A stretch of 64,000 nt of DNA, from positions 56,171 to 120,170 of the IMG/VR virus record IMGVR_UViG_3300037246_001677, one strand, 5' to 3'. Within the stretch, counting starts at the first letter, position 1. Every line of letters starts with the position of its first letter. The DNA is from a virus. Of the stretch, positions 1 through 64,000 are shown one piece after another. The notes beneath the pieces are model-generated. The model searched no databases, was not told the origin of the DNA, and saw nothing but the letters and a program-made list of their open reading frames with translations. The position numbers were made by a program, and so were the translations under genes.

Positions 1-1
1 A

Positions 2-160
2 GCAATAGATGCAATAAGAAAAGGACATTCAGTTTATATAGCAACAATGAGAGACCTCTTTCCACCTAAAAGTAAAGTATGGAAGAAATTTGCAAAGAAG
101 TATAAATTCTATATGGAGATACTCAAAAAAGAAGGGGATATTAAACCCTATAAAAAATGA
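2..160 (+). CDS. C-terminal fragment of an unrecognised protein (5' end outside window)
   Basis: An open frame runs in from the left edge and ends at TGA 158-160, which overlaps the ATG of the next gene in an ATGA junction like the others in this cluster. About 52 residues are visible. They are basic and end in a lysine-rich tail. The start lies outside the window, so the N-terminus cannot be tested for the cargo signal found on the genes downstream. I do not recognise the family. Confidence 0.6.
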   Translation, partial: AIDAIRKGHSVYIATMRDLFPPKSKVWKKFAKKYKFYMEILKKEGDIKPYKK

Positions 161-879
161 AACTCCAAAATTATTTAATAGAAGATAATAAAAGTTTAGC
201 TTACTATACTAAGAAAATTCAAGCCGAGTGCAAACCATTTCTGAAAGAAATTAAAGGCGCACGTGGAACTTTAACTAGACATCAAAAAGCACCAAATCCA
301 GGTGGCGGTGGATCAATAAAAGTCAAAAAAGTAAATACTACTCCAGTATTCAAAAAGACAACCAGAAAAGATAGACAACCACTTGACTCACCATTTGACT
401 TCCATATATTAATAGATGATTGGTTTGCAAATAGTAAATTTGGATGGAGAGCAAGAAGTAGTGCGTTATTCTGTTGGGGCACGCCATTTCCATTACTCGC
501 GTCAGACTGGATGGTATTTCCTGCTGGTAAATTTCAGTATGTTTGGTCACCAAAAGTTACTGATTTATATGGTAAAGTAGAAATATTCTTTGAAAAGGGA
601 AAAGGAGAAAAACGAAAAGCCGAACAAGAATCAGATGGGCCAAAAAGTTTCGGTGATCCATATATGGACCGTGCAACTGATGAAGCATGGGAAGTATTTG
701 AAAAGCAATTAGCTCCAACCTATACAAATAAAAATTTAAAAAAGGCTGTCGTGTCCTCAAAAGAAATAATGGTTAATTGTAGTTACTCATACCTTGTGAG
801 ACAAGAATTAATAGAAAATGTAAATGATTTACTTGATTTAAGACTACAAGGTGCTAAATTCGTTGGAAGAAAATTATGA
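157..879 (+). CDS. Predicted capsid-packaged protein, ADP-ribosyltransferase-like (paralogue of 4920-5999)
   Basis: 240 residues. It begins MKLQNYLIED, a capsid-targeting-like segment with LIE as the likely prohead-protease site. The body aligns by eye with the product of 4920-5999: both have CxPFxKE near the N-terminus, a KFGWxARS block, FPxGKxxY followed by DLY, and a late EIMxxCxSYYL-type strand. In the paralogue the first block contains LWRG, which resembles the first arginine strand of ADP-ribosyltransferases, but this copy has LTRH there and may be inactive. T4 Alt is a packaged ADP-ribosyltransferase, so the role would fit. The fold assignment is inference; the paralogy and N-terminal signal are visible. 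The gene overlaps its neighbours by 4 nt on both sides, so it is part of a translationally coupled operon. Confidence 0.6.
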   Translation: MKLQNYLIEDNKSLAYYTKKIQAECKPFLKEIKGARGTLTRHQKAPNPGGGGSIKVKKVNTTPVFKKTTRKDRQPLDSPFDFHILIDDWFANSKFGWRARSSALFCWGTPFPLLASDWMVFPAGKFQYVWSPKVTDLYGKVEIFFEKGKGEKRKAEQESDGPKSFGDPYMDRATDEAWEVFEKQLAPTYTNKNLKKAVVSSKEIMVNCSYSYLVRQELIENVNDLLDLRLQGAKFVGRKL

Positions 880-1394
880 GACTAAAACAATACTTAATAG
901 AAGTAGAAGATAAAAAAATTTTCCTTGATATGGATGGAGTTATAGTAGATTTTATGGCTTCTGTTGGAAAATTATTTAAGTTAACTGACTTCACAAGTTG
1001 GGAAGCAATGGGGAAAGAGAAATATCGCGAAATAAATAAAATGGGTGAAAGATGGTGGAGTCAAATGAAGTGGACAAACGATGGTAAAAAGCTTTGGAAT
1101 CATCTAAAATCTTATGATGTAACAATTTTGTCCGCAACTCCAGTTGATCCAGTATCAAGAGCAATATCAATCAAAGGAAAAAGAAATTGGTTAACTAAAA
1201 ATATTGGCTCATCCTATGCAAGCAACGCACTTATAGTAATTGGAATTGATAAACAAAAATACGCTGATAAAAACCATATACTTATAGATGATTCAGAAAG
1301 AAATATTAGACAATGGAGAAGTAAAGGCGGAATTGGTATTCTACATAAAAATACTAGCGATACAATTAAACAATTGGAACAATTAAATATATGA
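876..1394 (+). CDS. HAD-superfamily 5'-nucleotidase-like phosphatase with capsid-targeting-like N-terminus
   Basis: 172 residues. The first ten, MRLKQYLIEV, match the cargo signal and contain LIE. Directly after it come the HAD motifs: FLDMDGVIVDF (nucleophile and acid/base aspartates), ILSAT (motif II) and HILIDDSERNI (motif IV acidic pair). Length and motif spacing resemble 5'(3')-deoxyribonucleotidases, so the likely reaction is dephosphorylation of nucleotides or small phosphoesters. Substrate cannot be read from sequence. The active-site motif begins almost immediately after the predicted cleavage point, so removal of the signal would leave an intact enzyme. The gene overlaps the neighbours by 4 nt each. 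Confidence 0.8.
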   Translation: MRLKQYLIEVEDKKIFLDMDGVIVDFMASVGKLFKLTDFTSWEAMGKEKYREINKMGERWWSQMKWTNDGKKLWNHLKSYDVTILSATPVDPVSRAISIKGKRNWLTKNIGSSYASNALIVIGIDKQKYADKNHILIDDSERNIRQWRSKGGIGILHKNTSDTIKQLEQLNI

Positions 1395-2818
1395 AGTTTT
1401 TAGACTACATATCAGAAGCAAGAGAAATGTTAAAAGATTGGCAATCATATGTGAGTAAAAATCCAGAGCTTGCCGCTGGAGTTAAAGTACTCCAAAAAAT
1501 AAACAAAGCTGGATATAAGGCTTACATTGTTGGTGGACCAGTACGTGATATTACCCTTGGTATTCAACCCAAAGATATTGATATAGCAACAAATATGCCA
1601 ATGAAAGAACTTGATAAAATGTTTAGAACTTATGATATTGGTAAGTCAAAAGATTTTGGTATATTAGTTGTAAAGGAGGGAGGTAATGATTTTGAAGTCG
1701 CCCAGTTTAGAACTGATGGAAAATACATTGATGGACGAAGACCGGAGTCAGTCAAAATCCAAGGAAGCTTTGAAGATGATGCTGGTCGCAGAGATTTTAC
1801 AATTAATGCAATGGGAGTTAATGCGAAAGGAGAGATCATTGACTACTTCGATGGCAAACGAGATATTAAGAACAAAGTGCTCCGCACCGTGGGAGACCCC
1901 TTAAAAAGGTTTGGTGAGGACTACTTACGAATGATGCGCCTTGCAAGATTTTCTTCAAGACTTGGATTTGAAATTGATCCAGAAACAAAGAAAGCTGCTA
2001 AGAAACTTTCACCTAATATACTAAGTCTTGCACCAGAAAGAGTTAAAGATGAGTTAATGAAGTCAGCCGCCCAGAGTGGTGAGAAGTTTGCTCAATATAT
2101 TCAGATACTTGGAGACTTAAAAATACTTAGAATTATCTTACCAGAAGTAATGAATTTAAAATGGTTTAGAGAAAACTTACAACATCACCCAGAAACAAGA
2201 GGTGAGGGTGGTACAGTATACAGTCATGTAATGGCTGCATTGAAACAAAGTAAAACAGCGGACCCAATTAAAAACCTAGCTATTTTACTACATGATATTG
2301 GTAAAGGAGTCACGTTTGCACCGAAGCCAGGTGCTGGAACACCAACATATTATAGACATGCAAGAAAAAGCGTTCGGTTAGTCAATGCAATTGCTGATAG
2401 ACTTAAAATGAGTAATAAAGAACGTGATGCTCTTATATTTGGCGTTGGTAACCACATGAAATTTCATCAAATACTGGATATGAAACCATCTAAAATAGCC
2501 AGGCTTGTGTCAGATGAAAACTGGGAAGTACTTGTGGCTGTCGGTAAAGCGGATGAGTTTTCTCGTGGTAAAACTTTTATGCACTCTGGTGATTTTGAAA
2601 AAATAGTTGATAAGGCAATTAAGATAAAAGAGAAATATGGAACAAAAGAAGTAGTAAAAAGAATAAAGCTTGTTAATGGAAACCATGTTATGAAAATAAC
2701 TGGTTTACCACAAGGAAAGAAAGTTGGTGATATAATTAGGAAAACAACCGAGTGGATCATGGACAACGATGTAAAAGATAAAGAAGTAATTGATAATTAT
2801 ATAATGAGTTTAGCATGA
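1391..2818 (+). CDS. cca: tRNA nucleotidyltransferase / poly(A) polymerase family enzyme with HD domain, predicted virion cargo
   Basis: 475 residues. After the signal-like MKFLDYISEA come the class II nucleotidyltransferase signatures: YIVGGPVRD at about residues 45-53, the metal-binding pair DxD at 62-64 (KDIDIAT), RRDFTINAM, and the RRF-type region FGEDYLRMMRLARF. An HD domain follows (LLHDIGKG, about residue 300), as in E. coli-type CCA enzymes that also have phosphohydrolase activity. The domain set is complete, so the protein should be active either in adding CCA to tRNA 3' ends or in adding A tails. CCA addition is favoured by the HD arrangement but is not proven. It sits in the cargo operon, and its N-terminal ISE tripeptide suggests packaging and cleavage by the gp21-like protease. 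Confidence 0.88.
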   Translation: MKFLDYISEAREMLKDWQSYVSKNPELAAGVKVLQKINKAGYKAYIVGGPVRDITLGIQPKDIDIATNMPMKELDKMFRTYDIGKSKDFGILVVKEGGNDFEVAQFRTDGKYIDGRRPESVKIQGSFEDDAGRRDFTINAMGVNAKGEIIDYFDGKRDIKNKVLRTVGDPLKRFGEDYLRMMRLARFSSRLGFEIDPETKKAAKKLSPNILSLAPERVKDELMKSAAQSGEKFAQYIQILGDLKILRIILPEVMNLKWFRENLQHHPETRGEGGTVYSHVMAALKQSKTADPIKNLAILLHDIGKGVTFAPKPGAGTPTYYRHARKSVRLVNAIADRLKMSNKERDALIFGVGNHMKFHQILDMKPSKIARLVSDENWEVLVAVGKADEFSRGKTFMHSGDFEKIVDKAIKIKEKYGTKEVVKRIKLVNGNHVMKITGLPQGKKVGDIIRKTTEWIMDNDVKDKEVIDNYIMSLA

Positions 2819-3036
2819 GATTAAGAGAATTTATAGAGAAGAAAACACAAGAGGAGCTAAGAGGTGATCTTATTAGAGCTATTGACTTGTCTAAGGACAC
2901 TGAAGATATGATGCAAGCAGTAGCACTTATTACTTCTGCTTCACAAGAATTAGAGAATGATACTCTTATTTTTGTTCAACATTATTTTGATAAAAAATGG
3001 GGAAATATGAGATCACAAGTGAGAAGCGTGGGATGA
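2815..3036 (+). CDS. Small predicted virion cargo protein, unknown function
   Basis: 73 residues, mostly helical and charged. It begins MRLREFIEKK, which matches the cargo signal in pattern but lacks an exact [LI]-x-E site. ATGA overlaps couple it to the CCA-type gene upstream and to the next small gene downstream. No family recognised. Confidence 0.65.
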   Translation: MRLREFIEKKTQEELRGDLIRAIDLSKDTEDMMQAVALITSASQELENDTLIFVQHYFDKKWGNMRSQVRSVG

Positions 3037-3227
3037 AATTCAAAGAATACATAGAAGAAGGAAAGGAAGCAAAATTCATAAAGGCTATTAAAGGTGCTGT
3101 GTCCATGGCTCAAGCCAGAAGATATAAAGAGTTATTTCATCTAATGGATATGAGTGAGAAAGAAAGAGAAAAAATAAAAAAAGCACTAGATATTAAGTTA
3201 TCATCATTAGAGAAGAAAAGGAAATGA
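3033..3227 (+). CDS. Small predicted virion cargo protein, unknown function
   Basis: 64 residues. I chose ATG 3033 because it forms an ATGA overlap with the previous stop and puts the signal MKFKEYIEEG, with site IEE, at the N-terminus; an in-frame upstream ATG at 2997 would bury it. The rest is a lysine-rich helical sequence. No family recognised. Confidence 0.7.
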   Translation: MKFKEYIEEGKEAKFIKAIKGAVSMAQARRYKELFHLMDMSEKEREKIKKALDIKLSSLEKKRK

Positions 3228-4648
3228 ATAAATTCAATGACTTCATATTTGATGGATTAGGACCAGCGGATCAGTTCAAAAAAATAAAAGTAATAAATGA
3301 AAAATCAGATAAAACATTTGACTTCAACGTTTTAATACTTACTAGCAAAGCTGATGAAAATCCAGATGGTCTTTACCAAACTGCAGAACGACTTGCTGAT
3401 GAATGTACTAAAAAGGGAATATCAAATTATATAATGTTTTCAGAATCAGCAAGGTTAGAGTTGGACGATGATGGAAATTATACTGCATATAACTTAGAAG
3501 ACCCCACTGGTTTTCCAGTTCTACCAGACAAAACTGTCGCCATAAACAGAGGTTCTGTTATGGAAAAGTTTAACTCACGTAATATAATTTCACAATTAGA
3601 AAGGGGAAACATCTTTTGTATAAACTGTAGAGAGTGTATAGAAGTGTGTAATGATAAGTATAGAACAATATTAAGACTCGCGGACGCTGGTATTGCCTCA
3701 CCAAAAACAGTGCTCATACAGGGAGAAGAAGGAATAGATGATGCAGTAGAACAAATTGGTGGTAAATTCCCATATATATTAAAAACATTATTTGGGTCCA
3801 AAGGAATTGGGGTTATGTTTGTTGAATCATTAAAATCATTAAAATCAATGCTTCAGCTTATATGGAAAGTAAGTGAAGATGAAGAACTTATACTTCAAGA
3901 ATACATACCAACAGATTATGATGTAAGAGTTCACGTTTTAGGTGATGAAGTTATTGCCGCTATGAGAAGATATATAATAAAAGATGACTTCAGAAGTAAC
4001 TACTCACAAGGTGGTAAAGTAACCAAACATAAATTATCAGATATTGAAAAAGAAGCTTGTATTAAATCCTCAAAAGCCGTTGGTGCTTCATGGAGTGGTG
4101 TGGATTACATTCTTAACAGTAAAAAAGAGCCATTAGTAATAGAAGTAAATGCTTCACCGGGAACCGAAGGCATAGAAGAGGCAACTAAAGAAAATGTAGT
4201 TGGTAAAATATTAGATTGGGCCGGTGATAAAAGTAACTGGGATAAAGTATCCAAAGAAATTGGATATAAAGAAATGGTTAAAGTTAATGGATTTGACCTT
4301 GTAGCTAAATTTGATACAGGAAATGGACTTCTTTCTGTAATGCACGCTGATAAATATGAAATTAATAAGAAGAAGAAATTGGTTACTTGGACATCACATG
4401 GTAAAAAGTTTGAGAATGAATTAAAAGACATAGAGGAAGTAGAAGTTGGTGGAGCTAAAAATTATACTGAAAAAAGACCAGAAATAGAACTAGATATGTT
4501 CTTTGATGGTGTGTTATATAAAGAAGTGGGGTTTACCTTAGATGATAGATCAGACAGGACACCAATATTAATAGATCGTAGTTTTATGAAAAGAGCAAAT
4601 GTTTCGGTCAATCCAGCCAAACAGTTTGTAATAACTGTAGAGGAGTAA
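3224..4648 (+). CDS. RimK-type ATP-grasp ligase fused to RimB/ATP-dependent-zinc-protease-like domain
   Basis: 474 residues. Residues about 25-330 look like an ATP-grasp ligase of the RimK family: PKTVLIQG lid strand, PYILKTLFGSKGIGV (phosphate-binding loop), LILQEYIP (adenine contacts), DYDVRVHVLG, and the metal-binding end VIEVNASPGTEGIE. RimK enzymes add glutamate or similar amino acids to a carboxyl group. From about residue 360 a second domain contains AKFDTGNGLLS and later DRTPILIDRSFM, the pattern of the retropepsin-like RimB/Zn_protease family, which partners RimK in bacteria. Both functions are joined in one chain here. The N-terminus MNKFNDFIFDG resembles the cargo signal but lacks a glutamate. 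The gene lies in the packaged-protein operon. Substrate unknown. Confidence 0.8.
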   Translation: MNKFNDFIFDGLGPADQFKKIKVINEKSDKTFDFNVLILTSKADENPDGLYQTAERLADECTKKGISNYIMFSESARLELDDDGNYTAYNLEDPTGFPVLPDKTVAINRGSVMEKFNSRNIISQLERGNIFCINCRECIEVCNDKYRTILRLADAGIASPKTVLIQGEEGIDDAVEQIGGKFPYILKTLFGSKGIGVMFVESLKSLKSMLQLIWKVSEDEELILQEYIPTDYDVRVHVLGDEVIAAMRRYIIKDDFRSNYSQGGKVTKHKLSDIEKEACIKSSKAVGASWSGVDYILNSKKEPLVIEVNASPGTEGIEEATKENVVGKILDWAGDKSNWDKVSKEIGYKEMVKVNGFDLVAKFDTGNGLLSVMHADKYEINKKKKLVTWTSHGKKFENELKDIEEVEVGGAKNYTEKRPEIELDMFFDGVLYKEVGFTLDDRSDRTPILIDRSFMKRANVSVNPAKQFVITVEE

Positions 4649-4650
4649 TA

Positions 4651-4923
4651 ATGAAACTTGATAAGTACTTAAAAGAAGAAAGACTGCATAGTAAAGATAA
4701 AAGAGCTATAATGGGATTTATGAAAAATCCACCTAAATCTAAAACCGCCCATAAGATGCAGAGTGGTGAATTATTTAAGGTGGAGCCTACCAGTAATGGA
4801 GTCAAATTTATTTACGACAAGGATGACTTTGAACTTGTCACTACTCTTGTAGACATAGCAGACTCCCTTGGTGGGTATAAATTTCAATCAAAACCAGGTG
4901 TATTTATAGTGATGGTAAAATGA
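4651..4923 (+). CDS. Small predicted virion cargo protein, unknown function
   Basis: 90 residues, beginning MKLDKYLKEE (cargo signal with LKE). The remainder has a basic middle and an alpha/beta-like C-terminus. Two bases separate it from the RimK-like gene, and it overlaps the next gene by 4 nt. No family recognised. Confidence 0.7.
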   Translation: MKLDKYLKEERLHSKDKRAIMGFMKNPPKSKTAHKMQSGELFKVEPTSNGVKFIYDKDDFELVTTLVDIADSLGGYKFQSKPGVFIVMVK

Positions 4924-5999
4924 AATTTACTGAGTATATAGATGAGTCCTCAAAGCGTGAATTGAAATTATATGGTATGATTCAATCTTTATACAAAAAT
5001 TGCGCTCCATTTATAAAAGAGTTAAGAAAGTCAGGTGAAAATAAAGTACTGTGGAGAGGAACCAATAAAATCAGCACAACAACAATAAAACAAGTAACTC
5101 CAAGACAAGACCGTGCTCCAAAAGATATGCCAGTAGAAATACACGACGAACTTGATGTAAGATTCAAAAAGAAATTTGGATGGATGGCGAGAAGTGAAGG
5201 TGTGTTTATTACATCACAAAGAGCATCAGCGGAAACTTATGGTGATGGTTATATATTTTTTCCAGTAGGAAAATATGAGTACTTATATAATCCATTTATT
5301 AGTGATTTATATTCAGAAGTGGATTCTGATTTAGATATATATAATGCATTTGTTGAAGGAGAAAATGCTGAATGGGAAATGGAATGGGAAAATGAGTATG
5401 GAGAAAATGAGTATGGAACATGGTATTATTTAGGAACAGACACAGGAGAGTCTGACACAGAAGAAGCAACAATAGCAGCAGCAGAGGCAGAAGGAATTGA
5501 ATATGATGAACATGATCTTGAAAACATAGAAAATGATTTAGAGTGGACTCCTGAAGTGTCATTACAAGATTATTTGGATGAAAAAAAAGAAGGAGCAAAA
5601 GAAGAAGGAGTATATAATTTAGAACAAGTTTTGAAAGGTTATAGGTCCACTAATTTAGGATTGGCTATAAAAAGGAAAGTGGAAATTATGTTCAAATGTA
5701 AAAGTTATTATTTAATCGAAGGTCATTTCAAAAAGGATATTATAAAATATGTGTTGGAAGGTAAACCAATGAAGTTTAATCCTAAGCAAAAAGAACTTCC
5801 ATTTGTCAGGGATCCAAATTGGAGAAAAAAACCAGGGGTAAAACCAGCATTCATTGATCCATACAGCTTAGAAGACTGGAAAGTATCCGGACTTGGTATG
5901 AAAGCAGCCCATCAAAAGTTTGGTAAGTTAATGTCAAAAGCTAAAAAGGGACACCAGAAACCAGTAATTAAAAATAAACTTAAGAAATTAATTAAGTAA
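4920..5999 (+). CDS. Predicted capsid-packaged ADP-ribosyltransferase-like protein with acidic insert
   Basis: 359 residues, beginning MKFTEYIDES (site IDE). Conserved blocks shared with the product of 157-879 are present: CAPFIKEL, LWRGTN, KFGWMARSEGVFITS, FFPVGKYEYLYNP, ISDLY and EIMFKCKSYYLIEG. The set LWRG, then an aromatic/serine strand, then a late glutamate-bearing strand is reminiscent of R-S-E ADP-ribosyltransferases such as T4 Alt, but the catalytic E-x-E cannot be placed with certainty. Residues about 130-230 form a glutamate-rich insert missing from the paralogue, and the C-terminal 60 residues are strongly basic. The 3' end overlaps the convergent uvsW gene by 8 nt. Function is inferred and uncertain. 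Confidence 0.6.
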   Translation: MKFTEYIDESSKRELKLYGMIQSLYKNCAPFIKELRKSGENKVLWRGTNKISTTTIKQVTPRQDRAPKDMPVEIHDELDVRFKKKFGWMARSEGVFITSQRASAETYGDGYIFFPVGKYEYLYNPFISDLYSEVDSDLDIYNAFVEGENAEWEMEWENEYGENEYGTWYYLGTDTGESDTEEATIAAAEAEGIEYDEHDLENIENDLEWTPEVSLQDYLDEKKEGAKEEGVYNLEQVLKGYRSTNLGLAIKRKVEIMFKCKSYYLIEGHFKKDIIKYVLEGKPMKFNPKQKELPFVRDPNWRKKPGVKPAFIDPYSLEDWKVSGLGMKAAHQKFGKLMSKAKKGHQKPVIKNKLKKLIK

Positions 6000-7458
6000 T
6001 CTCTATCTTATCAATATCAATGGTATCACCCTCTTCAAATAAGTACTCTGATATATGAAATTTTTCGGAGTCGTAGTATCTATACCTTACATCACCATGC
6101 TTTTCAAAGAAAGTAGTGTGGTCATGTAAGTCAAAGATGTACGCTCCGTTTTCTTTGTCCGCGTGGCTCCTCAAAGCCCTACCTATTGACTGCAGTACTC
6201 TAATTTTAGATTTAAATGGCGAGGCCAAAATAATATACTTCAAGTTTGGAATATTGATCCCCTGTTGAAAAATACCATAAGTAGCTATAAGTGCTACATC
6301 CTTACGGTCTTTCATTTTATTTCTCCACTCTTCTCTTAACTCAACAGAATCCCTACCTGACAAGAACACTACTTCTTTATTAGTGATTAAATTATCTTTT
6401 AGATAATCACCTTCTTTCTCCACTTTACCAACCAACAATAATGTATTGTGGTCAAAACGATCAACCAACCTATTAATGATAGATAATCTAAACTCGTTTG
6501 TAAAAACTTCATCTTTAACTTCATCATAAGTACCTTCATGTCGATCTCCTTTATATTCTAAATTTAACACATTAACATTACACTTACTGATAAATCCTTT
6601 ATCAGCTAATAACCCCGATGGATACTCTTTTAGAATTGGGCCAAGATATGATTTAGTGTTCCAATTATCAAGTACTCCGGAGTGCATGGTTCCTGTAAAT
6701 CCTAATCTATATCTTGCTCTAACTGACTTCACTAAAATCTTTTTTAATTCAAAGGCTTTTGATTGGTGTACTTCATCTACAATCACACAATTATAATTCA
6801 TCAACTTATCATGGTTATTCTTAAGCGTCTGCCAAGTTGATATAGTTATTGGATAATCCCATTGCTTTGACTTACCATGTACTCTACCTATAAAATCCTC
6901 TGGTATGCCATACTCTATCATATCACCATAAAATTGCTCAACCAAACTAATTGTAGGCACAATAATTATAGCGTTTTCAACACCAGATTTTTTCCTTTCC
7001 AATAGAGTTTTAACTACATATGATATGACTAATGACTTACCGCTGGCAGTGGCTGACCTAATTATTCCTTTGGTATATTTAAGACAGGCACGTATACTTT
7101 CTTTCTGATAATTGCGTGGGTATAGTGATAGGTTATATCTGGGTATGAATTTTGGTCCTTTAAATAATGACTTCACTTCAGTATCAACAGTTAACTTATG
7201 CCTTGGAAAGTGCATCTTATGTATTTTAATTAACTCAAATAATAAACCATAAGGTAACGTATCAAACCTATGCATCATACAGGTTTTACCATTCCAACCA
7301 CCACTTCTATACTGAGGCATATACTGAAATCCCTCTACGTATTCAGTAAAGTGTTCTTTCATACCATCAAGATAATCAACATCTTCTGTGTTTATTTTTA
7401 TCAGCATTGGATTCTGCTGGCTAATATTTACTAATTCCATTTCTTTCATTTTTATCAT
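5992..7458 (-). CDS. uvsW: UvsW-like superfamily 2 DNA helicase
   Basis: About 488 residues from the start chosen. Helicase motifs are clear: QxxxI-type entry (YQKESIRACL), Walker A SATASGKSLV, motif Ia VPTISLVEQF, DEVH box (VIVDEVHQ), GFTGT (motif III), and QSIGRALR (motif VI). In T4, UvsW remodels branched DNA and R-loops and ends origin-dependent initiation. The uvsY-like gene lies three genes upstream, which supports the assignment. The frame stays open to 7578, but the upstream Cys-rich gene occupies that stretch, so a start at 7458 (or ATGs at 7449 or 7440) is more likely. No strong ribosome site decides between them. Confidence 0.88.
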   Translation of the reverse strand: MIKMKEMELVNISQQNPMLIKINTEDVDYLDGMKEHFTEYVEGFQYMPQYRSGGWNGKTCMMHRFDTLPYGLLFELIKIHKMHFPRHKLTVDTEVKSLFKGPKFIPRYNLSLYPRNYQKESIRACLKYTKGIIRSATASGKSLVISYVVKTLLERKKSGVENAIIIVPTISLVEQFYGDMIEYGIPEDFIGRVHGKSKQWDYPITISTWQTLKNNHDKLMNYNCVIVDEVHQSKAFELKKILVKSVRARYRLGFTGTMHSGVLDNWNTKSYLGPILKEYPSGLLADKGFISKCNVNVLNLEYKGDRHEGTYDEVKDEVFTNEFRLSIINRLVDRFDHNTLLLVGKVEKEGDYLKDNLITNKEVVFLSGRDSVELREEWRNKMKDRKDVALIATYGIFQQGINIPNLKYIILASPFKSKIRVLQSIGRALRSHADKENGAYIFDLHDHTTFFEKHGDVRYRYYDSEKFHISEYLFEEGDTIDIDKIEIT

Positions 7459-7651
7459 ATACTTTCTGAGCTTGACCACGTAATAACATACTGATTTTAT
7501 ACCAAACAATTGTATCTTCACATCCACATGGACATAAGTCCGGTGACCAACTACCACCACCTTTAAAATGTCTTTCATGAGTTAAACAATTTTCACAAAA
7601 TATATCTCTCCCCTTTCCCGTCCATCCTTTTTCTATTGGTAATTTTGTCAT
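7421..7651 (-). CDS. Small zinc-ribbon-like protein
   Basis: 76 residues with two cysteine pairs (CENC at about 19-22 and CPCGC near 41-45) and a histidine between, suggesting a zinc-binding fold. It overlaps the uvsW start region and is joined to the upstream gene by TAATG. It is probably a small DNA-metabolism accessory, but this is inferred only from its neighbours. Confidence 0.65.
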   Translation of the reverse strand: MTKLPIEKGWTGKGRDIFCENCLTHERHFKGGGSWSPDLCPCGCEDTIVWYKISMLLRGQAQKVYDKNERNGISKY

Positions 7652-7890
7652 TATACTAAAATATCTTCATCCTTTAAAAATTCTTTTTTTTCTGGGTATT
7701 CATGTACTCCAAGTGGTATATAAGGTGTATAATAAAAACACTCTTCCCAATTAACATACCATCTACCTTTTAATTTACGCTCACGCTCAACTAATCTTGT
7801 CTTTACTATTTTAAATGAAATTTCAGATAATCCATTTGCCATTGGTTGGACACCACATATTTCCTCAGCTATTAAATTTGGCAATCTCAT
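7651..7890 (-). CDS. Small protein, unknown function
   Basis: 79 residues. The ribosome site GAGGATAGGGAT precedes ATG 7890, and the start overlaps the previous stop (ATGA). The protein is rich in aromatic residues (WYVNWEECFYY). It is co-transcribed with uvsY and uvsW. No family recognised. Confidence 0.65.
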   Translation of the reverse strand: MRLPNLIAEEICGVQPMANGLSEISFKIVKTRLVERERKLKGRWYVNWEECFYYTPYIPLGVHEYPEKKEFLKDEDILV

Positions 7891-8168
7891 ATCCCTATCC
7901 TCACAATTATATCAATTACTTTATCACTAATTTCTGTTTGTTCAAGATTACAAAGATAATGACCAAACACATGTTTAGCATGGTACTCATATGAAGTATC
8001 TAATTTACCTTTCACAAATAATCTAATTACTTGTGGACTAGTAAAATCACATAGCTCGTCATGATACGTTCCAAAAAATAATGGTACTGGTAAGTCATAT
8101 TTTATACATAATGATTCTATCATTTTAAACACGTTTTGAAATCTATCACCTTCTAACCATTTACTCAT
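7887..8168 (-). CDS. Small protein, unknown function
   Basis: 93 residues from ATG 8168, chosen because it makes an ATGA overlap with the uvsY-like stop and lies just after GAGGATAGGG; the frame upstream of it lies inside the uvsY-like gene. It begins MSKWLEGDRF. The C-terminal RIGI-stop matches the end of the upstream gene because both gene junctions share an 18-nt identical sequence. Function unknown. Confidence 0.65.
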   Translation of the reverse strand: MSKWLEGDRFQNVFKMIESLCIKYDLPVPLFFGTYHDELCDFTSPQVIRLFVKGKLDTSYEYHAKHVFGHYLCNLEQTEISDKVIDIIVRIGI

Positions 8169-8578
8169 ATCCCTATCCTCATTGCATCTATAAATGACTT
8201 CATTCTCCACCCTACCTGTTCAAAGGCTTTAAATGCAATCTCAAAAAATCTCACTCTTGCTTTTTGCCTTGCCATAATTCTTTTCATCTGAATTATTTTA
8301 TCATCGGATGGTATACAGTACTTCTCTATTTCAGGTTTAGACCACTCTTTGTCGTCGTCAAATCTATAAAATTTATACCGAATACCAACTAACTTTTCAT
8401 ATTTCATTTCCAGTTCTTCCATCACTGCAAGTTCTTTATAATATAACTCTTTGTATTTAACAATCATAAATGGATTTTCTTCCAGCTTTTCTGTTAAATT
8501 CAAATCTGTAAATCTGACCATATCATGAATTGGGTGGTCCTCAAGTAGGTCTTTTACAATATTTTCTTCCTTCGTCAT
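8165..8578 (-). CDS. uvsY: UvsY-like recombination mediator
   Basis: 137 residues from ATG 8578, which has GGAGG at a good distance; the ATG at 8593 overlaps that ribosome site. Length equals T4 UvsY, and the sequence has the same plan: a long N-terminal helix with repeated K-Y-x-x-L, a G-x-x-Y-K-F-Y turn, EIEKY, and a C-terminal aromatic helix (FEQVGWRMKSFIDAMR). T4 UvsY loads the UvsX recombinase onto SSB-coated single-stranded DNA. The nearby uvsW gene mirrors T4. Identification rests on pattern and length rather than a search. Confidence 0.7.
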   Translation of the reverse strand: MTKEENIVKDLLEDHPIHDMVRFTDLNLTEKLEENPFMIVKYKELYYKELAVMEELEMKYEKLVGIRYKFYRFDDDKEWSKPEIEKYCIPSDDKIIQMKRIMARQKARVRFFEIAFKAFEQVGWRMKSFIDAMRIGI

Positions 8579-8598
8579 ACTAAATTCCTCCATGAGTA

Positions 8599-8627
8599 AT
8601 TATATCGGATTAAATATAATATGTAAA
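8599..8627 (-). promoter_or_regulatory. Sigma-70-like promoter for the uvsY-uvsW operon
   Basis: Read on the minus strand: TTTACA (8627-8622), a 17-bp spacer and TATAAT (8604-8599). It lies just upstream of the uvsY ribosome site and is divergent from the promoter at 8636-8664. Confidence 0.75.
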
Positions 8628-8635
8628 TTCATATA

Positions 8636-8664
8636 TTTACTTTTCGCTGTATTTAGTGTATAAT
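8636..8664 (+). promoter_or_regulatory. Sigma-70-like promoter for the replication operon
   Basis: TTTACT (8636-8641), a 17-bp spacer and TATAAT (8659-8664), followed by a GGATGGAGAGG ribosome site and ATG 8693. Its -35 lies 8 bp from the -35 of the divergent uvsY promoter, so one regulator could affect both. Confidence 0.75.
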
Positions 8665-8692
8665 ATAGAAAAGGGATGGAGAGGAAAATAAC

Positions 8693-9112
8693 ATGAAATT
8701 AAGTGCGGATGCAATAATATGTAAAGGTGGATATTGGTTTGAGGGAGGTATAGATGGGTTTGACTTCAAGATACTAAAGCGCATAACTAAATCTGATGAT
8801 GTGTTAGCACCAATGAACCACGTTACTGCAAAGCAATTCTTATACCAAAAAGGAGTTAAAGATGATGATAATAGAATCGTAGCAACTCTACTTAAAAGTA
8901 TAAAAATATATGCTTATACAGATAAGAGCAAAATTGCACAAAAAGTTGGACAAGGGGTTGAGAAGCTATTTATTGTAAATCAAAGTAAAGTCGGAACATA
9001 CATGGGATTTAATTTCTTATGTGCCCAGTGCGTGTGGACATGTAAGCAATCAAAATCAGTAAAGTTATATAGTTGCAAAGCATTTAAAAGAGATACATTT
9101 CAAGGGGATTAA
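8693..9112 (+). CDS. First gene of the replication operon, unknown function
   Basis: 139 residues. It has a strong ribosome site (GGAGAGG) and lies directly downstream of the sigma-70-like promoter, so it is probably expressed early. The C-terminal third has cysteines (CAQCVWTC, then C near the end) that may bind metal. Its position before the helicase suggests a DNA replication or expression role. No family recognised. Confidence 0.7.
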   Translation: MKLSADAIICKGGYWFEGGIDGFDFKILKRITKSDDVLAPMNHVTAKQFLYQKGVKDDDNRIVATLLKSIKIYAYTDKSKIAQKVGQGVEKLFIVNQSKVGTYMGFNFLCAQCVWTCKQSKSVKLYSCKAFKRDTFQGD

Positions 9113-9125
9113 CGGGGGATTATAA

Positions 9126-10526
9126 TTGGAAAGATTGGATAGTGATTTTCTGGAGAAGTTAATCATTAAAGGTATGATGACGGATAAGAATTTTCTTGTC
9201 TTAGTCACGAGTGTTTTCGAACCTAACTATTTCGATGATTCATCAGTCAGTCATATTTTTAAATTTTGTAGGGATTATGTAAGTGAGTATAGTGAAATCC
9301 CACAAATAGAAACAGTAATTAACTCTTTACCAGATGAATTTGAACAAAATGATATTAAAGAAATATTTGAAGAAATTGATACAATTGATTATGATATAGC
9401 TAGGAATTATAAACACTTAGTTGACCAAACAAATGACTATTTGAAAGAGCAAGCTGTTAAAAATGCCATAATAGAATCAGTTGATATTGTTGAAGATAAA
9501 GAAAGACGTCCGGAAATACGGCAAAAAATAGAAACTGCTTTGACTAAAGATATTAAGATTGACTTAGGTCTTGATTACTTTGGTGATCTCGGTGATAGGT
9601 TAAGGAGAATATTCACAGCATCTGATATAAAAATCCCAACCTATTATCCACAGTTTGATGAGTATATAAATGGTGGTTTTCCACCATTTACTTTGTCAGT
9701 ATTGACAGCTAGGATTCATGGGTTCAAATCGAATACCATGGCCAACTTTGCGGCGAGACAAGTACTACATGGACATAATGTAGTACTTATGACTTTAGAA
9801 ATGGCACAGGATGCTTTTGCGCAGAGGTTTGACTCGATATACACCGGACTTGATATAAACAGAATATATGTTTCAAATAATTATAAGAATAGATTAACAA
9901 GAAGTTTAGCTGAAGTAAAAGCACGAGAAGGAAGGGGATCATTATTAATAAAACAGTTTCCAACTGGTAACGCTTCGGTATTAGACTTCACAATTTATCT
10001 TCGTGAGTTATTGATAAGAGGCATAATGCCTTCAATAATTTATGTTGACTATATCAACCTTATGAAAACGGCTTATAAGGTTGAGAGAAATATGTATTCA
10101 GCAGTAAAGAGAATAGCCGAGGAGTTAAGAGCATTATCATTTACATTTGAAATTCCTGTTATTTCAGTAAGTCAGTTAAACAGAGAAGGATCATTTGTAG
10201 GGTTTGAAGAACTTGACTTCACTTATATTGCAGAAAGTTTGGGGCTTCCAGCCACAGCAGATTTTATGGCAATTTTAGGAACAGATGATGATGCAATGGT
10301 TTATCAAAATGAAATTCTATATAAGATAGTTAAGAACAGACTTGGCGGTAGAGTAGGTGAGGTAGATAGGCTTTACTATGACTCAAGAAGTCTTAAAATG
10401 TATGACTCAACAGAATTAGATTTATGGAATCAAGACGCAACAACATCTGGTGATGAAAGAAATGTAGCACCAACACCTAATCACAGAGAAGAAGCAAATA
10501 GAACAAGAGGAAGGAGAAATAGATAA
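9126..10526 (+). CDS. DnaB/gp41-type replicative DNA helicase
   Basis: 466 residues with a TTG start preceded by GGGGGAT. The N-terminal helical domain (to about residue 140) has the DnaB/gp41 pattern DSDFLEKLIIKGMM. The RecA-like domain has NGGFPPFTLSVLTA, a P-loop HGFKSNT that keeps the lysine and serine but lacks the usual G-x-G-K-S/T spelling, MTLEM (motif 1a), IIYVDYINLM (Walker B), SQLNREG and a C-terminal VKNRLGGRVG. It would unwind DNA at the fork as a hexamer. The C-terminal 30 residues are a polar tail. Confidence 0.88.
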   Translation: MERLDSDFLEKLIIKGMMTDKNFLVLVTSVFEPNYFDDSSVSHIFKFCRDYVSEYSEIPQIETVINSLPDEFEQNDIKEIFEEIDTIDYDIARNYKHLVDQTNDYLKEQAVKNAIIESVDIVEDKERRPEIRQKIETALTKDIKIDLGLDYFGDLGDRLRRIFTASDIKIPTYYPQFDEYINGGFPPFTLSVLTARIHGFKSNTMANFAARQVLHGHNVVLMTLEMAQDAFAQRFDSIYTGLDINRIYVSNNYKNRLTRSLAEVKAREGRGSLLIKQFPTGNASVLDFTIYLRELLIRGIMPSIIYVDYINLMKTAYKVERNMYSAVKRIAEELRALSFTFEIPVISVSQLNREGSFVGFEELDFTYIAESLGLPATADFMAILGTDDDAMVYQNEILYKIVKNRLGGRVGEVDRLYYDSRSLKMYDSTELDLWNQDATTSGDERNVAPTPNHREEANRTRGRRNR

Positions 10527-10733
10527 ATGGATAAAGAAATGATTACAGAAGTGATTGATGATATTGGTGATATTTTATATGAAATAGCACCAGAACTTAC
10601 CGAACTAATAGAAGAAGATAACGTTAGCAAAGGGATTATTAATAGATTGGTAAAATTAAAAGAAGACGTTCAAGAAATACGTGAATGTGTTTATAAGGAG
10701 TACTATAAGGAAGATGAATTGCTCGAAACATAA
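10527..10733 (+). CDS. Small acidic helical protein, unknown function
   Basis: 68 residues starting immediately after the helicase stop. It is strongly acidic and probably all helix. It overlaps the dUTPase start by 20 nt. It could be an accessory of the replication proteins on context alone. Confidence 0.6.
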   Translation: MDKEMITEVIDDIGDILYEIAPELTELIEEDNVSKGIINRLVKLKEDVQEIRECVYKEYYKEDELLET

Positions 10734-11256
10734 ATGGAAAAGTACTAAGTATCATAGGTCATTTAATAATTATGATTTTTGTGAGTATTGTAAAATAAGA
10801 AGAGGTGATGAATTTAACACTATAAAATTCAAAAAGTTAGATGATAACGCAGTTATACCAAAATATATGACTGATGGTGCAGTAGGATTTGATATTTATT
10901 CAACTATATCACTTGTTCTTGCAGTTGGAGGAACAGGAATCGTTACAACAGGTTTAGCAGTTGAAATACCCAAAGGATCGGAACTTACGATAAGACAAAG
11001 AAGTGGTCTATCAAAATCATATCCAAACTATATTGTTATAGGAATAGGCACAATAGATCAAGACTATCGTGGTGAAATTGAGATTCCAATAGTCAATAAT
11101 AATGAAACGAACATGTTTAAAATTAATATAGGTGATAGAATAGCACAAGGAATAGTAAGCCCAATAATAAGATGTGTCATTGAAGAAGTAGATAATTTAA
11201 GTGATACTACTCGGGGCGAGAAAGGATTTGGTTCAACAGGTGGAATTACTAAGTAA
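10714..11256 (+). CDS. dut: dUTPase with N-terminal zinc-finger-like extension
   Basis: 180 residues from ATG 10714, preceded closely by AAGGAAG. The trimeric dUTPase motifs are in order: DGAVGFDIYS (motif 1), RQRSGLS (motif 2), GTIDQDYRGEI (motif 3, with uracil-pocket residues), GDRIAQG (motif 4), and the glycine-rich tail GEKGFGSTG (motif 5). The first 35 residues carry C-x-x-x-x-W and CEYC pairs that may bind zinc, which is not usual for dUTPase. The enzyme converts dUTP to dUMP, keeping uracil out of DNA and supplying dTMP synthesis. The adjacent uracil-DNA glycosylase acts in the same process. Confidence 0.9.
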   Translation: MNCSKHKWKSTKYHRSFNNYDFCEYCKIRRGDEFNTIKFKKLDDNAVIPKYMTDGAVGFDIYSTISLVLAVGGTGIVTTGLAVEIPKGSELTIRQRSGLSKSYPNYIVIGIGTIDQDYRGEIEIPIVNNNETNMFKINIGDRIAQGIVSPIIRCVIEEVDNLSDTTRGEKGFGSTGGITK

Positions 11257-11269
11257 TAAACAAATAAGA

Positions 11270-11821
11270 ATGCTATTACTTCTTGATGGTATGGTAAGTA
11301 AGTGTACAGAATGTGTCCTATATAAAGGAGGCCGCGTAAAACCATACTGGACACCAATGTCCATATATGCTGCTGTGGGTGAGGCACCGGGTGCACAAGA
11401 AGTGGCACAAAATGAACCATTCGTTGGTAAAGCCGGTGAAATACTAGCCGAATCTATGGCAAAAGTTGGTTTTAGAAAAGAACAATTTTTGTTTATAAAT
11501 TCAGTTAATTGTAGACCAACGGATGGTAGTAAGAATAGTAAGCCAAGTCTACTTCAAGTTGATATATGTAGAAAGTGGATGCGAAAATATATAAAAGTAC
11601 TTAATCCAGAAAAAATAATTGGATTTGGAAACTTTGCAAGAGGATCATTATCTGGTAATTATACTGGAATTATAAAATATAATGGATGGGTTGATTCTAT
11701 ACATCCATATAACAAAAGAGTAGTTTATAGTGTACATCCAGCTTACTGTATATATAATCAAAGTGATGGAGAGAAAAAGCTTGACTACGCAATAGAAAGG
11801 TTCAGAAATTTAGATATTTAG
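11270..11821 (+). CDS. Family 4/5-type uracil-DNA glycosylase
   Basis: 183 residues from ATG 11270. It has GEAPGAQE followed by NEPFVGKAG (uracil-binding motif), SVHPAYC (the HPS-type motif), and four cysteines (CTEC near the N-terminus, NC and DIC in the middle) placed as in the [4Fe-4S] cluster of family 4 enzymes. It would excise uracil from DNA. No good ribosome site precedes ATG 11270. In-frame GTG 11240 and TTG 11228 inside the dUTPase end are alternatives, and translation is probably coupled. Confidence 0.85.
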   Translation: MLLLLDGMVSKCTECVLYKGGRVKPYWTPMSIYAAVGEAPGAQEVAQNEPFVGKAGEILAESMAKVGFRKEQFLFINSVNCRPTDGSKNSKPSLLQVDICRKWMRKYIKVLNPEKIIGFGNFARGSLSGNYTGIIKYNGWVDSIHPYNKRVVYSVHPAYCIYNQSDGEKKLDYAIERFRNLDI

Positions 11822-11834
11822 GGAGGAAAAGAAA

Positions 11835-14426
11835 ATTTTTAAGAATACATTTTATGACACAAAAACTTCAACTATCCATTTATGGGAACAATTGGATGGC
11901 GAAGACTTATACACGAAAATAGATTGGGTTCCATATATTTTCGTTCCAGCAAGGGGCCGACCAGAAGAAGCAAACACAATTTATGGAACACCAGTAATAA
12001 AAAAAGAATTTAGAAATTATTTTGAATACTATAAATTTCAAAAAGATCACTCAAATATATATGAGAACAAAACAAGACCAGATGTGCAGTTCTTATCTGA
12101 AAGATACTATGATATTCCAGATGATGAAATGCCAGTACCAAATCTTTTAGTTTATTATATTGATATTGAAGTAATAGCAGAAAAGGGGTTTCCTGATGCA
12201 CTGGATCCAAAAGACCAGGTAGTACTTGTTTCATTAACAAATAATAAAACTCAAAAAACAATAACATTTGGCACAAAGCACTATACAGGAAGTATGAAGG
12301 ATATAATATTTGTATATTGTGAAACAGAACGAGACTTACTTCGTAAACTCTTTACTTATATGCACAAATATCCTTGTGATGTTCTAAGTGGTTGGAATAT
12401 ATGGAAATTTGATTTACCATACCTTATCAATAGGTCTAAGAAATTATTTATGGGTGATTCATTACATAACTTAATGTCACCTATCGGTATAGTCAAAACA
12501 TGGAAACAACAAAACAGTGAAGAAATAAACATAGACATTGCTGGTGTATGTATTCTTGATTATTACAATGTATATAGATGGTATACTAGCAAAAATCTTG
12601 AAAACTACACTCTTCAATATGTATGTGAAAATGAACTTGGTGTTGGTAAACTTGAAAATAAGTTTAATAGTTTTCAAGATTGGTATGTTAATGATTGGGA
12701 TTCATTTACTGAATACAATGCAATTGACTGTATAAGAGTAGATGAGTTAGAAAATAAGTTAGGATATATTAAACTTATTCAATCACTATCATTGCTATCA
12801 AAGGCTCCAGCAAAGTACTATAATGCTATGACTCAATTAATTGAAGGAGCATTATTAACTCACTTTAGGAGAAATAACTTATGTGCTCCACATTTAGCTG
12901 GTGGTTCACAAGAAACATTCGAAGCCGCTTATGTAAAAGAACCAATTACCGGACTTCACGAATGGGTAATTGATATTGATATTATATCATCCTATCCATT
13001 TAAGATAATAACTTTAAACATGAGTAGTGAAACTTATTATGGTAGAATACTTGGCATAAGAGAACAAGATATTATATACTATACTAAAAATAGAGAATTT
13101 CCAAGATTTGATATGTATAAAGAAGAAAAGGGTATCGTATCATTTGACGGATTAAATTTAGAGAAGTTTAATATGGCAGTCAAAAAAGGATTGCTAGCAA
13201 TTGCTCCATGTGGTTCAGTATTCACAACTTCTGAAACAGGAGTTATCGCACAAGTTGAGAAAAATGTTTTCTTGAAGAGAAAAGATGTTAAAGACAAAAT
13301 GAGAGCAATGAGAGATAAGGCAGCAACATTGCCAGATGGTAAAGAAAAGGAACAACTACTTGAAAAGGCACAAGAATTATTTTCACTACAATGGGCTTTG
13401 AAAATTTGGTTAAATGCTGTATTTGGAATTTTAGCTGTTCCTTATTCCAGATATTTCAATACAAATATTGCGGAAGCAATTACTTCTTGTGGTAGACATT
13501 CAATTAAACAAGGTGAGAAATTTGTTAATGAGTACTTCAGTAATCTTAAAATTGACGGCATGCCATTGGACATGGTCGCTTATATAGATACTGACTCACT
13601 ATTCGTTAGACTGGGTGAGTACTTTTCAAGAGTAGATAAAAATTGGGAATCAAAAAGCAGTGAAGAGAAAATAGAAAGCATAATTGACTTCTCAAAAAAT
13701 GAGTTAGAACCACATGTCAATATGAGAATATATGAAGAGACTCAGTTGATGGATTTTAACTCACAAGTAACTGATTTCAAAATAGAATTTAAACAAGAAA
13801 TTATTGCTAGAACTGCTTTATTCATAAAGAAAAAGAAATACGCATACTGGATGGTAAATGAAGAAGGAACGCCATGTAATGAAATTTCTGTTACTGGTCT
13901 TGAAATTATTAGATCAGATAGTGCCCAGGCTGTTAGACCAAGATTAAGACATATCATGGAAATGATTATGAGACAGGAACCAGAAGATCAAATTACTGTA
14001 ATGATTAAGAAGTACAAAAAGGAGTTAAGAAGTCTAACACCAGGAGAGTTAGCTGCTAATATAGGAATCAATAATATTCAGAAATATCTCGGTACTGGTA
14101 AACCAATAAAAGGTACACCATGGCATGTAAAAGGCGTTTATAATTACAGAATGTTATTGAAATTATTAGACATTGAACACAAATATGAGGACATCCATGA
14201 GGGCATAAAGTCAAAGGTTGCTTATGTTAAAAAGAACCCATTTAATGTTGAAACAATTACGTTTCAACAATGGCCGGATGAATTTGATGCATTACTTCAG
14301 TTCGATGCTGATACTATGATTGATAAGTTCTTTATTAAGAAAATTGAAACTCTTTTAAAACCAATGGTTAAAGAGTACTTAATAAGAGGAGATACAAAAG
14401 CAAAGTTAAATTTATTTTTTAATTAG
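11835..14426 (+). CDS. Family B DNA polymerase, probable ATT start
   Basis: About 863 residues. Exonuclease motifs: YYIDIEV (Exo I), NIWKFDLPYL (Exo II) and EYNAIDCIRVDEL (Exo III region). Polymerase motifs: DIDIISSYPF (A), KIWLNAVFGILAVPYSRYF (B) and AYIDTDSLF (C). This is a proofreading replicative polymerase of the T4 gp43 class. No ATG, GTG or TTG starts the frame near a ribosome site: the first is TTG 11892, with none. GGGAGG at 11821-11826 stands 8 nt before an in-frame ATT at 11835, and the intervening codons encode plausible N-terminal sequence, so I use ATT 11835. Confidence 0.9.
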   Translation: MFKNTFYDTKTSTIHLWEQLDGEDLYTKIDWVPYIFVPARGRPEEANTIYGTPVIKKEFRNYFEYYKFQKDHSNIYENKTRPDVQFLSERYYDIPDDEMPVPNLLVYYIDIEVIAEKGFPDALDPKDQVVLVSLTNNKTQKTITFGTKHYTGSMKDIIFVYCETERDLLRKLFTYMHKYPCDVLSGWNIWKFDLPYLINRSKKLFMGDSLHNLMSPIGIVKTWKQQNSEEINIDIAGVCILDYYNVYRWYTSKNLENYTLQYVCENELGVGKLENKFNSFQDWYVNDWDSFTEYNAIDCIRVDELENKLGYIKLIQSLSLLSKAPAKYYNAMTQLIEGALLTHFRRNNLCAPHLAGGSQETFEAAYVKEPITGLHEWVIDIDIISSYPFKIITLNMSSETYYGRILGIREQDIIYYTKNREFPRFDMYKEEKGIVSFDGLNLEKFNMAVKKGLLAIAPCGSVFTTSETGVIAQVEKNVFLKRKDVKDKMRAMRDKAATLPDGKEKEQLLEKAQELFSLQWALKIWLNAVFGILAVPYSRYFNTNIAEAITSCGRHSIKQGEKFVNEYFSNLKIDGMPLDMVAYIDTDSLFVRLGEYFSRVDKNWESKSSEEKIESIIDFSKNELEPHVNMRIYEETQLMDFNSQVTDFKIEFKQEIIARTALFIKKKKYAYWMVNEEGTPCNEISVTGLEIIRSDSAQAVRPRLRHIMEMIMRQEPEDQITVMIKKYKKELRSLTPGELAANIGINNIQKYLGTGKPIKGTPWHVKGVYNYRMLLKLLDIEHKYEDIHEGIKSKVAYVKKNPFNVETITFQQWPDEFDALLQFDADTMIDKFFIKKIETLLKPMVKEYLIRGDTKAKLNLFFN

Positions 14427-14434
14427 GAGAAATT

Positions 14435-15031
14435 ATGAATAACGTTTTAGATTTAGTAAAGGCCGGAGAGTATATTAAGGCAATAAAATTACATAGAGAA
14501 CAAACAGGATTAGGTCTCAAAGAATCAAAAAAACATATTGATGAACTAAGAATGCAGCAAAGTCTTAGCTACAATGATATTGATAAAATGAAAGACCACA
14601 TACAAGGAATGTACTTTATTGATGAAAAACAAAGGAACTTTATACTTGACTTAGTTGAAGAAGCGTATTACCTTGGTGAGGATAATGGTGACACAACAGG
14701 ATACAATAGATCACTAAACGAAAATGAAGGAACGGCGGATTATGATGAAGATGATGTGTATGAGCGAGCATATGATGAAGGCTGGCAAGAAGGTCGATCA
14801 GAAGGACACGAAGATGGACAGAGAGAAGGATACGAACAAGGCATGGAAGAAAAATCAGAACAATCATATAACGATGGAGTTGAAGATGGTAAAAATGAAG
14901 GATATGAAGATGGTAAAAATGAAGGATATGAAGAAGGATATGATATAGGTAAGTTAGAAGGATATGAAGGAGGACATCAAACGGGACTCGAACAAGGCAG
15001 AGCAGAAGAAAGATTTGAAAGGAGTGGATGA
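14435..15031 (+). CDS. L7/L12-C-terminal-like domain fused to acidic glycine-tyrosine repeats
   Basis: 198 residues. Residues about 5-40 read as the ribosomal L7/L12 C-terminal motif (AIKLHREQTGLGLKESKKHI), a fold also found in phage and bacterial adaptors. From about residue 105 the protein is a repeat of the form G-Y-x-x-G-x-x-x-G with acidic residues, similar to Yae1/deca-GX3 repeats. The DNA there contains a nearly perfect 24-bp tandem duplication (about 14882-14930). It is encoded between DNA polymerase and the lytic transglycosylase and overlaps the latter by 4 nt. It may contact translation factors by mimicry, but this is speculative. Confidence 0.7.
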   Translation: MNNVLDLVKAGEYIKAIKLHREQTGLGLKESKKHIDELRMQQSLSYNDIDKMKDHIQGMYFIDEKQRNFILDLVEEAYYLGEDNGDTTGYNRSLNENEGTADYDEDDVYERAYDEGWQEGRSEGHEDGQREGYEQGMEEKSEQSYNDGVEDGKNEGYEDGKNEGYEEGYDIGKLEGYEGGHQTGLEQGRAEERFERSG

Positions 15032-15738
15032 TGTTATATACAACTAATTACTCATCAAAAACAATAAAAATATACAAACATGGTTATAGAATTTTCTTAA
15101 TTTTATTTATAATATCTGTATCTATTATATGGGGTGGTAATGTGTATTTTCAGGGTCCGCGCTATATTCAAAAAATTGTTAAAAATAATATGCCATATAT
15201 AGAGCCAGAATCAAGAGAAGTTATTAGATATATTGAGAAAAAAGACGCTATACCGACATGGAGACTTATACAGCATCTTAATGGAAGGCTTGATAAAGAT
15301 ACATCAATTATAATAGCAAATGAAATCAATAAGGCACATGAAAAATATGGACTACCTAAGAAATTGATAATTGCTATTATGAGAAAAGAAAGTAATCTTG
15401 ATCCACTTGCTAAAAGTAAAAATAAAGAAGGTAAAATTATTGCAAGAGGGTTAATGCAGATATTTGCAAAGTGGCATCCAAAGAAAATGGAAGGAATATC
15501 TTTAGAGGAGTTATATCATATTGATATAAATGTTAATATGGGTTGTCAAATATTTAGGGAATACTACGATAAAAGCGAGGGTGACTTAACAGAAACTTTT
15601 CATAAGTACTTATCTAAAAGGGCGAGTAAAGCAGATGCTAAAAAGTATATGGATCAAATATTAAAATGGTGGGCTACGTTAGAAATGTATGAATATAACA
15701 AAAATGTAAATATTATGAAACATTCTCCGCAAATGTAA
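15028..15738 (+). CDS. Membrane-anchored lytic transglycosylase (SLT type)
   Basis: 236 residues. One hydrophobic segment near residues 20-38 should anchor the protein, leaving the rest in the periplasm. The SLT-type goose-lysozyme fold is visible from about residue 95: AIMRKESNLDP with the catalytic glutamate, ARGLMQI, and NVNMGCQIFREYY. It would cleave peptidoglycan glycan strands. The anchor suggests an endolysin-like role at lysis or local wall opening; a virion role is less likely. It is the last gene of the rightward replication operon and its 3' end overlaps the convergent gene at 15713. Confidence 0.82.
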   Translation: MMLYTTNYSSKTIKIYKHGYRIFLILFIISVSIIWGGNVYFQGPRYIQKIVKNNMPYIEPESREVIRYIEKKDAIPTWRLIQHLNGRLDKDTSIIIANEINKAHEKYGLPKKLIIAIMRKESNLDPLAKSKNKEGKIIARGLMQIFAKWHPKKMEGISLEELYHIDINVNMGCQIFREYYDKSEGDLTETFHKYLSKRASKADAKKYMDQILKWWATLEMYEYNKNVNIMKHSPQM

Positions 15739-16270
15739 TTGCTATTTCTCTAGCATGAGCATCATTTTTTATAGTAAAGTCGGATTCATATTTTCCATTA
15801 TCAAAATCAAGTTCACCAATAGTTGGTATTGCTGTAGCTTTATCTGATTTAGCGGCTGCAGCTAGAGCAGCATCAACATCTGATTGTGTATATTTTGGAT
15901 AATCAACCTTCTTACCCATACTATCACCTTTTACTTCATCACCAGCTTTAAATCCATATATTGCTCTATGACTCCAACCATACCACTTACCATCAGCAGC
16001 CGATTTTCCAATACTTGCTACAGAATGATCTGGATGTGTTTTTTCACCTTTAATTTCCAACCAGGCTTGAGGTGTTACTTTATTTTTTCCAGTTGAGTAC
16101 TTAGGTATGTTTTTGAAACTTCGCTCCTCTGGTGGTACTTTTGTAACCAACTGTTTTATTTTTTTAAAGTTTTTTTCTCTATTTGTTTTAGGGTTTATTT
16201 TTCTATGCTTTTCACGTTTTATCATCGGAACAGTATAAGTTGTTTCCACAAAATCTTTAAACTTTGTCAT
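15713..16270 (-). CDS. Predicted virion cargo protein, unknown function
   Basis: 185 residues from ATG 16270, preceded by GAGGAGAGAAGT; the frame stays open upstream. It begins MTKFKDFVETT, which has the cargo pattern but VET in place of [LI]-x-E. A basic region follows, and the middle part (IKGEKTHPDHSVASIGKS, then WYGWSHRAIYGFKAGDEV) reads as a compact domain that I have seen no name for. It is last in the leftward cargo operon. Confidence 0.7.
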   Translation of the reverse strand: MTKFKDFVETTYTVPMIKREKHRKINPKTNREKNFKKIKQLVTKVPPEERSFKNIPKYSTGKNKVTPQAWLEIKGEKTHPDHSVASIGKSAADGKWYGWSHRAIYGFKAGDEVKGDSMGKKVDYPKYTQSDVDAALAAAAKSDKATAIPTIGELDFDNGKYESDFTIKNDAHAREIAITFAENVS

Positions 16271-16400
16271 TACTTCTCTCCTCGTCTTTGCATTTATCAC
16301 ATATCTTTCTATAATCCCTACATATATAAATCACAAAGGAATACTCCCCACAATTATCGCATTTAGTTCCTTTATTATCCGACTTGTTGATCGAGAACAT
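16257..16400 (-). CDS. Small zinc-ribbon protein
   Basis: 47 residues, beginning MFSINKSDNKG at ATG 16400, with AGGA 8 nt before it. CDNC near residue 14 and CDKC near residue 34 form a probable zinc ribbon. It overlaps the gene upstream by 26 nt and the start of the gene downstream by 14 nt, which fills the apparent gap between them. Confidence 0.6.
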   Translation of the reverse strand: MFSINKSDNKGTKCDNCGEYSFVIYICRDYRKICDKCKDEERSNDKV

Positions 16401-17217
16401 TTACTAAATCCTGTGCAAATATACTTTTCATCGTATACTTCTGCTTCCAATCCATTCCTCTAACCTGCCCGAGTTCAATTATATATGTATCAGACCTTCT
16501 ATCATAAGTAATAATAACTCTGCCGCGGAATTTCGATCCCCTAACGTCAAATTGAATACTATCATTACTTGATACATAGTTCTTTGCTCCATAGGAATCA
16601 AGAGCCCATCTATCAATAGCGTTTATTTGTTTTAAAATTGTCTTAGCTACTTTTGACTCAGTTAACTTTTTCTTTTTCTTTTTACAACCATCAATTAGAA
16701 GGTTATCAATTCTATCTAATAAGTTCATTCTTTCACTTACCTCCAATTCCTCTGGCGGATCAACTGTCTCTTCTTTATCTTTACCTAATTGAGTATCAGC
16801 GTCACGTTCTGGTTTAAGTTGTTTTTTAAATCTTAAATCAACTGTTTTATCTGGGACGTTTCTCATTTTCTTCCAAGCATTATTCCATACTTCTTCTGGA
16901 AATAACTTATTCATGCTCTTCAATGTTTCTGAATAGTTACCATAATCATCTTGACCAACTAGTTCTTTAAAATAATCCCATTTAAAATTCTCTTTGTCAT
17001 CATAGTCCCAGATAGTACTATACTGAGTTAACTTATTGAAATAATCCCTTCTCTCAAATCTGGGACCCATAAGTATATTTCCAGGTGGACGATCGTCGTC
17101 ACCAGCAATACCAGACCCATCATCTGGATAACTATTTCCGGCTTCGTCTCCCATTCCAGTCCAAGTAGACTCAGACAAGTACTTATCAAAATGTCCTATT
17201 ATCTTATCTTGTTTCAT
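16375..17217 (-). CDS. Predicted virion cargo protein with two targeting-like segments
   Basis: 280 residues. The N-terminus has HFDKYLSES (site LSE). A second signal-like segment, MNLLDRIDNLLIDG, occurs near residue 174, resembling the N-termini of the proteins starting at 18284 and 20436. It is followed by a lysine tract and a C-terminal alpha/beta domain (IQFDVRGSKFRGRVIITYD). The protein therefore looks like two cargo genes fused in frame. No family recognised for either half. The TAATG junction couples it to the small gene upstream. Confidence 0.7.
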   Translation of the reverse strand: MKQDKIIGHFDKYLSESTWTGMGDEAGNSYPDDGSGIAGDDDRPPGNILMGPRFERRDYFNKLTQYSTIWDYDDKENFKWDYFKELVGQDDYGNYSETLKSMNKLFPEEVWNNAWKKMRNVPDKTVDLRFKKQLKPERDADTQLGKDKEETVDPPEELEVSERMNLLDRIDNLLIDGCKKKKKKLTESKVAKTILKQINAIDRWALDSYGAKNYVSSNDSIQFDVRGSKFRGRVIITYDRRSDTYIIELGQVRGMDWKQKYTMKSIFAQDLVNVLDQQVG

Positions 17218-17381
17218 TATCCTTCTTTTATCATTTTCTCGTAAGCTTTTTCTATATTATCTTTATATATACCAGTTAATCTTTTCTTTTCTTTTACTTC
17301 ATTTTCGACATCTTCACTTAAGATTTTCAAATATGAATCATTTACGTCTTTAATATATTTTTTTGCTTTTTCGTTATACAT
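17217..17381 (-). CDS. Small predicted cargo protein
   Basis: 54 residues, fully helical and charged, with SYLKILSED near residue 20 that includes an LSE site. TAATG overlaps join it to both neighbours, which supports it as a real gene despite its size. No family recognised. Confidence 0.6.
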   Translation of the reverse strand: MYNEKAKKYIKDVNDSYLKILSEDVENEVKEKKRLTGIYKDNIEKAYEKMIKEG

Positions 17382-17707
17382 TACTTTTTCCCCTTTGGTA
17401 ATTGTTTTTTAAATCTATCCTTCTTTACATCCTTTTTCGCTTGTTTCTTAGGTTTATCTTTGCCTCTCCAGTTAGGACTTCCATAAGAAGCGTCTTTAAG
17501 TGAAGCGCAAAATCCTTGAGCTTTTTCTTTATCAAATCCTTTTTTACCTTCCATTCGTTTTACACAAGCAGCAAAAAATCCTTTGTCTTGTGGGTCTTTG
17601 CCAATAGTCTTTCCAAATTTCTCAACTGATGCCTGAGTCCAACCCTTTGAACCAATAGGAGCCTCATTTAAGTAATCCTCAATCATTAACTTCTCAAAGA
17701 ATTTCAT
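17381..17707 (-). CDS. Small basic predicted cargo protein
   Basis: 108 residues. The N-terminus MKFFEKLMIEDYLNEAP contains the site LNE. The middle has KDPQDKGFFAACVKRMEGKKG and KAQGFCASLKD, a pattern that recurs in small phage proteins, and the tail is very lysine-rich, suggesting nucleic-acid binding. It overlaps the upstream gene by 4 nt. Function unknown. Confidence 0.7.
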   Translation of the reverse strand: MKFFEKLMIEDYLNEAPIGSKGWTQASVEKFGKTIGKDPQDKGFFAACVKRMEGKKGFDKEKAQGFCASLKDASYGSPNWRGKDKPKKQAKKDVKKDRFKKQLPKGKK

Positions 17708-18057
17708 TGTATTTTCTCCATTAACAAATCCATTTTCCTTTTTACATCACTTCTTTCTCGTTTAACATCTTGATAGTCCTGACGTAATTCTCGATCTTCT
17801 GGAAACCTTCTTAACTGTCTCCTTATTTCAAACATATCCTGTGTCAATTTATCATACATAAATTGATAAAATTTATAATTATTTTGTATTTGTTGATTTT
17901 GAATAGCACCAGCAACTTGAATTTCAACTCTTTCAATTTCCGTATCAACTTTTTTATTTGTCGCATAGTGATTTTCAAATGCCCACAAACCACCAAGTAT
18001 AGTAAAAATTGCGGTAATTATACTAGCAGCAGCTATTATAATTTTTTTTAAATTCAT
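17704..18057 (-). CDS. Single-pass membrane protein with coiled coil
   Basis: 117 residues. A hydrophobic segment at about residues 6-27 (IIIAAASIITAIFTILGGLW) is followed by a long helical region with heptad character (DTEIERVEIQ and onwards). The plan of N-terminal anchor plus periplasmic coiled coil resembles inner-membrane spanins, and a peptidoglycan hydrolase is encoded about 2 kb away, but no outer-membrane partner was found. It has no cargo signal although its neighbours do. Confidence 0.6.
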   Translation of the reverse strand: MNLKKIIIAAASIITAIFTILGGLWAFENHYATNKKVDTEIERVEIQVAGAIQNQQIQNNYKFYQFMYDKLTQDMFEIRRQLRRFPEDRELRQDYQDVKRERSDVKRKMDLLMEKIQ

Positions 18058-18284
18058 GTTACTCTGCCATATTTTACATGTACTTTATTTATTAAATCTT
18101 GTAACTCATCTTTTGTAAGTTCTTTAGTTCTTGTAGCTTTCTCCATTTTCTTCATGAGTTTGCTCAACTCATCTTTTACCTTTGCCCCCGCTACCAACCC
18201 TCTGTATTTGAACCAACTCTTTGACTTCTGTTTTCCAAATACACTTTCGGGTATAAGTTTATCTATTCTATCTAATAATTTCAT
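18054..18284 (-). CDS. Small predicted cargo protein
   Basis: 76 residues, beginning MKLLDRIDKLIPES (site IPE), the second variety of the cargo signal with an amphipathic I-D-K-L core. The remainder is a lysine-rich helical hairpin. It overlaps the membrane-protein gene by 4 nt. Function unknown. Confidence 0.7.
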   Translation of the reverse strand: MKLLDRIDKLIPESVFGKQKSKSWFKYRGLVAGAKVKDELSKLMKKMEKATRTKELTKDELQDLINKVHVKYGRVT

Positions 18285-18285
18285 T

Positions 18286-19722
18286 TTATCTCTCCACTAA
18301 CTCTTTGTCTTTCATGGCATTCGCAGCAGCCGCCATCATAGGTTTAAGCAAGTCATCTACATACCCCTTACCCCAGAAATTCAATCCTGAAATATTAGTA
18401 ATGTCTTTATGACCACCAGACCCAGCTTGTATCAAGTCCCAAAGAGGAATTTCAATCTTTCTTAGAATATTTTTTTGTTTGAATGATAATTTTTTATATG
18501 GTTTATTCATAATGTCTTGTTGCATGTCCCTATACTTACTTTTTTCTTTACCGAGACCACTCAAATTCTTTTCATATAGAGCCATCATATCTTTCCAAGT
18601 AAATCCCATGGCGTTTTCAATTTTCTTCTTTTCAATGTCCATTTCAAACATTCTCTTTGCTGATTCCATGCTAATCATCTTAGACTGTAATTTACTCTTA
18701 AATTTACCGAGTACATCTTTTTGTGCTATGTTACCTAAATGATAAGGATTATCTCTACCAATAAATGGATTTTTTGTTATTTGAAGTAAACCCATTGGCC
18801 AAGCAATTATTAAATATTGTGCATCTGGATTATTTTTAAATGGAGTATATCTATCATAGCCTTTGAACATTCCCCCGCCACCATACTGAACTATAGTATT
18901 ACCTATTATGACTTGAGCACCACTCTTTAGTCCTTTAACATCAGATACTTTTCCTTTACCCATTGACTTACCTTTTTGTTGTTTAACATAGTCAAACTTA
19001 CCAGCTTCAACATCTTCCGGTGTTTTATATCCATTCTTTACAGCAAGTTTCTTTATGACATTATACATTGATAACAATGAAGGTTCTGAATCCATAACAA
19101 GACTAGATAAAAATCCAGGCTTATTTTTATAAGCCAATGTTAATGAGTTTGTTGCATAACCCATCATATCTCTATTTACTTTAGCACCCTTTGATTTATC
19201 TAATCTAAACACTGCTCTCATAACATCATCTGGTGTCATATTATTTCTAGCAAAATCTGCTGAGTCAACAGTACTAATAACTTTTACATCTGCTGGTGGA
19301 AATAAGTCATTCGGTGAGAGTGTTTGTGAGATATGAGCTAAATTAGATGGCGTGTGTTTAAATGAAGTACTTGTTCCTTTTTCAACACCTACCTGTCCTT
19401 CATGGTGGTCTGTGTGAATATTCATGGTGGGTTTACCATGAGCAAAGTCAACCATGACTGCAAGTGTTTTATTCCTTGGTTTCGGTACTGCATACTCTTC
19501 ACCACCATATTGAATAGGATGAGCAGCAATTGTTTTAATTCCATATCTCTTTAAATAAGATTTCATGCCTATCGCAGAGGTAACACCATCAAGGTCTTTA
19601 TGAAAATATATTTCCGCTTCTTTATATTCTTTACTTAAATTTTTTATATTTCTAATACCGGACTCACTTACAATTTGATCCTGTTCTATAATCATATCAA
19701 TCTTACTTAATATATTCATCAT
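18286..19722 (-). CDS. DHH-family phosphoesterase, predicted virion cargo
   Basis: 478 residues from ATG 19722 (a second ATG follows at 19719), 6-9 nt after AGGAG; the frame extends upstream without a ribosome site. After the signal-like MNILSKIDMIIEQDQIVSES come DHH motifs: FHKDLDGVTSA (motif I), VMVDFAHG (motif II), HTDHHEG (motif III with the DHH triad) and STVDSADFA (motif IV). A C-terminal GGHKDITNISG fits the glycine-rich DHHA1-like substrate loop. Such enzymes hydrolyse phosphodiesters (RecJ, nano-RNases, cyclic-dinucleotide phosphodiesterases). A cyclic di- or oligonucleotide substrate is possible in a packaged protein but cannot be read from sequence. The stop of the upstream gene overlaps its start. 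Confidence 0.8.
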   Translation of the reverse strand: MMNILSKIDMIIEQDQIVSESGIRNIKNLSKEYKEAEIYFHKDLDGVTSAIGMKSYLKRYGIKTIAAHPIQYGGEEYAVPKPRNKTLAVMVDFAHGKPTMNIHTDHHEGQVGVEKGTSTSFKHTPSNLAHISQTLSPNDLFPPADVKVISTVDSADFARNNMTPDDVMRAVFRLDKSKGAKVNRDMMGYATNSLTLAYKNKPGFLSSLVMDSEPSLLSMYNVIKKLAVKNGYKTPEDVEAGKFDYVKQQKGKSMGKGKVSDVKGLKSGAQVIIGNTIVQYGGGGMFKGYDRYTPFKNNPDAQYLIIAWPMGLLQITKNPFIGRDNPYHLGNIAQKDVLGKFKSKLQSKMISMESAKRMFEMDIEKKKIENAMGFTWKDMMALYEKNLSGLGKEKSKYRDMQQDIMNKPYKKLSFKQKNILRKIEIPLWDLIQAGSGGHKDITNISGLNFWGKGYVDDLLKPMMAAAANAMKDKELVER

Positions 19723-20173
19723 CAAAATCTCCTGGATCTGGTTGTTCTGTACCAACTTCTGGATTATCACTCATGTCATGTGCTCTTGGTACAAAAGCAC
19801 CTAATATTTTATTAAATTTAACAGCTAATTTATTATCTGGTTCTTTCTGCTGCATAATAGTTATTGATTGTCCATAGTCTCCAACTGCCCTTGTTTGTCC
19901 CGAACCAATGACATTAACTGTGGTTCCACCAATATAACTACCACCAACAACAGACATTTCTACCAATAACTTATCTATTCTATTAATTATTTTTTCACTC
20001 ATGTTTATCCTCTTTTCTTTTGTTAGTGCTTTTTGGCATTTTACGCATATAGACTCGGCATTCTTCCGATCATCTTCCATAGCTTTACTACATTTCGCAC
20101 ATAGAGCTGATGCTGATTTAAAAACATCACCATATTCAAAATCCATATTAGCTACTTTAATATATTGAGTCAT
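19703..20173 (-). CDS. Zinc-ribbon domain joined to cargo-type domain (possible internal start at 20002)
   Basis: 156 residues from ATG 20173, preceded by GGAAAG. The first 57 residues have two cysteine pairs (CAKC and CVKC) typical of a zinc ribbon. At residue 58 an internal ATG (20002) follows GAGGATAAAC and would begin MSEKIINRIDKLLVEMS, a full cargo signal with LVE. So the gene may give both a long zinc-ribbon form and a 99-residue packaged form. The second half has a glycine-rich beta-like stretch and an acidic C-terminus. Function unknown. Confidence 0.65.
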   Translation of the reverse strand: MTQYIKVANMDFEYGDVFKSASALCAKCSKAMEDDRKNAESICVKCQKALTKEKRINMSEKIINRIDKLLVEMSVVGGSYIGGTTVNVIGSGQTRAVGDYGQSITIMQQKEPDNKLAVKFNKILGAFVPRAHDMSDNPEVGTEQPDPGDFDDEYIK

Positions 20174-20223
20174 TTATTCTTTCCTTTACCAGTGTCTTCC
20201 AACGGAACACATTCCTTTTTCAT
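20170..20223 (-). CDS. Possible 17-residue peptide gene
   Basis: A short frame (MKKECVPLEDTGKGKNK) starts just after the stop of the 20436 gene and ends in an ATGA overlap with the next gene. The arrangement fits a translational-coupling leader. There is no other support. Confidence 0.25.
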   Translation of the reverse strand: MKKECVPLEDTGKGKNK

Positions 20224-20226
20224 CGG

Positions 20227-20436
20227 TCACCACTTCTGGCCTTCTGGACATTCCTCGTCTTCCTCATGTACTATAGTTTCAGTACCAAGTTTATTTTTTC
20301 TTTTCCTTTTTCTATATTTCATACCAATAACATCAATATGTCCCTTGCCTGTATTCTTTGCTACATTACTGGTCATTGTGGCACCAGACTCATCGCCAAT
20401 TAATAATTTATTCATTCTATCTAATAGATTATCCAT
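20227..20436 (-). CDS. Small predicted cargo protein
   Basis: 69 residues. It begins MDNLLDRMNKLLIGDES, the second variety of cargo signal, though the [LI]-x-E site is shifted (IGDE). A basic cluster (KYRKRKRKNK) lies in the middle, which suggests DNA contact. Function unknown. Confidence 0.65.
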   Translation of the reverse strand: MDNLLDRMNKLLIGDESGATMTSNVAKNTGKGHIDVIGMKYRKRKRKNKLGTETIVHEEDEECPEGQKW

Positions 20437-20447
20437 TTTTATGTCCC

Positions 20448-20912
20448 TTATTTACTTGCTAGCATTTTTGAAAATTTCGACTTAGGTTTAACTATCTTCT
20501 CTACTTTTTTTTCTACTAACTTTTTTGGTTTAATATCTAGCTCTGTAAGAATCATAGCTTTAATATTAGGTTTAATTCTTTCTTCAATTTCTTCTGTATC
20601 TTGAATTACCGCCTCAACTTTAATTGGCTTTTCAATTCTGATTGTATCCGACCATGGTGTTAAATAAACATCATCTGCAATAATCTCAAGTTTTGCAGTC
20701 ATATTTTGATTATCTTTTAATTCTGAAATAATAACATTCTCCAAAGGTGGTATTTCAACAAATATTTTATTATCTACAATTTTGATTGGAAAACCATATT
20801 CAATACCTTCATGAGTCAATCTAACTGCTCCTTTAATGTCTTCCATCAGAACACCTGAGATTTCAACACCAAATTTAATTTGTTTTGATCTTTGTACATT
20901 TAATGTTATCAT
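20448..20912 (-). CDS. Probable virion protein, beta-rich with lysine-rich tail
   Basis: 154 residues. The first 95 residues alternate hydrophobic and charged residues as in a beta sandwich. Residues about 105-150 are rich in lysine and glutamate with LVEKKVEKIVKPK. It is downstream of the tail-fibre-like genes and overlaps the small gene above by 4 nt. Family not recognised; a structural role is inferred from position. Confidence 0.6.
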   Translation of the reverse strand: MITLNVQRSKQIKFGVEISGVLMEDIKGAVRLTHEGIEYGFPIKIVDNKIFVEIPPLENVIISELKDNQNMTAKLEIIADDVYLTPWSDTIRIEKPIKVEAVIQDTEEIEERIKPNIKAMILTELDIKPKKLVEKKVEKIVKPKSKFSKMLASK

Positions 20913-21106
20913 AATATTTCCACCTCTATAATATTAATTATAGGTTTTTGTTTTGTTTTTGACTCAACATTTCTTATGAGAATAACTGGTTTCTTTTTTA
21001 CTTCTTCGTAATATCCACCGCCTCCGCCACCTATGCCTTGTCCATCAACAACACCAGTACCGATTGATGGATTAAAATATCCCATAGTAGCTATTGCAAC
21101 TGACAT
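20909..21106 (-). CDS. Small glycine-rich protein, probable virion component
   Basis: 65 residues with IGGGGGGYYEE in the middle. It lies between the large adhesin-like gene and the beta-rich protein and overlaps the latter's start. The glycine run could be a flexible linker. Function unknown. Confidence 0.55.
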   Translation of the reverse strand: MSVAIATMGYFNPSIGTGVVDGQGIGGGGGGYYEEVKKKPVILIRNVESKTKQKPIINIIEVEIL

Positions 21107-21118
21107 TATTTATCCTTT

Positions 21119-24100
21119 TTATACTTTTATTTGCTTCCACGTTATAAATTTACCAGGTCCGCTTCCTGGTGCAGTTATCTCATATGTTCCAATCACATCA
21201 TTTGCAGTACCAGTGCTACTTGGGTCTGAGTAGATACGAACCCTTGCTGATGTTAGGTTTGTATCACCATCATATACTGGATTATCAATATAAATATTTT
21301 CGTGCATTAGACCAAGTGCTTTTCTTAATACCAAACCAAAAGTTTCATCAACCCCGTATCCAGATGTTGGTTCGCTCCACACAGCTACTGCTATATCTTT
21401 AGCCGTTATAACTTCTACTGAAGTTACAGCACAATAATCGAGATAAAGAATATGATTAGCATTATATGATGTAATATGGTGTCTTATTCTAATTCTAACT
21501 TCGTTGTTATTAGTCCTATCTATATGCCTTTCATAGTACTCATGTGTATATTCAGCATTAGAAACAAAACCACCTGGCATGTACTGATCTACTAAATTTT
21601 CCCATACATCGGCTTCGTAATTGTATGCATCTAAATCCATATAGTGAGTATTTGATGGAGTACCAGTATATCTACCAAATGTTGTAAAGACACCGGCTCT
21701 GTCTTCGTCCGGAATATTAAAAATCAATTCAGCTGTTATTCCAGTTACAGCATTTTCTTGAATCTGCCAATAAACACCATCTTTTATAAAAGTACTTGTA
21801 TAAGTGTTGGTTTCTGTTCCAAATATAGCTCCACCACTTACCGCAGTAAAGAATGAAGTTGAAGTACTTGCGGCAATATCTGCTTTTGTTGCCAACTCTG
21901 CGCCATAAGTTCCAACTATTGTGTGATTTGCTAACTCTTCATTCCACACAGCATTTGTAATGGAAGTATTAGTAAGTGCCGCTTGTAAAACAAGACAATT
22001 CGGACCACTTTCATCAATAATTCTTGTAAGACCAGCAATAACAATTGTTCCAGAAACACAAGTACTATCGACTCTAACTGTACCATTTAAGTCAAATGAT
22101 GATACGTTCGTAGAAGTCTTTCCCAACACAGCATATTGACCACGACCTCTTATCATATTAAAATTACTATCAGATATATTTATATTAATAAATGTTAATG
22201 GATCGGTTACAAATGTATCACACTCTGTCATGTAATTATTACCACCAGCTATAAAATTGACATCGTTTGTAGTTAATGAATTTTTTATACCACCAGATAA
22301 GTTATTAATTTCACCTAAAACACAAAAAGTAAATCTTGCCGCGCCACTCAATGTACCTGATACCGTTAAGTCATTAAAATATGTTAATTCTGTTTTAGGA
22401 TTTACTAATGTTACAGAATTTCCTAAGCTTCTATCTGCATCAAAAGTATATCCACTAATGTCCTCACCACCTGAAATAGTCAAAGAACCAATTATATGAA
22501 AATGTGATAATTCATAATTAGATGATAATGTTAAAGCATCTGCTAATGAATTTACAGGGGATTGTCTAATACCAGCAGGATAAACAGTACCCGGTGTTCC
22601 ATTCACTACATCAATATAAATAGCATTATCATATGACTGCTGTAATAAAGCATGTCCAGTTGTTTCATCGTCCGCATGGTTAGCCAATGGCTCATCCCAT
22701 ACTGCTGATGCTATTGACTCTTTAGTTTCACCGCGAGCTGGAATCATAACATAAGCAGAATTTAAATCTGGAACTATGTTCCAGTCAACATCAACAGTAG
22801 CAACCTTAGTTGTTCCGTCATATGCTGTAATAGTTCTAACTTGGTCTTCACCTGTACCAGACCTAATAAATACTCGTTGCCTAATATAATTACCAGATAC
22901 GGGCGATGCTAAAGTATTTAATGTAATTGTACTAAGTGTTCCACCTCGTGCTAGTCCTTCATTTACATGCTCTCTGCCTGCCCATGCAGTTATTACATAT
23001 TTGCTAATTCCAGTAATTGGATATACTTTCCAATCTCTATCGACAGTTATAACTCTATTTGTACCATCATACTGAAAAATTCCTCTTGTCTGTCCATCAC
23101 CCGGACCATCAGTAATTGTTACTAATGCCGGGTCATAAGCACCATCTACACTACTTGCAAAATTATCTAGTTCAAGTTGGTTTACACCATTACCACTTCC
23201 AGCAACAGTACCAGTAAGAACAACAGACGCTGCAAGGTCTTTTAATTTTTTTCCTGTTGTGCCATCACTACCATGTCCGTCTATTTGTTCATCCCATACA
23301 AAATCCGCAATATTTTCATTACTAATAAAACCTTCTATATCAACATTGCAATTTGGTCCTGAATTATCCGATTCAATTTGACCAACACCCAATAACTGAA
23401 TACTTCCAGATACACATGATGAGTCAATTATTATATTACCAGAGCTAGTATTTAAAACAGTTCTGTTTGTACCAGTTTTACCCTTTAAATTAATATTACC
23501 AGTCCAGTTAGACATGTTTAAATCTGCTGTTCCAATTACTATTTCTGGTTCACTACCAGCCGAACCACCTGCGGTTCCTTGAATAATTGTAGCCCATATT
23601 CCGAGATTTATTTCCGCATTATCTCCAAAAGCAACATTGTTCATAATACCAGAAAAGTTATCAAAATCAAGTACTGAACAGTCATTTAAAAGAATAGCAT
23701 CTCCATTTATAAGCTCACCGGTTATATTTAAGTTTTTAAATACTGAGTTAGCCGCCGAACAGCCTGTTGTCAATGTTACTGTTGTACCCAATATACCAAT
23801 TGTCTCTATGGATTTCTCAGAAATATTATCATCTGCATCAACAGTTACGCTAGACAACAATGAAATTCTCTTTATCCTTCTACCATTAGCAATAAGTAGA
23901 GCGTCTCCTATATTGTTTACTGGTTTTGCTTTTGTACCAACACCAAAATCAGTTCCTGAAAATAAAGAATCTTCATCAACATAAATTTGGTCACCATATA
24001 AAAGAACTTGAAGTGCCCCTGCCGCAGATTTTGGTGAGTAACCAGATACTTGGTCAGACCACACCGAATTTCTCACATCATCATAGTAATTTTCATTACC

Positions 24101-24334
24101 GGCATAAGTATATCTTTCATTAAATGAAAGTACTACACCACCATCACACCTAATAGCATAATCTTTAGTAGAATCATATAATGTATAGTCATACTTATAA
24201 TGGCCATCACCTACATCACTCATCGCAGCATCAGTAATTACAAGAGAATTATCAAATAAATCTCTTATTCTTATTATTGCTGATAGTCCTGATGTTGGAA
24301 CGCCACTATTTGTAAAAAATGCAGTTATAATCAT
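21119..24334 (-). CDS. Large tail-fibre/adhesin-like virion protein with beta-helix regions
   Basis: 1071 residues. Two long stretches (about 110-340 and 590-790) have the repeating hydrophobic, asparagine- and glycine-rich pattern of right-handed beta helices, each introduced by a phrase of the type Y-V/I-D-x-x-x-x-G...G-T...P-V-N-x-x-x-D-A-L. The short motif A-x-x-V-W-D/S-E followed by a G-T-x-G turn recurs at least five times and is also present in the product of 24691-25227; such modules are common in phage tail fibres. A C-terminal domain near 1000-1071 is predicted beta. It is most likely a receptor-binding or fibre protein. The N-terminal 60 residues (TSGLSAIIRIRD) look like an attachment domain. 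Confidence 0.75.
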   Translation of the reverse strand: MIITAFFTNSGVPTSGLSAIIRIRDLFDNSLVITDAAMSDVGDGHYKYDYTLYDSTKDYAIRCDGGVVLSFNERYTYAGNENYYDDVRNSVWSDQVSGYSPKSAAGALQVLLYGDQIYVDEDSLFSGTDFGVGTKAKPVNNIGDALLIANGRRIKRISLLSSVTVDADDNISEKSIETIGILGTTVTLTTGCSAANSVFKNLNITGELINGDAILLNDCSVLDFDNFSGIMNNVAFGDNAEINLGIWATIIQGTAGGSAGSEPEIVIGTADLNMSNWTGNINLKGKTGTNRTVLNTSSGNIIIDSSCVSGSIQLLGVGQIESDNSGPNCNVDIEGFISNENIADFVWDEQIDGHGSDGTTGKKLKDLAASVVLTGTVAGSGNGVNQLELDNFASSVDGAYDPALVTITDGPGDGQTRGIFQYDGTNRVITVDRDWKVYPITGISKYVITAWAGREHVNEGLARGGTLSTITLNTLASPVSGNYIRQRVFIRSGTGEDQVRTITAYDGTTKVATVDVDWNIVPDLNSAYVMIPARGETKESIASAVWDEPLANHADDETTGHALLQQSYDNAIYIDVVNGTPGTVYPAGIRQSPVNSLADALTLSSNYELSHFHIIGSLTISGGEDISGYTFDADRSLGNSVTLVNPKTELTYFNDLTVSGTLSGAARFTFCVLGEINNLSGGIKNSLTTNDVNFIAGGNNYMTECDTFVTDPLTFININISDSNFNMIRGRGQYAVLGKTSTNVSSFDLNGTVRVDSTCVSGTIVIAGLTRIIDESGPNCLVLQAALTNTSITNAVWNEELANHTIVGTYGAELATKADIAASTSTSFFTAVSGGAIFGTETNTYTSTFIKDGVYWQIQENAVTGITAELIFNIPDEDRAGVFTTFGRYTGTPSNTHYMDLDAYNYEADVWENLVDQYMPGGFVSNAEYTHEYYERHIDRTNNNEVRIRIRHHITSYNANHILYLDYCAVTSVEVITAKDIAVAVWSEPTSGYGVDETFGLVLRKALGLMHENIYIDNPVYDGDTNLTSARVRIYSDPSSTGTANDVIGTYEITAPGSGPGKFITWKQIKV

Positions 24335-24690
24335 TAATACGGTCCACTTCCACTTGTCGCAATTGTTGTTAGCTGTTTTTTAGCATTATAAGTAAACAAT
24401 TTTGTTAGTGTTTCACTATCTGATATTCTAGTTAAATCTGTTCTAACTAATTGTTTACTAGGGTTATATGCCAAATCTTTATTAAATAACTTAGTTGTTT
24501 TTATACTATCTATCCATATCCCAATATTTGTCAATTGTTTCTTAGCATTATAGGTAAGTTCTTTATAATAGTATAGATAAATGGATTTAAATTCTAACTC
24601 CATTTCATTTGCAAGCTTTTCTAATACTGAATATGCACCGGTTCCACTTGCTCCAGCAGAAGTTGTTTGTTTAGTTACAATAACACCCAT
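24334..24690 (-). CDS. Small virion-associated repeat protein
   Basis: 118 residues with three copies of a repeat Y-N-A/P-K/S-K-Q-L, each followed by a hydrophobic-charged turn. It is encoded directly upstream of the large fibre gene and overlaps its start by TAATG. It could be a trimeric connector or chaperone; function not established. Confidence 0.6.
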   Translation of the reverse strand: MGVIVTKQTTSAGASGTGAYSVLEKLANEMELEFKSIYLYYYKELTYNAKKQLTNIGIWIDSIKTTKLFNKDLAYNPSKQLVRTDLTRISDSETLTKLFTYNAKKQLTTIATSGSGPY

Positions 24691-25227
24691 TTATACCGTC
24701 CCTGGAATTAGTGTAGTATCAGTTTTAATATCACTAACTATTTCTCCAAAGCTTCCTGAAACCACGTGACTTGCAGTGCTTTCATCCCAAACAGCATCAG
24801 CGATTGCTGCAGGATCGGCAGCAGAAGGTGATTCAGAAGTAATCAAAGTAGCTGAAGATGAAGCAGCTCTATCAACACTTACAAAGGCTGTCGGTTTTCT
24901 TGGGTCCAATGAATCACCGCTTTCATCAACTGCAACAATATTACCACCACCAATTGTACACAATGTCCAGTCTGGACCAAGTCGCGCCTCAAATGCAATT
25001 TGAGCATTATTCAACGTTGCTGTGATACCTACTTGTACAGTACCACCTAAAGGTTCCTTTCCAGCTGCATCAATGAGAAATTCATATACTTCACCTGGTG
25101 TCACATCCTCAAAATTCCTACAAGTATCTACAATTTCTTGAATACTAATTTCGACTGACGGCGATGCAACTGTTAAAATTCTTGGACTAGTATACCAAGT
25201 TATAGTTACATCATTCCGTATCGCCAT
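24691..25227 (-). CDS. Tail-fibre-associated virion protein
   Basis: 178 residues. The N-terminal half is beta-rich with ITWYTSPRILTVASPS. The C-terminal half has the AIADAVWDES...GSFGEI module shared with the adhesin encoded next. The product probably assembles with that fibre. It overlaps the small coiled-coil gene upstream by 17 nt. Confidence 0.65.
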   Translation of the reverse strand: MAIRNDVTITWYTSPRILTVASPSVEISIQEIVDTCRNFEDVTPGEVYEFLIDAAGKEPLGGTVQVGITATLNNAQIAFEARLGPDWTLCTIGGGNIVAVDESGDSLDPRKPTAFVSVDRAASSSATLITSESPSAADPAAIADAVWDESTASHVVSGSFGEIVSDIKTDTTLIPGTV

Positions 25228-25420
25228 CCCTTACTACCTCCACCAGAGACTTCATTTCATCACGAATTTTTGCCTCTCGTTCTTTTCTGTGTACGGTATC
25301 TGTCATATCATGATACTCTTTGATAGTATCTCTTTCCTTCTCTATAGCATCCTCAAAGGTTTTTATATTTTTTTTACACGCCTCTATTCCATTTTCTAAA
25401 GACTTAACACTATATGTCAT
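25211..25420 (-). CDS. Small coiled-coil protein
   Basis: 69 residues, one charged helix with heptad spacing (SLENGIEACKKNIKTFEDAI). It lies between two virion-protein genes and may be an assembly factor. No family recognised. Confidence 0.55.
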   Translation of the reverse strand: MTYSVKSLENGIEACKKNIKTFEDAIEKERDTIKEYHDMTDTVHRKEREAKIRDEMKSLVEVVRDGDTE

Positions 25421-25431
25421 ATATTTTCTCC

Positions 25432-27927
25432 TTAAGTAATAATTGTATCTTCTGTTCTAATAACCGGAACCGACTGATCCGTTCCTGTTGTTGTACCATC
25501 TGAACTATATGGTTTTATCTTCGTTGTCGCTCTTGTATTTCTAACTTTAACTCTAAAGAATATTTGAGATATATAAATAATAGAAACACTTTCCTGAGCC
25601 GCTGAAGCAATCCTATCAATAAATGGAACATAAACATAATCTGTTGATTTTACTGTTATAGGAACAGAATTTATTTCAATTATATCACCATCATTTTGAC
25701 CAGCAATTCCTTCTCCTTCAAGTGTTAATTGAGAATCGCTATCAACAGTTTTAACATATCCCGACAAACCAACATCATTATTATAAACTAAATCACCTCG
25801 TTCTACATCAGTAATAAAACTACCAACATCATATGTTACTATTGTTGGAGTAGTTGTAGCTGTTGCGGCAAACGCCGAAACATTAGCAAGTGTAAATGTT
25901 GAAACATCCCATGAGGAATATCTTATTTTATATTCATCACCCGTCGCAGATGGAGCATCAACTAATACTAACCACCCACCTACCACTTTTCCAGGAACGT
26001 CCTGAGCAATACCACCAGAAACAGTAACTGTTGAATCTCCAGGAGCTTCACCACCGGCTGCGTTATACTCAGCTTTTACAATACTTCCTCCAGCTCCATC
26101 AAGACGGAATACACTAACTCTATCATGTACAGCAGCACTTGTAGGACCACCTTCAAGGTTTGTAACTTCAATGGTAATAGCCTGTGGTCTTTCTTTTGTA
26201 CCACCTTCTATTGGAGTTAGAAGAAATGAGTTCTCGTCTGCACTTATCCAACTTGAAAGAAGAACACCACGTGCACCAAAGAAAGTTCCTCCAGCGAATG
26301 TACCTAATGGAGAAGCAGTTTTTGCGGCAAAAGTAACAGCCGCACCATCTGGTCTAACAGAACCACCATTATCATTATCTGTTACAATATCCGTAGTATT
26401 AAATGTTCCACGAATATCTCTAAGTAATATAACTTTTTCAGTATCATCAAATGCTATAATAACACCAGTAGCACCAGTACCTGCTTGAGTAACATCTCCA
26501 CCTTCTGCGATTGAAGCAGTTACCGCACCTGTCCAACTTAAGTAGACTTCACCACCAATGTATCTTTCACCATTAATACCATCAAGGTCGTCTGTTACTT
26601 CACCATTTCTTGTGGCATATTTTAACCATTCATATACTTCTGTTAATGGATTATTTTGACAGTTAATTGTAATACCATAATCTTCAGTGGTACCATCATC
26701 ATCAACATCGAAAGTAACATGTGTAAATGTAACCGTTGGTGTAGTATTACTTGTAAACCAAGTATTCTCACCAGGTCCGGTATCGGTAGGTGAAGCATCA
26801 GTTGTTGCTGTTGCAGTTGATATAGCACCAGTAATTACTTCTGCACCGCCACTATGAAATTCTAATTGTGGATCATCAATAGGAATATAAGTTATTGATG
26901 CACCATCAACTTGTGCTGTTACAATACCACGAGCATCCGAAACAGCACCAGTAATAATTTCACCAACTATATATGGTCCATCAGAAAAAACACCAGTAGT
27001 TACAATCTTAATACCACTTGTATTATCAAGGTCAGCGGAAGTTTGAAGTGGAATTGGGTTTCTACCACCAGCAGTGGTTGAGTTTGCAACTTCAAATGAG
27101 GCATATAAGTCACCATACTTACGAGCGAAACAAGTAACATACCCATCATCAATTATTGACCATGTACTTGACTCAATATTTTTTAATGCCACACAAATAT
27201 CAATATGACTATTTCCATACCAGTCTTGTGTTGCATCGTTCCATGAATATACTCTATTTCTTAAAGCATCATCGGAAGCAACACCTTGATATAAGTAAAG
27301 GTGAACATTTGCATCAATAGTACCAATCGAGTATAGATTAGCCCAAATCATTTCACCTGTAGTACTTGCCGCAGTATCCCATTGAACGGCATCATGTGTA
27401 TTACATGTTATTACCTGGTCTATATCAGTAAAATCATCACCTGCATCAGAACTATCCGGTCTAATAATTAAATAATCCCAGGTTGCACCAGTATCAATGA
27501 ACTCTAACAGAGTACCATTACCATCTGTGCCACCTGAAATATCAAATCCTCTATCACCAGCCACGATGTCTCCACCTGTATCAACTGGAACACAAATAAT
27601 ACCTGTATTAGAACCGGTAACTCTGGTCCATCCAGAAGTCCTTAGCGCGCCAGCAGTAATTTTTTCCATTAAATCAAAAGACATGAACCAAGGTTCGGTA
27701 TCTCCTGAATCAATTTTACCTGTTGTATATTCAACAGGAGTTTCAGCGGAGAATGCTGTTCCACTATCAATTGTTGCAGTTTCATCAAGCAATGTTGCCA
27801 TTGCAGAGTACAATTCATTCATAGTGTAAGAGGTATTGGTTCCGCCAATCCAATACATTAGTTTTTGTCTGTTATTAGCGAGATAGTTAATTCCTATATC
27901 ACCATTTAAAATCGTTGCGTCAGCCAT
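25432..27927 (-). CDS. Large beta-rich virion protein, probably tail-associated
   Basis: 831 residues, rich in threonine, aspartate and glycine and poor in lysine, like exposed virion proteins. The N-terminal 60 residues (INYLANNRQKLMYWIGG) look like a conserved docking domain, followed by repeated G-G-x-x-V/I-x-x-A-D/G-x-x-T-G units near 330-370 and 470-520. AGGAG precedes the start. A CATAAATA element 37 nt upstream of the start may be its late promoter. Function is inferred from composition and position. Confidence 0.7.
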   Translation of the reverse strand: MADATILNGDIGINYLANNRQKLMYWIGGTNTSYTMNELYSAMATLLDETATIDSGTAFSAETPVEYTTGKIDSGDTEPWFMSFDLMEKITAGALRTSGWTRVTGSNTGIICVPVDTGGDIVAGDRGFDISGGTDGNGTLLEFIDTGATWDYLIIRPDSSDAGDDFTDIDQVITCNTHDAVQWDTAASTTGEMIWANLYSIGTIDANVHLYLYQGVASDDALRNRVYSWNDATQDWYGNSHIDICVALKNIESSTWSIIDDGYVTCFARKYGDLYASFEVANSTTAGGRNPIPLQTSADLDNTSGIKIVTTGVFSDGPYIVGEIITGAVSDARGIVTAQVDGASITYIPIDDPQLEFHSGGAEVITGAISTATATTDASPTDTGPGENTWFTSNTTPTVTFTHVTFDVDDDGTTEDYGITINCQNNPLTEVYEWLKYATRNGEVTDDLDGINGERYIGGEVYLSWTGAVTASIAEGGDVTQAGTGATGVIIAFDDTEKVILLRDIRGTFNTTDIVTDNDNGGSVRPDGAAVTFAAKTASPLGTFAGGTFFGARGVLLSSWISADENSFLLTPIEGGTKERPQAITIEVTNLEGGPTSAAVHDRVSVFRLDGAGGSIVKAEYNAAGGEAPGDSTVTVSGGIAQDVPGKVVGGWLVLVDAPSATGDEYKIRYSSWDVSTFTLANVSAFAATATTTPTIVTYDVGSFITDVERGDLVYNNDVGLSGYVKTVDSDSQLTLEGEGIAGQNDGDIIEINSVPITVKSTDYVYVPFIDRIASAAQESVSIIYISQIFFRVKVRNTRATTKIKPYSSDGTTTGTDQSVPVIRTEDTIIT

Positions 27928-27963
27928 TTTCTCTTTCTCCTATAATACTTTTTTCTTCTTTAT

Positions 27964-27971
27964 TATTTATG
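27964..27971 (-). promoter_or_regulatory. Candidate T4-like late promoter octamer (CATAAATA)
   Basis: Minus-strand CATAAATA lies 37 nt upstream of the 25432-27927 gene start and well ahead of its AGGAG. It differs from the T4 late consensus TATAAATA at the first base, like the elements at 51301 and 60414. Confidence 0.4.
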
Positions 27972-27973
27972 CG

Positions 27974-28009
27974 GTTGCGTTATTATTTACGATGTTGCGT
28001 TATTATTTG
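27974..28009. repeat. Short direct repeat at a gene end
   Basis: GTTGCGTTATTATTT occurs at 27974-27988 and again at 27993-28007. The second copy encodes the end of the 27987-29612 gene, so the first looks like a duplication of that gene end. Confidence 0.6.
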
Positions 28010-29612
28010 GATCCACTATCATCGTAACTGCAAGAGATAACCCAGTTGTTGTTGCTATAGTTTGCAGCGAACTATAATTTTTATATTTTGTTGCTCCAGA
28101 TGATGATTTTCTACATCTAACTTCGGTATCAACAGGCGTCGAACCTGTATAACCTACATCTACTTCGCCATTTACATCTGTATCTTGATTAATAAGTTCT
28201 GTTCTATCTGAAGTTTTATAAACAGCTGTTTGAACATCTTGAATTGGATCTCCAGCTTCATCATTAACTAGAATAAGAACTGGAACTGAAGCAGTAATTA
28301 TTGTTGTTGATCCAGGTTCATCATGCCATGATGGGATTTGTCCTGTCCCAACAGCAATTGTAACAGTTCCGCCTGTATTATTGTAAATCGCTTCATTTCC
28401 TGTGCTTCCAGATGTAGCAGCATAACCAACAAATGAGCATCCTGACATTGTATAACTGTTACCTGCCATTGAAGCATTTAATTCCATGGCATATCCAGTT
28501 CCATCACTATTAAATACACAGTCATCAACAACATTTAAATTTGTAACCTCAAAACCAACAGGTCCAGATGGTTCATCAAATAAACAACCATCAAATGTTG
28601 CTCCACCTTGAGTTACTAATCCACATCTACGGAATGTTGTATCATTAATAATAACTGTATTAATTCCAACATTGAATATAAATGAATCCATATCTATGAA
28701 TGTGCATTTATCTATTGCTACATCTGCATCATCTGTCATTAAAAATCTTCCTTTTGATGCAGTTGTTACATCTAATACTTGAAATGTAAAACCTGTCATT
28801 TCAATATTACTATCTGCGTTAAGTATCTCAATTAAATTGAAGTTTGCTGTAACTTTTGGAGTCCATTTAATAAATATAGTTCTGTCGGCATCTCTGAAGT
28901 CTGCTGAAGCAGCAACAGTTCCAAGAGACATTCTACCTTGCCATAAATAACCACCACCAACTTCTTGAATCAATCCCCATCTATTAATTTGGTTATCATT
29001 TTCAAGAGCAAACCCAGGAATTGTAGCATAACCATTTCCAAGATCACCCTCCTCAAATATAGCGCTACACCTTCCAAATCTCATAGCATCAACTGAATGA
29101 GGTTCACCTTTTGATGGGAAAGCTATAAGTGCTACACCTGCACCAACAACTTGATCTGATACATATGTGCCTGTTTCTCTATCAAATGCAACAGTAGTAT
29201 TAACAGCATGACATTGAAATCCACCATAAGGATTTGGAGTTTTATCGCTTCCACCAACATCCCACCAACCAAAGTTAGAATCATCTGCACCTACAAGAAC
29301 GTGCATACCACCAAAGGTAGTTGATGTTCCTACATAATCATCTATTGCAAAAGGTGATGCAAATAATTGCCATACAAGAAAAGCACCATCCGTAGGAAGA
29401 TTTATAGCTTGACCAAAATCAAAACCTAAATTAGCAAGAGTCTTACTCTTACTACAAGTTTGAGTAATAGCAAAACTACCTTGAATGTAAGGATAATCAG
29501 CATCTTCATATGATGGGAGCCCCTGATCGTTAGTGCTAAAGCTAGTCCAACCAGAAGCTTCATCTCCGGTGGCTATGTCTGTGAGGTCTTCTGTATAGCT
29601 TGGCGCCGCCAT
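27987..29612 (-). CDS. Virion protein with beta-helix and C-terminal beta-sandwich domain
   Basis: 541 residues. Residues about 240-400 have the repeating pattern of a short right-handed beta helix (NVGINTVIINDTTFRRCG and similar turns). Residues about 440-530 resemble a carboxypeptidase-regulatory/Ig-like sandwich (VPVLILVNDEAGDPIQDVQ). The composition fits an exposed fibre or baseplate decoration. It overlaps the Cys-rich gene upstream by 40 nt. It may be a second receptor-binding protein. Confidence 0.68.
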   Translation of the reverse strand: MAAPSYTEDLTDIATGDEASGWTSFSTNDQGLPSYEDADYPYIQGSFAITQTCSKSKTLANLGFDFGQAINLPTDGAFLVWQLFASPFAIDDYVGTSTTFGGMHVLVGADDSNFGWWDVGGSDKTPNPYGGFQCHAVNTTVAFDRETGTYVSDQVVGAGVALIAFPSKGEPHSVDAMRFGRCSAIFEEGDLGNGYATIPGFALENDNQINRWGLIQEVGGGYLWQGRMSLGTVAASADFRDADRTIFIKWTPKVTANFNLIEILNADSNIEMTGFTFQVLDVTTASKGRFLMTDDADVAIDKCTFIDMDSFIFNVGINTVIINDTTFRRCGLVTQGGATFDGCLFDEPSGPVGFEVTNLNVVDDCVFNSDGTGYAMELNASMAGNSYTMSGCSFVGYAATSGSTGNEAIYNNTGGTVTIAVGTGQIPSWHDEPGSTTIITASVPVLILVNDEAGDPIQDVQTAVYKTSDRTELINQDTDVNGEVDVGYTGSTPVDTEVRCRKSSSGATKYKNYSSLQTIATTTGLSLAVTMIVDPNNNATS

Positions 29613-30010
29613 TTAATATCCTCCTCAACAGATTGTGTCGTATGACCATCTGCTAAATAAAACGTTCTTGTTTTTTCATTTTGATTTACTATTAAAATAG
29701 AGATACCCTCCCTTTGAAAATATCCTATTTGATTAAAAATTAATTTTGATAAGTTAGTTTCTGTTGAACCAACTATAACTCTATCAGACCATTTCTCAAA
29801 CAATACTCCACAGTTGTCAGGTCTTAATTCTTCTGTTGTAATTTTCATTTGTTTCCAACAACATTCAAATATTTTACATGCTTCTGGTCTTTCAGAGTAT
29901 ATCTTACAACCAACACCTTCTTCACAATATCGACAGAGATCACCTTCTTTGCTATCTGTGTCTATTATTTGTAATTGTTTACAACATATGGTGCATCTAT
30001 TACATTCCAT
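29573..30010 (-). CDS. YkgJ/CxxCxxCC-type metal-cluster protein
   Basis: 145 residues. It starts with CNRCTICC and continues with CRYCEEGVGC and a CKIFECC block, the cysteine layout of the YkgJ/FliB-related family thought to bind zinc or an iron-sulfur cluster. Some relatives act in protein lysine N-methylation or oxidation, but the activity of small members is unknown. It is the first gene downstream of a late-promoter octamer and precedes the fibre genes, so it could modify virion proteins. Confidence 0.7.
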   Translation of the reverse strand: MECNRCTICCKQLQIIDTDSKEGDLCRYCEEGVGCKIYSERPEACKIFECCWKQMKITTEELRPDNCGVLFEKWSDRVIVGSTETNLSKLIFNQIGYFQREGISILIVNQNEKTRTFYLADGHTTQSVEEDIKWRRQAIQKTSQT

Positions 30011-30041
30011 ATTTATTACATTCCATTACGTTTATTGTTTA

Positions 30042-30049
30042 TATTTATA
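30042..30049 (-). promoter_or_regulatory. T4-like late promoter octamer (TATAAATA)
   Basis: An exact minus-strand TATAAATA lies 32 nt before the start of the 29573-30010 gene, between the glycan island and the fibre genes. In T4 this octamer alone defines late promoters used by gp55/gp33-modified polymerase. Confidence 0.55.
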
Positions 30050-30069
30050 CTTTTAAAATAAAATGTTAT

Positions 30070-30939
30070 TCATTTAACTCTTTTCTTCATATATGTTTCA
30101 TCTATATATTTCCACGGTATTTTTGTTTTGTATTTATTTCCATAACCCCATTCTCCATGAATGTGTCTAAATCCAATAGTTTTATACCATGTACCATGAC
30201 CAGGCTTATGTGATTGAGTATTATATGGATTCTCTGGTACTTTTACTAACTTCAGTCCTAATTGTTTAATCGCTAATGCAAATCTCGACTCCGTATTTCC
30301 AAATTCCTCTGCATACTTTTCATAATTATCAAAAGGAATTAAGTGATCCTGAAAATGTTTCATCATAGCTTGAGCAGCTGTAGTCTTAGCAAGAAAAGCT
30401 GTTGTGTTAAACATTTCTTTTCCTTGTGGAGTTTTCTCCCAACCACAACCTATTATATCACCATCACCAAGCATATCAATTATTTGTTCGAAGTTTTCTG
30501 GTTTCTCCAAAACACAATCACCATTTGTACAGTAAACATATTCAAATGCACCCATTGTATGCAAACCAAATTTCAAAATCCAAAAGTATGGATATAGCAC
30601 ACCACCCCATGTTTGATGGTGAGGTATTATAAACGTATCAACTTGGTCGAATACTTCCCTTTTTGGCATAAGTATGTCATAAGTTGATTGTTTATTTTTC
30701 GGGTCCCAGTAGTTATCATATGCCAAAGTAATCCAATAACCCAATTTCTTATGTGTCTCAATAGACGCTTTTAGAAATGGTCTCGTACTTGGATGAGCAG
30801 TCATAAGTACTCCAATCGGCTTAAGTGCTTTTACAGCCCATTCATCATTGGCCATATAATCATTTAAAATAAGTTTCAAATGTTTCTTTTCATTTCCTGG
30901 TTTTAAGCTTTTTACATATTTTCTTGTTATCGTCATCAT
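30070..30939 (-). CDS. GT-A-like glycosyltransferase, paralogue 1
   Basis: 289 residues. A central YVYCTNGDCVLEKPENFEQII block is shared in form with the products of 30939-31982 and 35311-36327; NGDC is the likely metal- and nucleotide-sugar-binding motif of a GT-A fold. The N-terminal PIGVLMTAHPSTRPFLKASIE is a typical first strand and helix. It would transfer a sugar to an unknown acceptor. It is part of a leftward operon of sugar genes and overlaps its upstream neighbour by TAATG. Confidence 0.65.
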   Translation of the reverse strand: MMTITRKYVKSLKPGNEKKHLKLILNDYMANDEWAVKALKPIGVLMTAHPSTRPFLKASIETHKKLGYWITLAYDNYWDPKNKQSTYDILMPKREVFDQVDTFIIPHHQTWGGVLYPYFWILKFGLHTMGAFEYVYCTNGDCVLEKPENFEQIIDMLGDGDIIGCGWEKTPQGKEMFNTTAFLAKTTAAQAMMKHFQDHLIPFDNYEKYAEEFGNTESRFALAIKQLGLKLVKVPENPYNTQSHKPGHGTWYKTIGFRHIHGEWGYGNKYKTKIPWKYIDETYMKKRVK

Positions 30940-31982
30940 TACTCCCTAATAATTTTTTTCCACTTACTATAGTAAAGATCATCCTTTAATATAAACGATC
31001 CATAATTTACTCTATCAAAATGTCCTAATCTTTCAGAAGGCGGACCAAGTTTTTCTCTTTTGAAGTCATCATGTAAAGGTTTATCCCCATAATACTCTAT
31101 TGGATAATATCTTCTATTCCAATATGAGTCCTCGCCCTCTGCCCAATATTTATACAGCCAACGTCTATCATCTGTTTCAAAATATTTTAATAATACATGC
31201 TCATGCTTTGTATAATATTCTACTTTACTAATATCAAAGTACTTTTTAGGAGGTGATTCTAAATGTTCTAATGAACATTGTCTAAGTTCAGCGCCAAGAT
31301 TTCTATATCCTAATATATTTTTCCAAGTACTATTTTGATTTGAAGAACTATAATGATCCACTTGACCACTATATCTATGTTTTTTTGGATGCCTCGGTTG
31401 AAGTGGCGCTGACATATTTTTAATGTTATTCTTACTGACAAAATCTTGTATCACGCCTTCTGGACTATAAGATTCTGGTAAGTTATTCTTTAAACATAAA
31501 GAAACCCAATCAACAAATTTTTGAAATATATGTGCCTTATACATAACAGCACAAGTATGGATTGTTCCATTACTAGTTACAGGCATCATATCACAATCAT
31601 CACCAAGAAATTTAATTAACTCGTTTATATTTTGTGGTTTCTCCCATACACAATCACTATTCACAGTAAATACAGTTTCAATATTATTGAACGACTTCAG
31701 TATTGTCCCTGCATATAGAACGTCCCAGAGCCACCCATTTCTTTTATCCGCGCCAAATGTTCTATGTTTAAATACCCAAGAATGTGGTATTCCCATCATA
31801 TATTGTTTTGGATGATTTGGATTAGCGTCATAGCTACATATTACATAAGCTCCAGTTTGCATATAATTTTCTAAAGTACTCTTTAGAAACATTCTATGTC
31901 CATCCCAACTTGTTACAATTATTGCTACTTTTGATCTTAAAGGAAAATCATTCAAATTATATCTATTACTTTTAATGACCAT
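30939..31982 (-). CDS. GT-A-like glycosyltransferase, paralogue 2
   Basis: 347 residues. KVAIIVTSWDGHRMFLKSTL begins the domain, and VFTVNSDCVWEKPQNINELI is the counterpart of the NGDC block (SDC here). The C-terminal third aligns by eye with paralogue 3: LGYRNLGAE, KYFDISKVEYY, LLKYFETDDRRWLYKYW. Presumed sugar transferase. Serine replacing glycine in the NGDC motif may not matter. Confidence 0.65.
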   Translation of the reverse strand: MVIKSNRYNLNDFPLRSKVAIIVTSWDGHRMFLKSTLENYMQTGAYVICSYDANPNHPKQYMMGIPHSWVFKHRTFGADKRNGWLWDVLYAGTILKSFNNIETVFTVNSDCVWEKPQNINELIKFLGDDCDMMPVTSNGTIHTCAVMYKAHIFQKFVDWVSLCLKNNLPESYSPEGVIQDFVSKNNIKNMSAPLQPRHPKKHRYSGQVDHYSSSNQNSTWKNILGYRNLGAELRQCSLEHLESPPKKYFDISKVEYYTKHEHVLLKYFETDDRRWLYKYWAEGEDSYWNRRYYPIEYYGDKPLHDDFKREKLGPPSERLGHFDRVNYGSFILKDDLYYSKWKKIIRE

Positions 31983-31983
31983 A

Positions 31984-32613
31984 TTATCTTAACACCAATG
32001 GTTTGGGTCTTTTGAAGTATTTCTTATGATCTACTCTATCAATAGACTTGAATCCTCTATCTAATAATAACTGATGTCTTCCTGCATCAGCATCGTATAT
32101 CATTTTTTGATAAGGAATATCTTTTGGCCATTTTAATCCTGTAAATATTTCTAATCCTTTTATAACTGGTTCGGGATCTTTCATTAAAGTTGATGTATTC
32201 AAAATATAGAAAGGATCTAGTAAACCTTTACTTACATAAGACGCAATATGTTTTTCACCTTTGACCAATGTATCCCATGCTTCTTCAACATTTGTTGATC
32301 TATGATAATATTGAGATAACATAGTTGCCATCCAATCCCTCTGTAAAATAATGGTATACATTTTATACCCTTCTTTTTCAAATAATGATCTTACATCGGA
32401 AGGGTTGGTCCACTCTCTTTCATAAGGAACACTTCTTCTTAAAACAATATTTTCATTATCTGTAACATCTTTTAAAGTACATTCGCCTCTTATAAACACA
32501 TCTATATTTAATTTTTGAGGTTCTTTCCAAAAACATCCCATTGTTTGTAATACTAATGATGATACATGATTTCCTGCACTTTCTGGACCAAAAACAAAAA
32601 ATAATTTACGCAT
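31984..32613 (-). CDS. Sulfotransferase-like P-loop protein
   Basis: 209 residues. The start FFVFGPESAGNHVSSLVLQ has the form of a 5'-PSB loop of sulfotransferases. IILQRDWMATMLSQYYHR resembles the 3'-phosphate-binding helix with arginine and serine. Length is short for the family but within range. It would transfer sulfate from PAPS to a glycan or other acceptor, which suits its place among glycosyltransferases. Assignment is by motif only. Confidence 0.5.
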   Translation of the reverse strand: MRKLFFVFGPESAGNHVSSLVLQTMGCFWKEPQKLNIDVFIRGECTLKDVTDNENIVLRRSVPYEREWTNPSDVRSLFEKEGYKMYTIILQRDWMATMLSQYYHRSTNVEEAWDTLVKGEKHIASYVSKGLLDPFYILNTSTLMKDPEPVIKGLEIFTGLKWPKDIPYQKMIYDADAGRHQLLLDRGFKSIDRVDHKKYFKRPKPLVLR

Positions 32614-33313
32614 CTAAATATCTCCTTATCAAATCTTTATTAAGTTTATAATGACCTCTGTCACCTTTTGGAAACTGTTTTGATTTACCCAAATATAAGT
32701 CTGCAACCCTTGGATGTTTTAATCCCTCAGCTATTGCTAACCCAGTTGATTGATTTCCCAAATAGAGTTTCGATCCTTTGATTATTTGAGCGAACTCCAT
32801 AGCATCTTTAATTTTATAATGAGGAAGTTTGTAGTTTCTATTTTCGCAAAAGTTTTTATACTCACCATCAAGTCCAACGAATACCGCTCTATCCTCATAT
32901 CCTCGTAATTGTTCCCAATCAACGGTAATTCCTTCCCACCTTATTTTACCTGTATCATTAATAACAATATCAGCAACGTGTTTTGGCTCAACATTAAAGA
33001 ACCACGGTTTTGTCAAATCAAATTTTATACCCATAGCCATCATATGACATTCCAATATTGTATATCCACCATTGAAAGGTTGCTCTCTAAATAAATCCAA
33101 ATTATAATCACATTCAAATAATTTCCATTTACCAGTAACTCTGATATGATGCTCAACCCTCTGTATATAAGGTTGTTTTAGTAGAAGATCATAATAAAAT
33201 TTAAGTCTTTTATCAAAGTTCAGGTGAAGAACACCACCGCCCAAATTATACATAGTAGCTAACCCATAGATCATATCACCGCCACCACCAGAGTGTTTAA
33301 ATGTTTTAGTCAT
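32606..33313 (-). CDS. Glycosyltransferase family 9-like protein
   Basis: 235 residues. HSGGGGDMIYGL near the start and LYLGNQSTGLAIAEGL near the end match the nucleotide-sugar-binding loops of ADP-heptose/GT9-type GT-B enzymes, though the protein is shorter than usual. The same family is fused into the large protein of 37909-40590. It overlaps the sulfotransferase-like gene by 8 nt. Confidence 0.6.
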   Translation of the reverse strand: MTKTFKHSGGGGDMIYGLATMYNLGGGVLHLNFDKRLKFYYDLLLKQPYIQRVEHHIRVTGKWKLFECDYNLDLFREQPFNGGYTILECHMMAMGIKFDLTKPWFFNVEPKHVADIVINDTGKIRWEGITVDWEQLRGYEDRAVFVGLDGEYKNFCENRNYKLPHYKIKDAMEFAQIIKGSKLYLGNQSTGLAIAEGLKHPRVADLYLGKSKQFPKGDRGHYKLNKDLIRRYLDA

Positions 33314-33348
33314 CCAAAATCTCCCTCATTAATTATATCCTCAAACAT
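33310..33348 (-). CDS. Possible 12-residue peptide gene
   Basis: The frame MFEDIINEGDFG starts 6 nt after AGGAGAG and ends in an ATGA overlap with the GT9-like gene. It contains an INE tripeptide like the cargo signals. It could be a remnant or a coupling leader. Confidence 0.25.
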   Translation of the reverse strand: MFEDIINEGDFG

Positions 33349-33349
33349 T

Positions 33350-33577
33350 TTATCTCTCCTCTATTATTCTAATAATTTTTCTTGCTTGCTCTCTATCTGA
33401 TTCCTTTTCTTCTTCTGATAAATCAATATATTCTGTATCAAATTGTCTTTTCCATCTATCTACTGCCCACTTTGGAATAGTAACTGTACCATCACTATTT
33501 AAAACTGATTTTTCAAATAAATATTTCATCCATCCAGACCAAGAATCATGTGAATATTTTGATAAAGATTCTAACAT
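33350..33577 (-). CDS. Small conserved phage-type protein
   Basis: 75 residues: HDSWSGWMKYLFEKS, then VTIPKWAVDRWKRQ and EEEKESDREQA. This three-block pattern occurs widely in small phage proteins and resembles half a RyR-type domain. Molecular role unknown. It is encoded within the sugar operon. Confidence 0.65.
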   Translation of the reverse strand: MLESLSKYSHDSWSGWMKYLFEKSVLNSDGTVTIPKWAVDRWKRQFDTEYIDLSEEEKESDREQARKIIRIIEER

Positions 33578-33578
33578 A

Positions 33579-34679
33579 TTACCAACCTCCTTTTATAGTT
33601 TCAGCTATATACTGACGATGGCTTTCTGTTAACCACCAACCTACTGGTATACAAATCATATCATTAATAACTGATTCTAAACCAGGTAATTCTTTACTAT
33701 ACTTTCTTGTAAAAGTATGCTTATCATTTCGTTCATGTACTCTTGAAACAGAAATTCCTTTTGTTCCCATCATATGAGCAAACGAAGTTCTGTCCTCTAC
33801 CAATAATGTATAAATCCAATAAGATGAAAGCCTATCTGTTTTCGTTTGAATTACTTTTACTCCAGGAACACCAAATAATTCTTGGTTATAGTACTTAGCA
33901 TTAGCTCTTGCAATTTCAACATTTTCCAATGCATCATCAAAATTACCAAGACCAACTGTAGCACAAACATCGTTCATGTGATACTTATATCCCCACTCTA
34001 CAATGTCTTCCTCGCATCTCATATCTTTTCGAGGACTTTCTCTATCAATTCCATACCATCTTAGTAACTTACCTCGCTCATAATCCTTTATGTATTTTAA
34101 GAAGAGTGCTCCTCCATCTACTGTAGTCAAGTGCTTAATTGCTTGAAAACTCATCATTGAATAATCAGAATATACACAACTACCCACTACACATCCCTTA
34201 TAAACAGAACCAAAAGCGTGAGCACCATCCTCTATAATTCTTATATCATGTTTAGAAGCTATTTCATAAATTTCCTTCATGTCACATGGGTAACCACCCC
34301 AGTGTACCACCATTATTGCTTTAGTTCTCTCAGTAATGCTTGACTCAACACTTCGTGGGTCAATATTTAAATCATTTGGCTTGATGTCAGCCCAGACAAT
34401 ATCCGCTCCATTCATAAGAATAGGCATGTTTGTCGCAGTGCAAGTCAGTGGGGTTGTTATGACTTCATCACCCGGACCGACACCAGCCAATCTCAAAGCA
34501 AGGCTCAAACCATGAGTCCCCGCTGACAACGCTAGTACTTTATCATTCTCAAATTGTTTTCCTAATCTTTTTTCAAATTCAACTACTTTAGGACCTTGTC
34601 CTATCCATCCAGAATATATAACTGAATTTAATATTGGAGTGACTTCATCACTCATAAATACTTTAAATAAAGGTATCAT
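33579..34679 (-). CDS. DegT/DnrJ/EryC1-type sugar aminotransferase
   Basis: 366 residues. Features of the family: ALSAGTHGLSLALRLAGVGPGDEVI near residue 53, DGAHAFGS, and SFQAIKHLTTVDGG with the PLP-binding lysine. The family converts nucleotide-linked ketosugars to aminosugars using glutamate. In a phage operon with glycosyltransferases it would make an unusual aminosugar for decorating phage or host surfaces. Start overlaps the methyltransferase stop by 4 nt. Substrate unknown. Confidence 0.88.
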   Translation of the reverse strand: MIPLFKVFMSDEVTPILNSVIYSGWIGQGPKVVEFEKRLGKQFENDKVLALSAGTHGLSLALRLAGVGPGDEVITTPLTCTATNMPILMNGADIVWADIKPNDLNIDPRSVESSITERTKAIMVVHWGGYPCDMKEIYEIASKHDIRIIEDGAHAFGSVYKGCVVGSCVYSDYSMMSFQAIKHLTTVDGGALFLKYIKDYERGKLLRWYGIDRESPRKDMRCEEDIVEWGYKYHMNDVCATVGLGNFDDALENVEIARANAKYYNQELFGVPGVKVIQTKTDRLSSYWIYTLLVEDRTSFAHMMGTKGISVSRVHERNDKHTFTRKYSKELPGLESVINDMICIPVGWWLTESHRQYIAETIKGGW

Positions 34680-35308
34680 TTCGTCCTCCTTAAATATCCT
34701 TTCGGATTGAATGTCATTATATATTTTTCACACCAGTACTGTGGTTCGAAGTAATCTCTTGTAGATAAAAACCACTCTACTGCTTCATATGGTCCTTTCC
34801 CATGTTCCCATTCCACAGGGTGTCCGCTCACATGAGTATCTTCCACTATAATATATGATCCAACCGGCACAATTTCCTCATATAATTCAAGTTCCTTACA
34901 TACGTTGTAATAAGAATGCCATGAGTCAAGTATGACTAAGTTTCTTTTACCTTTACATAAGTATTCTACATCTCTATATATTATTTCATTAGTACTTGAC
35001 CCACTTAAAAATGTTATTCTATCAGACCATTCATGTTGTGAAATATCAACAGGTTTTAATTTCTGTTCAATATCAATAGTAATTACTTTTCCTTCACCAA
35101 GTAACTCACAAATACCAGCATAAAATAAAGCCGATCCTCCATGTCCAGTTCCAGTTTCAATTATATATTCGGGTCTCAACTGATATATAATTTCTTGAAT
35201 TACCATAGCATCGAAAGGTAATTTCCACATAGGTATTCCGAACCAATAACTCTGCTCCCACAATCTTGACTGTTCATAAAATTTATGATACTCATCTACA
35301 CATCTCAC
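34676..35308 (-). CDS. Class I methyltransferase, cephalosporin-hydroxylase (CmcI)-like
   Basis: 210 residues. IIETGTGHGGSALFYAGI is the SAM-binding loop, followed by VITIDIE, NLVILDSWHSY and IVEDTHVSGHP, in the order seen in CmcI and rhamnosyl O-methyltransferases. Likely methylates a sugar hydroxyl in the product of this operon. Target unknown. Confidence 0.75.
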   Translation of the reverse strand: MRCVDEYHKFYEQSRLWEQSYWFGIPMWKLPFDAMVIQEIIYQLRPEYIIETGTGHGGSALFYAGICELLGEGKVITIDIEQKLKPVDISQHEWSDRITFLSGSSTNEIIYRDVEYLCKGKRNLVILDSWHSYYNVCKELELYEEIVPVGSYIIVEDTHVSGHPVEWEHGKGPYEAVEWFLSTRDYFEPQYWCEKYIMTFNPKGYLRRTK

Positions 35309-35310
35309 AA

Positions 35311-36327
35311 TTAATAATCCTCCAAATTTTTCTTCATCCTTTCAATTCTAATTTCTCTTGGTACTTCATATGGGTCTTGATCCCACCACATCCTTATATA
35401 CCGTTCATCACCAGTTAAGTAATAATTAACTAAAGTATTCTTATCATGGTCACGGTAATATAATTTAATATCTCTCAAGTCAAAGTACTTTACATCTAAA
35501 GGCTCTTTGTGTTTACTACACAGCCAATTTTTTTCAGATTCAAGATTTCTAAAACCCAGAACATCTCTCCAAGTACTTGGTCCACCTTCTTCACAATATG
35601 TATCATGGCGACCTTTAAATTCACCAGTTGTATAATATGGTTGAACTGGAGCATGGTCCCACTTTATATTATGTTCCTTTGTCCATAGTTGAATAAGATA
35701 CTCAGGACTAAAAGAAACAGTACTAGAATCAGGCATCATATCAAGAATAAAATCTATAAAATCAAAATACGCATCTCTTTTAAATACCATAGAACATGTA
35801 TGAATAAATTCCCATCCATCCGTTTCACGTGTTTGACTTTGACCAGACATGAAATCATTATCACCAAGCATTTCAATAATTTCATTTACTCCTTCCGGTC
35901 TATCCCATACACAATCACCATTTGCAGTGAATATGTACTTTATATTCTTGTACTGTCTTAGAATTGACGAAGCATATATCTGTAACCATATCCATCCATG
36001 CCTTTTATGATGTCCACCCCAAGTATAATGTTTAGTAAACCACATGTGAGCTAGATACCATATATCTGGAAATGGAAAACCTCTTCTCTTATCTGTATCT
36101 GGTGTAACTATTCTACTATCATATGCACCAACTATAAACATATCCTCAATTTTTCTATACTGCTGTAAGGCGTATTTCATATACGGCATATGTCCCATAT
36201 GACAAGTAAAAATCAATCCAATCTTAGCATTCAGAGGAAACAAGTTTACTTCACTCATTATTTTATCTTGTGCTTTATCTGGTCTATCAACTTTATGTAA
36301 TGCTAACATTTCCTCATAACTTCTCAT
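35311..36327 (-). CDS. GT-A-like glycosyltransferase, paralogue 3
   Basis: 338 residues. FTANGDCVWDRPEGVNEIIE carries the NGDC motif, and CSMVFKRDAYFDF, the LGFRNLE turn and KYFDLRDIKLYYRDHD match paralogue 2. Three copies in one operon suggest successive sugar additions with different donors or acceptors. Predicted cytoplasmic. Confidence 0.65.
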   Translation of the reverse strand: MRSYEEMLALHKVDRPDKAQDKIMSEVNLFPLNAKIGLIFTCHMGHMPYMKYALQQYRKIEDMFIVGAYDSRIVTPDTDKRRGFPFPDIWYLAHMWFTKHYTWGGHHKRHGWIWLQIYASSILRQYKNIKYIFTANGDCVWDRPEGVNEIIEMLGDNDFMSGQSQTRETDGWEFIHTCSMVFKRDAYFDFIDFILDMMPDSSTVSFSPEYLIQLWTKEHNIKWDHAPVQPYYTTGEFKGRHDTYCEEGGPSTWRDVLGFRNLESEKNWLCSKHKEPLDVKYFDLRDIKLYYRDHDKNTLVNYYLTGDERYIRMWWDQDPYEVPREIRIERMKKNLEDY

Positions 36328-36328
36328 A

Positions 36329-36889
36329 CTATCTCCTAAACATTATAGTCATTGATGGAAATTCTTTATAAGTATAGTAAACATAATTCTCATTTACTAT
36401 TTCATTTGTTCTAAGTTCCTCAATTATTGACTCTTTATCATATAAACTCATCCAATCAACATTATCTCGCTCTGCTGACCCACCTTCAAATGCAATCATT
36501 CCAGAAACTTTTGGATGCCATAACTCCATAATTTCTCTGATAACTTTTCCATCGTTACTAATGTCTACATGTAAAAAATCAATTGTTTCATCTGCCCACT
36601 CTACGTACACTTCAAAGGCATCACCCTTATACATGGTTACATGTTGGCTAACTCTATTATCTAAAAGCATTTCATATACTTGATCCATATCACCATGCTT
36701 ATACTCATATCCATCCCATAAGTCATATCCATATAGATGACCACTACCATTCATAGATAGTCCTTTTGCTATATGAAGAGTACTATATCCATCAAGTATA
36801 CCTAGCTCAACTACAGTTTCTGGCTTATATGATCTTACTAACTTATAAAATATTTCACCGAAGTCATTTTCTTTATATGATGTTCTCAT
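36329..36889 (-). CDS. Class I SAM-dependent methyltransferase
   Basis: 186 residues. VVELGILDGYSTLHIAKGL is motif I, GYDLWDGYE motif II, and IDFLHVDISNDGKV the acidic strand before the catalytic region. It resembles small methyltransferases found in sugar and antibiotic operons. It overlaps the next upstream gene by 17 nt. Target presumed to be a sugar or glycan. Confidence 0.7.
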   Translation of the reverse strand: MRTSYKENDFGEIFYKLVRSYKPETVVELGILDGYSTLHIAKGLSMNGSGHLYGYDLWDGYEYKHGDMDQVYEMLLDNRVSQHVTMYKGDAFEVYVEWADETIDFLHVDISNDGKVIREIMELWHPKVSGMIAFEGGSAERDNVDWMSLYDKESIIEELRTNEIVNENYVYYTYKEFPSMTIMFRR

Positions 36890-37241
36890 CGTCAGTTTTA
36901 CTCCTTACAGGTTTAATTATTTTTACTAACTCATAACTAATTATACTATTTTTTATTTTATCCCATGTCTCTTGGGTAAACGCGCCGTCAGGTAAATCAC
37001 TACCTCTTGTCCAATCTTCTCCTGCTCTTGGTTTTCTACGGGACACCGTACATCCTAAATACGTTCTATCTTCTTTCTTATTATCTTTAGCCGTTATCCT
37101 ATACAGATTATCACGAGTATAAAAATTTATCATTATTAAATATTCATCCGGTGAACTTGTTTCACCCATCAACTGCATAAAATAATCGTTTCGGCCCCAC
37201 CTACTAATTTCTTTTAACCATCTTTCTAATTGTTCTTTCAT
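36873..37241 (-). CDS. Protein of unknown function
   Basis: 122 residues with a mixed alpha/beta look (DEYLIMINFYTRDNLYRITA; LGCTVSRRKPRAGEDW). Preceded by GGAGGA. The R-K-P-R-x-G-E-D-W-x-R-G segment looks conserved, but I know no family for it. First gene after the terminator-like hairpin at 37260. Confidence 0.65.
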   Translation of the reverse strand: MKEQLERWLKEISRWGRNDYFMQLMGETSSPDEYLIMINFYTRDNLYRITAKDNKKEDRTYLGCTVSRRKPRAGEDWTRGSDLPDGAFTQETWDKIKNSIISYELVKIIKPVRSKTDDENII

Positions 37242-37259
37242 TTTTCCTCCAATTTTTAT

Positions 37260-37282
37260 ACCGCAAGGTATGCGGTCTTTTT
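37260..37282. terminator. Small terminator-like hairpin
   Basis: ACCGCA and TGCGGT form a 6-bp stem around a 5-nt loop, followed on the plus strand by CTTTTT and flanked by A-rich sequence on the other side. It lies between two leftward genes and could attenuate transcription. Confidence 0.5.
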
Positions 37283-37313
37283 ATTTTAAAAATAGATAGT
37301 AGACATTTATCTA

Positions 37314-37652
37314 TTAATAATTTGCTACTATTTTTTCAATGGTTTTACCATTATCATTCAATACATAACACACTGTATCAAATGCTATACTATACTCGCT
37401 ACCATCATCCAATCTGCATATAAGCACATTGTAATATATACAAGAATCACATTCATCTTCATTATCACAAGTACAATCTGTTTGTACCATATCCATAAAT
37501 ATTGCATCATAATCATGGTCAGCAAGCGTCTTTTGCTGCTTTCTAATTGGATTTGATAAACTATATTTTCTTACACTATCAAACATCCAATATCGTTGGT
37601 CATCATTCTCGTTTTTCGGTCCTCTATTATATCTTTCTATCTTTAATATCAT
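37314..37652 (-). CDS. Protein of unknown function with cysteine cluster
   Basis: 112 residues. CTCDNEDECDSC near residues 60-71 suggests metal binding. The flanks are beta-like, with RYWMFDSVRKYS at the N-terminus and IAFDTVCYVLNDNG at the C-terminus. GGAGAAAG precedes the start. Not recognised. Confidence 0.65.
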   Translation of the reverse strand: MILKIERYNRGPKNENDDQRYWMFDSVRKYSLSNPIRKQQKTLADHDYDAIFMDMVQTDCTCDNEDECDSCIYYNVLICRLDDGSEYSIAFDTVCYVLNDNGKTIEKIVANY

Positions 37653-37704
37653 TCTTTCTCCTATGTTCTGTCTATTTGTCTACTATCTATCTAATATACT
37701 TCAC

Positions 37705-37878
37705 CTATTGTTTTTTAACTGAAATGTAATGAGTAAAAGAGTGAACTGACTTCTCAGAATTATTATAAAATACTACAGCAAATTTCCCATCCGATGCAGC
37801 AATTTCAAAATATTCCGCTTCAACTTCATCTTCAACTTCATTTCCACTATCTAAATATTTTACTTTATATTTGTTCAT
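37705..37878 (-). CDS. Small acidic protein
   Basis: 57 residues starting at ATG 37878 after AGGAGATG. The sequence begins MNKYKVKYLDSGNEVEDEVE and continues with a hydrophobic FAVVFY strand, so it looks like a small beta sandwich. The ribosome site and operon position support it as a gene. Function unknown. Confidence 0.65.
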   Translation of the reverse strand: MNKYKVKYLDSGNEVEDEVEAEYFEIAASDGKFAVVFYNNSEKSVHSFTHYISVKKQ

Positions 37879-37908
37879 TTCTTATCATCTCCTCATACAA
37901 ATTTACAT

Positions 37909-40590
37909 TTAACTAATTCCAATTACTTCTCCTAAAATTTCCTCAATCCAGCGTTCCGGGACAAAATTTTTCTTAGCATGATCTCTTGCCGATTCACCTT
38001 TAATCTTTATAATTTCAGGATTATCTATAATTTCTTTTATAACCTCTAAGTAGTCTTCCCATTCCTCACATAGCCAACCAGTTTCAGGAGTTACTCTGTC
38101 CTTAGCACCATATCTATTGTCAGCAATTACTGGCATTCCACAAGCCATCGCTTCAATCACGACTCTTGGACCTTGGTCCTGGTAACCTGGTGGTAAGTGA
38201 TACCAGAAGCAATTTCCTTTTGATAAGAACTCATAGACTGGTGGATTATTCTTAGGATACTTATAAACTTGTGGCATATCCATACATTTTGAATAAGCTG
38301 GCATATAGTGAAACTCAACACTTGAGTCAATTCTCATAACGTCTCTAATCATATTGTTTGTATAATCAGGATGTTTCGCATCACCTTGTGAATTATGTCT
38401 GATAAGTTTCAATGGAAAATTATAATCTATCTTTTGTTTCAAGAACTCAGTTAAGTCAGTTGGTGGTGGTAGTACTTTTGTATAAGCATCTGGAATCCTA
38501 TCCAATAACTCTTGTTCTTTAGTGCTATTTAAGAACATATACTTATCCCAACCAAGTGTCCATGGTACTTTACCGGCCTCACCAAGCTGGTAATTAAGTA
38601 TCATTACTTTCCTATCTGTTCTAAGCTCCTCCATTATATCCCATTGCTGTTCCTTAAAGCTCCAAATCATATCACTACAGTAAAGTACAGTTAAGTCTGA
38701 TGGCATACTTAATTGATCCCACTTGACTGTATTAACTCCCTCTGGAATATTCTTTAAGTACTCACCAGAAACACTTGCTTTTGGCACTAAGTCAACTCTA
38801 TATCCTTTATCTAATAACATATTCATTATTTTAACTGTTGATCTTTCGCTTCCACCCCATCCTCGTGCTGTTGTAACCATTCGAGCAAGTGGTTTACTTG
38901 TGTCTATCGTAATTTCTTTTTTTCTTTTCCAATAATGACAACGATGTCCACCTTTTGCAGCTAATTTAAATTCTGGTTCAAGATATTTTGCCTGCCACTT
39001 TCTTTCTGGTACTCTACCGGCATCATGAATTACCACTAAGTCAGCATGTTTTGAAGCATACTCCGTTGACCATTCTCTGTTCTCTCCTCCAGCTGGACCA
39101 TCAACAAAAGCAAAGTCATATTTTTCTTTCAAACTCTCACGTACTATTCTACCATTCCAGTGTCTTATCGTGGAATTTTCTGGAGCCATACTACTTATCT
39201 TCTTAATCCATCCTGGTTGAGTTTCATATGTTTCAACACTATCTACAGTATTAGCGAATAATATAGTAGAAAGACCAGCACCAAATTCAAGTATTGTTTT
39301 TACTTTCTCTTTCGCAAATATTTCTTTTAAAAAAATCCAATCTTTATCAGTAACACTACCACCACCCCATTGAAATCCATGTTTCTCCAATATTTCATTA
39401 TCCAATGGTGTAGTTGTTGGAACAACAAACACTTTCTTTTCTTTTACAATATTCTTAAAGAATATATTATTAATTTTTCTACCATATTGTAGCCTTCCAC
39501 CTTCATAGTACTTCTCAACTCCTCTGACTACTTCATCTGGTCTAATAATATCAACGCATTTTGGCACATCGTCCGTATGGTTACTACATCCGCCTGGTTT
39601 CAATGAAGTTTTCCAACAAGCTTTATACTCTGCACACTCTGGTATGGCACCATTAGTCTGTATATATTGATGACCCATATAATTAGTAAAGTGCGCCGGC
39701 TCTCTGGCACCAGCTACCACAACACATGGATTATTAAAAGCAGCACTTAAGTGCATATGCATTGAAACAAGACCAAGAGAACCCTGAGAATGTAAAAATA
39801 TATTAAATAAATCCCTAATACCAGTATCTTTATGTTCTGTTTTACCAATATAATCAACCACGTTTTTCAAGTGAGCATATGGATGTCTTGCCATACCTAA
39901 CTGAACAAACTTGATATTTGGAAGTGAATCAATTACTTCTTGCCATCTATCTTCTGGCCACATCTTAGCTGTCCATCCCGGTTCACCACCTATAATTATT
40001 ACCCAGTATGGTCCTTCAATCAACGGTGGCCTATGATACTCTTCTTCTGTTAACCATATATCTGGTCTTGTATCACCTTGAGTTATTGAAATCCCAAGTG
40101 CTTGTTCCATGCTTAATCTAAAAGCATTACACATATGATAGTTCCAAGTATTTGATTTGTTAGTTAAATAACCAGGTCCAACCCCAGTTACTTTTTCAGA
40201 ATCTCTGAATTGAAGGTCTACATTTGGATTGTTGTCCCAAATATGCATAGCAGTAGATATAACTCCAATTCTTGTATCAGGATATGTAGCCTTGAAATCT
40301 CTAACACCGGCAGTGAAAGTTAAAATATCACCGATAGCTTGTCTGTTTTTGAAAACTACTTCATTTGGTGGTTGTTTTGATCCAACGGTAGGAGACATGT
40401 CAATGTTGACATGACTTATTAGGTCCCCAGCAATCTCTGTTGCCAATGGTTCATTTGGTAGGACATGGTGTATATGTCCATTTTTAAATTTTATAGACAT
40501 AGAAAGGTCGGTAGCATCATTTCGTTTACCGACATTATCGTCTCTTATGAGCAAATCTAACTCACGTTTTAACAACTTCTTGATATTCAT
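37909..40590 (-). CDS. Three-domain GT9 - methyltransferase - GT4 protein
   Basis: 893 residues. Residues about 75-375 are a GT9/heptosyltransferase-like GT-B domain (NRQAIGDILTFTAG; later LVSMHMHLSAAFNNPCVVVAG). About 400-560 hold a SAM-methyltransferase-like fold (ILEFGAGLSTILFAN, FAFVDGPAGG). About 575-893 are a GT4-type glycosyltransferase (GWGGSERSTVKIMN near its start; GPRVVIEAMACGMPVIADN near 805 with the E-x7-E-like donor site). One chain thus joins two sugar transfers and one methylation. It is the first gene of the leftward sugar operon. Acceptor unknown; LPS-like glycans or virion proteins are candidates. Confidence 0.8.
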   Translation of the reverse strand: MNIKKLLKRELDLLIRDDNVGKRNDATDLSMSIKFKNGHIHHVLPNEPLATEIAGDLISHVNIDMSPTVGSKQPPNEVVFKNRQAIGDILTFTAGVRDFKATYPDTRIGVISTAMHIWDNNPNVDLQFRDSEKVTGVGPGYLTNKSNTWNYHMCNAFRLSMEQALGISITQGDTRPDIWLTEEEYHRPPLIEGPYWVIIIGGEPGWTAKMWPEDRWQEVIDSLPNIKFVQLGMARHPYAHLKNVVDYIGKTEHKDTGIRDLFNIFLHSQGSLGLVSMHMHLSAAFNNPCVVVAGAREPAHFTNYMGHQYIQTNGAIPECAEYKACWKTSLKPGGCSNHTDDVPKCVDIIRPDEVVRGVEKYYEGGRLQYGRKINNIFFKNIVKEKKVFVVPTTTPLDNEILEKHGFQWGGGSVTDKDWIFLKEIFAKEKVKTILEFGAGLSTILFANTVDSVETYETQPGWIKKISSMAPENSTIRHWNGRIVRESLKEKYDFAFVDGPAGGENREWSTEYASKHADLVVIHDAGRVPERKWQAKYLEPEFKLAAKGGHRCHYWKRKKEITIDTSKPLARMVTTARGWGGSERSTVKIMNMLLDKGYRVDLVPKASVSGEYLKNIPEGVNTVKWDQLSMPSDLTVLYCSDMIWSFKEQQWDIMEELRTDRKVMILNYQLGEAGKVPWTLGWDKYMFLNSTKEQELLDRIPDAYTKVLPPPTDLTEFLKQKIDYNFPLKLIRHNSQGDAKHPDYTNNMIRDVMRIDSSVEFHYMPAYSKCMDMPQVYKYPKNNPPVYEFLSKGNCFWYHLPPGYQDQGPRVVIEAMACGMPVIADNRYGAKDRVTPETGWLCEEWEDYLEVIKEIIDNPEIIKIKGESARDHAKKNFVPERWIEEILGEVIGIS

Positions 40591-40620
40591 AACAATTTCC
40601 CCCCACTAATTTCTTACCTA

Positions 40621-40628
40621 TATTTATC
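40621..40628 (-). promoter_or_regulatory. Possible late-promoter variant (GATAAATA)
   Basis: Minus-strand GATAAATA 31 nt upstream of the 37909-40590 gene start. First base differs from the T4 late consensus. Weak evidence alone. Confidence 0.3.
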
Positions 40629-41133
40629 GTATTCGATCCACTTTGTCAGCCTCAGGATTATTTTTTCTTAAATCTTTAAATTCTTTTCTAAACTCTTTTC
40701 TTATTGCTTCTATAACTTGTCTCTTTATTTCATCGTGTCCTAGTTCTACTTCTATTTCTCGTTCTATTTGCTGTTCTTTAGTATACTTTGCGTCAAAATA
40801 AAATCTCGCGATAAAATATGCTATACCGGAAATGACCACAGCAGCAGAAACTATACCAATCATAAGCTTAACTTTTATAGTTAAATCTTTTACTTCATCT
40901 AATATTGAATCACTTTTCGTTTCAATTTTATCTGAAATGCCCTTTCTCTCATTAAATGCAGCAGCAACATGATCTTTTATGTCTTGTTTAATTTCACTTA
41001 TTGGCATCTTTTCAACTGTACTAATTAAAGAAACTTGTTGGTCCACAAGTTTCTGTAATGTCTTGCTGTTATTATCAGTTGCCTTTTCAAGAGTGCCAAA
41101 CAACTGATCTATAAAATCAAATTGGTCCACCAT
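40624..41133 (-). CDS. Membrane-anchored coiled-coil protein
   Basis: 169 residues. A long helical N-terminus with heptads (about 1-85), one transmembrane segment at about 88-112 (LMIGIVSAAVVISGIAYFIA), and a highly charged C-terminal helix. It shares a 1-nt stop/start overlap with the receiver-PAS gene, so the two are probably made together and might interact at the membrane. No family recognised. Confidence 0.65.
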   Translation of the reverse strand: MVDQFDFIDQLFGTLEKATDNNSKTLQKLVDQQVSLISTVEKMPISEIKQDIKDHVAAAFNERKGISDKIETKSDSILDEVKDLTIKVKLMIGIVSAAVVISGIAYFIARFYFDAKYTKEQQIEREIEVELGHDEIKRQVIEAIRKEFRKEFKDLRKNNPEADKVDRIR

Positions 41134-42059
41134 TAAACTACTCCATTGCTTATATGCATGATGCGATCATCCATAGCTTGTAATTGTTTCTCTTGTAATT
41201 GTCTTGTAATAAAAGACTCTTGTTTCCAAACCTGTAGCTTCTTTCCTAATTCAATATATACCTGCTCTTCTTTGTATATAGCTTCTATCTGTGCTAACTT
41301 TCTATCTGTAATATCAAGTGCTATAACTCTAGCCCCAACTGGTATTCCTCTTTTCATTTTATAACTAGCTGTAATTAAACACCAAACTGTTGATCCATTT
41401 TTAATTTTAACTTCATACTCAAAAGTATTTGGTACTTTTTTTCCCTGTGACATTAACATATATCTCTTAATCCAATTTTTTCTGCTTTGTTCAGTAAGTA
41501 CATCACTTATACTCATTTTCAAAAGCTCTTCCCTACTCCAACCAGTAAGTTCACACATAACATCATTTACATAAGTAAGTACATTTCTTCTAAAACAAAT
41601 TTCATATATTGCAGCATGTGTTTTTTCTACAATTTCTTGATACATTCCTTGAATATGTAATTTTTCTAATTCTAATCTTTTTCTTTCTATAGCATACTTA
41701 ACTGATCTTATTAATAAACCAGGTGTTAATATATCATTTGGTGGGAGAAAATCTTGTGCGCCATGTCTTACAGCATCACATCCTAAATCATCATATTTAG
41801 ATATAATAATAATAGGACAATCCTCACAGTATCCATATAACCTTTTAAAAGTATCAATGCCTTCACTGTTTGGTAAAACTAAGTCTAATAAAACTATATC
41901 AATATTAATTTTGTTAAATTTCTTAGCTTCTTTTAAAGTTTTAACATGTGATATTTCAAACCTTGTAAATTTAGTCTCACTGAGTTTGTTTTTAATAAAA
42001 TCGGAAGTTTTTTCGGATCCCTCAACAAGCAATAACCTTACAACTTCTGGAATTTGCAT
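41133..42059 (-). CDS. Receiver (REC) - PAS domain protein
   Basis: 308 residues. Residues about 7-125 form a response-regulator receiver: LLLVEGSE (acidic pair reduced to one glutamate), IVLLDLVLPNS with the phospho-acceptor Asp59, IIIISK (switch serine) and GAQDFLPPN, where the usual conserved lysine is replaced by proline. A PAS domain follows (about 140-255) with YVNDVMCELTGWSREELL and a PAC-like end (GARVIALDITDRK). The C-terminal 50 residues are helical. There is no kinase, DNA-binding or cyclase output. It could bind a host sensor kinase or a ligand. Such two-domain proteins are common in bacteria but unexpected in a phage head/tail region. Confidence 0.82.
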   Translation of the reverse strand: MQIPEVVRLLLVEGSEKTSDFIKNKLSETKFTRFEISHVKTLKEAKKFNKINIDIVLLDLVLPNSEGIDTFKRLYGYCEDCPIIIISKYDDLGCDAVRHGAQDFLPPNDILTPGLLIRSVKYAIERKRLELEKLHIQGMYQEIVEKTHAAIYEICFRRNVLTYVNDVMCELTGWSREELLKMSISDVLTEQSRKNWIKRYMLMSQGKKVPNTFEYEVKIKNGSTVWCLITASYKMKRGIPVGARVIALDITDRKLAQIEAIYKEEQVYIELGKKLQVWKQESFITRQLQEKQLQAMDDRIMHISNGVV

Positions 42060-42068
42060 TTTTGCTCC

Positions 42069-42800
42069 TTATCCTGTCACTCTTTTTAATGATCCATCTG
42101 GCTTTACTAGTAATCCAAAGAATTGGATTGGTGGGAACGTTTCTTTTTCTGGTATGCCATGTATCTGTCTTACCTTATCCATAATCGCTTTGTTCTTTTC
42201 GACCTTCTTTTGTAGAGCAACAAAGTCTTTTATATTTTTTATATCGTCATCTATAAGCCTTACTCTCCTATACTCTCCAGTTGATAAGTAATTAGTAATT
42301 ACTTTTGCTTTAGCATCAGCAGTACTCTTAGGTTGTCCTTGATTCTTGACTATCCTTTTATAAATCTCTGGTCTTGATTGAAAATTACCAACTCTCTCAA
42401 CATACATCTGGTCAATGGGTAATCCAACCTCACGGAATTTGTTTAAGAATGTATCTTTATCATCAAAATCAGCACGAGCAGTAAGCAGTACTACTTTTGA
42501 TCCTCTGCGATCTATATTCTGAAACATCCTTTTGATTCTTTTAATTGTTTGTGGTATTGGAATAGAAGTCTTATTAAACTTTTCCGCATTTCTAAATTCA
42601 TTAAACTCAAACTCTTCATTAGGTTTAAGTTTATAGGTATTAAATTCTTGGTTGTTTAACTTCTTTACTACTTCTTTGGTTTCTTTATCCAATACATAAA
42701 TCATAGCGAATGTTTTAAAAATTGTTTCGTCTATATCTATAAAAGTGATACCTTTACCATATTCACTTGCTAGTTCTGTAAGATAACTTCTTAACCTCAT
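42069..42800 (-). CDS. HAD-superfamily phosphatase, predicted virion cargo
   Basis: 243 residues. It begins MRLRSYLTELA (site LTE). HAD motifs follow: FIDIDETIF (nucleophile and acid aspartates), VVLLTAR (motif II) and VRLIDDDIKN (motif IV). An insert of about 55 residues between motifs I and II is the cap. It differs from the HAD protein at 876-1394 in length and cap and is not a close paralogue. AGGAGGAA precedes the start, and a TATAAATA late element lies 34 nt upstream. Confidence 0.78.
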   Translation of the reverse strand: MRLRSYLTELASEYGKGITFIDIDETIFKTFAMIYVLDKETKEVVKKLNNQEFNTYKLKPNEEFEFNEFRNAEKFNKTSIPIPQTIKRIKRMFQNIDRRGSKVVLLTARADFDDKDTFLNKFREVGLPIDQMYVERVGNFQSRPEIYKRIVKNQGQPKSTADAKAKVITNYLSTGEYRRVRLIDDDIKNIKDFVALQKKVEKNKAIMDKVRQIHGIPEKETFPPIQFFGLLVKPDGSLKRVTG

Positions 42801-42833
42801 TAATAAAATTCCTCCTGATTTATACTCACCAAA

Positions 42834-42841
42834 TATTTATA
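42834..42841 (-). promoter_or_regulatory. T4-like late promoter octamer (TATAAATA)
   Basis: Exact minus-strand TATAAATA, 34 nt before the HAD cargo gene start, in the intergenic region between divergent cargo operons. Confidence 0.55.
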
Positions 42842-42892
42842 CAAAATTACTAAATATACAATAAATAGGTATAAGAATATACTTGGAGAAAA

Positions 42893-43573
42893 ATGCCCAT
42901 GAGATTTGATGAATACTTAAAAGAAGAACAACTAATAAATGAGAACATAATTCTCGACACAATTAAAAAAATTGCCGGTAAGCCTGCTAATACAGTCATG
43001 AAAATGTTTAAAGATGGATATAAGAAGTTTGTGGCTTTTTTGGAAAAAGACCAAATGACTATGGGTGGTGGGATAGACTTAGATAAGGTATTAGGTATCA
43101 TAAATAAAGCTTATGGCACCAACTATAAAAATATTGGTGATTTAAAAAAGCAAATAAACGCCAGTCTGAAAGAGTCAACAGAATTAAACGAAGACTGGGC
43201 ACGTTATTGGGATTTAATTAAGGGTGAGGCATTTCCTGCATTATCATTTTTTCCAGCTTTGACTGTATGGCTTGAAATAGATAAGATCATAAGAAGTAGT
43301 GGTGATGCTAACGCCAGAGTCATTATTGTTTACGGTTTAATATGGTTGCTACTAATTAGTGGTAAGTTTATAAAAGGATTTAAAAAATGGAAGAAAGAAC
43401 ATCCAGAAGAGTACTATGAAGAAAGACCAAAGAAAGCAGCAAAAATTACAAGGAAAGCAGAAAAAGCAGCAATAGCGGCAAAGAAAAAAAGCAAACAGAA
43501 AGAATTGGAAAAATGGGAAGTAGATAGAGAACATGAACAGTGGAAAAAAAGAACAAGTGCATTCGGTAAATAA
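42893..43573 (+). CDS. Predicted virion cargo protein with two membrane segments
   Basis: 226 residues. The N-terminus MPMRFDEYLKEEQ holds the site LKE; GGAG at 42883 favours ATG 42893 over 42899. Hydrophobic segments lie at about 112-132 (LSFFPALTVWLEI) and 142-162 (VIIVYGLIWLLLISG). The C-terminal 60 residues are extremely lysine-rich. A packaged membrane protein could act in genome entry. No family recognised. Confidence 0.7.
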   Translation: MPMRFDEYLKEEQLINENIILDTIKKIAGKPANTVMKMFKDGYKKFVAFLEKDQMTMGGGIDLDKVLGIINKAYGTNYKNIGDLKKQINASLKESTELNEDWARYWDLIKGEAFPALSFFPALTVWLEIDKIIRSSGDANARVIIVYGLIWLLLISGKFIKGFKKWKKEHPEEYYEERPKKAAKITRKAEKAAIAAKKKSKQKELEKWEVDREHEQWKKRTSAFGK

Positions 43574-43587
43574 AAGGAGAAGTTAAT

Positions 43588-43785
43588 ATGTTGTTGGATA
43601 AATTAGATAATTATATATCTGAAGTTGAAAAACATGATAAAGTGTGGAGTGGGATTATTACGTCTGGTATACAGTTAAATGAAGTTATGGAAATGGATAA
43701 AGAAGAAAGAAATAAAATACTACATTTGCTAGATGAAAAAATTATAAATAAAATTAAAAAATTAGAGGAAGGCGGATTACTATGA
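43588..43785 (+). CDS. Small predicted cargo protein
   Basis: 65 residues, starting MLLDKLDNYISEVE (site ISE), preceded by GGAGAAG. All helical and charged. It overlaps the next gene by 4 nt. Function unknown. Confidence 0.68.
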   Translation: MLLDKLDNYISEVEKHDKVWSGIITSGIQLNEVMEMDKEERNKILHLLDEKIINKIKKLEEGGLL

Positions 43786-44147
43786 GTCACAAATTCAAAG
43801 ACTATCTAGTCGAAGGAAAAGAAAAATTAAAACCAAAACTTCATTTACTTGATGATAAGATTGAGGGGTTTATTGAAAAAATAGAAAAGAGAGTGGATGA
43901 AATAGATGACAATCCTGTTTTTCAAAGAAAAATGAATCAGCTACTTGTAGATATGAGTAAAGAACATGGAGAATTTATACTTGCGCTTAGAAGTGTTGTA
44001 GCTGCTATGGATAGAGGCGGACAAGTCATACCAAGTTTGAAAAGACATAGTTTTGATCCAAGAGGAATAAGTCAAGAAGAACCAGGACTTACAACACCAC
44101 CCGGACAAGAAGGAGAACAAGGACAGGAAGCACCACAGGAACAATAA
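43782..44147 (+). CDS. Predicted cargo protein, unknown function
   Basis: 121 residues, starting MSHKFKDYLVEGK (site LVE). A helical domain is followed by a proline-, glutamine- and glycine-rich tail. Start and stop overlap the flanking cargo genes. Family not recognised. Confidence 0.68.
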   Translation: MSHKFKDYLVEGKEKLKPKLHLLDDKIEGFIEKIEKRVDEIDDNPVFQRKMNQLLVDMSKEHGEFILALRSVVAAMDRGGQVIPSLKRHSFDPRGISQEEPGLTTPPGQEGEQGQEAPQEQ

Positions 44148-44602
44148 TGTACGATGTACTTGAACAAGTTGATAACTTTCTTAGTGAACCGATTGAAACG
44201 GATGACGGTCAAGAAATATTTGATAGATTAGTTGACTTCATTATGAACCTGAAGCCAGACTCTCTTTCAGACGATCAAATTGAAGAAGTAATGGATATCC
44301 TGGACCAGTTAAAAATTGAAGATGAAATAACAGAACAACAAAAAAGGGTTCCAAAGTTAGCGAACAAAACTCCGATGGAAAAAAGACAGTACTCAAGAAA
44401 GTACACACGTCAAAATAGAGTTAAAATAAAGAAAACAAGAATTAAACTTAAGAGATCGTCCGATGGTAGAAAACGTAAAAGACTAAAACCCAATATGGGA
44501 AGAAAATTTAAAACTCCAACTGGTAGAGATAAAACAAGATACCATCCAACCAGAGGTGGACAGGGTGGTAAAAGAGAAAAAAAGGAGAATGGAAAAAAAT
44601 GA
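44147..44602 (+). CDS. Predicted cargo protein with acidic N-terminus and basic C-terminus
   Basis: 151 residues, starting MYDVLEQVDNFLSEP (site LSE). Residues 15-65 are acidic with MNLKPDSLSDDQIEEVMDIL; residues 80-151 are very rich in lysine and arginine. The product of 44776-45186 has the same two-part plan and aligns by eye in DxLxDxxxxExxDILD and in the KRxYxRKY block. A DNA-binding or condensing internal protein is likely, like T4 internal proteins. Confidence 0.68.
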   Translation: MYDVLEQVDNFLSEPIETDDGQEIFDRLVDFIMNLKPDSLSDDQIEEVMDILDQLKIEDEITEQQKRVPKLANKTPMEKRQYSRKYTRQNRVKIKKTRIKLKRSSDGRKRKRLKPNMGRKFKTPTGRDKTRYHPTRGGQGGKREKKENGKK

Positions 44603-44775
44603 GAATCTTAGAAAAGATTGATAATTACTTAAGTGAAGAAACATATAAAGAGTTCTTTAGTAAAAAACTTAAAGAATATGGAGTCAGTTCACCAAATGAA
44701 TTAGATGATAGCAAGAAAAAAGAGTTCTTTAATATGATAGATAAAGAATGGAAAGGTAAAAAAGAAGAGGACTAA
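44599..44775 (+). CDS. Small predicted cargo protein
   Basis: 58 residues, starting MRILEKIDNYLSEE (site LSE). The remainder, FFSKKLKEYGVSSPNELDD followed by KKKEFFNMIDKEWKGK, is a pattern recurring in small proteins of marine T4-like phages, where it is also unnamed. ATGA overlap upstream; its TAA abuts the next ATG. Confidence 0.7.
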   Translation: MRILEKIDNYLSEETYKEFFSKKLKEYGVSSPNELDDSKKKEFFNMIDKEWKGKKEED

Positions 44776-45186
44776 ATGACTTCTACTTACGATAAAATAG
44801 AAAAGTATCTTCAAGAACAAGAAGATATAAGTACTGAAGAAGCCAATTATCTTAATGATGATGCTTTGCTTGAAAAAATGTACAACTTTATTACTTCACT
44901 TGATCCAGATAAGTTAACTGATATGGAAGCCGGAGAACTAGTTGATATTATTGATGAGTTAGCCGGTGAAAATGACGATGAACTTGATGAAATTAAACGA
45001 GTAAGAATAAGCCCCGCTGACAAACGTAAAAGAAGCAAGGCTTATAAAAAGAATAGATCAAAAATAAAAATATCAGCAAAGAGATACAGACGAACAGCTG
45101 GTTATAAAAGATATAAAAGAAAATCTAAAAGAATGTCCAGAACTGGAAAAACCTCTACTGGTAAACGTGTAAGGAAATTTATATGA
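44776..45186 (+). CDS. Predicted cargo protein with acidic N-terminus and basic C-terminus, paralogue
   Basis: 136 residues, starting MTSTYDKIEKYLQEQ (site LQE). The acidic segment (LDPDKLTDMEAGELVDIIDEL) and the basic tail (about 45 lysines and arginines over the last 60 residues, such as RYRRTAGYKRYKRKSKRM) match the plan of the 44147-44602 product. Probably binds packaged DNA. Confidence 0.7.
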   Translation: MTSTYDKIEKYLQEQEDISTEEANYLNDDALLEKMYNFITSLDPDKLTDMEAGELVDIIDELAGENDDELDEIKRVRISPADKRKRSKAYKKNRSKIKISAKRYRRTAGYKRYKRKSKRMSRTGKTSTGKRVRKFI

Positions 45187-45410
45187 AAACAATGGATAAG
45201 TATTTAAGTGAAGCAGACTCAGATGAAAATTCAAAACAATACACTAATACAAAGAAAAAAATACAAGTTCTTTTAAAGGTTATAGAAAAAACCTTAAGCA
45301 AACATGAAAAAAGATTCCTTTCTGTGCCTGCGTCAAGGAATTTAGCACTGCTAGGTCAGCTAGAACAAGTAGAAAGACAAATGAAAGTACTTGCATTATT
45401 GTTGAGATGA
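45183..45410 (+). CDS. Small predicted cargo protein
   Basis: 75 residues, starting MKTMDKYLSEAD (site LSE), then a basic helical domain with a leucine-rich C-terminal helix (LGQLEQVERQMKVLALLL). Start and stop overlap neighbours by 4 nt. Function unknown. Confidence 0.7.
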   Translation: MKTMDKYLSEADSDENSKQYTNTKKKIQVLLKVIEKTLSKHEKRFLSVPASRNLALLGQLEQVERQMKVLALLLR

Positions 45411-45865
45411 TTAAAAGGGGCAAAAGAAATAAAAATTTTGGTCAATTCATACCAACATTTACAGAAAAATATGTTGGTAGTTATCCTATAATTGTTAGAA
45501 GTTCATGGGAAAGAATGATGTGTCAGTGGCTCGACTGCAATGTAGAAGTAGTTAGGTGGTCAAGTGAGGGACATGTTATTCCTTATTATGATCCAATACA
45601 GCAAAAAAGACGAAGATATTTTCCTGATTACTTTGCAGTCATATTGAATAAAAATAAACAACCAGTAAAATATATCATAGAAGTAAAACCCAACAAAGAA
45701 ACAAAACCACCAGTAAAAACTCGTGGCCAATCAAAAAAAACAAAACTACATCAGGAAGCCACATGGTTAACCAACCAAGCAAAGTTCGATGCAGCACAAC
45801 AGTACTGTAAGAAACTTGGTTACCGATTTAAGCTTCTAACTGAAAAGGAGATGTTCGGGAGATAA
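45407..45865 (+). CDS. gp4: Head-completion nuclease, T4 gp4-like
   Basis: 152 residues. IIVRSSWERMMCQWLD, then VRWSSEGHVIPYY, FPDYFAVI and IIEVKPN are the motifs of T4 gp4/TnsA-type nucleases: an E...D...E-x-K active site with the PD and E-x-K in order. In T4 gp4 (gp50) completes the head after packaging. No cargo signal is present although it sits in a cargo operon, so it probably acts at the portal or DNA end. Confidence 0.8.
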   Translation: MIKRGKRNKNFGQFIPTFTEKYVGSYPIIVRSSWERMMCQWLDCNVEVVRWSSEGHVIPYYDPIQQKRRRYFPDYFAVILNKNKQPVKYIIEVKPNKETKPPVKTRGQSKKTKLHQEATWLTNQAKFDAAQQYCKKLGYRFKLLTEKEMFGR

Positions 45866-45868
45866 ACA

Positions 45869-46123
45869 ATGGATGAAAAGGAAAGAATCCAAAAGGCATA
45901 TGAAAAAGTATTGAATGAAGCAAGATATTTTCAAACGAAAAAAGTACAACAAGCTAGAATTAGCAAAGCAATGCAGAAAGCACAAAATGCTTTTTGGGCT
46001 GTTGTAGCAAAAGAATTTAAAGAAGTTAAATCTGGTGATATGGACCCAATGCAAACAATGAAAATGGAAGATGATATGATGGAAGCCATAAATGTTTGGT
46101 TGGAAAATAATTACGAAATGTAA
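45869..46123 (+). CDS. Small predicted cargo protein
   Basis: 84 residues. RIQKAYEKVLNEAR in the first 20 residues includes the site LNE. The rest is helical (ARISKAMQKAQNAFWAVVAKEF). It starts 4 nt after the gp4-like stop. Function unknown. Confidence 0.65.
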   Translation: MDEKERIQKAYEKVLNEARYFQTKKVQQARISKAMQKAQNAFWAVVAKEFKEVKSGDMDPMQTMKMEDDMMEAINVWLENNYEM

Positions 46124-46124
46124 A

Positions 46125-46601
46125 ATGAGATACTTAGATTACTTATCAGAACAGAAGAAGTTTACCAAATGGGTAAACTATACACCTGAATCTCTTAGCT
46201 CTGACTTCGCTGAGTATAAAAAGAAAGAGGAGAGAAAATGGAAAACACGCGCTCAAGCAATCGGTGCTAGGTTTCCTATATTCAAAGACTTTCCTGAATT
46301 TACTCAAGCACTTAAAAAGGCTAAAGTAAAAAAGTTATTCAAAGGTGAGGCACAAAAGATAGGTAATGTATCATTAAATGATGAATTATTTGGCGTTAGA
46401 AAAATGGTAAGTCATTATGATACACCACGAGATGTAGATAAAATAGTAAAGGGATTTGAATCAAATACTAAAATGCCCATGCCAATAATATTAAAAGGTA
46501 GAACAGATAAATTCATCATGGCGGGTAATACAAGATTAAATGTAGCCTATATTATGGGTATTTTACCACAAGTACTTGTGGTAGATGTAATTAAGGAATA
46601 A
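46125..46601 (+). CDS. ParB/sulfiredoxin-like domain protein, predicted virion cargo
   Basis: 158 residues from ATG 46125, which places the signal MRYLDYLSEQ (site LSE) at the N-terminus; the frame extends upstream through the previous gene. The C-terminal half has MPMPIILKGRTDKFIMAGNTRLNVAYIMG, the form of the ParB N-terminal/sulfiredoxin nucleotide-binding fold (G-N-T-R in place of G-x-x-R). Such domains bind CTP/ATP or act as nucleases. Activity here is not established. Confidence 0.72.
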   Translation: MRYLDYLSEQKKFTKWVNYTPESLSSDFAEYKKKEERKWKTRAQAIGARFPIFKDFPEFTQALKKAKVKKLFKGEAQKIGNVSLNDELFGVRKMVSHYDTPRDVDKIVKGFESNTKMPMPIILKGRTDKFIMAGNTRLNVAYIMGILPQVLVVDVIKE

Positions 46602-46603
46602 TA

Positions 46604-46930
46604 ATGAATATAATAGAAAAAATAGATAAACTATTAGTCGGTGAAGGAATTTTCAAACAAGCAACGCAAGCAGCAGCCGATTTTATAGGTATTCAAATAG
46701 ATGCATTAGACCACTATCTTGCACAAAAAAGAATTGGTCAGCATGTAAGTATGACTTGGGATAAGAAGAAAATTAAAGAACTTAAGAAAATGACAAAAAA
46801 GTTGGAAAAAGATTTGAAAAAAGAACTTGGTCCAGATTGGAGAAAAGCAAAACCAGAAGATTTAAGCAAACAGAGTAGTGATCTTTTTTGGAAAGTATTA
46901 AAAATGCGTAGCGATATTTATGGGTATTAA
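46604..46930 (+). CDS. Predicted cargo protein
   Basis: 108 residues, starting MNIIEKIDKLLVGEGI, the I-D-K-L variety of cargo signal; its glutamate is shifted one position (LVGE). The rest is helical with KKLEKDLKKELGPDWRKAKP. Overlaps the next gene by TAATG. Function unknown. Confidence 0.68.
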   Translation: MNIIEKIDKLLVGEGIFKQATQAAADFIGIQIDALDHYLAQKRIGQHVSMTWDKKKIKELKKMTKKLEKDLKKELGPDWRKAKPEDLSKQSSDLFWKVLKMRSDIYGY

Positions 46931-47433
46931 TGGGAATAAGAAGAGCATACTATAAAAAATTTCAAGGTGTAGAAATGAAGTCTGGATATTTCTACACCTT
47001 TAAATATCAATCATGGGAAAATGATCCAGAACCTACTATTATTCTTATGTATGCTTTGGAAGGTATTCATCCAAATACTGGACACCAATGGCGTTTTTTT
47101 CAAGCAATTAATTTTACCTATATTCCAAGATCAGTTAGAAAAAGATTTTTGAATGAATGGAAAAGAGTACTTGCTTCAACTAATGATCCTCGCTTTACTT
47201 GGGAATTAATAAAAAGAAAGTACCCTTGGTTACAGATTGCAGTAAGAAGATACTTCTTTAGACCAAATTATTTTATAAAAAGCTTGAAAGAAATACCTAT
47301 TGAAGATATAGATAAAGTGATTGTTTCAACATGGCATAAAGATTTTAGCAAAAAAGTGAAAGCAACGTTGATAAATAAATTCAGACGTGTATTAAGAAAT
47401 AGGGGCAAAGCAAAGAAATCCAGGAGAAAGTAA
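46930..47433 (+). CDS. Conserved phage protein, probable structural/assembly role
   Basis: 167 residues. Motifs such as MKSGYFYTFKYQSW, GIHPNTGHQWRFFQAINF and WHKDFSKKVKATLINKF resemble a conserved protein found next to head genes in T4-like phages. It has no cargo signal and a basic C-terminus. Function unknown; a head or DNA-end protein is possible. Confidence 0.68.
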   Translation: MGIRRAYYKKFQGVEMKSGYFYTFKYQSWENDPEPTIILMYALEGIHPNTGHQWRFFQAINFTYIPRSVRKRFLNEWKRVLASTNDPRFTWELIKRKYPWLQIAVRRYFFRPNYFIKSLKEIPIEDIDKVIVSTWHKDFSKKVKATLINKFRRVLRNRGKAKKSRRK

Positions 47434-47745
47434 ATGGCGGATAGAACATATCAAGAACTTAACATAAATGAAATAAGAGCTGTTGAATTAACCATTGAAA
47501 ATAAAGATGGTGTTAGTTTTTCTCCAAGCGCTGCATGGGTAACAGTAAATGATAGTCAGGGTAATGATATAGTAGCAAGACAATCTGCTTCTACTTCAGG
47601 AAATCAAATATCGACAGTTATCGGAACCATAACTACTAGCGCTACAGGTGACTATAGTATAATTTGGGAAATGTTAAGCGGCGATGGTTATATTTATTAT
47701 CATTGTACACAACTAGAAGTTATACCACTCTGCTTGGGAGATTAA
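47434..47745 (+). CDS. Small beta-sandwich protein, possible head decoration
   Basis: 103 residues with the alternating pattern of an Ig-like fold (VELTIENKDGVSFSPSAAWV, then GDYSIIWEM). It starts the group of genes leading to the portal. Could decorate the capsid or bind the repeat protein encoded next. Confidence 0.55.
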   Translation: MADRTYQELNINEIRAVELTIENKDGVSFSPSAAWVTVNDSQGNDIVARQSASTSGNQISTVIGTITTSATGDYSIIWEMLSGDGYIYYHCTQLEVIPLCLGD

Positions 47746-47928
47746 ATGACAGAGCTAAGTTATTACAACTCAACAGAAACTTTAGGATTCGAAACAACAA
47801 CACCCAAAAATGTATATTACAACTCAACAGAAACTTTAGGATTCGAAACAACAACACCCAAAAATGTATATTACAACTCAACGCAAGTTTTAAAATTTGA
47901 AGTCACAACAATTGACGAAGAAACATAA
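47746..47928 (+). CDS. Small repeat protein (18-residue tandem units)
   Basis: 60 residues made of two identical copies of YYNSTETLGFETTTPKNV plus a diverged third. It begins directly after the beta-sandwich gene. Threonine-rich repeats of this kind suggest an exposed structural protein. Identity of the DNA copies shows a recent duplication. Confidence 0.6.
   Translation: MTELSYYNSTETLGFETTTPKNVYYNSTETLGFETTTPKNVYYNSTQVLKFEVTTIDEET
47761..47913 (+). repeat. 54-bp tandem repeat, 2 identical copies plus partial third
   Basis: Copies at 47761-47814 and 47815-47868 appear identical; 47869-47913 is a diverged partial third copy. All lie in frame inside the small repeat gene. Confidence 0.8.
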
Positions 47929-47940
47929 AGGATTATTTTA

Positions 47941-48795
47941 ATGGATATTAGAAAAATAGATCAAACCTCATATAAACTAAACTACAGGAAAGACCCATCA
48001 GATATTAGAGATTACGCTTATAGAACTTCTCTTAGCGCACCATCTTTAGAAGATATAATTAACACCCTACCACAAAAAGTAGATTACATAAGCAAAATGA
48101 GTCCAATAAAAAATCAAGGTAGATTAGGAAGCTGCGTTGGATTTGCTGTTACTGCTTTAAAAGAATACCAAGAACAAAAAGAACATTCACAAGAAGTAGC
48201 AGAGGGTAAGAAAAACCATAGAGACGAAAAGTACTATGACTTATCCGAATCATGGATTTACTGGATGTCTAAAAAAATTGACCCATGGCCAAATGAAGAA
48301 GGAACGTCAATTAGATGTGCCATGAAAGTACTAAAACGTATTGGAGTACCAACTGAAAAAGCATGGCCATATGATGATAAAGTATATGGAGAACCAAAAA
48401 TATGGGCGAACTTGGTTGCAAGATGGTCATTGATTGACTCGTATTGGAGAGTAGACAATCTAAATGAGTTAAAAATAGCTTTATCAAAATCACCAGTTGT
48501 AATAGGAATAGGATGTTACGCAGAAATATTTAATGTTGGTTCCGATGGAATAATAAAAGATCCAGCAAATCCACAATATGGTTATGGTGGACATGCTATA
48601 TGTGCTGTAGGCTATAATGATTTCAAAAAATTAGTGAAATTTAAAAACAGTTGGAGTACTAATTGGGGCCAAAATGGATATGGATATATAAGCTATAACT
48701 ATATCAATCAGTATATGTGGGATGCTTGGGCATGTAAAGATTTAAGTGTAACAAAAGAAATGCTAAAAGGAACCAGAAAACTAATTAGAGTATAA
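47941..48795 (+). CDS. Papain-like (C1 family) cysteine peptidase
   Basis: 284 residues. The papain signature is complete: Gln59 (oxyanion hole) and Cys65 in NQGRLGSCVGFA, His218 in GGHAICAVGY and Asn236 in KNSWSTNWGQNGYG. Residues 1-50 could serve as a short pro-region (DPSDIRDYAYRT is typical of bacterial C1 peptidases). No signal peptide is visible. The gene ends immediately before the portal gene and overlaps a TATAAATA element. It may process virion or host proteins. No [LI]-x-E cargo signal is present. Confidence 0.88.
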   Translation: MDIRKIDQTSYKLNYRKDPSDIRDYAYRTSLSAPSLEDIINTLPQKVDYISKMSPIKNQGRLGSCVGFAVTALKEYQEQKEHSQEVAEGKKNHRDEKYYDLSESWIYWMSKKIDPWPNEEGTSIRCAMKVLKRIGVPTEKAWPYDDKVYGEPKIWANLVARWSLIDSYWRVDNLNELKIALSKSPVVIGIGCYAEIFNVGSDGIIKDPANPQYGYGGHAICAVGYNDFKKLVKFKNSWSTNWGQNGYGYISYNYINQYMWDAWACKDLSVTKEMLKGTRKLIRV

Positions 48796-48798
48796 ATA
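48791..48798 (+). promoter_or_regulatory. T4-like late promoter octamer (TATAAATA) before the portal gene
   Basis: Exact TATAAATA overlapping the stop of the peptidase gene, 25 nt before the portal ATG with AGGAG between them. Expected start site about 6 nt after the octamer. Confidence 0.6.
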
Positions 48799-48822
48799 TG
48801 TTCATGTAAAAGGAGAAAAAAA

Positions 48823-50400
48823 ATGGCAAAATGGTATAACCCAACAACATGGGGACAAGAACCAGAAAGAATGGATGAAGCTATAAGAGCTTTTGAGGAA
48901 AGACCAAAACCAAAATTAAAAGATACTCTTGCAACAAGAGGTGAAGGTTGGGAAAATGTACTTGATATGCCTGGCATTGGTCGAGTAGGACTGCAGTCAT
49001 TCAATATGTTTTATAATACTCTCATTAACAAACAATTTGAAAATGAGGTAGAAAGAATTTGGGAGTATAGAAGTATGGCATCCCAAACAGAAATAGCAGA
49101 TGTTGTTGAAGATGCAGTAAATGAGGCAACACAGGAAGATGATGATGGAAAAGTTTTCCATCTTGAAATCATTGATAAAGAATTAGAAAAAAATGAAAAC
49201 ATAGTTAAAAATTTAAGACAAGAATTTTATAAGCTTTTCATCGAACGTCTAAGTATGGATGATTTTGTATGGGGAATGTTCCATAACTATATGGTAGATG
49301 GTAGAGTTTTCTATGAAAGAATTATTGACTCAAGACATCCAAAAAATGGAATAATCCACGTTAAAAGATTACCATCCGAAACAATGGATTACATTTATGA
49401 TCCATTAAGTTCGGAAATTATATTGTATATGCAATATCTAAAACCAAAACCAAAAAAACCTGCTACAGTTGAAGAGGCCAGAAAAAGACATGGTGATGAC
49501 TTAATTATATTTGAACCCGACCAAATAGGATTTGTGGATTATGGTATTTATGGATCAAGTAGATACAATATTTTTGGTTACCTTGAAAAAGCAAGAGTTC
49601 CATTTAACCAATTAAAATTATTAGAAACATCAGTAATAATATATAGAATAGTAAGATCACCCGAGCGATTCGTTTTTAGAATTGACACAGGGAACATGCC
49701 AAGAGATAAGGCTCTAAAGTATGTAGAGAAAATCAAACAGAAGATGAGTAAGAAACAAACTTACGATCCTCGATCTGGCACACTTACTAATGAACCAGAA
49801 ATTATGAGCATTCTTGAAAACTTCTACTTACCACAATCTGCTGAAGGTAGAGGTAGTCAAATTGAATCCATTGGAGGATTCTCACCGGGCTTTACCGAGC
49901 TTGATGATATTTACTACTTCGCAAGAAAGCTCTACCGATCTTTGAAATATCCAGCCTCACGTGTCCAAGCAGCACAAGAAAGTAGAACAGGAGATGTTCT
50001 ATTTGGTCAAGGTGACACTGGTACTATTTCAAGAGATGAAATAAAATGGAGTAAATTCCTTGAAAGACAACAAAGGAAATTTTGTAAGGATTTTACTGAT
50101 ATGTTTTTAATTCACTTAGAATTTAAAGGTCTTAAAAAACTATATAGTTTAGATGAAGAAAAAATAAAAGTAGTTATGAATCCACCGTCCAGATACAAAG
50201 AACAAATGGATCAAAGCTTCTTAGATTCTCGTTTCAACAACTACTCTCAATTAGCAGATAGAGAAGAAATGAGTAAGTCATACTTAATGAGAAAGTACTT
50301 GAAGTGGGATGACGATGAAATCAAAGCCAATGTTGATGGAATGAAAAAAGACAAACTGCTAGGATTCAGGTCAGATGAAGAAGGCGGCGGTGGATGGTAA
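48823..50400 (+). CDS. gp20: Portal protein, T4 gp20-like
   Basis: 525 residues, the normal size. Segments fit gp20 of T4-like phages: EIADVVEDAVNEA near 90, KRLPSETMDYIYDP, VIIYRIVRSPERFVFRIDTGNMP, GSQIESIGGFSPGFTELDDIYYFARKL in several blocks, and DEIKWSKFLERQQRKF. It forms the dodecameric ring at the capsid vertex for DNA entry. Gene order 20-67/68-21-22-23 is as in T4. GGAG precedes the start. Confidence 0.92.
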   Translation: MAKWYNPTTWGQEPERMDEAIRAFEERPKPKLKDTLATRGEGWENVLDMPGIGRVGLQSFNMFYNTLINKQFENEVERIWEYRSMASQTEIADVVEDAVNEATQEDDDGKVFHLEIIDKELEKNENIVKNLRQEFYKLFIERLSMDDFVWGMFHNYMVDGRVFYERIIDSRHPKNGIIHVKRLPSETMDYIYDPLSSEIILYMQYLKPKPKKPATVEEARKRHGDDLIIFEPDQIGFVDYGIYGSSRYNIFGYLEKARVPFNQLKLLETSVIIYRIVRSPERFVFRIDTGNMPRDKALKYVEKIKQKMSKKQTYDPRSGTLTNEPEIMSILENFYLPQSAEGRGSQIESIGGFSPGFTELDDIYYFARKLYRSLKYPASRVQAAQESRTGDVLFGQGDTGTISRDEIKWSKFLERQQRKFCKDFTDMFLIHLEFKGLKKLYSLDEEKIKVVMNPPSRYKEQMDQSFLDSRFNNYSQLADREEMSKSYLMRKYLKWDDDEIKANVDGMKKDKLLGFRSDEEGGGGW

Positions 50401-50442
50401 ACATTTTGGAAATAGATAAATACACAGGAGGAGAAAACTGTT

Positions 50443-50643
50443 ATGCCAGTAGATAATGAACAAATTAAAAAAGCGTTAGATCATTTTGAGAATGATGAGT
50501 TTGTGGATGCTAAAGAAATTTTACAAAAGGAAATTAGAAAGTCAAAAAACGACCATCTAAAAAATAAATTGGAACTCAAACAAGATATTGAACCATTAGA
50601 GGAACCAGAAAAAAAAGAGGACCAAGAAGAAGAAGAGGAGTAA
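50443..50643 (+). CDS. Prohead core protein, gp67/gp68-like
   Basis: 66 residues, ending in a run of glutamates. FENDEFVDAKEILQKEI is typical of the small gp67/68-type core protein found between portal and protease in T4-like phages. It shapes the scaffold core. Preceded by AGGAGG. Confidence 0.75.
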   Translation: MPVDNEQIKKALDHFENDEFVDAKEILQKEIRKSKNDHLKNKLELKQDIEPLEEPEKKEDQEEEEE

Positions 50644-50646
50644 AAA

Positions 50647-51249
50647 ATGATAACCAAAGCACATCTTATTACAGAAGTTAGCCATGATTTTGAAATTTCA
50701 GAATCAAGTTCAGGTGATACACACATTGTTGGTATCTTTAGCTCTGCAGAATTAGAAAACAATAACAAGAGAAGATATAAGAAATCAATACTTGAAAGAG
50801 AGTTAAAGAAAGTTCAAGAAAAGGTTTCTGGTAAATCTCTTTGGGGTGAATTAGGTCACCCACCGAATCCGGAAGTAAACCCAGATAAAATTGCTATCTT
50901 AACTACACAGTTAGAGTGGAAAGGTAATGACGTATATGGTAGAGCAAAAGTACTTGATACACCTATGGGTAATATAGCAAAAACTCTTATTAAAGAGGGT
51001 AAGATGGGTATTAGTTCGAGAGGTTTAGGAACTGTTGGAGACGATGGGTATGTAAACGAAGATTTTAACTTAATTACCTGGGACCTTGTTACTGATCCAT
51101 CAAATAGCCCATCATGGGTTAATGGTGTATATGAAGGAAGAACTTGGGAAGTAGAATCACCAGATAAGGAACCAACAATACAAGAAGCACAGGAACACCA
51201 CAAGAAACAAATTTGGCAAGTAATTAAAAATATTGAAAGTAATATTTAA
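50647..51249 (+). CDS. gp21: Prohead protease, T4 gp21-like
   Basis: 200 residues. Conserved blocks GELGHPPNPEV (catalytic histidine) and GISSRGLGTV (catalytic serine) match gp21 serine proteases, as does RYKKSILERELKK near residue 40. In T4 gp21 cuts scaffold, capsid and internal proteins after [LI]-x-E. Such sites occur in the capsid protein here (LME at residues 40-42), in the scaffold, and in the N-termini of 23 predicted cargo proteins of the window. Confidence 0.92.
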   Translation: MITKAHLITEVSHDFEISESSSGDTHIVGIFSSAELENNNKRRYKKSILERELKKVQEKVSGKSLWGELGHPPNPEVNPDKIAILTTQLEWKGNDVYGRAKVLDTPMGNIAKTLIKEGKMGISSRGLGTVGDDGYVNEDFNLITWDLVTDPSNSPSWVNGVYEGRTWEVESPDKEPTIQEAQEHHKKQIWQVIKNIESNI

Positions 51250-51272
51250 AATCAATAATCATATACTTTTCG

Positions 51273-51308
51273 ATACGTTTCTATAACTAAACGTATGTAT
51301 CATAAATA
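51273..51308 (+). promoter_or_regulatory. Intergenic hairpin and CATAAATA element before the scaffold gene
   Basis: ATACGTTT (51273-51280) and AAACGTAT (51289-51296) form an 8-bp inverted repeat. CATAAATA (51301-51308) follows, 35 nt before the scaffold ATG. The octamer may be a late promoter variant; the repeat could be an RNA hairpin at the protease transcript end. Confidence 0.45.
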
Positions 51309-51342
51309 CATATTGAATAAAATAATATAGGAGGAAAATAGC

Positions 51343-52176
51343 ATGGACAAACTTCTTGAAATACTTGGCGCTAATAAGTTAAACGAAGACGATCAGAGTC
51401 AAGTAAAAGAAAGACTTGAAACACTAATTGAAGTGAAAGGTCAAGAACTGTCACAGAGCAAACTTCAGGAAGCGAAGGAACAGCTAGTAGAGTCCTACGA
51501 AACTAAATTTGAAGAATATAAAGAAGATATTACTTCCAAGTTTTCAAACTTCGTTGACTCAGTTTTGGAAGAAGAAATGACAATTCCAGATAAAGTTCTT
51601 GAATTTGCAAAGAAGGGTGAGTTATATCATGACTTGATTGAACAATTCAAAATCAGATTAAGCGTTGATGAAGGATTGCTTGATGAAGAAGTGAAAAACT
51701 TACTCAAAGAAGCTAAAGGAGAAATCCTTAAACTTCGATCAGACCTTGATGAAAACATTGCTAAAAATCTTGAAGTCATCAGTGACGCACAAGAATTGGC
51801 ATCTGAGCTTTATCTCAGAAGAAAATGCGATGGTCTAACTGAAAGCCAAAAGAAAAGAGTTCTTGAAATGCTTTCTGGCATTAAAGACAGGGCTGAAATA
51901 GATCGCAAATTTGACATCGTTCTCGAAGCTTACGACGACAAAGAAGAAAAAGATGACGAGGAAGAAGAGGACGACGAGAAAAAGGAAAAGAAAAAGAAAG
52001 ACAAAGAAGAAGAAGAGGAAGACGAAGACGAGAAAAAGAAGAAAGACGAGGAAGAAGAAGAGGAAGACAAGAAAAAGAAGGAAGACAAAAAAGCCAATGA
52101 AGGCTTAAATGAGGACAGTCCCTTCAAACAACACCTTAAAGAGTATCAAAAGATACTAAGAGAAGGTAGATTTTAA
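51343..52176 (+). CDS. gp22: Prohead scaffold (core) protein, T4 gp22-like
   Basis: 277 residues in the expected position before the capsid gene. Mostly helical, with LDEEVKNLLKEA and the block DAQELASELYLRRKCDGLTESQKKRVLEML typical of gp22 C-terminal cores. Residues about 200-255 are an almost pure run of lysine, glutamate and aspartate, unusually long. The N-terminus MDKLLEILGANKLNED contains LNE, a likely protease site. The scaffold is expected to be degraded by the gp21-like protease. Confidence 0.88.
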   Translation: MDKLLEILGANKLNEDDQSQVKERLETLIEVKGQELSQSKLQEAKEQLVESYETKFEEYKEDITSKFSNFVDSVLEEEMTIPDKVLEFAKKGELYHDLIEQFKIRLSVDEGLLDEEVKNLLKEAKGEILKLRSDLDENIAKNLEVISDAQELASELYLRRKCDGLTESQKKRVLEMLSGIKDRAEIDRKFDIVLEAYDDKEEKDDEEEEDDEKKEKKKKDKEEEEEDEDEKKKKDEEEEEEDKKKKEDKKANEGLNEDSPFKQHLKEYQKILREGRF

Positions 52177-52208
52177 AGAAGTAAAATAGTATAGGAGGAA
52201 ACAACAAC

Positions 52209-53432
52209 ATGGACGTTAGAGACCTAGTCAAAAAATGGGAAGGAGTTCTAAATGAAGGCGGAAAAATTAAATCTGAAAAGATTCAAAAAAGTACTGCCAT
52301 CATGTTAGAAAACCAACACAACTACCTCATGGAGCAAACTGCTTGGGGTAATGACTCGTTTGGTACTGGTGACGGTCGTGGCTTAGCTAATTGGCCAACT
52401 TCTGGTATGTTTAACAAAATCGCAGTTCCGATGGTTAGACGTACTTTTCCAGAATTGGTAGCACATCAACTAGTTGGTGTACAACCACTAACCGGACCTG
52501 TTGGTCTTGCTTTTGCGCTTAGGTTCAGAGCAGGTACGACAGCCGGTAATTATACTGCGAATGTAACAGAACTTGGTTACAATACCATCGACTCTACTTA
52601 TTCAGGTTCATATATCACCTCTGCTGGTGAAGCCTTAGGTTCTAAGGCCGGTTCTGGTGTAGGAAATGATATTGGACTTGGTGTAGGATCTGGTACACAT
52701 ATTCGTGAAGTCAACTTGACCGTTGAAAAAGTACAGATTGAAGCAAAAACCCGTAAACTAAGAAGCCGTTGGTCCCTTGAAGTTGCTCAAGATTTGAAAG
52801 CTATGCACGGTCTTGATCTCGAAGAGGAAATGATGGATATTCTAGCTTACGAAATTACCCAAGAAATCGACCGTGAATTGATTGCAGCTATAGACGCTAC
52901 AGTCAGAGGCGTTACTGGTTATGACACAACCTGGGACTTCTTAGCTTCGGCACAAGGAGTAAAAGGTAGATGGGAGATGGAGCGTTATCGTGAGCTTTAT
53001 CACAGTGTTATACGTAGATGCCAAGACATCGCAATCAACACACGTAGAGGATCGGGTAACTGGATCGTAGGTAATCCAAGAGCCGTTGCTATTCTTGAAA
53101 CTCTGGCAGCTTTTACAATTGCCCCAGTTCCAAGTGATGTAACAACTCAACCAACTGGAGTATCAAGGATCGGTTCTCTTGACGGAAGATTAGTAGTTTA
53201 CCGTGATACTTTTGAAAGTAGAGATCAATTCCTAGTGGGTTATAAAGGCCCAAGTGAATATGATACAGGTGTAATTTATTTACCTTACATCCAACTACTT
53301 GCAAGTAAAGCAGTATTCGAAAACTCATTCCATCCAACAGTAGGATTGATGAGTCGTTATGCGATTCACAACCATATGTTCGGAGCAAGAGAATATTACC
53401 AGTTAATTCAATTAACGAATATTCCACAATAA
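52209..53432 (+). CDS. gp23: Major capsid protein, T4 gp23-like
   Basis: 407 residues. After an N-terminal pro-region with NYLMEQTAWG (predicted cut after Glu42, LME) the gp23 pattern is clear: VPMVRRTFPELVAHQLVGVQPLTGPVG in pieces, FALRFRAGT, and a C-terminal VGLMSRYAIHNHMFGAREYYQLI. It is shorter than T4 gp23 (521), lacking part of the insertion domain. The first residues, MDVRDLVKKWEGVLNEG, also resemble the cargo signals (LNE), consistent with the signals binding the same core. Codon usage includes more GC-rich codons than the neighbours, common for highly expressed genes. Confidence 0.93.
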   Translation: MDVRDLVKKWEGVLNEGGKIKSEKIQKSTAIMLENQHNYLMEQTAWGNDSFGTGDGRGLANWPTSGMFNKIAVPMVRRTFPELVAHQLVGVQPLTGPVGLAFALRFRAGTTAGNYTANVTELGYNTIDSTYSGSYITSAGEALGSKAGSGVGNDIGLGVGSGTHIREVNLTVEKVQIEAKTRKLRSRWSLEVAQDLKAMHGLDLEEEMMDILAYEITQEIDRELIAAIDATVRGVTGYDTTWDFLASAQGVKGRWEMERYRELYHSVIRRCQDIAINTRRGSGNWIVGNPRAVAILETLAAFTIAPVPSDVTTQPTGVSRIGSLDGRLVVYRDTFESRDQFLVGYKGPSEYDTGVIYLPYIQLLASKAVFENSFHPTVGLMSRYAIHNHMFGAREYYQLIQLTNIPQ

Positions 53433-53446
53433 AGAGTAAACCAAAC

Positions 53447-53481
53447 AAAAAGGCGGTGAATTTATTTTCACCGCTTTTTTT
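53447..53481 (+). terminator. Rho-independent terminator after the capsid gene
   Basis: AAGGCGGTGAA pairs with TTCACCGCTTTTTT around a short T-rich loop, followed by a T run. It lies 15 nt after the capsid stop and before the gp16 promoter. Confidence 0.85.
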
Positions 53482-53491
53482 ATGCCAAATA

Positions 53492-53527
53492 TTTACATTT
53501 AACCATTTTTGTAGTATAATATAAATA
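53492..53527 (+). promoter_or_regulatory. Composite sigma-70-like and late-type promoter before gp16
   Basis: TTTACA (53492-53497), 17-bp spacer and TATAAT (53515-53520), sharing its last base with TATAAATA (53520-53527). So an early-type and a late-type promoter overlap here and would serve gp16, prkA and the genes after them. Confidence 0.65.
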
Positions 53528-53550
53528 CTGTGCAGGAGGATTATAAAAGC

Positions 53551-53976
53551 ATGGAATTAAACAGAAATAATTTATCCGATGCCTTTGATATGGATGGCAT
53601 AGAAAGTGAAGTGGATCGTCTTACCCTTGTTTCAGACACTGACCCGGAAGAAGTACTTAAAGAAAATATAGACAGAGCGAATAGAATATTAGATAGGGTA
53701 GAACAAGAATTAGAAAGTGGAAATTTTACAGCAAGAATGGTAGAGGTTGCTGGAGCCATTTTAAATACCGTAACGAACTCGAGTAAGGAAATAATGGCTA
53801 ACATTAACTATAAAAAATATTTACAAATTCGCGATTCTATGGTAAAATATAAGTATGATGAATTGGAATCCAAAAAAGCAAAATTCCGTTCTCCAACGAG
53901 TCAAAATATTATCGTCTCAAATAGAGAAGATATAATGAAACTACTAAACGGAGAATTAAAACAAATTGAAAAATAA
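53551..53976 (+). CDS. gp16: Terminase small subunit, T4 gp16-like
   Basis: 141 residues from ATG 53551, with AGGAGG 11 nt upstream. The pattern ANRILDRVEQELESGN, ARMVEVAGAILNTVTNSSKEIM is that of gp16-type small terminases (helix-turn with a central coiled coil for ring assembly). It recognises concatemer DNA and activates the large subunit gp17. Here gp17 is not adjacent: the 6.5 kb PrkA-DUF444-SpoVR cassette separates them. Confidence 0.8.
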   Translation: MELNRNNLSDAFDMDGIESEVDRLTLVSDTDPEEVLKENIDRANRILDRVEQELESGNFTARMVEVAGAILNTVTNSSKEIMANINYKKYLQIRDSMVKYKYDELESKKAKFRSPTSQNIIVSNREDIMKLLNGELKQIEK

Positions 53977-54001
53977 AAAACTAAAAGAAAGGAAAACTGT
54001 T

Positions 54002-55966
54002 ATGTTTGATAAGAACAACGATTTTATGGAGGTCATCCTTGGTCAGCAAAAAGGAACTGGTATCAAAAAGTGGGAGGGAACGACCATTGATTATTTGGCT
54101 GAAGTAGAAAAAAGACCAGAAATTTGCAATTTTGCCCCTGGTCGAATCTATAATATGATTATGAAGGTGGGCACAGAGCAAGTATCAGACGAGTTAAAAA
54201 CTAAAGGTTATGAGGATTTAGTTAAATATAATTTCTTCAAGAAAAAAATCTTCGGTACTCTTGAGCCGATTCATGATATGATGAAATTTATGAAAGCCGC
54301 TGCAAGGAGAACAGAAACTGGTAAACGAATCTTTATCATGGTTGGTCCTGTTTCTTCGGGTAAATCAACTATCGCTGCCTTAATCAAAAGAGGACTTGAA
54401 AAGGACTGTACTCCAAAATATGCAATCTCAGGATGTCCAATCCACGAGGAACCTCTTCACTTGATTCCAGAAGATGATCGACCATACTGGGAGGATCGAC
54501 TTGGTATAAAAATCGAGGGCCATCTTTGTCCGGTTTGTACTCAAATGTTGGATGAAAAATACACAAACAAAGATGGAGTAATTCAATGGCATGAGGTACC
54601 AACCGAAACAATTAGAATCAGTGAACAACGAAGGATTTGTATCGGTACATTCCAACCTAGTGATCCAAAATCACAGGACATTACTGAACTTATTGGTCGA
54701 GTTGATATGACTAAGATGGCTAGATATGGTGAAACCGATCCAAAAGCTTATAAGTTCGATGGTGAGCTTCAAGTTGCAAATGGTGGTATGATTGAATACA
54801 TCGAAATTCTAAAAGCAGATATTAAATTTCACTATATTCTTATCACCGCCGCTCAAGAGCAAGTTATCAAGGCCCCTGGTTTCCCACAAATGTACATTGA
54901 TACATTGATTATGAGTCATACAAACCAAACAGAATTTGACTCATTCAAATCAGACAAAAAGAACGAAGCTCTACATGATAGGATGTATAAAGTAGAGGTA
55001 CCATGGAATCTAAGAGTAGATGATGAAATAAAGATTTATGAAAAAATGATTGATGAATCTGACTTTAGAAATATCCATATCGCCCCTGGAACATTGAGAG
55101 TTGCCGCAGAGTTTGCAGTACTTTCAAGATTGAGAAAGTCAACCAGAGTTAGCAATAAAATCACCAAGATGAAACTCTACAACGGTGAAATTCCAGTCGA
55201 GTTCAAAAAGACCGACATTGATATTAAGAAATTAAGAGAAGAAGGAAGAGAACTAGGTGAAGGTATGAGTGGTATCTCTCCAAGATTTGTTGTTAATGCT
55301 CTTAACTTAGCACTTGGTGCAAAAGAAGAAAGGAAGTGTATAAATCCGATTGACATGATTAGATCACTTAGAGATAACTTTAACCATCACATTGGTATTC
55401 CAGATGAAGATAAAGAAATCTTTATGAGTATATTAACTGGTAACAAAGAGTCGGTAGCATCCGAGTATAAAGATTGGGCAAAGAAAGAAGTCAACATGGC
55501 TTTCTTATGGGCATATGATGAACAAGCCCAGGAACTATTTTACAGGTATATGATAAATGCCGAAGGTTATTGTAAAAATGAACAAATCATTGATTCAGTA
55601 ACTGGTGAATATCATAACCCAGATGAAAAAGTCATGAGGTCCATCGAAGAACTAATCGGAGTACCAATGGAATCAAGAAAAGAATTTAGAAATGGTATTT
55701 TCGTTTATAAATCAGACTTCTTAGGTAGAGGCAAAGACTTTACTTTCAAGGACTACGATCCGTTGAGAGAAGGTATTGAGAAAAAGTTGATGGGTGATTT
55801 GAAAAATGTTGTATCACTTTCAATTGCTGACTCATCTGCCACAAATCCGAAGTCCAAAAAGAGAAGAGAGGTGGCCCTGGAAACCTTGAAAGAAAAAGGA
55901 TATTGTGATAAATGTGGTTCAATGCTTCTTAGCTTTATAGGTGAGGTATTACGTAAGGAAGATTAA
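54002..55966 (+). CDS. prkA: PrkA-type serine protein kinase / AAA+ protein
   Basis: 654 residues from ATG 54002, preceded by AAAGGAAA; the frame stays open further upstream. E. coli YeaG is of similar size. The AAA+ domain has FIMVGPVSSGKSTIAALI (Walker A), zinc-like cysteines CPIHEEP and CPVCTQML, and the conserved PrkA block RRICIGTFQPSDPKSQDITELIGRVD. The C-terminal kinase-like domain and a final CDKCGSMLL follow. PrkA/YeaG acts with YeaH (DUF444) and SpoVR in starvation and stationary-phase stress in enterobacteria; activity as a kinase or AAA+ protease has been proposed. All three partners are encoded here. No cargo signal is visible. Confidence 0.93.
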   Translation: MFDKNNDFMEVILGQQKGTGIKKWEGTTIDYLAEVEKRPEICNFAPGRIYNMIMKVGTEQVSDELKTKGYEDLVKYNFFKKKIFGTLEPIHDMMKFMKAAARRTETGKRIFIMVGPVSSGKSTIAALIKRGLEKDCTPKYAISGCPIHEEPLHLIPEDDRPYWEDRLGIKIEGHLCPVCTQMLDEKYTNKDGVIQWHEVPTETIRISEQRRICIGTFQPSDPKSQDITELIGRVDMTKMARYGETDPKAYKFDGELQVANGGMIEYIEILKADIKFHYILITAAQEQVIKAPGFPQMYIDTLIMSHTNQTEFDSFKSDKKNEALHDRMYKVEVPWNLRVDDEIKIYEKMIDESDFRNIHIAPGTLRVAAEFAVLSRLRKSTRVSNKITKMKLYNGEIPVEFKKTDIDIKKLREEGRELGEGMSGISPRFVVNALNLALGAKEERKCINPIDMIRSLRDNFNHHIGIPDEDKEIFMSILTGNKESVASEYKDWAKKEVNMAFLWAYDEQAQELFYRYMINAEGYCKNEQIIDSVTGEYHNPDEKVMRSIEELIGVPMESRKEFRNGIFVYKSDFLGRGKDFTFKDYDPLREGIEKKLMGDLKNVVSLSIADSSATNPKSKKRREVALETLKEKGYCDKCGSMLLSFIGEVLRKED

Positions 55967-56077
55967 AAATAGCAGATTGGAACTTTAGTAGACTGCCGTT
56001 AGCGGGCCGGTGCTCATTGAGATAGGAAGGTTAAAATAAATAGCAGACTGACAAATATCCGTTGAGCTATGGAGGTG
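55967..56077 (+). ncRNA. Candidate structured RNA between prkA and downstream genes
   Basis: The stretch does not code. Two related units begin AAATAGCAGA-T/C-TG (about 55968 and 56038) and end in a GAG-T/C-purine-rich stretch followed by GGAAGG or GGAGGT and AAAA. The first unit includes GCCGTTAGCGGGCCGG, which can form a GC-rich hairpin unlike the AT-rich background. It ends directly before a strong terminator, so it may be a stable RNA or a regulated leader/attenuator. No known riboswitch class fits. Confidence 0.4.
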
Positions 56078-56112
56078 AAAACTCCGGAGGTTTTCCTCCG
56101 GAGTTTTCTTAT
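56078..56112 (+). terminator. Strong rho-independent terminator
   Basis: AAAACTCCGGAGG and CCTCCGGAGTTTT form a perfect 13-bp stem with a TTTT loop, followed by CTT. Separates prkA from the following promoter. Confidence 0.85.
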
Positions 56113-56121
56113 CTGAAGTAA

Positions 56122-56150
56122 TTTACATTCTCACTGAGTTATGATATAAT
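56122..56150 (+). promoter_or_regulatory. Sigma-70-like promoter for the DUF444-SpoVR operon
   Basis: TTTACA (56122-56127), 17-bp spacer and TATAAT (56145-56150), just before ATG 56157. The first gene would have an almost leaderless transcript. Confidence 0.75.
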
Positions 56151-56156
56151 AAGATT

Positions 56157-56333
56157 ATGAATAAGAAAATAATAAATTTTATTTTCACTTTGTTATTAAT
56201 AAGAATGTTCGTTATAAGCGCATTTAATATTTGGCTTGTGTTTTTGCTTATAGTTTTTTGTGGAGACTGGTTAGCTATATTATGGTTAACTGATAAAAAT
56301 AATGATGAAAGGAAACAAAATGAATCTTTATAA
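56157..56333 (+). CDS. Small membrane protein
   Basis: 58 residues, beginning MNKKIINFIFTLLLI and continuing with two hydrophobic stretches (about 7-22 and 24-43) and a charged tail. It has no ribosome site and starts 6 nt after the -10 box, so it may be translated from a near-leaderless transcript. Overlaps the next gene by 14 nt. Confidence 0.55.
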   Translation: MNKKIINFIFTLLLIRMFVISAFNIWLVFLLIVFCGDWLAILWLTDKNNDERKQNESL

Positions 56334-56499
56334 GAAGAACATGGGATTTTTTATTAATGCTGCCTTTTGGACAATAGCACTTTTTACTGATCCAATTTGG
56401 ATATTAATTAAAGAGTTAGGACCAATAGCTCTTGCTTTACCAGTTATGTTTGGTTGGTTACTGGCTAACTTTGAAAAAGATATTGACTGGGAGTTATAA
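56320..56499 (+). CDS. Small membrane protein
   Basis: 59 residues from ATG 56320 after AAAGGAAAC. Two hydrophobic segments (FFINAAFWTIALF; LGPIALALPVMFGWLL) with a short loop. Shares one base with the next start. Its place between prkA and the DUF444 gene suggests a membrane partner for that system, without further proof. Confidence 0.6.
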   Translation: MNLYKKNMGFFINAAFWTIALFTDPIWILIKELGPIALALPVMFGWLLANFEKDIDWEL

Positions 56500-56720
56500 T
56501 GATAAGAACAATAATAAGAGAAATTGTTTATGCCGGAACTACTATAGCAATATCATTATTTAATGCTCTAGTAGAAACCTATGTAGCAATAAGAAGTATA
56601 ATGACTTGCATATGGTGGATGATGAATTTTTGCACTGTTGAGTATACAGTTGAGGATGACGATGGAACAATAATACACCGATTTCCCCAATTAAATAATG
56701 GAGACAATGATGGATTCTGA
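56499..56720 (+). CDS. Small membrane-associated protein
   Basis: 73 residues; a hydrophobic N-terminal half (AGTTIAISLFNALVETYVAI, then IMTCIWWMMNF) and an acidic C-terminus with a short beta hairpin. Third of three small membrane-type proteins in a row. Family unknown. Confidence 0.6.
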   Translation: MIRTIIREIVYAGTTIAISLFNALVETYVAIRSIMTCIWWMMNFCTVEYTVEDDDGTIIHRFPQLNNGDNDGF

Positions 56721-56895
56721 AAGAAAATTTGAATTGATAAAAGAACTAATAAAGGACCATAAGGTTAGTAAAATAAATAGCTTTGCCGCTATGATAGCTT
56801 TGGAATTAATAGTTGATCCTAAAAAACCAAGCAAAGAATGCAAAGAGTGGGCCAAGGATTGCTTAAAAATAGGAAGGTATTATAATGAAAATTGA
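56710..56895 (+). CDS. Small helical protein
   Basis: 61 residues from ATG 56710 (56707 also possible), with GGAG upstream. Charged and helical, with CKEWAKDCLKIGRYY. Overlaps both neighbours by about 11 nt. Function unknown. Confidence 0.6.
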   Translation: MDSERKFELIKELIKDHKVSKINSFAAMIALELIVDPKKPSKECKEWAKDCLKIGRYYNEN

Positions 56896-57070
56896 AGTGA
56901 CACTAACTGTAGTAGAAAACGAATCCATTGAATATACTATCACCACAGGTGGAGAAACCTGGGAAGATATTCACACAATAATAAATAATGCAGAAAAAAT
57001 TAATTTACGAAAAGAAAAACCAAAGAAAAAAGGAAAGAGATTACCTGGATTTATACAGGAAAAGGAGTAA
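56885..57070 (+). CDS. Small protein, unknown function
   Basis: 61 residues. A beta-like N-terminus (KIEVTLTVVENESIEYTI) and a lysine-rich C-terminus. GGAAGG precedes the start. Not recognised. Confidence 0.6.
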   Translation: MKIEVTLTVVENESIEYTITTGGETWEDIHTIINNAEKINLRKEKPKKKGKRLPGFIQEKE

Positions 57071-57075
57071 ATGAA

Positions 57076-57258
57076 ATGCCTTACATAACGAAGGAAGATT
57101 TCAAATTTTTGCTCAGCTTGGCTCCTGATTGGGTTAATGATCCCAATAACGGACACGATCCAACTATGTACGGAACTGGAACCTATGAAGGGGATATCAA
57201 AGTCCACAATCGGATGGTAGAAATCAAGAATCAAATCCTTGGAAAGGAAAAAATATGA
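57076..57258 (+). CDS. Small protein, unknown function
   Basis: 60 residues, beginning MPYITKEDFKFLLSLAPDW; single compact helical unit with a histidine-containing loop (NNGHDP). Overlaps the DUF444 gene by 4 nt, so the two are translationally coupled. Confidence 0.6.
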   Translation: MPYITKEDFKFLLSLAPDWVNDPNNGHDPTMYGTGTYEGDIKVHNRMVEIKNQILGKEKI

Positions 57259-58610
57259 ACATACTTACTGGACTAGGCTTAGTAGCCACCACTATTTTAC
57301 ATGACGACTGGGATTTAAGTGAGAAAGGTAAAAAGGATGCCGAACGACATCAAGAAAAAATTGATGATGCTATTCGGAAAAATGTCCGTGATGTTATAGG
57401 TGAAGAGTCAATCATTACTAAAAAGGGGAAACGAAAAGTTCGAGTACCTGTAAGAGGAATGAAAGATTATAGATTTGTTCACGGTGATAATAAAGGACCA
57501 ACTGCTGGTGTTGGACAAGGTGATGGAAAAGCTGGTGATATTATCGACCAGAGACCGAATCAAGATGGACAACCTGGTGAACACAAACCTGGTGAACAAC
57601 GAGGTGAAGATTATATGGAAGCAGAAGTTGATATTGACTATCTGCTCAAAATAATGTTTGAGGACCTTGGTCTTCCTTGGATTGAAGAAAAAACTACTGC
57701 CAAAAAACTTGTTCCAAAGGGTTGGAAATTCGAAACAATTTCTAAAAAGGGCATCATGCCAAGGGTTCATAAAAAAAGAACAATGATGGAGGCAGTTAAA
57801 AGAAATATCATGTTATCCGCCGCTATCATGGAAGAAACTGGAGTTGATGAACCAACATCCTATAAAGCATTAAACCAAGCATATGGCGATATAAATTATG
57901 CTATAGAACTCATTGAAAAGAATGAAGTCAATTCAGATCAAGATGCGATTGTTATCAATGAGGATGACTTAAGATTCAAACAAATTGAAGAGGACACAGA
58001 ATACCATTCAAATGCTGTAGTTATAGCAATGATGGATGTATCTTATTCAATGGGTCCAGAAAAGAAGTACTTATGTAGAAGCCTTCTTTTCTGGTTGACT
58101 GAGTTTTTAAAGAAAAGATATGACCATGTTGATATTAGATTCATTCAACATACGACAGAAGCACAAATTGTTGATGAAGATACATTCTTTCACACTCACA
58201 CAACTGGTGGTACCATGTGTTTTACTGCTTTTGAAAAAGCTAACTACATGATTGACACAGAATATCCGTTGAATGAGTGGAATGTTTACTGTATCTATGT
58301 TGGTGATGGTGAAGATTTTGATACCAAGAAAACAGTTCAACAAATTGATTTAATGATTCAGAAGAAAATCAACATGTTAGGTTATGTTGAAATTGATCTT
58401 GACCACGACGAAGATGGTTTTGGTTTTAGAAATGCAATGAGAACTCTTCTGGTACAAATTAAAAAGAAATGGAATTTTTCCCATAACCGCGAAAGAGAAA
58501 CTGATTTTTATAAAAATGAAAAGAGTAGATTTCTGTGTGCAGTTATTAGGAATAAAACTCATGTATGGCCAACCCTTAAACACTTTTTATTTGAAAAGGA
58601 GAAAAAATAA
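57255..58610 (+). CDS. yeaH: DUF444 (YeaH/YhbH-type) protein with VWA-like domain
   Basis: 451 residues. A basic N-terminal region with GVGQGDGKAGDII and a P/G-rich linker is typical of the family. The C-terminal half has AMMDVSYSMGPEKK, a MIDAS-type metal site (D-x-S-x-S) of a von Willebrand A fold, followed by HTHTTGGTMCFTAFEKA. YeaH homologues are encoded next to prkA/yeaG and ycgB in many bacteria and are thought to work with them. Present here at full family length and in the normal gene order. Confidence 0.92.
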   Translation: MNILTGLGLVATTILHDDWDLSEKGKKDAERHQEKIDDAIRKNVRDVIGEESIITKKGKRKVRVPVRGMKDYRFVHGDNKGPTAGVGQGDGKAGDIIDQRPNQDGQPGEHKPGEQRGEDYMEAEVDIDYLLKIMFEDLGLPWIEEKTTAKKLVPKGWKFETISKKGIMPRVHKKRTMMEAVKRNIMLSAAIMEETGVDEPTSYKALNQAYGDINYAIELIEKNEVNSDQDAIVINEDDLRFKQIEEDTEYHSNAVVIAMMDVSYSMGPEKKYLCRSLLFWLTEFLKKRYDHVDIRFIQHTTEAQIVDEDTFFHTHTTGGTMCFTAFEKANYMIDTEYPLNEWNVYCIYVGDGEDFDTKKTVQQIDLMIQKKINMLGYVEIDLDHDEDGFGFRNAMRTLLVQIKKKWNFSHNRERETDFYKNEKSRFLCAVIRNKTHVWPTLKHFLFEKEKK

Positions 58611-58828
58611 TGGAAATGTTAAACGAAAGACAATTAGAAAACGGTGACTATGTTTATGACTGTACTTTTGAAGATGGTGAGTTCAAAACTCTATTAGGGT
58701 ATACCATTGAAAAGTACTTGAAAAATGAAGCCGATGAACTGACAGAAGAAATGAATAAGCTGATGAGTTTTGCTGTGACTGGTATCCTAAGAGAACAAAT
58801 GGAAAGGGAACACGATGGAAAAAAGTGA
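58610..58828 (+). CDS. Small acidic protein between DUF444 and SpoVR genes
   Basis: 72 residues, acidic, with VYDCTFEDGEFKTLLGYTIE. It shares one base with the DUF444 stop and overlaps the spoVR start by 14 nt, so it is tightly coupled to both. Not part of the bacterial operons that I know. Confidence 0.6.
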   Translation: MEMLNERQLENGDYVYDCTFEDGEFKTLLGYTIEKYLKNEADELTEEMNKLMSFAVTGILREQMEREHDGKK

Positions 58829-60395
58829 ACTAAAACAACTAATAAAAATAGAGGATAGAATATATCAAATTGCAGAAGAAGAAGGACTTGAGTTCTGCGA
58901 TATTGAATTTGATATTATCCCACCACAGAAAATGCTAGAGATTATGGCTTACCGAATCCCCGGTAATATTTCAAACTGGAAGTATGGACGTGACTATGAA
59001 AGACTCAGAACAATTCATGAAAAGGTTCACGCGGGACTTCCATATGAAGTAGTCATAAACTCAGACCCATCAAGAGCATACTTGATGAAAGAGAACACTT
59101 TTGCTGTTCAAGCATTAGTCATGGCTCATGTTGTTGGTCACGTTGCTTTTTTCACAATGAATAAGTACTTCGCAGATACAAATAAAGATATTATTCCATT
59201 TATGAGTGAAGCTACAAAAAGATTCAATAAGTATGAAAGAATGTATGGCATAGATCAAGTTGAAAAAATAATTGATGCCGCACATTCAATTCAGTTTCAC
59301 TCTAGTCCATTTGATAATGAAACTGAAACTGAAAAAAGAGAAAGGATTTTTAAACAAAGAAAACAACAAGCTCATACAAAAAGAACAGCGGAATTTGATG
59401 ATATTGTTCCTATTGATGAAGCCTATAAAGACATGGATATTGCTCAATTCAATCAAAGACTTTGGAGATCATTAAAACTTAAAACACCTGTTGAACCAAC
59501 AGAGGACTTGTTAAGATATGTTATTGATAATTCAACAACACTTGAAAATTGGCAGAAAGATATTCTTGAAGTACTTAGAAGAGAAGGTAGATACTTCTGG
59601 CCTCAAATGAGAACCAGATATATGAATGAAGGATTTGCAACTTATTGGCATGAAAAAATAATGGGTAGATTATTTAAAGAAGAAGCGCTAAACATAAAAG
59701 ACCATGCTCAATATAACTTTTCTAACTCACTTGTAAAAGCCTCCCATAGAACAGCTTTAAATCCATATCTTATTGGTTCTAAAATGTGGGAAGATATTGT
59801 AATGAGATATGATAAAGGTAGATACGGTAGAGATTGGGATAATTGTGAACTCAGAAAGGAAAGAGATAATTGGGACACTAAAGAAATGCGTGGCAAAGAA
59901 AAAATGTTTGAGATCGTCAGAACCCATACTGACTGGTTCTTTATGAAAGGATATTTAACCCCAGATTTGGTAGATGATTTAGAACTCTACATTTTTGTTG
60001 AAAGAGTAAACCCAGTGACAAAGGACTTAGTCATTACAAAACAAAGAGCTGAAAAGATTGCTGAAATGATTGTACTAAACTTCACTCACAGTGGTGTTCC
60101 AAAAATTGACATCGTTGATGGCAATTGGAAGCAGATGGGACATTTATATCTTGCGCATAGATGGTCCGGAGCTAATCTTAAAAGAGATTACTGTAAAAAG
60201 ACCTTACAACATATTGCAAATATTTGGGGTAAGAATGTCTATCTCGAAACAAAAGATGGTCCTAAGAAAAAACTAATATATAAAGTAGAAAGAAAAGCCA
60301 AACTTGGTGGACCAAAGACACCTTCCGGTTCTCCAAGTATTAGCAGTAGTAGCATAAATCCGGATGTTTGGTCAACAATGATCGTTTCTGAATAA
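58815..60395 (+). CDS. spoVR: SpoVR/YcgB-family protein
   Basis: 526 residues, close to E. coli YcgB. Family features: FDIIPPQKMLEIMAYRIPG, NWKYGRDYERLR, MAHVVGHVAFFTMNKYFADT, WPQMRTRYMNEGFATYWHEKIM and LYLAHRWSGANLKRDYCKKTL in separate blocks. SpoVR is needed for spore cortex formation in Bacillus; YcgB is co-regulated with YeaG/YeaH in enterobacteria. Biochemical role unknown. It is followed by a strong terminator. Confidence 0.93.
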   Translation: MEKSELKQLIKIEDRIYQIAEEEGLEFCDIEFDIIPPQKMLEIMAYRIPGNISNWKYGRDYERLRTIHEKVHAGLPYEVVINSDPSRAYLMKENTFAVQALVMAHVVGHVAFFTMNKYFADTNKDIIPFMSEATKRFNKYERMYGIDQVEKIIDAAHSIQFHSSPFDNETETEKRERIFKQRKQQAHTKRTAEFDDIVPIDEAYKDMDIAQFNQRLWRSLKLKTPVEPTEDLLRYVIDNSTTLENWQKDILEVLRREGRYFWPQMRTRYMNEGFATYWHEKIMGRLFKEEALNIKDHAQYNFSNSLVKASHRTALNPYLIGSKMWEDIVMRYDKGRYGRDWDNCELRKERDNWDTKEMRGKEKMFEIVRTHTDWFFMKGYLTPDLVDDLELYIFVERVNPVTKDLVITKQRAEKIAEMIVLNFTHSGVPKIDIVDGNWKQMGHLYLAHRWSGANLKRDYCKKTLQHIANIWGKNVYLETKDGPKKKLIYKVERKAKLGGPKTPSGSPSISSSSINPDVWSTMIVSE

Positions 60396-60446
60396 AAAAA
60401 CCCTGTATATCCGCATAAATAACTAAGTAGATATACAGGGTTTTTT
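60395..60446 (+). terminator. Bidirectional terminator with CATAAATA in its loop
   Basis: AAAAAACCCTGTATATC (60395-60411) and GATATACAGGGTTTTTT (60430-60446) form a perfect 17-bp stem. The 18-nt loop contains CATAAATA (60414-60421), a late-promoter-like octamer 62 nt before the large terminase gene. Confidence 0.85.
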
Positions 60447-60482
60447 ATGCCCTGAATTTATAAATTAGGGAGGGAGACAGAA

Positions 60483-62030
60483 ATGGCAATAAGGTACGAC
60501 CAACAATTTGTTAAAAGACCAAGAGAAGAACTAGAATATACACCAGAACAGATACTTGAACTTCAAAAATGCATGCAAAGTGTTAATTATTTTTTGAAGT
60601 ATATTAAAATAGTTAACCCAGACCGAGGTGAAATATTTTTCGAACCGTATGATTATCAAATCGAGCTTCTTCAAAAGTTTCAGGATCATAGATTTAATGT
60701 AGGTTTATGCTCTCGCCAATCTGGTAAAACAACTATCGTATCTGCTTACGTACTTTGGTATGCTATTTTTCATGCAGATAAAAATATAGGAATTGTATCA
60801 AATAAAGAGTCAAGTGCCAAAATGATTTTATCAAGACTCAAAAGAATGTATGAGTGCTTACCATTTTGGTTAAAACCAGGTGTTACAGAATACTCTAAAA
60901 CTTTTACTACATTTGATAATGGAACAAGAATAATTATTTCAGCAACCTCACCCGATGCCTTTCGTGGTGAGTCAATGAACCTACTATGTTGTGACGAATT
61001 TGCGTTCGTCCCAAGTGTAGCAGCTGAGGACTTCTGGGCTGCTAACTATCCCACCATTTCAGCATCCAAACAAGCAAAAATCATAATCATTTCAACTCCA
61101 AACGGTCTATTCAATATATTCCATAGAATATGGGCACAGGCCAAAGCTGGGCTAAATACTTTTGTAACCACAAAAGTAAGTTATGAAAGAGTACCAGGCA
61201 GAGACGAAGAGTGGGCTGAAGAACAAATCAAAAATCTTGGTATGCAAAAGTTCAATCAAGAATTTGCAGTTAAGTTTATTGGATCAACAAATACAGTTCT
61301 AAACTCAGAAACAATTAAAACACTTCTAGCCTCTTGGAAAGAACCAGAGTTTGTAGACTTACAAGATAGACTCAGAATTTGGGAAAAACCAGAAGAAGGA
61401 GCATCATATGTATTAGGAGTAGACCCGGCAAAAGGAACAGGAGAAAACTGGTCCACAATACAAGTTTTTAAAATAATATCCTTAAATCCAGTAAAAATGG
61501 ATCAAGTTGCAGTATTCGAACATAATCTAACAGATGTTTTTGAATTTACAGATATTGTAGATAAAACATGTCTATACTATAACGGTGCATATATAATGTG
61601 TGAAAATAATGGTGAAGGCGCTGCAGTAATTCAAAGACTATGGTGGGATATTGAAAACGAACATCTTGTCAACTCTGGTTCCAAAACAGCTAGCCTTGGT
61701 GTTAGAGCTTCAAGAACCACAAAACCAAAAGCTGTTTTACTTATGAAAAAATTGATAGAAGATGGTAGTGTAAAGTTGGTTGATAAAAACACTATTCAAC
61801 AACTTGGTTCATTTATAGAAGAAAAAAATAAGTTTTTTGGTAAAGATAAACCAGATGATTTAGTATCAGCACTTTACTGGGCATGTTATCTATTAGAAAT
61901 GGATGTTCTTGATGAAAGTTATGAATTTATTGAATCTGAGGATAACGATGACGCATGGGGAGTACTATCAGACGTTGAGGCTGATATAGATGACTGGAGA
62001 TGGTTGACCGAAACAGAAGTTTTTGGATAA
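60483..62030 (+). CDS. gp17: Terminase large subunit, T4 gp17-like
   Basis: 515 residues. ATPase: CSRQSGKTTIVSAY (Walker A), LLCCDEFAFV (Walker B with catalytic glutamate), IIISTPNG (coupling motif). Nuclease: LGVDPAKG (first aspartate), MCENNGEGAAVIQRL and DKPDDLVSALYWA (later acidic residues). It pumps DNA into the prohead and cuts it. GGGAGGGAG precedes the start. Confidence 0.93.
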   Translation: MAIRYDQQFVKRPREELEYTPEQILELQKCMQSVNYFLKYIKIVNPDRGEIFFEPYDYQIELLQKFQDHRFNVGLCSRQSGKTTIVSAYVLWYAIFHADKNIGIVSNKESSAKMILSRLKRMYECLPFWLKPGVTEYSKTFTTFDNGTRIIISATSPDAFRGESMNLLCCDEFAFVPSVAAEDFWAANYPTISASKQAKIIIISTPNGLFNIFHRIWAQAKAGLNTFVTTKVSYERVPGRDEEWAEEQIKNLGMQKFNQEFAVKFIGSTNTVLNSETIKTLLASWKEPEFVDLQDRLRIWEKPEEGASYVLGVDPAKGTGENWSTIQVFKIISLNPVKMDQVAVFEHNLTDVFEFTDIVDKTCLYYNGAYIMCENNGEGAAVIQRLWWDIENEHLVNSGSKTASLGVRASRTTKPKAVLLMKKLIEDGSVKLVDKNTIQQLGSFIEEKNKFFGKDKPDDLVSALYWACYLLEMDVLDESYEFIESEDNDDAWGVLSDVEADIDDWRWLTETEVFG

Positions 62031-62041
62031 ATAGATAAATA
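62026..62041 (+). promoter_or_regulatory. Tandem GATAAATA elements before the neck gene
   Basis: Two adjacent copies of GATAAATA (62026-62033 and 62034-62041) overlap the gp17 stop and lie just before the neck gene. Related to the late octamer except for the first base. Confidence 0.35.
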
Positions 62042-62059
62042 AAGATAAGAGGATTTAAA

Positions 62060-62896
62060 ATGGCCATCACAAAACAACAACTAGCAGAAAAAATCAAACG
62101 TAGACTTGGATATCCAATGATTAAAGTTGAACTTGATCCACAGCAAATTGATGATACCATTGATTATGCACGTGATAAATTTATTAAGTGGGCAACTGGT
62201 CAAGCAACGCAAGAAACATACTTTACTATGTTATTGTCTGCTGGTCAAAACTTTTATGATTTACCAGTTGGTGTAACTGAAGTATTATCATACAATGATA
62301 AAGGATCCTCATGGGGAATAAATACATTATTTACTATTGATAATTACTTATATAGTAGAGGAGTATTTGATCCCATCTTTTGGGGCAGTGGAAGTGATTA
62401 TAACTTAATCTCATATCACATAGCCAGAGATTTTTTAGATACCCTTTCAAGATACACACCAAGTGTTTATAATTGGAAATATCATAGATTTGAAAACCAA
62501 TTAGAAATACATCCAGTTCCTCCATCTGGAAATTCAGTTTCTGTTACAGATCAATATGGTAATCTTATAGAAGCAGACACACCTGGATATGTTTTACTAA
62601 GAGCATATATGATTGAAGCGAGTCAGTATAATAATACAGATAGAGGATGGACGCCCGAGGATAGCTTTGAGAATTTCTATACTAGTGATTGGATTTTTGA
62701 CTATGCTCTTGCAGAGTGTAAAATTATACTTGGTAGAATAAGGACTAAATTTGCACAATTTGCATCTATTGGAAATACAGGTATAGCCTTAGATGGAGAT
62801 GCTCTGCTTAGCGAGGGAATAGAGGAAAAGAGGGAATTAAAAGAGACACTTCAATTAGAGGAGGTCTGGGATGGATATGATATATCAATGGGATAA
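62060..62896 (+). CDS. gp13: Neck protein, T4 gp13-like
   Basis: 278 residues. KIKRRLGYPMIKVELDPQQIDDTIDYARDKFIKW in pieces and the later YHRFENQLEIHPVPPSG and YALAECKIILGRIRTKF are typical of gp13-type head-completion/neck proteins. Order gp17-gp13-...-gp14 supports this. In T4, gp13 and gp14 form the neck joining head and tail. Confidence 0.82.
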   Translation: MAITKQQLAEKIKRRLGYPMIKVELDPQQIDDTIDYARDKFIKWATGQATQETYFTMLLSAGQNFYDLPVGVTEVLSYNDKGSSWGINTLFTIDNYLYSRGVFDPIFWGSGSDYNLISYHIARDFLDTLSRYTPSVYNWKYHRFENQLEIHPVPPSGNSVSVTDQYGNLIEADTPGYVLLRAYMIEASQYNNTDRGWTPEDSFENFYTSDWIFDYALAECKIILGRIRTKFAQFASIGNTGIALDGDALLSEGIEEKRELKETLQLEEVWDGYDISMG

Positions 62897-62908
62897 AGGA
62901 ATAAAAAA

Positions 62909-63121
62909 ATGATAGAAAAAATAGATAAGTATTTAAATGAAGGCGGTGGAAAAGTAACACCTATATTAGATGAGCTTGACGCAACATCTAAAAAATTATT
63001 AGGAATATCAAAAAAACTAATGAATAATAAGTATGATGGAGCTAAAAAACTAATGAAGCTATCTCTTGATATTCAAAGAGTTTACGAAGACCTTTATAAT
63101 AAGTACTACGAAAAAGAATAG
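62909..63121 (+). CDS. Small predicted cargo protein within the neck genes
   Basis: 70 residues, starting MIEKIDKYLNEGGG (site LNE). The remainder is a helical hairpin rich in lysine. A cargo-signal gene placed between neck genes. Function unknown. Confidence 0.7.
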   Translation: MIEKIDKYLNEGGGKVTPILDELDATSKKLLGISKKLMNNKYDGAKKLMKLSLDIQRVYEDLYNKYYEKE

Positions 63122-63130
63122 GAGAATGTT

Positions 63131-63499
63131 ATGGCAAAAAATGCGTACGAAAAAATGTTTGAAGATGGAACAGCGTTTCAACCAATTAAAATAGATCAAC
63201 CCTCACCAGATAATGAACAAGGGAAATTTGGTACAGGAGCTGATACAGGAGCTGATCCAGATATTGAAGTAGATTATAGTTTATTTGACGATCATATGGA
63301 TAATATGATGAAAGAAAAAATAGAAGCAAAGAAAACAAAAGTACTCGGAGAAGAAACTCCAGTAAAATTTACTGGAGATTTATCACCACAACCTCCAGCA
63401 CAAAGCAATAAAATAGTAAGACTTGAAAAAAGAATTGAACTTCTTGAACAAGCACTCGGTCTTGTTATGGAAACTCAAACAAAACTAATGAGAGGATAA
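63131..63499 (+). CDS. Neck-region protein with C-terminal coiled coil
   Basis: 122 residues. A disordered, acidic N-terminus (GADTGADPDIEVD) followed by KIVRLEKRIELLEQALGLV, a clear coiled coil. TAATG joins it to the gp14-like gene. Probably a virion assembly protein. Confidence 0.6.
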   Translation: MAKNAYEKMFEDGTAFQPIKIDQPSPDNEQGKFGTGADTGADPDIEVDYSLFDDHMDNMMKEKIEAKKTKVLGEETPVKFTGDLSPQPPAQSNKIVRLEKRIELLEQALGLVMETQTKLMRG

Positions 63500-64000
63500 T
63501 GGCAAAGGCAGCAACACAAAGACGGCCCGAATGGCAGTTATATGACATCAGTAATAATATCGAACATGACTTATTTGAGGGATATATAGCTGAGTTCACA
63601 GATATTGCTGGTATCTTTTGTGATTATTATATTAGAGATAGAAGAATAGATTTAGATACTCTTTATGGTGAATCAACTAATACTGATTATCTTACACCTA
63701 AAAGAACCAAACTAATATATGAACCAACAGAAGAACCAACTCTAACAAGAGGATTTGGTATTCATTCAGAAGAAGTAATTACATATGCTTCACTTCCAAA
63801 GTTTACTTTCACCCGTGATGTAAGTGCTGGGTACCACCCAGTCCCAGGTGATGTTATAGTAACTCCTTGGAATGATAGAGCATATGAAATTGCAGATGTT
63901 GCTGAAGAAGAACATATTTTTCAATTAAAGAAATTCATTTGGGGTTTTGTACTTAGAGCATTTAGATTTAGCGACCAATCTGATGGAACAGTTGGTATTC
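63499..64000 (+). CDS. gp14: Neck protein, T4 gp14-like (3' end outside window)
   Basis: About 167 residues are visible from ATG 63499. FCDYYIRDRRIDLDTLYGE and FTFTRDV...PVPGDVIVTPW...YEIADVAEEEHIFQLKKF have the shape of gp14-type neck proteins (a Y-I-R-x-R, G-E pattern and P-x-x-G-D-x-I-x-x-P). The frame is open at the window edge. It would complete the neck with gp13. Confidence 0.72.
   Translation, partial: MAKAATQRRPEWQLYDISNNIEHDLFEGYIAEFTDIAGIFCDYYIRDRRIDLDTLYGESTNTDYLTPKRTKLIYEPTEEPTLTRGFGIHSEEVITYASLPKFTFTRDVSAGYHPVPGDVIVTPWNDRAYEIADVAEEEHIFQLKKFIWGFVLRAFRFSDQSDGTVGI

What the first reader, a model, noticed from the sequence alone, without database searches (positions are those of the whole stretch)
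53551..60395. Complete PrkA - DUF444 - SpoVR stress cassette inserted between small and large terminase genes
Seen: full-length prkA (54002-55966), DUF444/yeaH (57255-58610) and spoVR/ycgB (58815-60395), in the bacterial order, lie between gp16 and gp17, which are adjacent in T4. The cassette has two sigma-70-like promoters and two strong terminators, plus seven small genes not known from bacterial operons. Established: yeaG-yeaH and ycgB are co-regulated in stationary phase and nitrogen starvation. Inference: the phage uses the system to manage host state (starved hosts, dormancy, proteostasis) or to act on the host copy.
Basis: partly seen in the sequence, partly recalled or inferred. Interest (0 to 1): 0.9.

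Follow-up and report, generated by a model that had tools for sequence, protein, structure and literature searches.

The report
Bacterial stress-gene trio inside phage packaging genes
A whole family of T4-like phages carries a complete three-gene bacterial starvation/stress machine (PrkA, DUF444 and SpoVR) as a fixed part of its DNA-packaging gene cluster, and unrelated phages have captured the same trio several other times, which suggests that phages have a general and still unknown use for it.

Summary
Full-length prkA, DUF444 and spoVR lie between the small (gp16-like) and large (gp17-like) terminase genes of a T4-like IMG/VR contig. Predicted catalytic and metal-site residues are intact and Ka/Ks is as low as for capsid and terminase genes. 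It is not a one-off insertion. In a clade of uncultivated T4-like phages (PrkA 63-95% identical to the window), 62 of 66 informative TerL loci have SpoVR upstream of TerL; TerS-prkA spacing is always 151 bp or less (median 25 bp, 47 loci). PrkA and SpoVR trees agree on one block capture from a bacterium (known relatives: Spirochaetota and Myxococcota MAGs), the DUF444 tree is compatible, and one lineage nested in the clade lacks the block. Separately, other T4-like phages, Thermus phages and huge phages carry the complete trio, with different gene order or genome position; the PrkA tree forces at least five phage/bacterium switches. The trio therefore behaves as a unit. The likeliest reading is an active AAA+ (PrkA)/VWA-adaptor (DUF444)/putative metalloprotein (SpoVR) machine that adjusts physiology in slow or starved hosts; a direct role in head assembly or packaging is the main rival. 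Function is inferred, not shown. The fixed TerS-TerL core module and repeated whole-unit capture appear new.

The parts
52209..53432 (+). major capsid protein gp23-like (left neighbour)
   Evidence: PF07068 E=6.6e-93
53453..53481 (+). intrinsic terminator after the capsid gene (GCGGTGAA...TTCACCGC, then T7)
   Evidence: sequence; stem changes paired in relatives
53492..53520 (+). sigma-70-like promoter (TTTACA-17-TATAAT) for terS-prkA
   Evidence: conserved in 4 relatives
53551..53976 (+). small terminase TerS (gp16-like); ATG with AGGAGG upstream
   Evidence: phrog_445 E=0.004; homologues in the same position across the clade
54002..55966 (+). PrkA, AAA+ ATPase with PrkA C-terminal domain
   Evidence: PF08298, PF06798; matches solved PrkA 9xip E=1.3e-118; Walker A G115-P116...K121-S122 and N260, G262, E268, H306, N308, R327 invariant in 23 phage/bacterial sequences
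56080..56109 (+). intrinsic terminator after prkA
   Evidence: sequence; conserved in relatives
56122..56150 (+). extended sigma-70-like promoter (TTTACA-17-TATAAT) for the DUF444-spoVR unit
   Evidence: conserved in relatives
56157..56333 (+). small ORF o58, one hydrophobic (membrane-like) segment
   Evidence: found only in the closest relatives; Ka/Ks 0.19-0.42; hydropathy
56302..56499 (+). small ORF o65, hydrophobic
   Evidence: closest relatives only
56499..56720 (+). small ORF o73
   Evidence: closest relatives only
56698..56895 (+). small ORF o65b
   Evidence: closest relatives only
56885..57070 (+). small ORF o61
   Evidence: closest relatives only; Ka/Ks 0.07-0.20
57076..57258 (+). small ORF o60, not found in any relative examined
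57255..58610 (+). DUF444 (YeaH/YhbH family), VWA domain with complete MIDAS (D261, S263, S265, T320, D351)
   Evidence: PF04285; invariant columns in A4; predicted VWA fold, best PDB hits TFIIH p44 and integrin I domains, E about 1e-6
58610..58828 (+). small ORF o72 between DUF444 and spoVR
   Evidence: closest relatives only; Ka/Ks 0.12-0.44
58815..60395 (+). SpoVR (YcgB family); invariant H105, H109, E150, D154, E272, H279
   Evidence: PF04293 + PF24755; 46-sequence alignment A3; predicted model pLDDT 87
60394..60446 (+). intrinsic terminator after spoVR
   Evidence: sequence; conserved in 4 relatives
60483..62030 (+). large terminase TerL (gp17-like; right neighbour)
   Evidence: PF03237, PF17289

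Best explanation
Shown by sequence: an ancestor of this T4-like clade acquired a whole prkA-DUF444-spoVR operon, most likely from a bacterium, between terS and terL. It has since been inherited with the head genes as a core, strongly constrained module in two predicted transcription units (terS-prkA; small genes-DUF444-spoVR). Inferred: the three proteins work as one machine. PrkA forms an AAA+ ATPase ring, DUF444 is its VWA/MIDAS adaptor that recruits targets, and SpoVR is a metal-site partner or client. During infection the phage-made machine remodels or regulates host proteins, resetting the physiology of slow-growing or starved cells so that late phage production can be completed (works like YeaG-YeaH-YcgB, but under phage control).
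For: Complete families with intact predicted ATPase, MIDAS and metal-site residues. Ka/Ks 0.06-0.17, equal to MCP and TerL; clade identity PrkA 68%, TerL 64%, MCP 66%. Unit behaviour: 33 of 33 viral SpoVR loci with more than 5 kb on both sides have all three genes, and the one clear loss lacks all three at that site. Repeated capture by T4-like, Thermus and huge phages, with different gene orders and genome positions, so the benefit is not tied to a packaging locus. Clade A is monophyletic in all three gene trees; PrkA and SpoVR have a bacterial sister, whose chromosomal context is confirmed. Gene distances correlate with those of terminase and capsid (r 0.62-0.83). Literature: YeaG/YeaH act together as a metabolic brake in N-starved E. 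coli (PMC10954441); B. anthracis PrkA shows no kinase or protease activity and resembles AAA+ clade III machines (PMC13001217).
Against: No expression, host or phenotype data. The AAA+/VWA adaptor idea rests on domain types, not on a tested contact. The sigma-70-like promoters do not tell early from late expression. In this clade terS-prkA is always tightly linked, which a pure host-physiology role does not require. A lineage without the cassette exists (L265), so it is not strictly essential at that site.
Confidence: 0.5

Rival explanations
1. Head-assembly/packaging machine: PrkA, made from the same mRNA as TerS, is an AAA+ remodeler for terminase, portal or scaffold, with DUF444 as adaptor; the phage has recruited the bacterial machine for morphogenesis.
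For: TerS-PrkA gap is 151 bp or less in all 47 measurable loci (median 25 bp) and in the window and near relatives they share a promoter and terminator. Cassette sits between TerS and TerL across the clade. In Thermus phage Lalka27a it lies between minor head protein and TerL; in phiYS40 it is about 1.2 kb from TerL.
Against: In clade B T4-like phages and in huge phages TerL is far from the cassette, with helicase, endonuclease or exonuclease neighbours in clade B. Loss in L265 leaves a TerS-TerL pair. Bacterial homologues have no known link to capsids.
Confidence: 0.2
2. Counter-defence or superinfection role: the machine disarms a host dormancy or abortive-infection response, or blocks a competing phage.
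For: Bacterial homologues act in growth arrest (PMC10954441); many independent captures; lineage-specific small genes between prkA and DUF444 could carry variable specificity.
Against: Cassette proteins evolve slowly and keep pace with structural genes, unlike typical counter-defence genes; no defence-family test of the cassette was made here.
Confidence: 0.15
3. Dominant-negative or decoy copy that poisons the host's own PrkA-DUF444-SpoVR complex.
For: Phage proteins belong to the same families and could form mixed complexes with host copies.
Against: All predicted catalytic and metal-site residues are intact, and all three subunits are kept together; a decoy would need neither.
Confidence: 0.07
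4. Passenger cargo without benefit, or an assembly or binning artefact.
For: None found.
Against: Ka/Ks about 0.1; conserved in at least 62 loci; conserved promoters and terminators.
Confidence: 0.02

Closest known systems
E. coli YeaG-YeaH-YcgB and Bacillus PrkA-YhbH-SpoVR (bacterial PrkA/DUF444/SpoVR systems)
   Same: All three families in full length, with the invariant residues; gene order prkA-DUF444-spoVR is the one seen in many bacteria.
   Different: Sits inside a phage head cluster, next to terS in one predicted transcription unit; only 26% (YcgB) to 59% (nearest bacterial PrkA) identical; extra small genes; no sign of the host stress regulon.
Thermus phages phiYS40/TMA, MN1, Lalka27a/27b/8, phiLo (annotated 'serine kinase', 'SpoVR', vWA protein)
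   Same: All three families adjacent or nearly so; near TerL in phiYS40 and Lalka27a.
   Different: Order DUF444-SpoVR-PrkA; separate place in the PrkA and SpoVR trees, so an independent capture; 29-36% identical in PrkA.
Huge phages LR756502, LR756504, LR756511, LR745206 and Ralstonia jumbo phage RsoM2USA (PMC8504454)
   Same: Carry PrkA and SpoVR; DUF444 also found in the huge-phage records.
   Different: Most are YeaG-type or otherwise distant PrkA, placed apart in the tree and far from TerL in the records tested; RsoM2USA reported as single gene hits (SpoVR ORF28, PrkA ORF30), not as a machine.
T4 gp16-gp17 terminase region
   Same: gp20-gp21-gp22-gp23 upstream, TerS and TerL in the same direction.
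   Different: In T4 gp16 and gp17 are adjacent (own knowledge); here about 6.5 kb with the cassette lies between them.
AAA+/VWA pairs such as MoxR-VWA, RavA-ViaA, CbbQ-CbbO (own knowledge)
   Same: An AAA+ ATPase encoded next to a MIDAS-bearing VWA protein.
   Different: PrkA is not MoxR; a third protein, SpoVR, is always present; the partnership here is inferred from gene linkage only.

Membership tests
PrkA family (PF08298 + PF06798) | AAA_PrkA and PrkA C-terminal domains over curated cut-offs | tested here: met
   369.7 and 219.8 bits against cut-offs of 25; 9xip match E=1.3e-118
PrkA family (PF08298 + PF06798) | Walker A and other invariant ATPase residues | tested here: met
   invariant in 23 sequences
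PrkA family (PF08298 + PF06798) | serine kinase or protease activity | not testable with these tools
   disputed even in bacteria (PMC13001217)
DUF444/YeaH | PF04285 match and VWA fold with MIDAS DxSxS...T...D | tested here: met
   294.5 bits; D261, S263, S265, T320, D351 invariant; VWA fold hits
SpoVR/YcgB | PF04293 + PF24755 and invariant H/E/D set | tested here: met
SpoVR/YcgB | metal binding and structural relatives | tested here: inconclusive
   predicted model pLDDT 87, but no PDB hit with E<0.001 (best 0.29); zincins appear only among insignificant hits
Bacterial PrkA-DUF444-SpoVR operon | all three genes linked | tested here: met
Bacterial PrkA-DUF444-SpoVR operon | starvation or stationary-phase regulation and phenotype | not testable with these tools
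   no expression data
T4-like phages | gp20/gp21/gp23/gp17-type head genes in T4 order | tested here: met
T4-like phages | T4 late promoters (TATAAATA) enriched | tested here: not met
   12 sites, 11.6 expected; late regulation probably differs; this is a trait of T4 itself rather than of all relatives

The most novel reading that the evidence does not exclude
In this phage clade the bacterial PrkA-DUF444-SpoVR machine has become part of virion morphogenesis: PrkA, co-produced with TerS, remodels terminase/portal complexes, making a new kind of packaging or assembly ATPase accessory in T4-like phages.
Probability: 0.17. Interest if true: 0.85.

Novelty: new variant of a known kind. Interest (0 to 1): 0.62.

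Why it matters
The biochemical job of PrkA/YeaG, DUF444/YeaH and SpoVR/YcgB is unknown although the trio is widespread in bacteria. Phages keep only what pays. Several independent captures of the complete trio, never found apart in the well-flanked loci examined, indicate that the three work as one machine, and they provide divergent, compact versions for structure and interaction work. The clade in which prkA is welded to terS raises a testable link between a starvation machine and phage late functions.

Tried and rejected
Enterobacter phage LAU1 YeaG/YeaH: rejected as a phage case; the genes are at the end of a prophage record and look like host flank. T4 late promoter TATAAATA: present upstream of TerS but not enriched in the window. 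Rfam search of the region: nothing. Foldseek of SpoVR: no significant relative in PDB; one BFVD hit (A0A3Q8HYQ4, no name given). L076/L077 were first suspected to be phage contigs in MAGs; their flanks (ribosomal S4, FtsH, MFS, IclR) show bacterial chromosome. The phiYS40 virion-proteome and transcription papers are not held, so expression class or virion presence of the Thermus versions could not be checked. Clade B and Thermus DUF444 sequences were too divergent for the DUF444 tree, so for those clades joint entry rests on linkage and on the PrkA and SpoVR trees.

Full report
WHAT IS THERE. The window is positions 56171-120170 of a 120,170-base IMG/VR contig. Around the finding the genes read portal, head protease, gp22-like, major capsid gp23-like, TerS, PrkA, six small ORFs, DUF444, one small ORF, SpoVR, TerL, neck-type protein. 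The three cassette proteins are full length and far over the Pfam cut-offs. The better start of TerS is ATG 53551, with AGGAGG upstream. Sequence shows intrinsic terminators after the capsid gene, after prkA and after spoVR, and two near-consensus sigma-70 promoters upstream of terS and of the small-gene/DUF444/spoVR unit. Three + strand sites of at least 11/12 were found where 0.39 are expected. Promoters and terminators are conserved in up to four relatives, with paired changes in the stems. The region is thus predicted to be two transcription units, terS-prkA and small genes-DUF444-o72-spoVR.

NOT A ONE-OFF. A PrkA search of IMG/VR gave 65 loci. Thirty-four of these belong with the window (PrkA 63-95% identical), and where the contig reaches far enough nearly all show TerS-PrkA-DUF444-SpoVR-TerL, mostly behind gp22-MCP. 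Searching instead with TerL, so that cassette-less relatives could appear, gave 66 clade members with at least 1.7 kb upstream of TerL or with SpoVR visible; 62 have SpoVR there. Three of the four others have too little upstream sequence to decide. The fourth, L265 (same TerL as L264 and L268), has TerS, one 212-aa ORF and TerL, and its TerL is nested inside the clade: one loss of the whole block at that site, with relocation elsewhere not excluded. TerL relatives at about 30-37% identity show no cassette beside TerL in the loci fetched. TerS to PrkA is the most uniform linkage (median 25 bp, maximum 151 bp, n=47); DUF444 to SpoVR is usually tight too (median 14 bp, but up to 1.7 kb); the other gaps vary from tens of bases to several kb. 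Some loci are overlapping views of one contig.

HOW OLD AND HOW CONSTRAINED. Against the distant members the median identities to the window are PrkA 68%, MCP 66%, TerL 64%, DUF444 58%, SpoVR 56%, TerS 41%. Ka/Ks for the cassette is 0.06-0.17, in the range of MCP and TerL. Distances between phages correlate among all six genes (r 0.62-0.88, each p<=0.001, n=18), as expected for long vertical co-inheritance. The small ORFs occur only in the closest relatives, under weaker constraint, and o60 was found in no relative examined.

WHERE IT CAME FROM. Clade A is one side of a branch in all three gene trees (SH-aLRT 100, 99 and 98). In the PrkA and SpoVR trees its sister is a patchy bacterial group found in Spirochaetota and Myxococcota MAGs (56-59% identical in PrkA), with chromosomal neighbours confirmed for L076 and L077. 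The DUF444 tree is compatible. This supports one capture of a whole operon, although the direction of transfer between that group and phages is not strictly proven. In the PrkA tree starred branches force at least five phage/bacterium switches: clade B T4-like phages, Thermus phages, and the huge-phage sequences lie in separate places. Clade B and Thermus phages have the order DUF444-SpoVR-PrkA, which also exists in bacteria. In clade B and huge phages the cassette lies far from TerL wherever both were found. All 33 viral SpoVR loci with more than 5 kb on both sides carry all three genes.

HOW IT MAY WORK. PrkA keeps Walker A and other invariant residues and matches a solved PrkA (9xip/9xiq/9xir). 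DUF444 is predicted as a VWA domain with a complete MIDAS. SpoVR is predicted as a mostly helical fold with no significant PDB relative; its invariant H105, H109, E150, D154, E272 and H279 lie on three helices, which would suit a metal site, but this is inference, because the coordinates could not be inspected. A published E. coli YcgB change, H127Y, arose in an iron(III)-selected population (PMC10044975); H127 is the second histidine of that motif. AAA+ plus VWA pairs in general work as ATPase plus substrate adaptor (own knowledge). In E. coli YeaG/YeaH quiesce metabolism in nitrogen starvation (PMC10954441), and B. anthracis PrkA lacks detectable kinase and protease activity (PMC13001217). 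The most economical model is a phage-encoded ATPase/adaptor/metalloprotein machine acting on host physiology, made from the phage's own promoters. The strongest rival is a role in head assembly or packaging, because of the invariant TerS-PrkA linkage and the TerL-adjacent cassette of Lalka27a.

NOVELTY. Single genes were known in phages: 'serine kinase' and 'SpoVR' in Thermus phage records, SpoVR and PrkA in Ralstonia phage RsoM2USA, and spoVR as the most abundant sporulation AMG in an oxygen-minimum-zone virome (PMC8940887). No paper in the held library describes the trio as a phage module; most subscription papers are not held. The fixed TerS-[PrkA-DUF444-SpoVR]-TerL core of a T4-like clade and the repeated whole-unit capture look new.

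Noticed in passing
L265:8834-11539 (also L268, L264): Clade member without the cassette at this site: TerS, one 212-aa ORF with a hydrophobic start, TerL; nested inside the clade in the TerL tree.
   Followed up: yes
window SpoVR H109 (58815-60395): E. coli YcgB H127Y, reported in an iron(III)-selected population (PMC10044975), hits the second histidine of the invariant HxxxH motif; yeaG E555* arose in another such population.
   Followed up: partly
window PrkA C176, C179, C635, C638: CPxC ... YCxxC pairs conserved in clade A and most Thermus phage PrkA but not in clade B or YeaG type: a possible zinc site that splits the family.
   Followed up: partly
L016, L027, L033 TerL: TerL matches are split into two or three pieces separated by about 0.7-1.1 kb in several clade members, suggesting introns or inserted elements.
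   Followed up: no
L125 (Methylococcaceae TMED69 MAG contig): A 306 kb contig binned in a MAG carries a clade B type cassette among many short same-strand ORFs; probably a phage contig in the bin.
   Followed up: partly
L126, genome G026: Alicyclobacillus ferrooxydans has two PrkA copies, one of which is sister to the Thermus phage clade.
   Followed up: partly
window 3197-4648: RimK-type ATP-grasp domain fused to an ATP-dependent zinc protease-like domain (PF05618).
   Followed up: no
window 41136-42068 (-): Response-regulator receiver domain joined to a PAS domain in a phage genome.
   Followed up: no
window 51343-52176: gp22-like scaffold with a very long lysine/glutamate-rich C-terminal tract.
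   Followed up: no
window 55967-56079: About 110 bp non-coding stretch between prkA stop and its terminator with a repeated tagcagaNtg motif; partly kept in relatives; no Rfam match.
   Followed up: partly
L075 (Enterobacter phage LAU1): yeaG-yeaH at the end of a prophage record; probably host flank rather than phage genes.
   Followed up: partly
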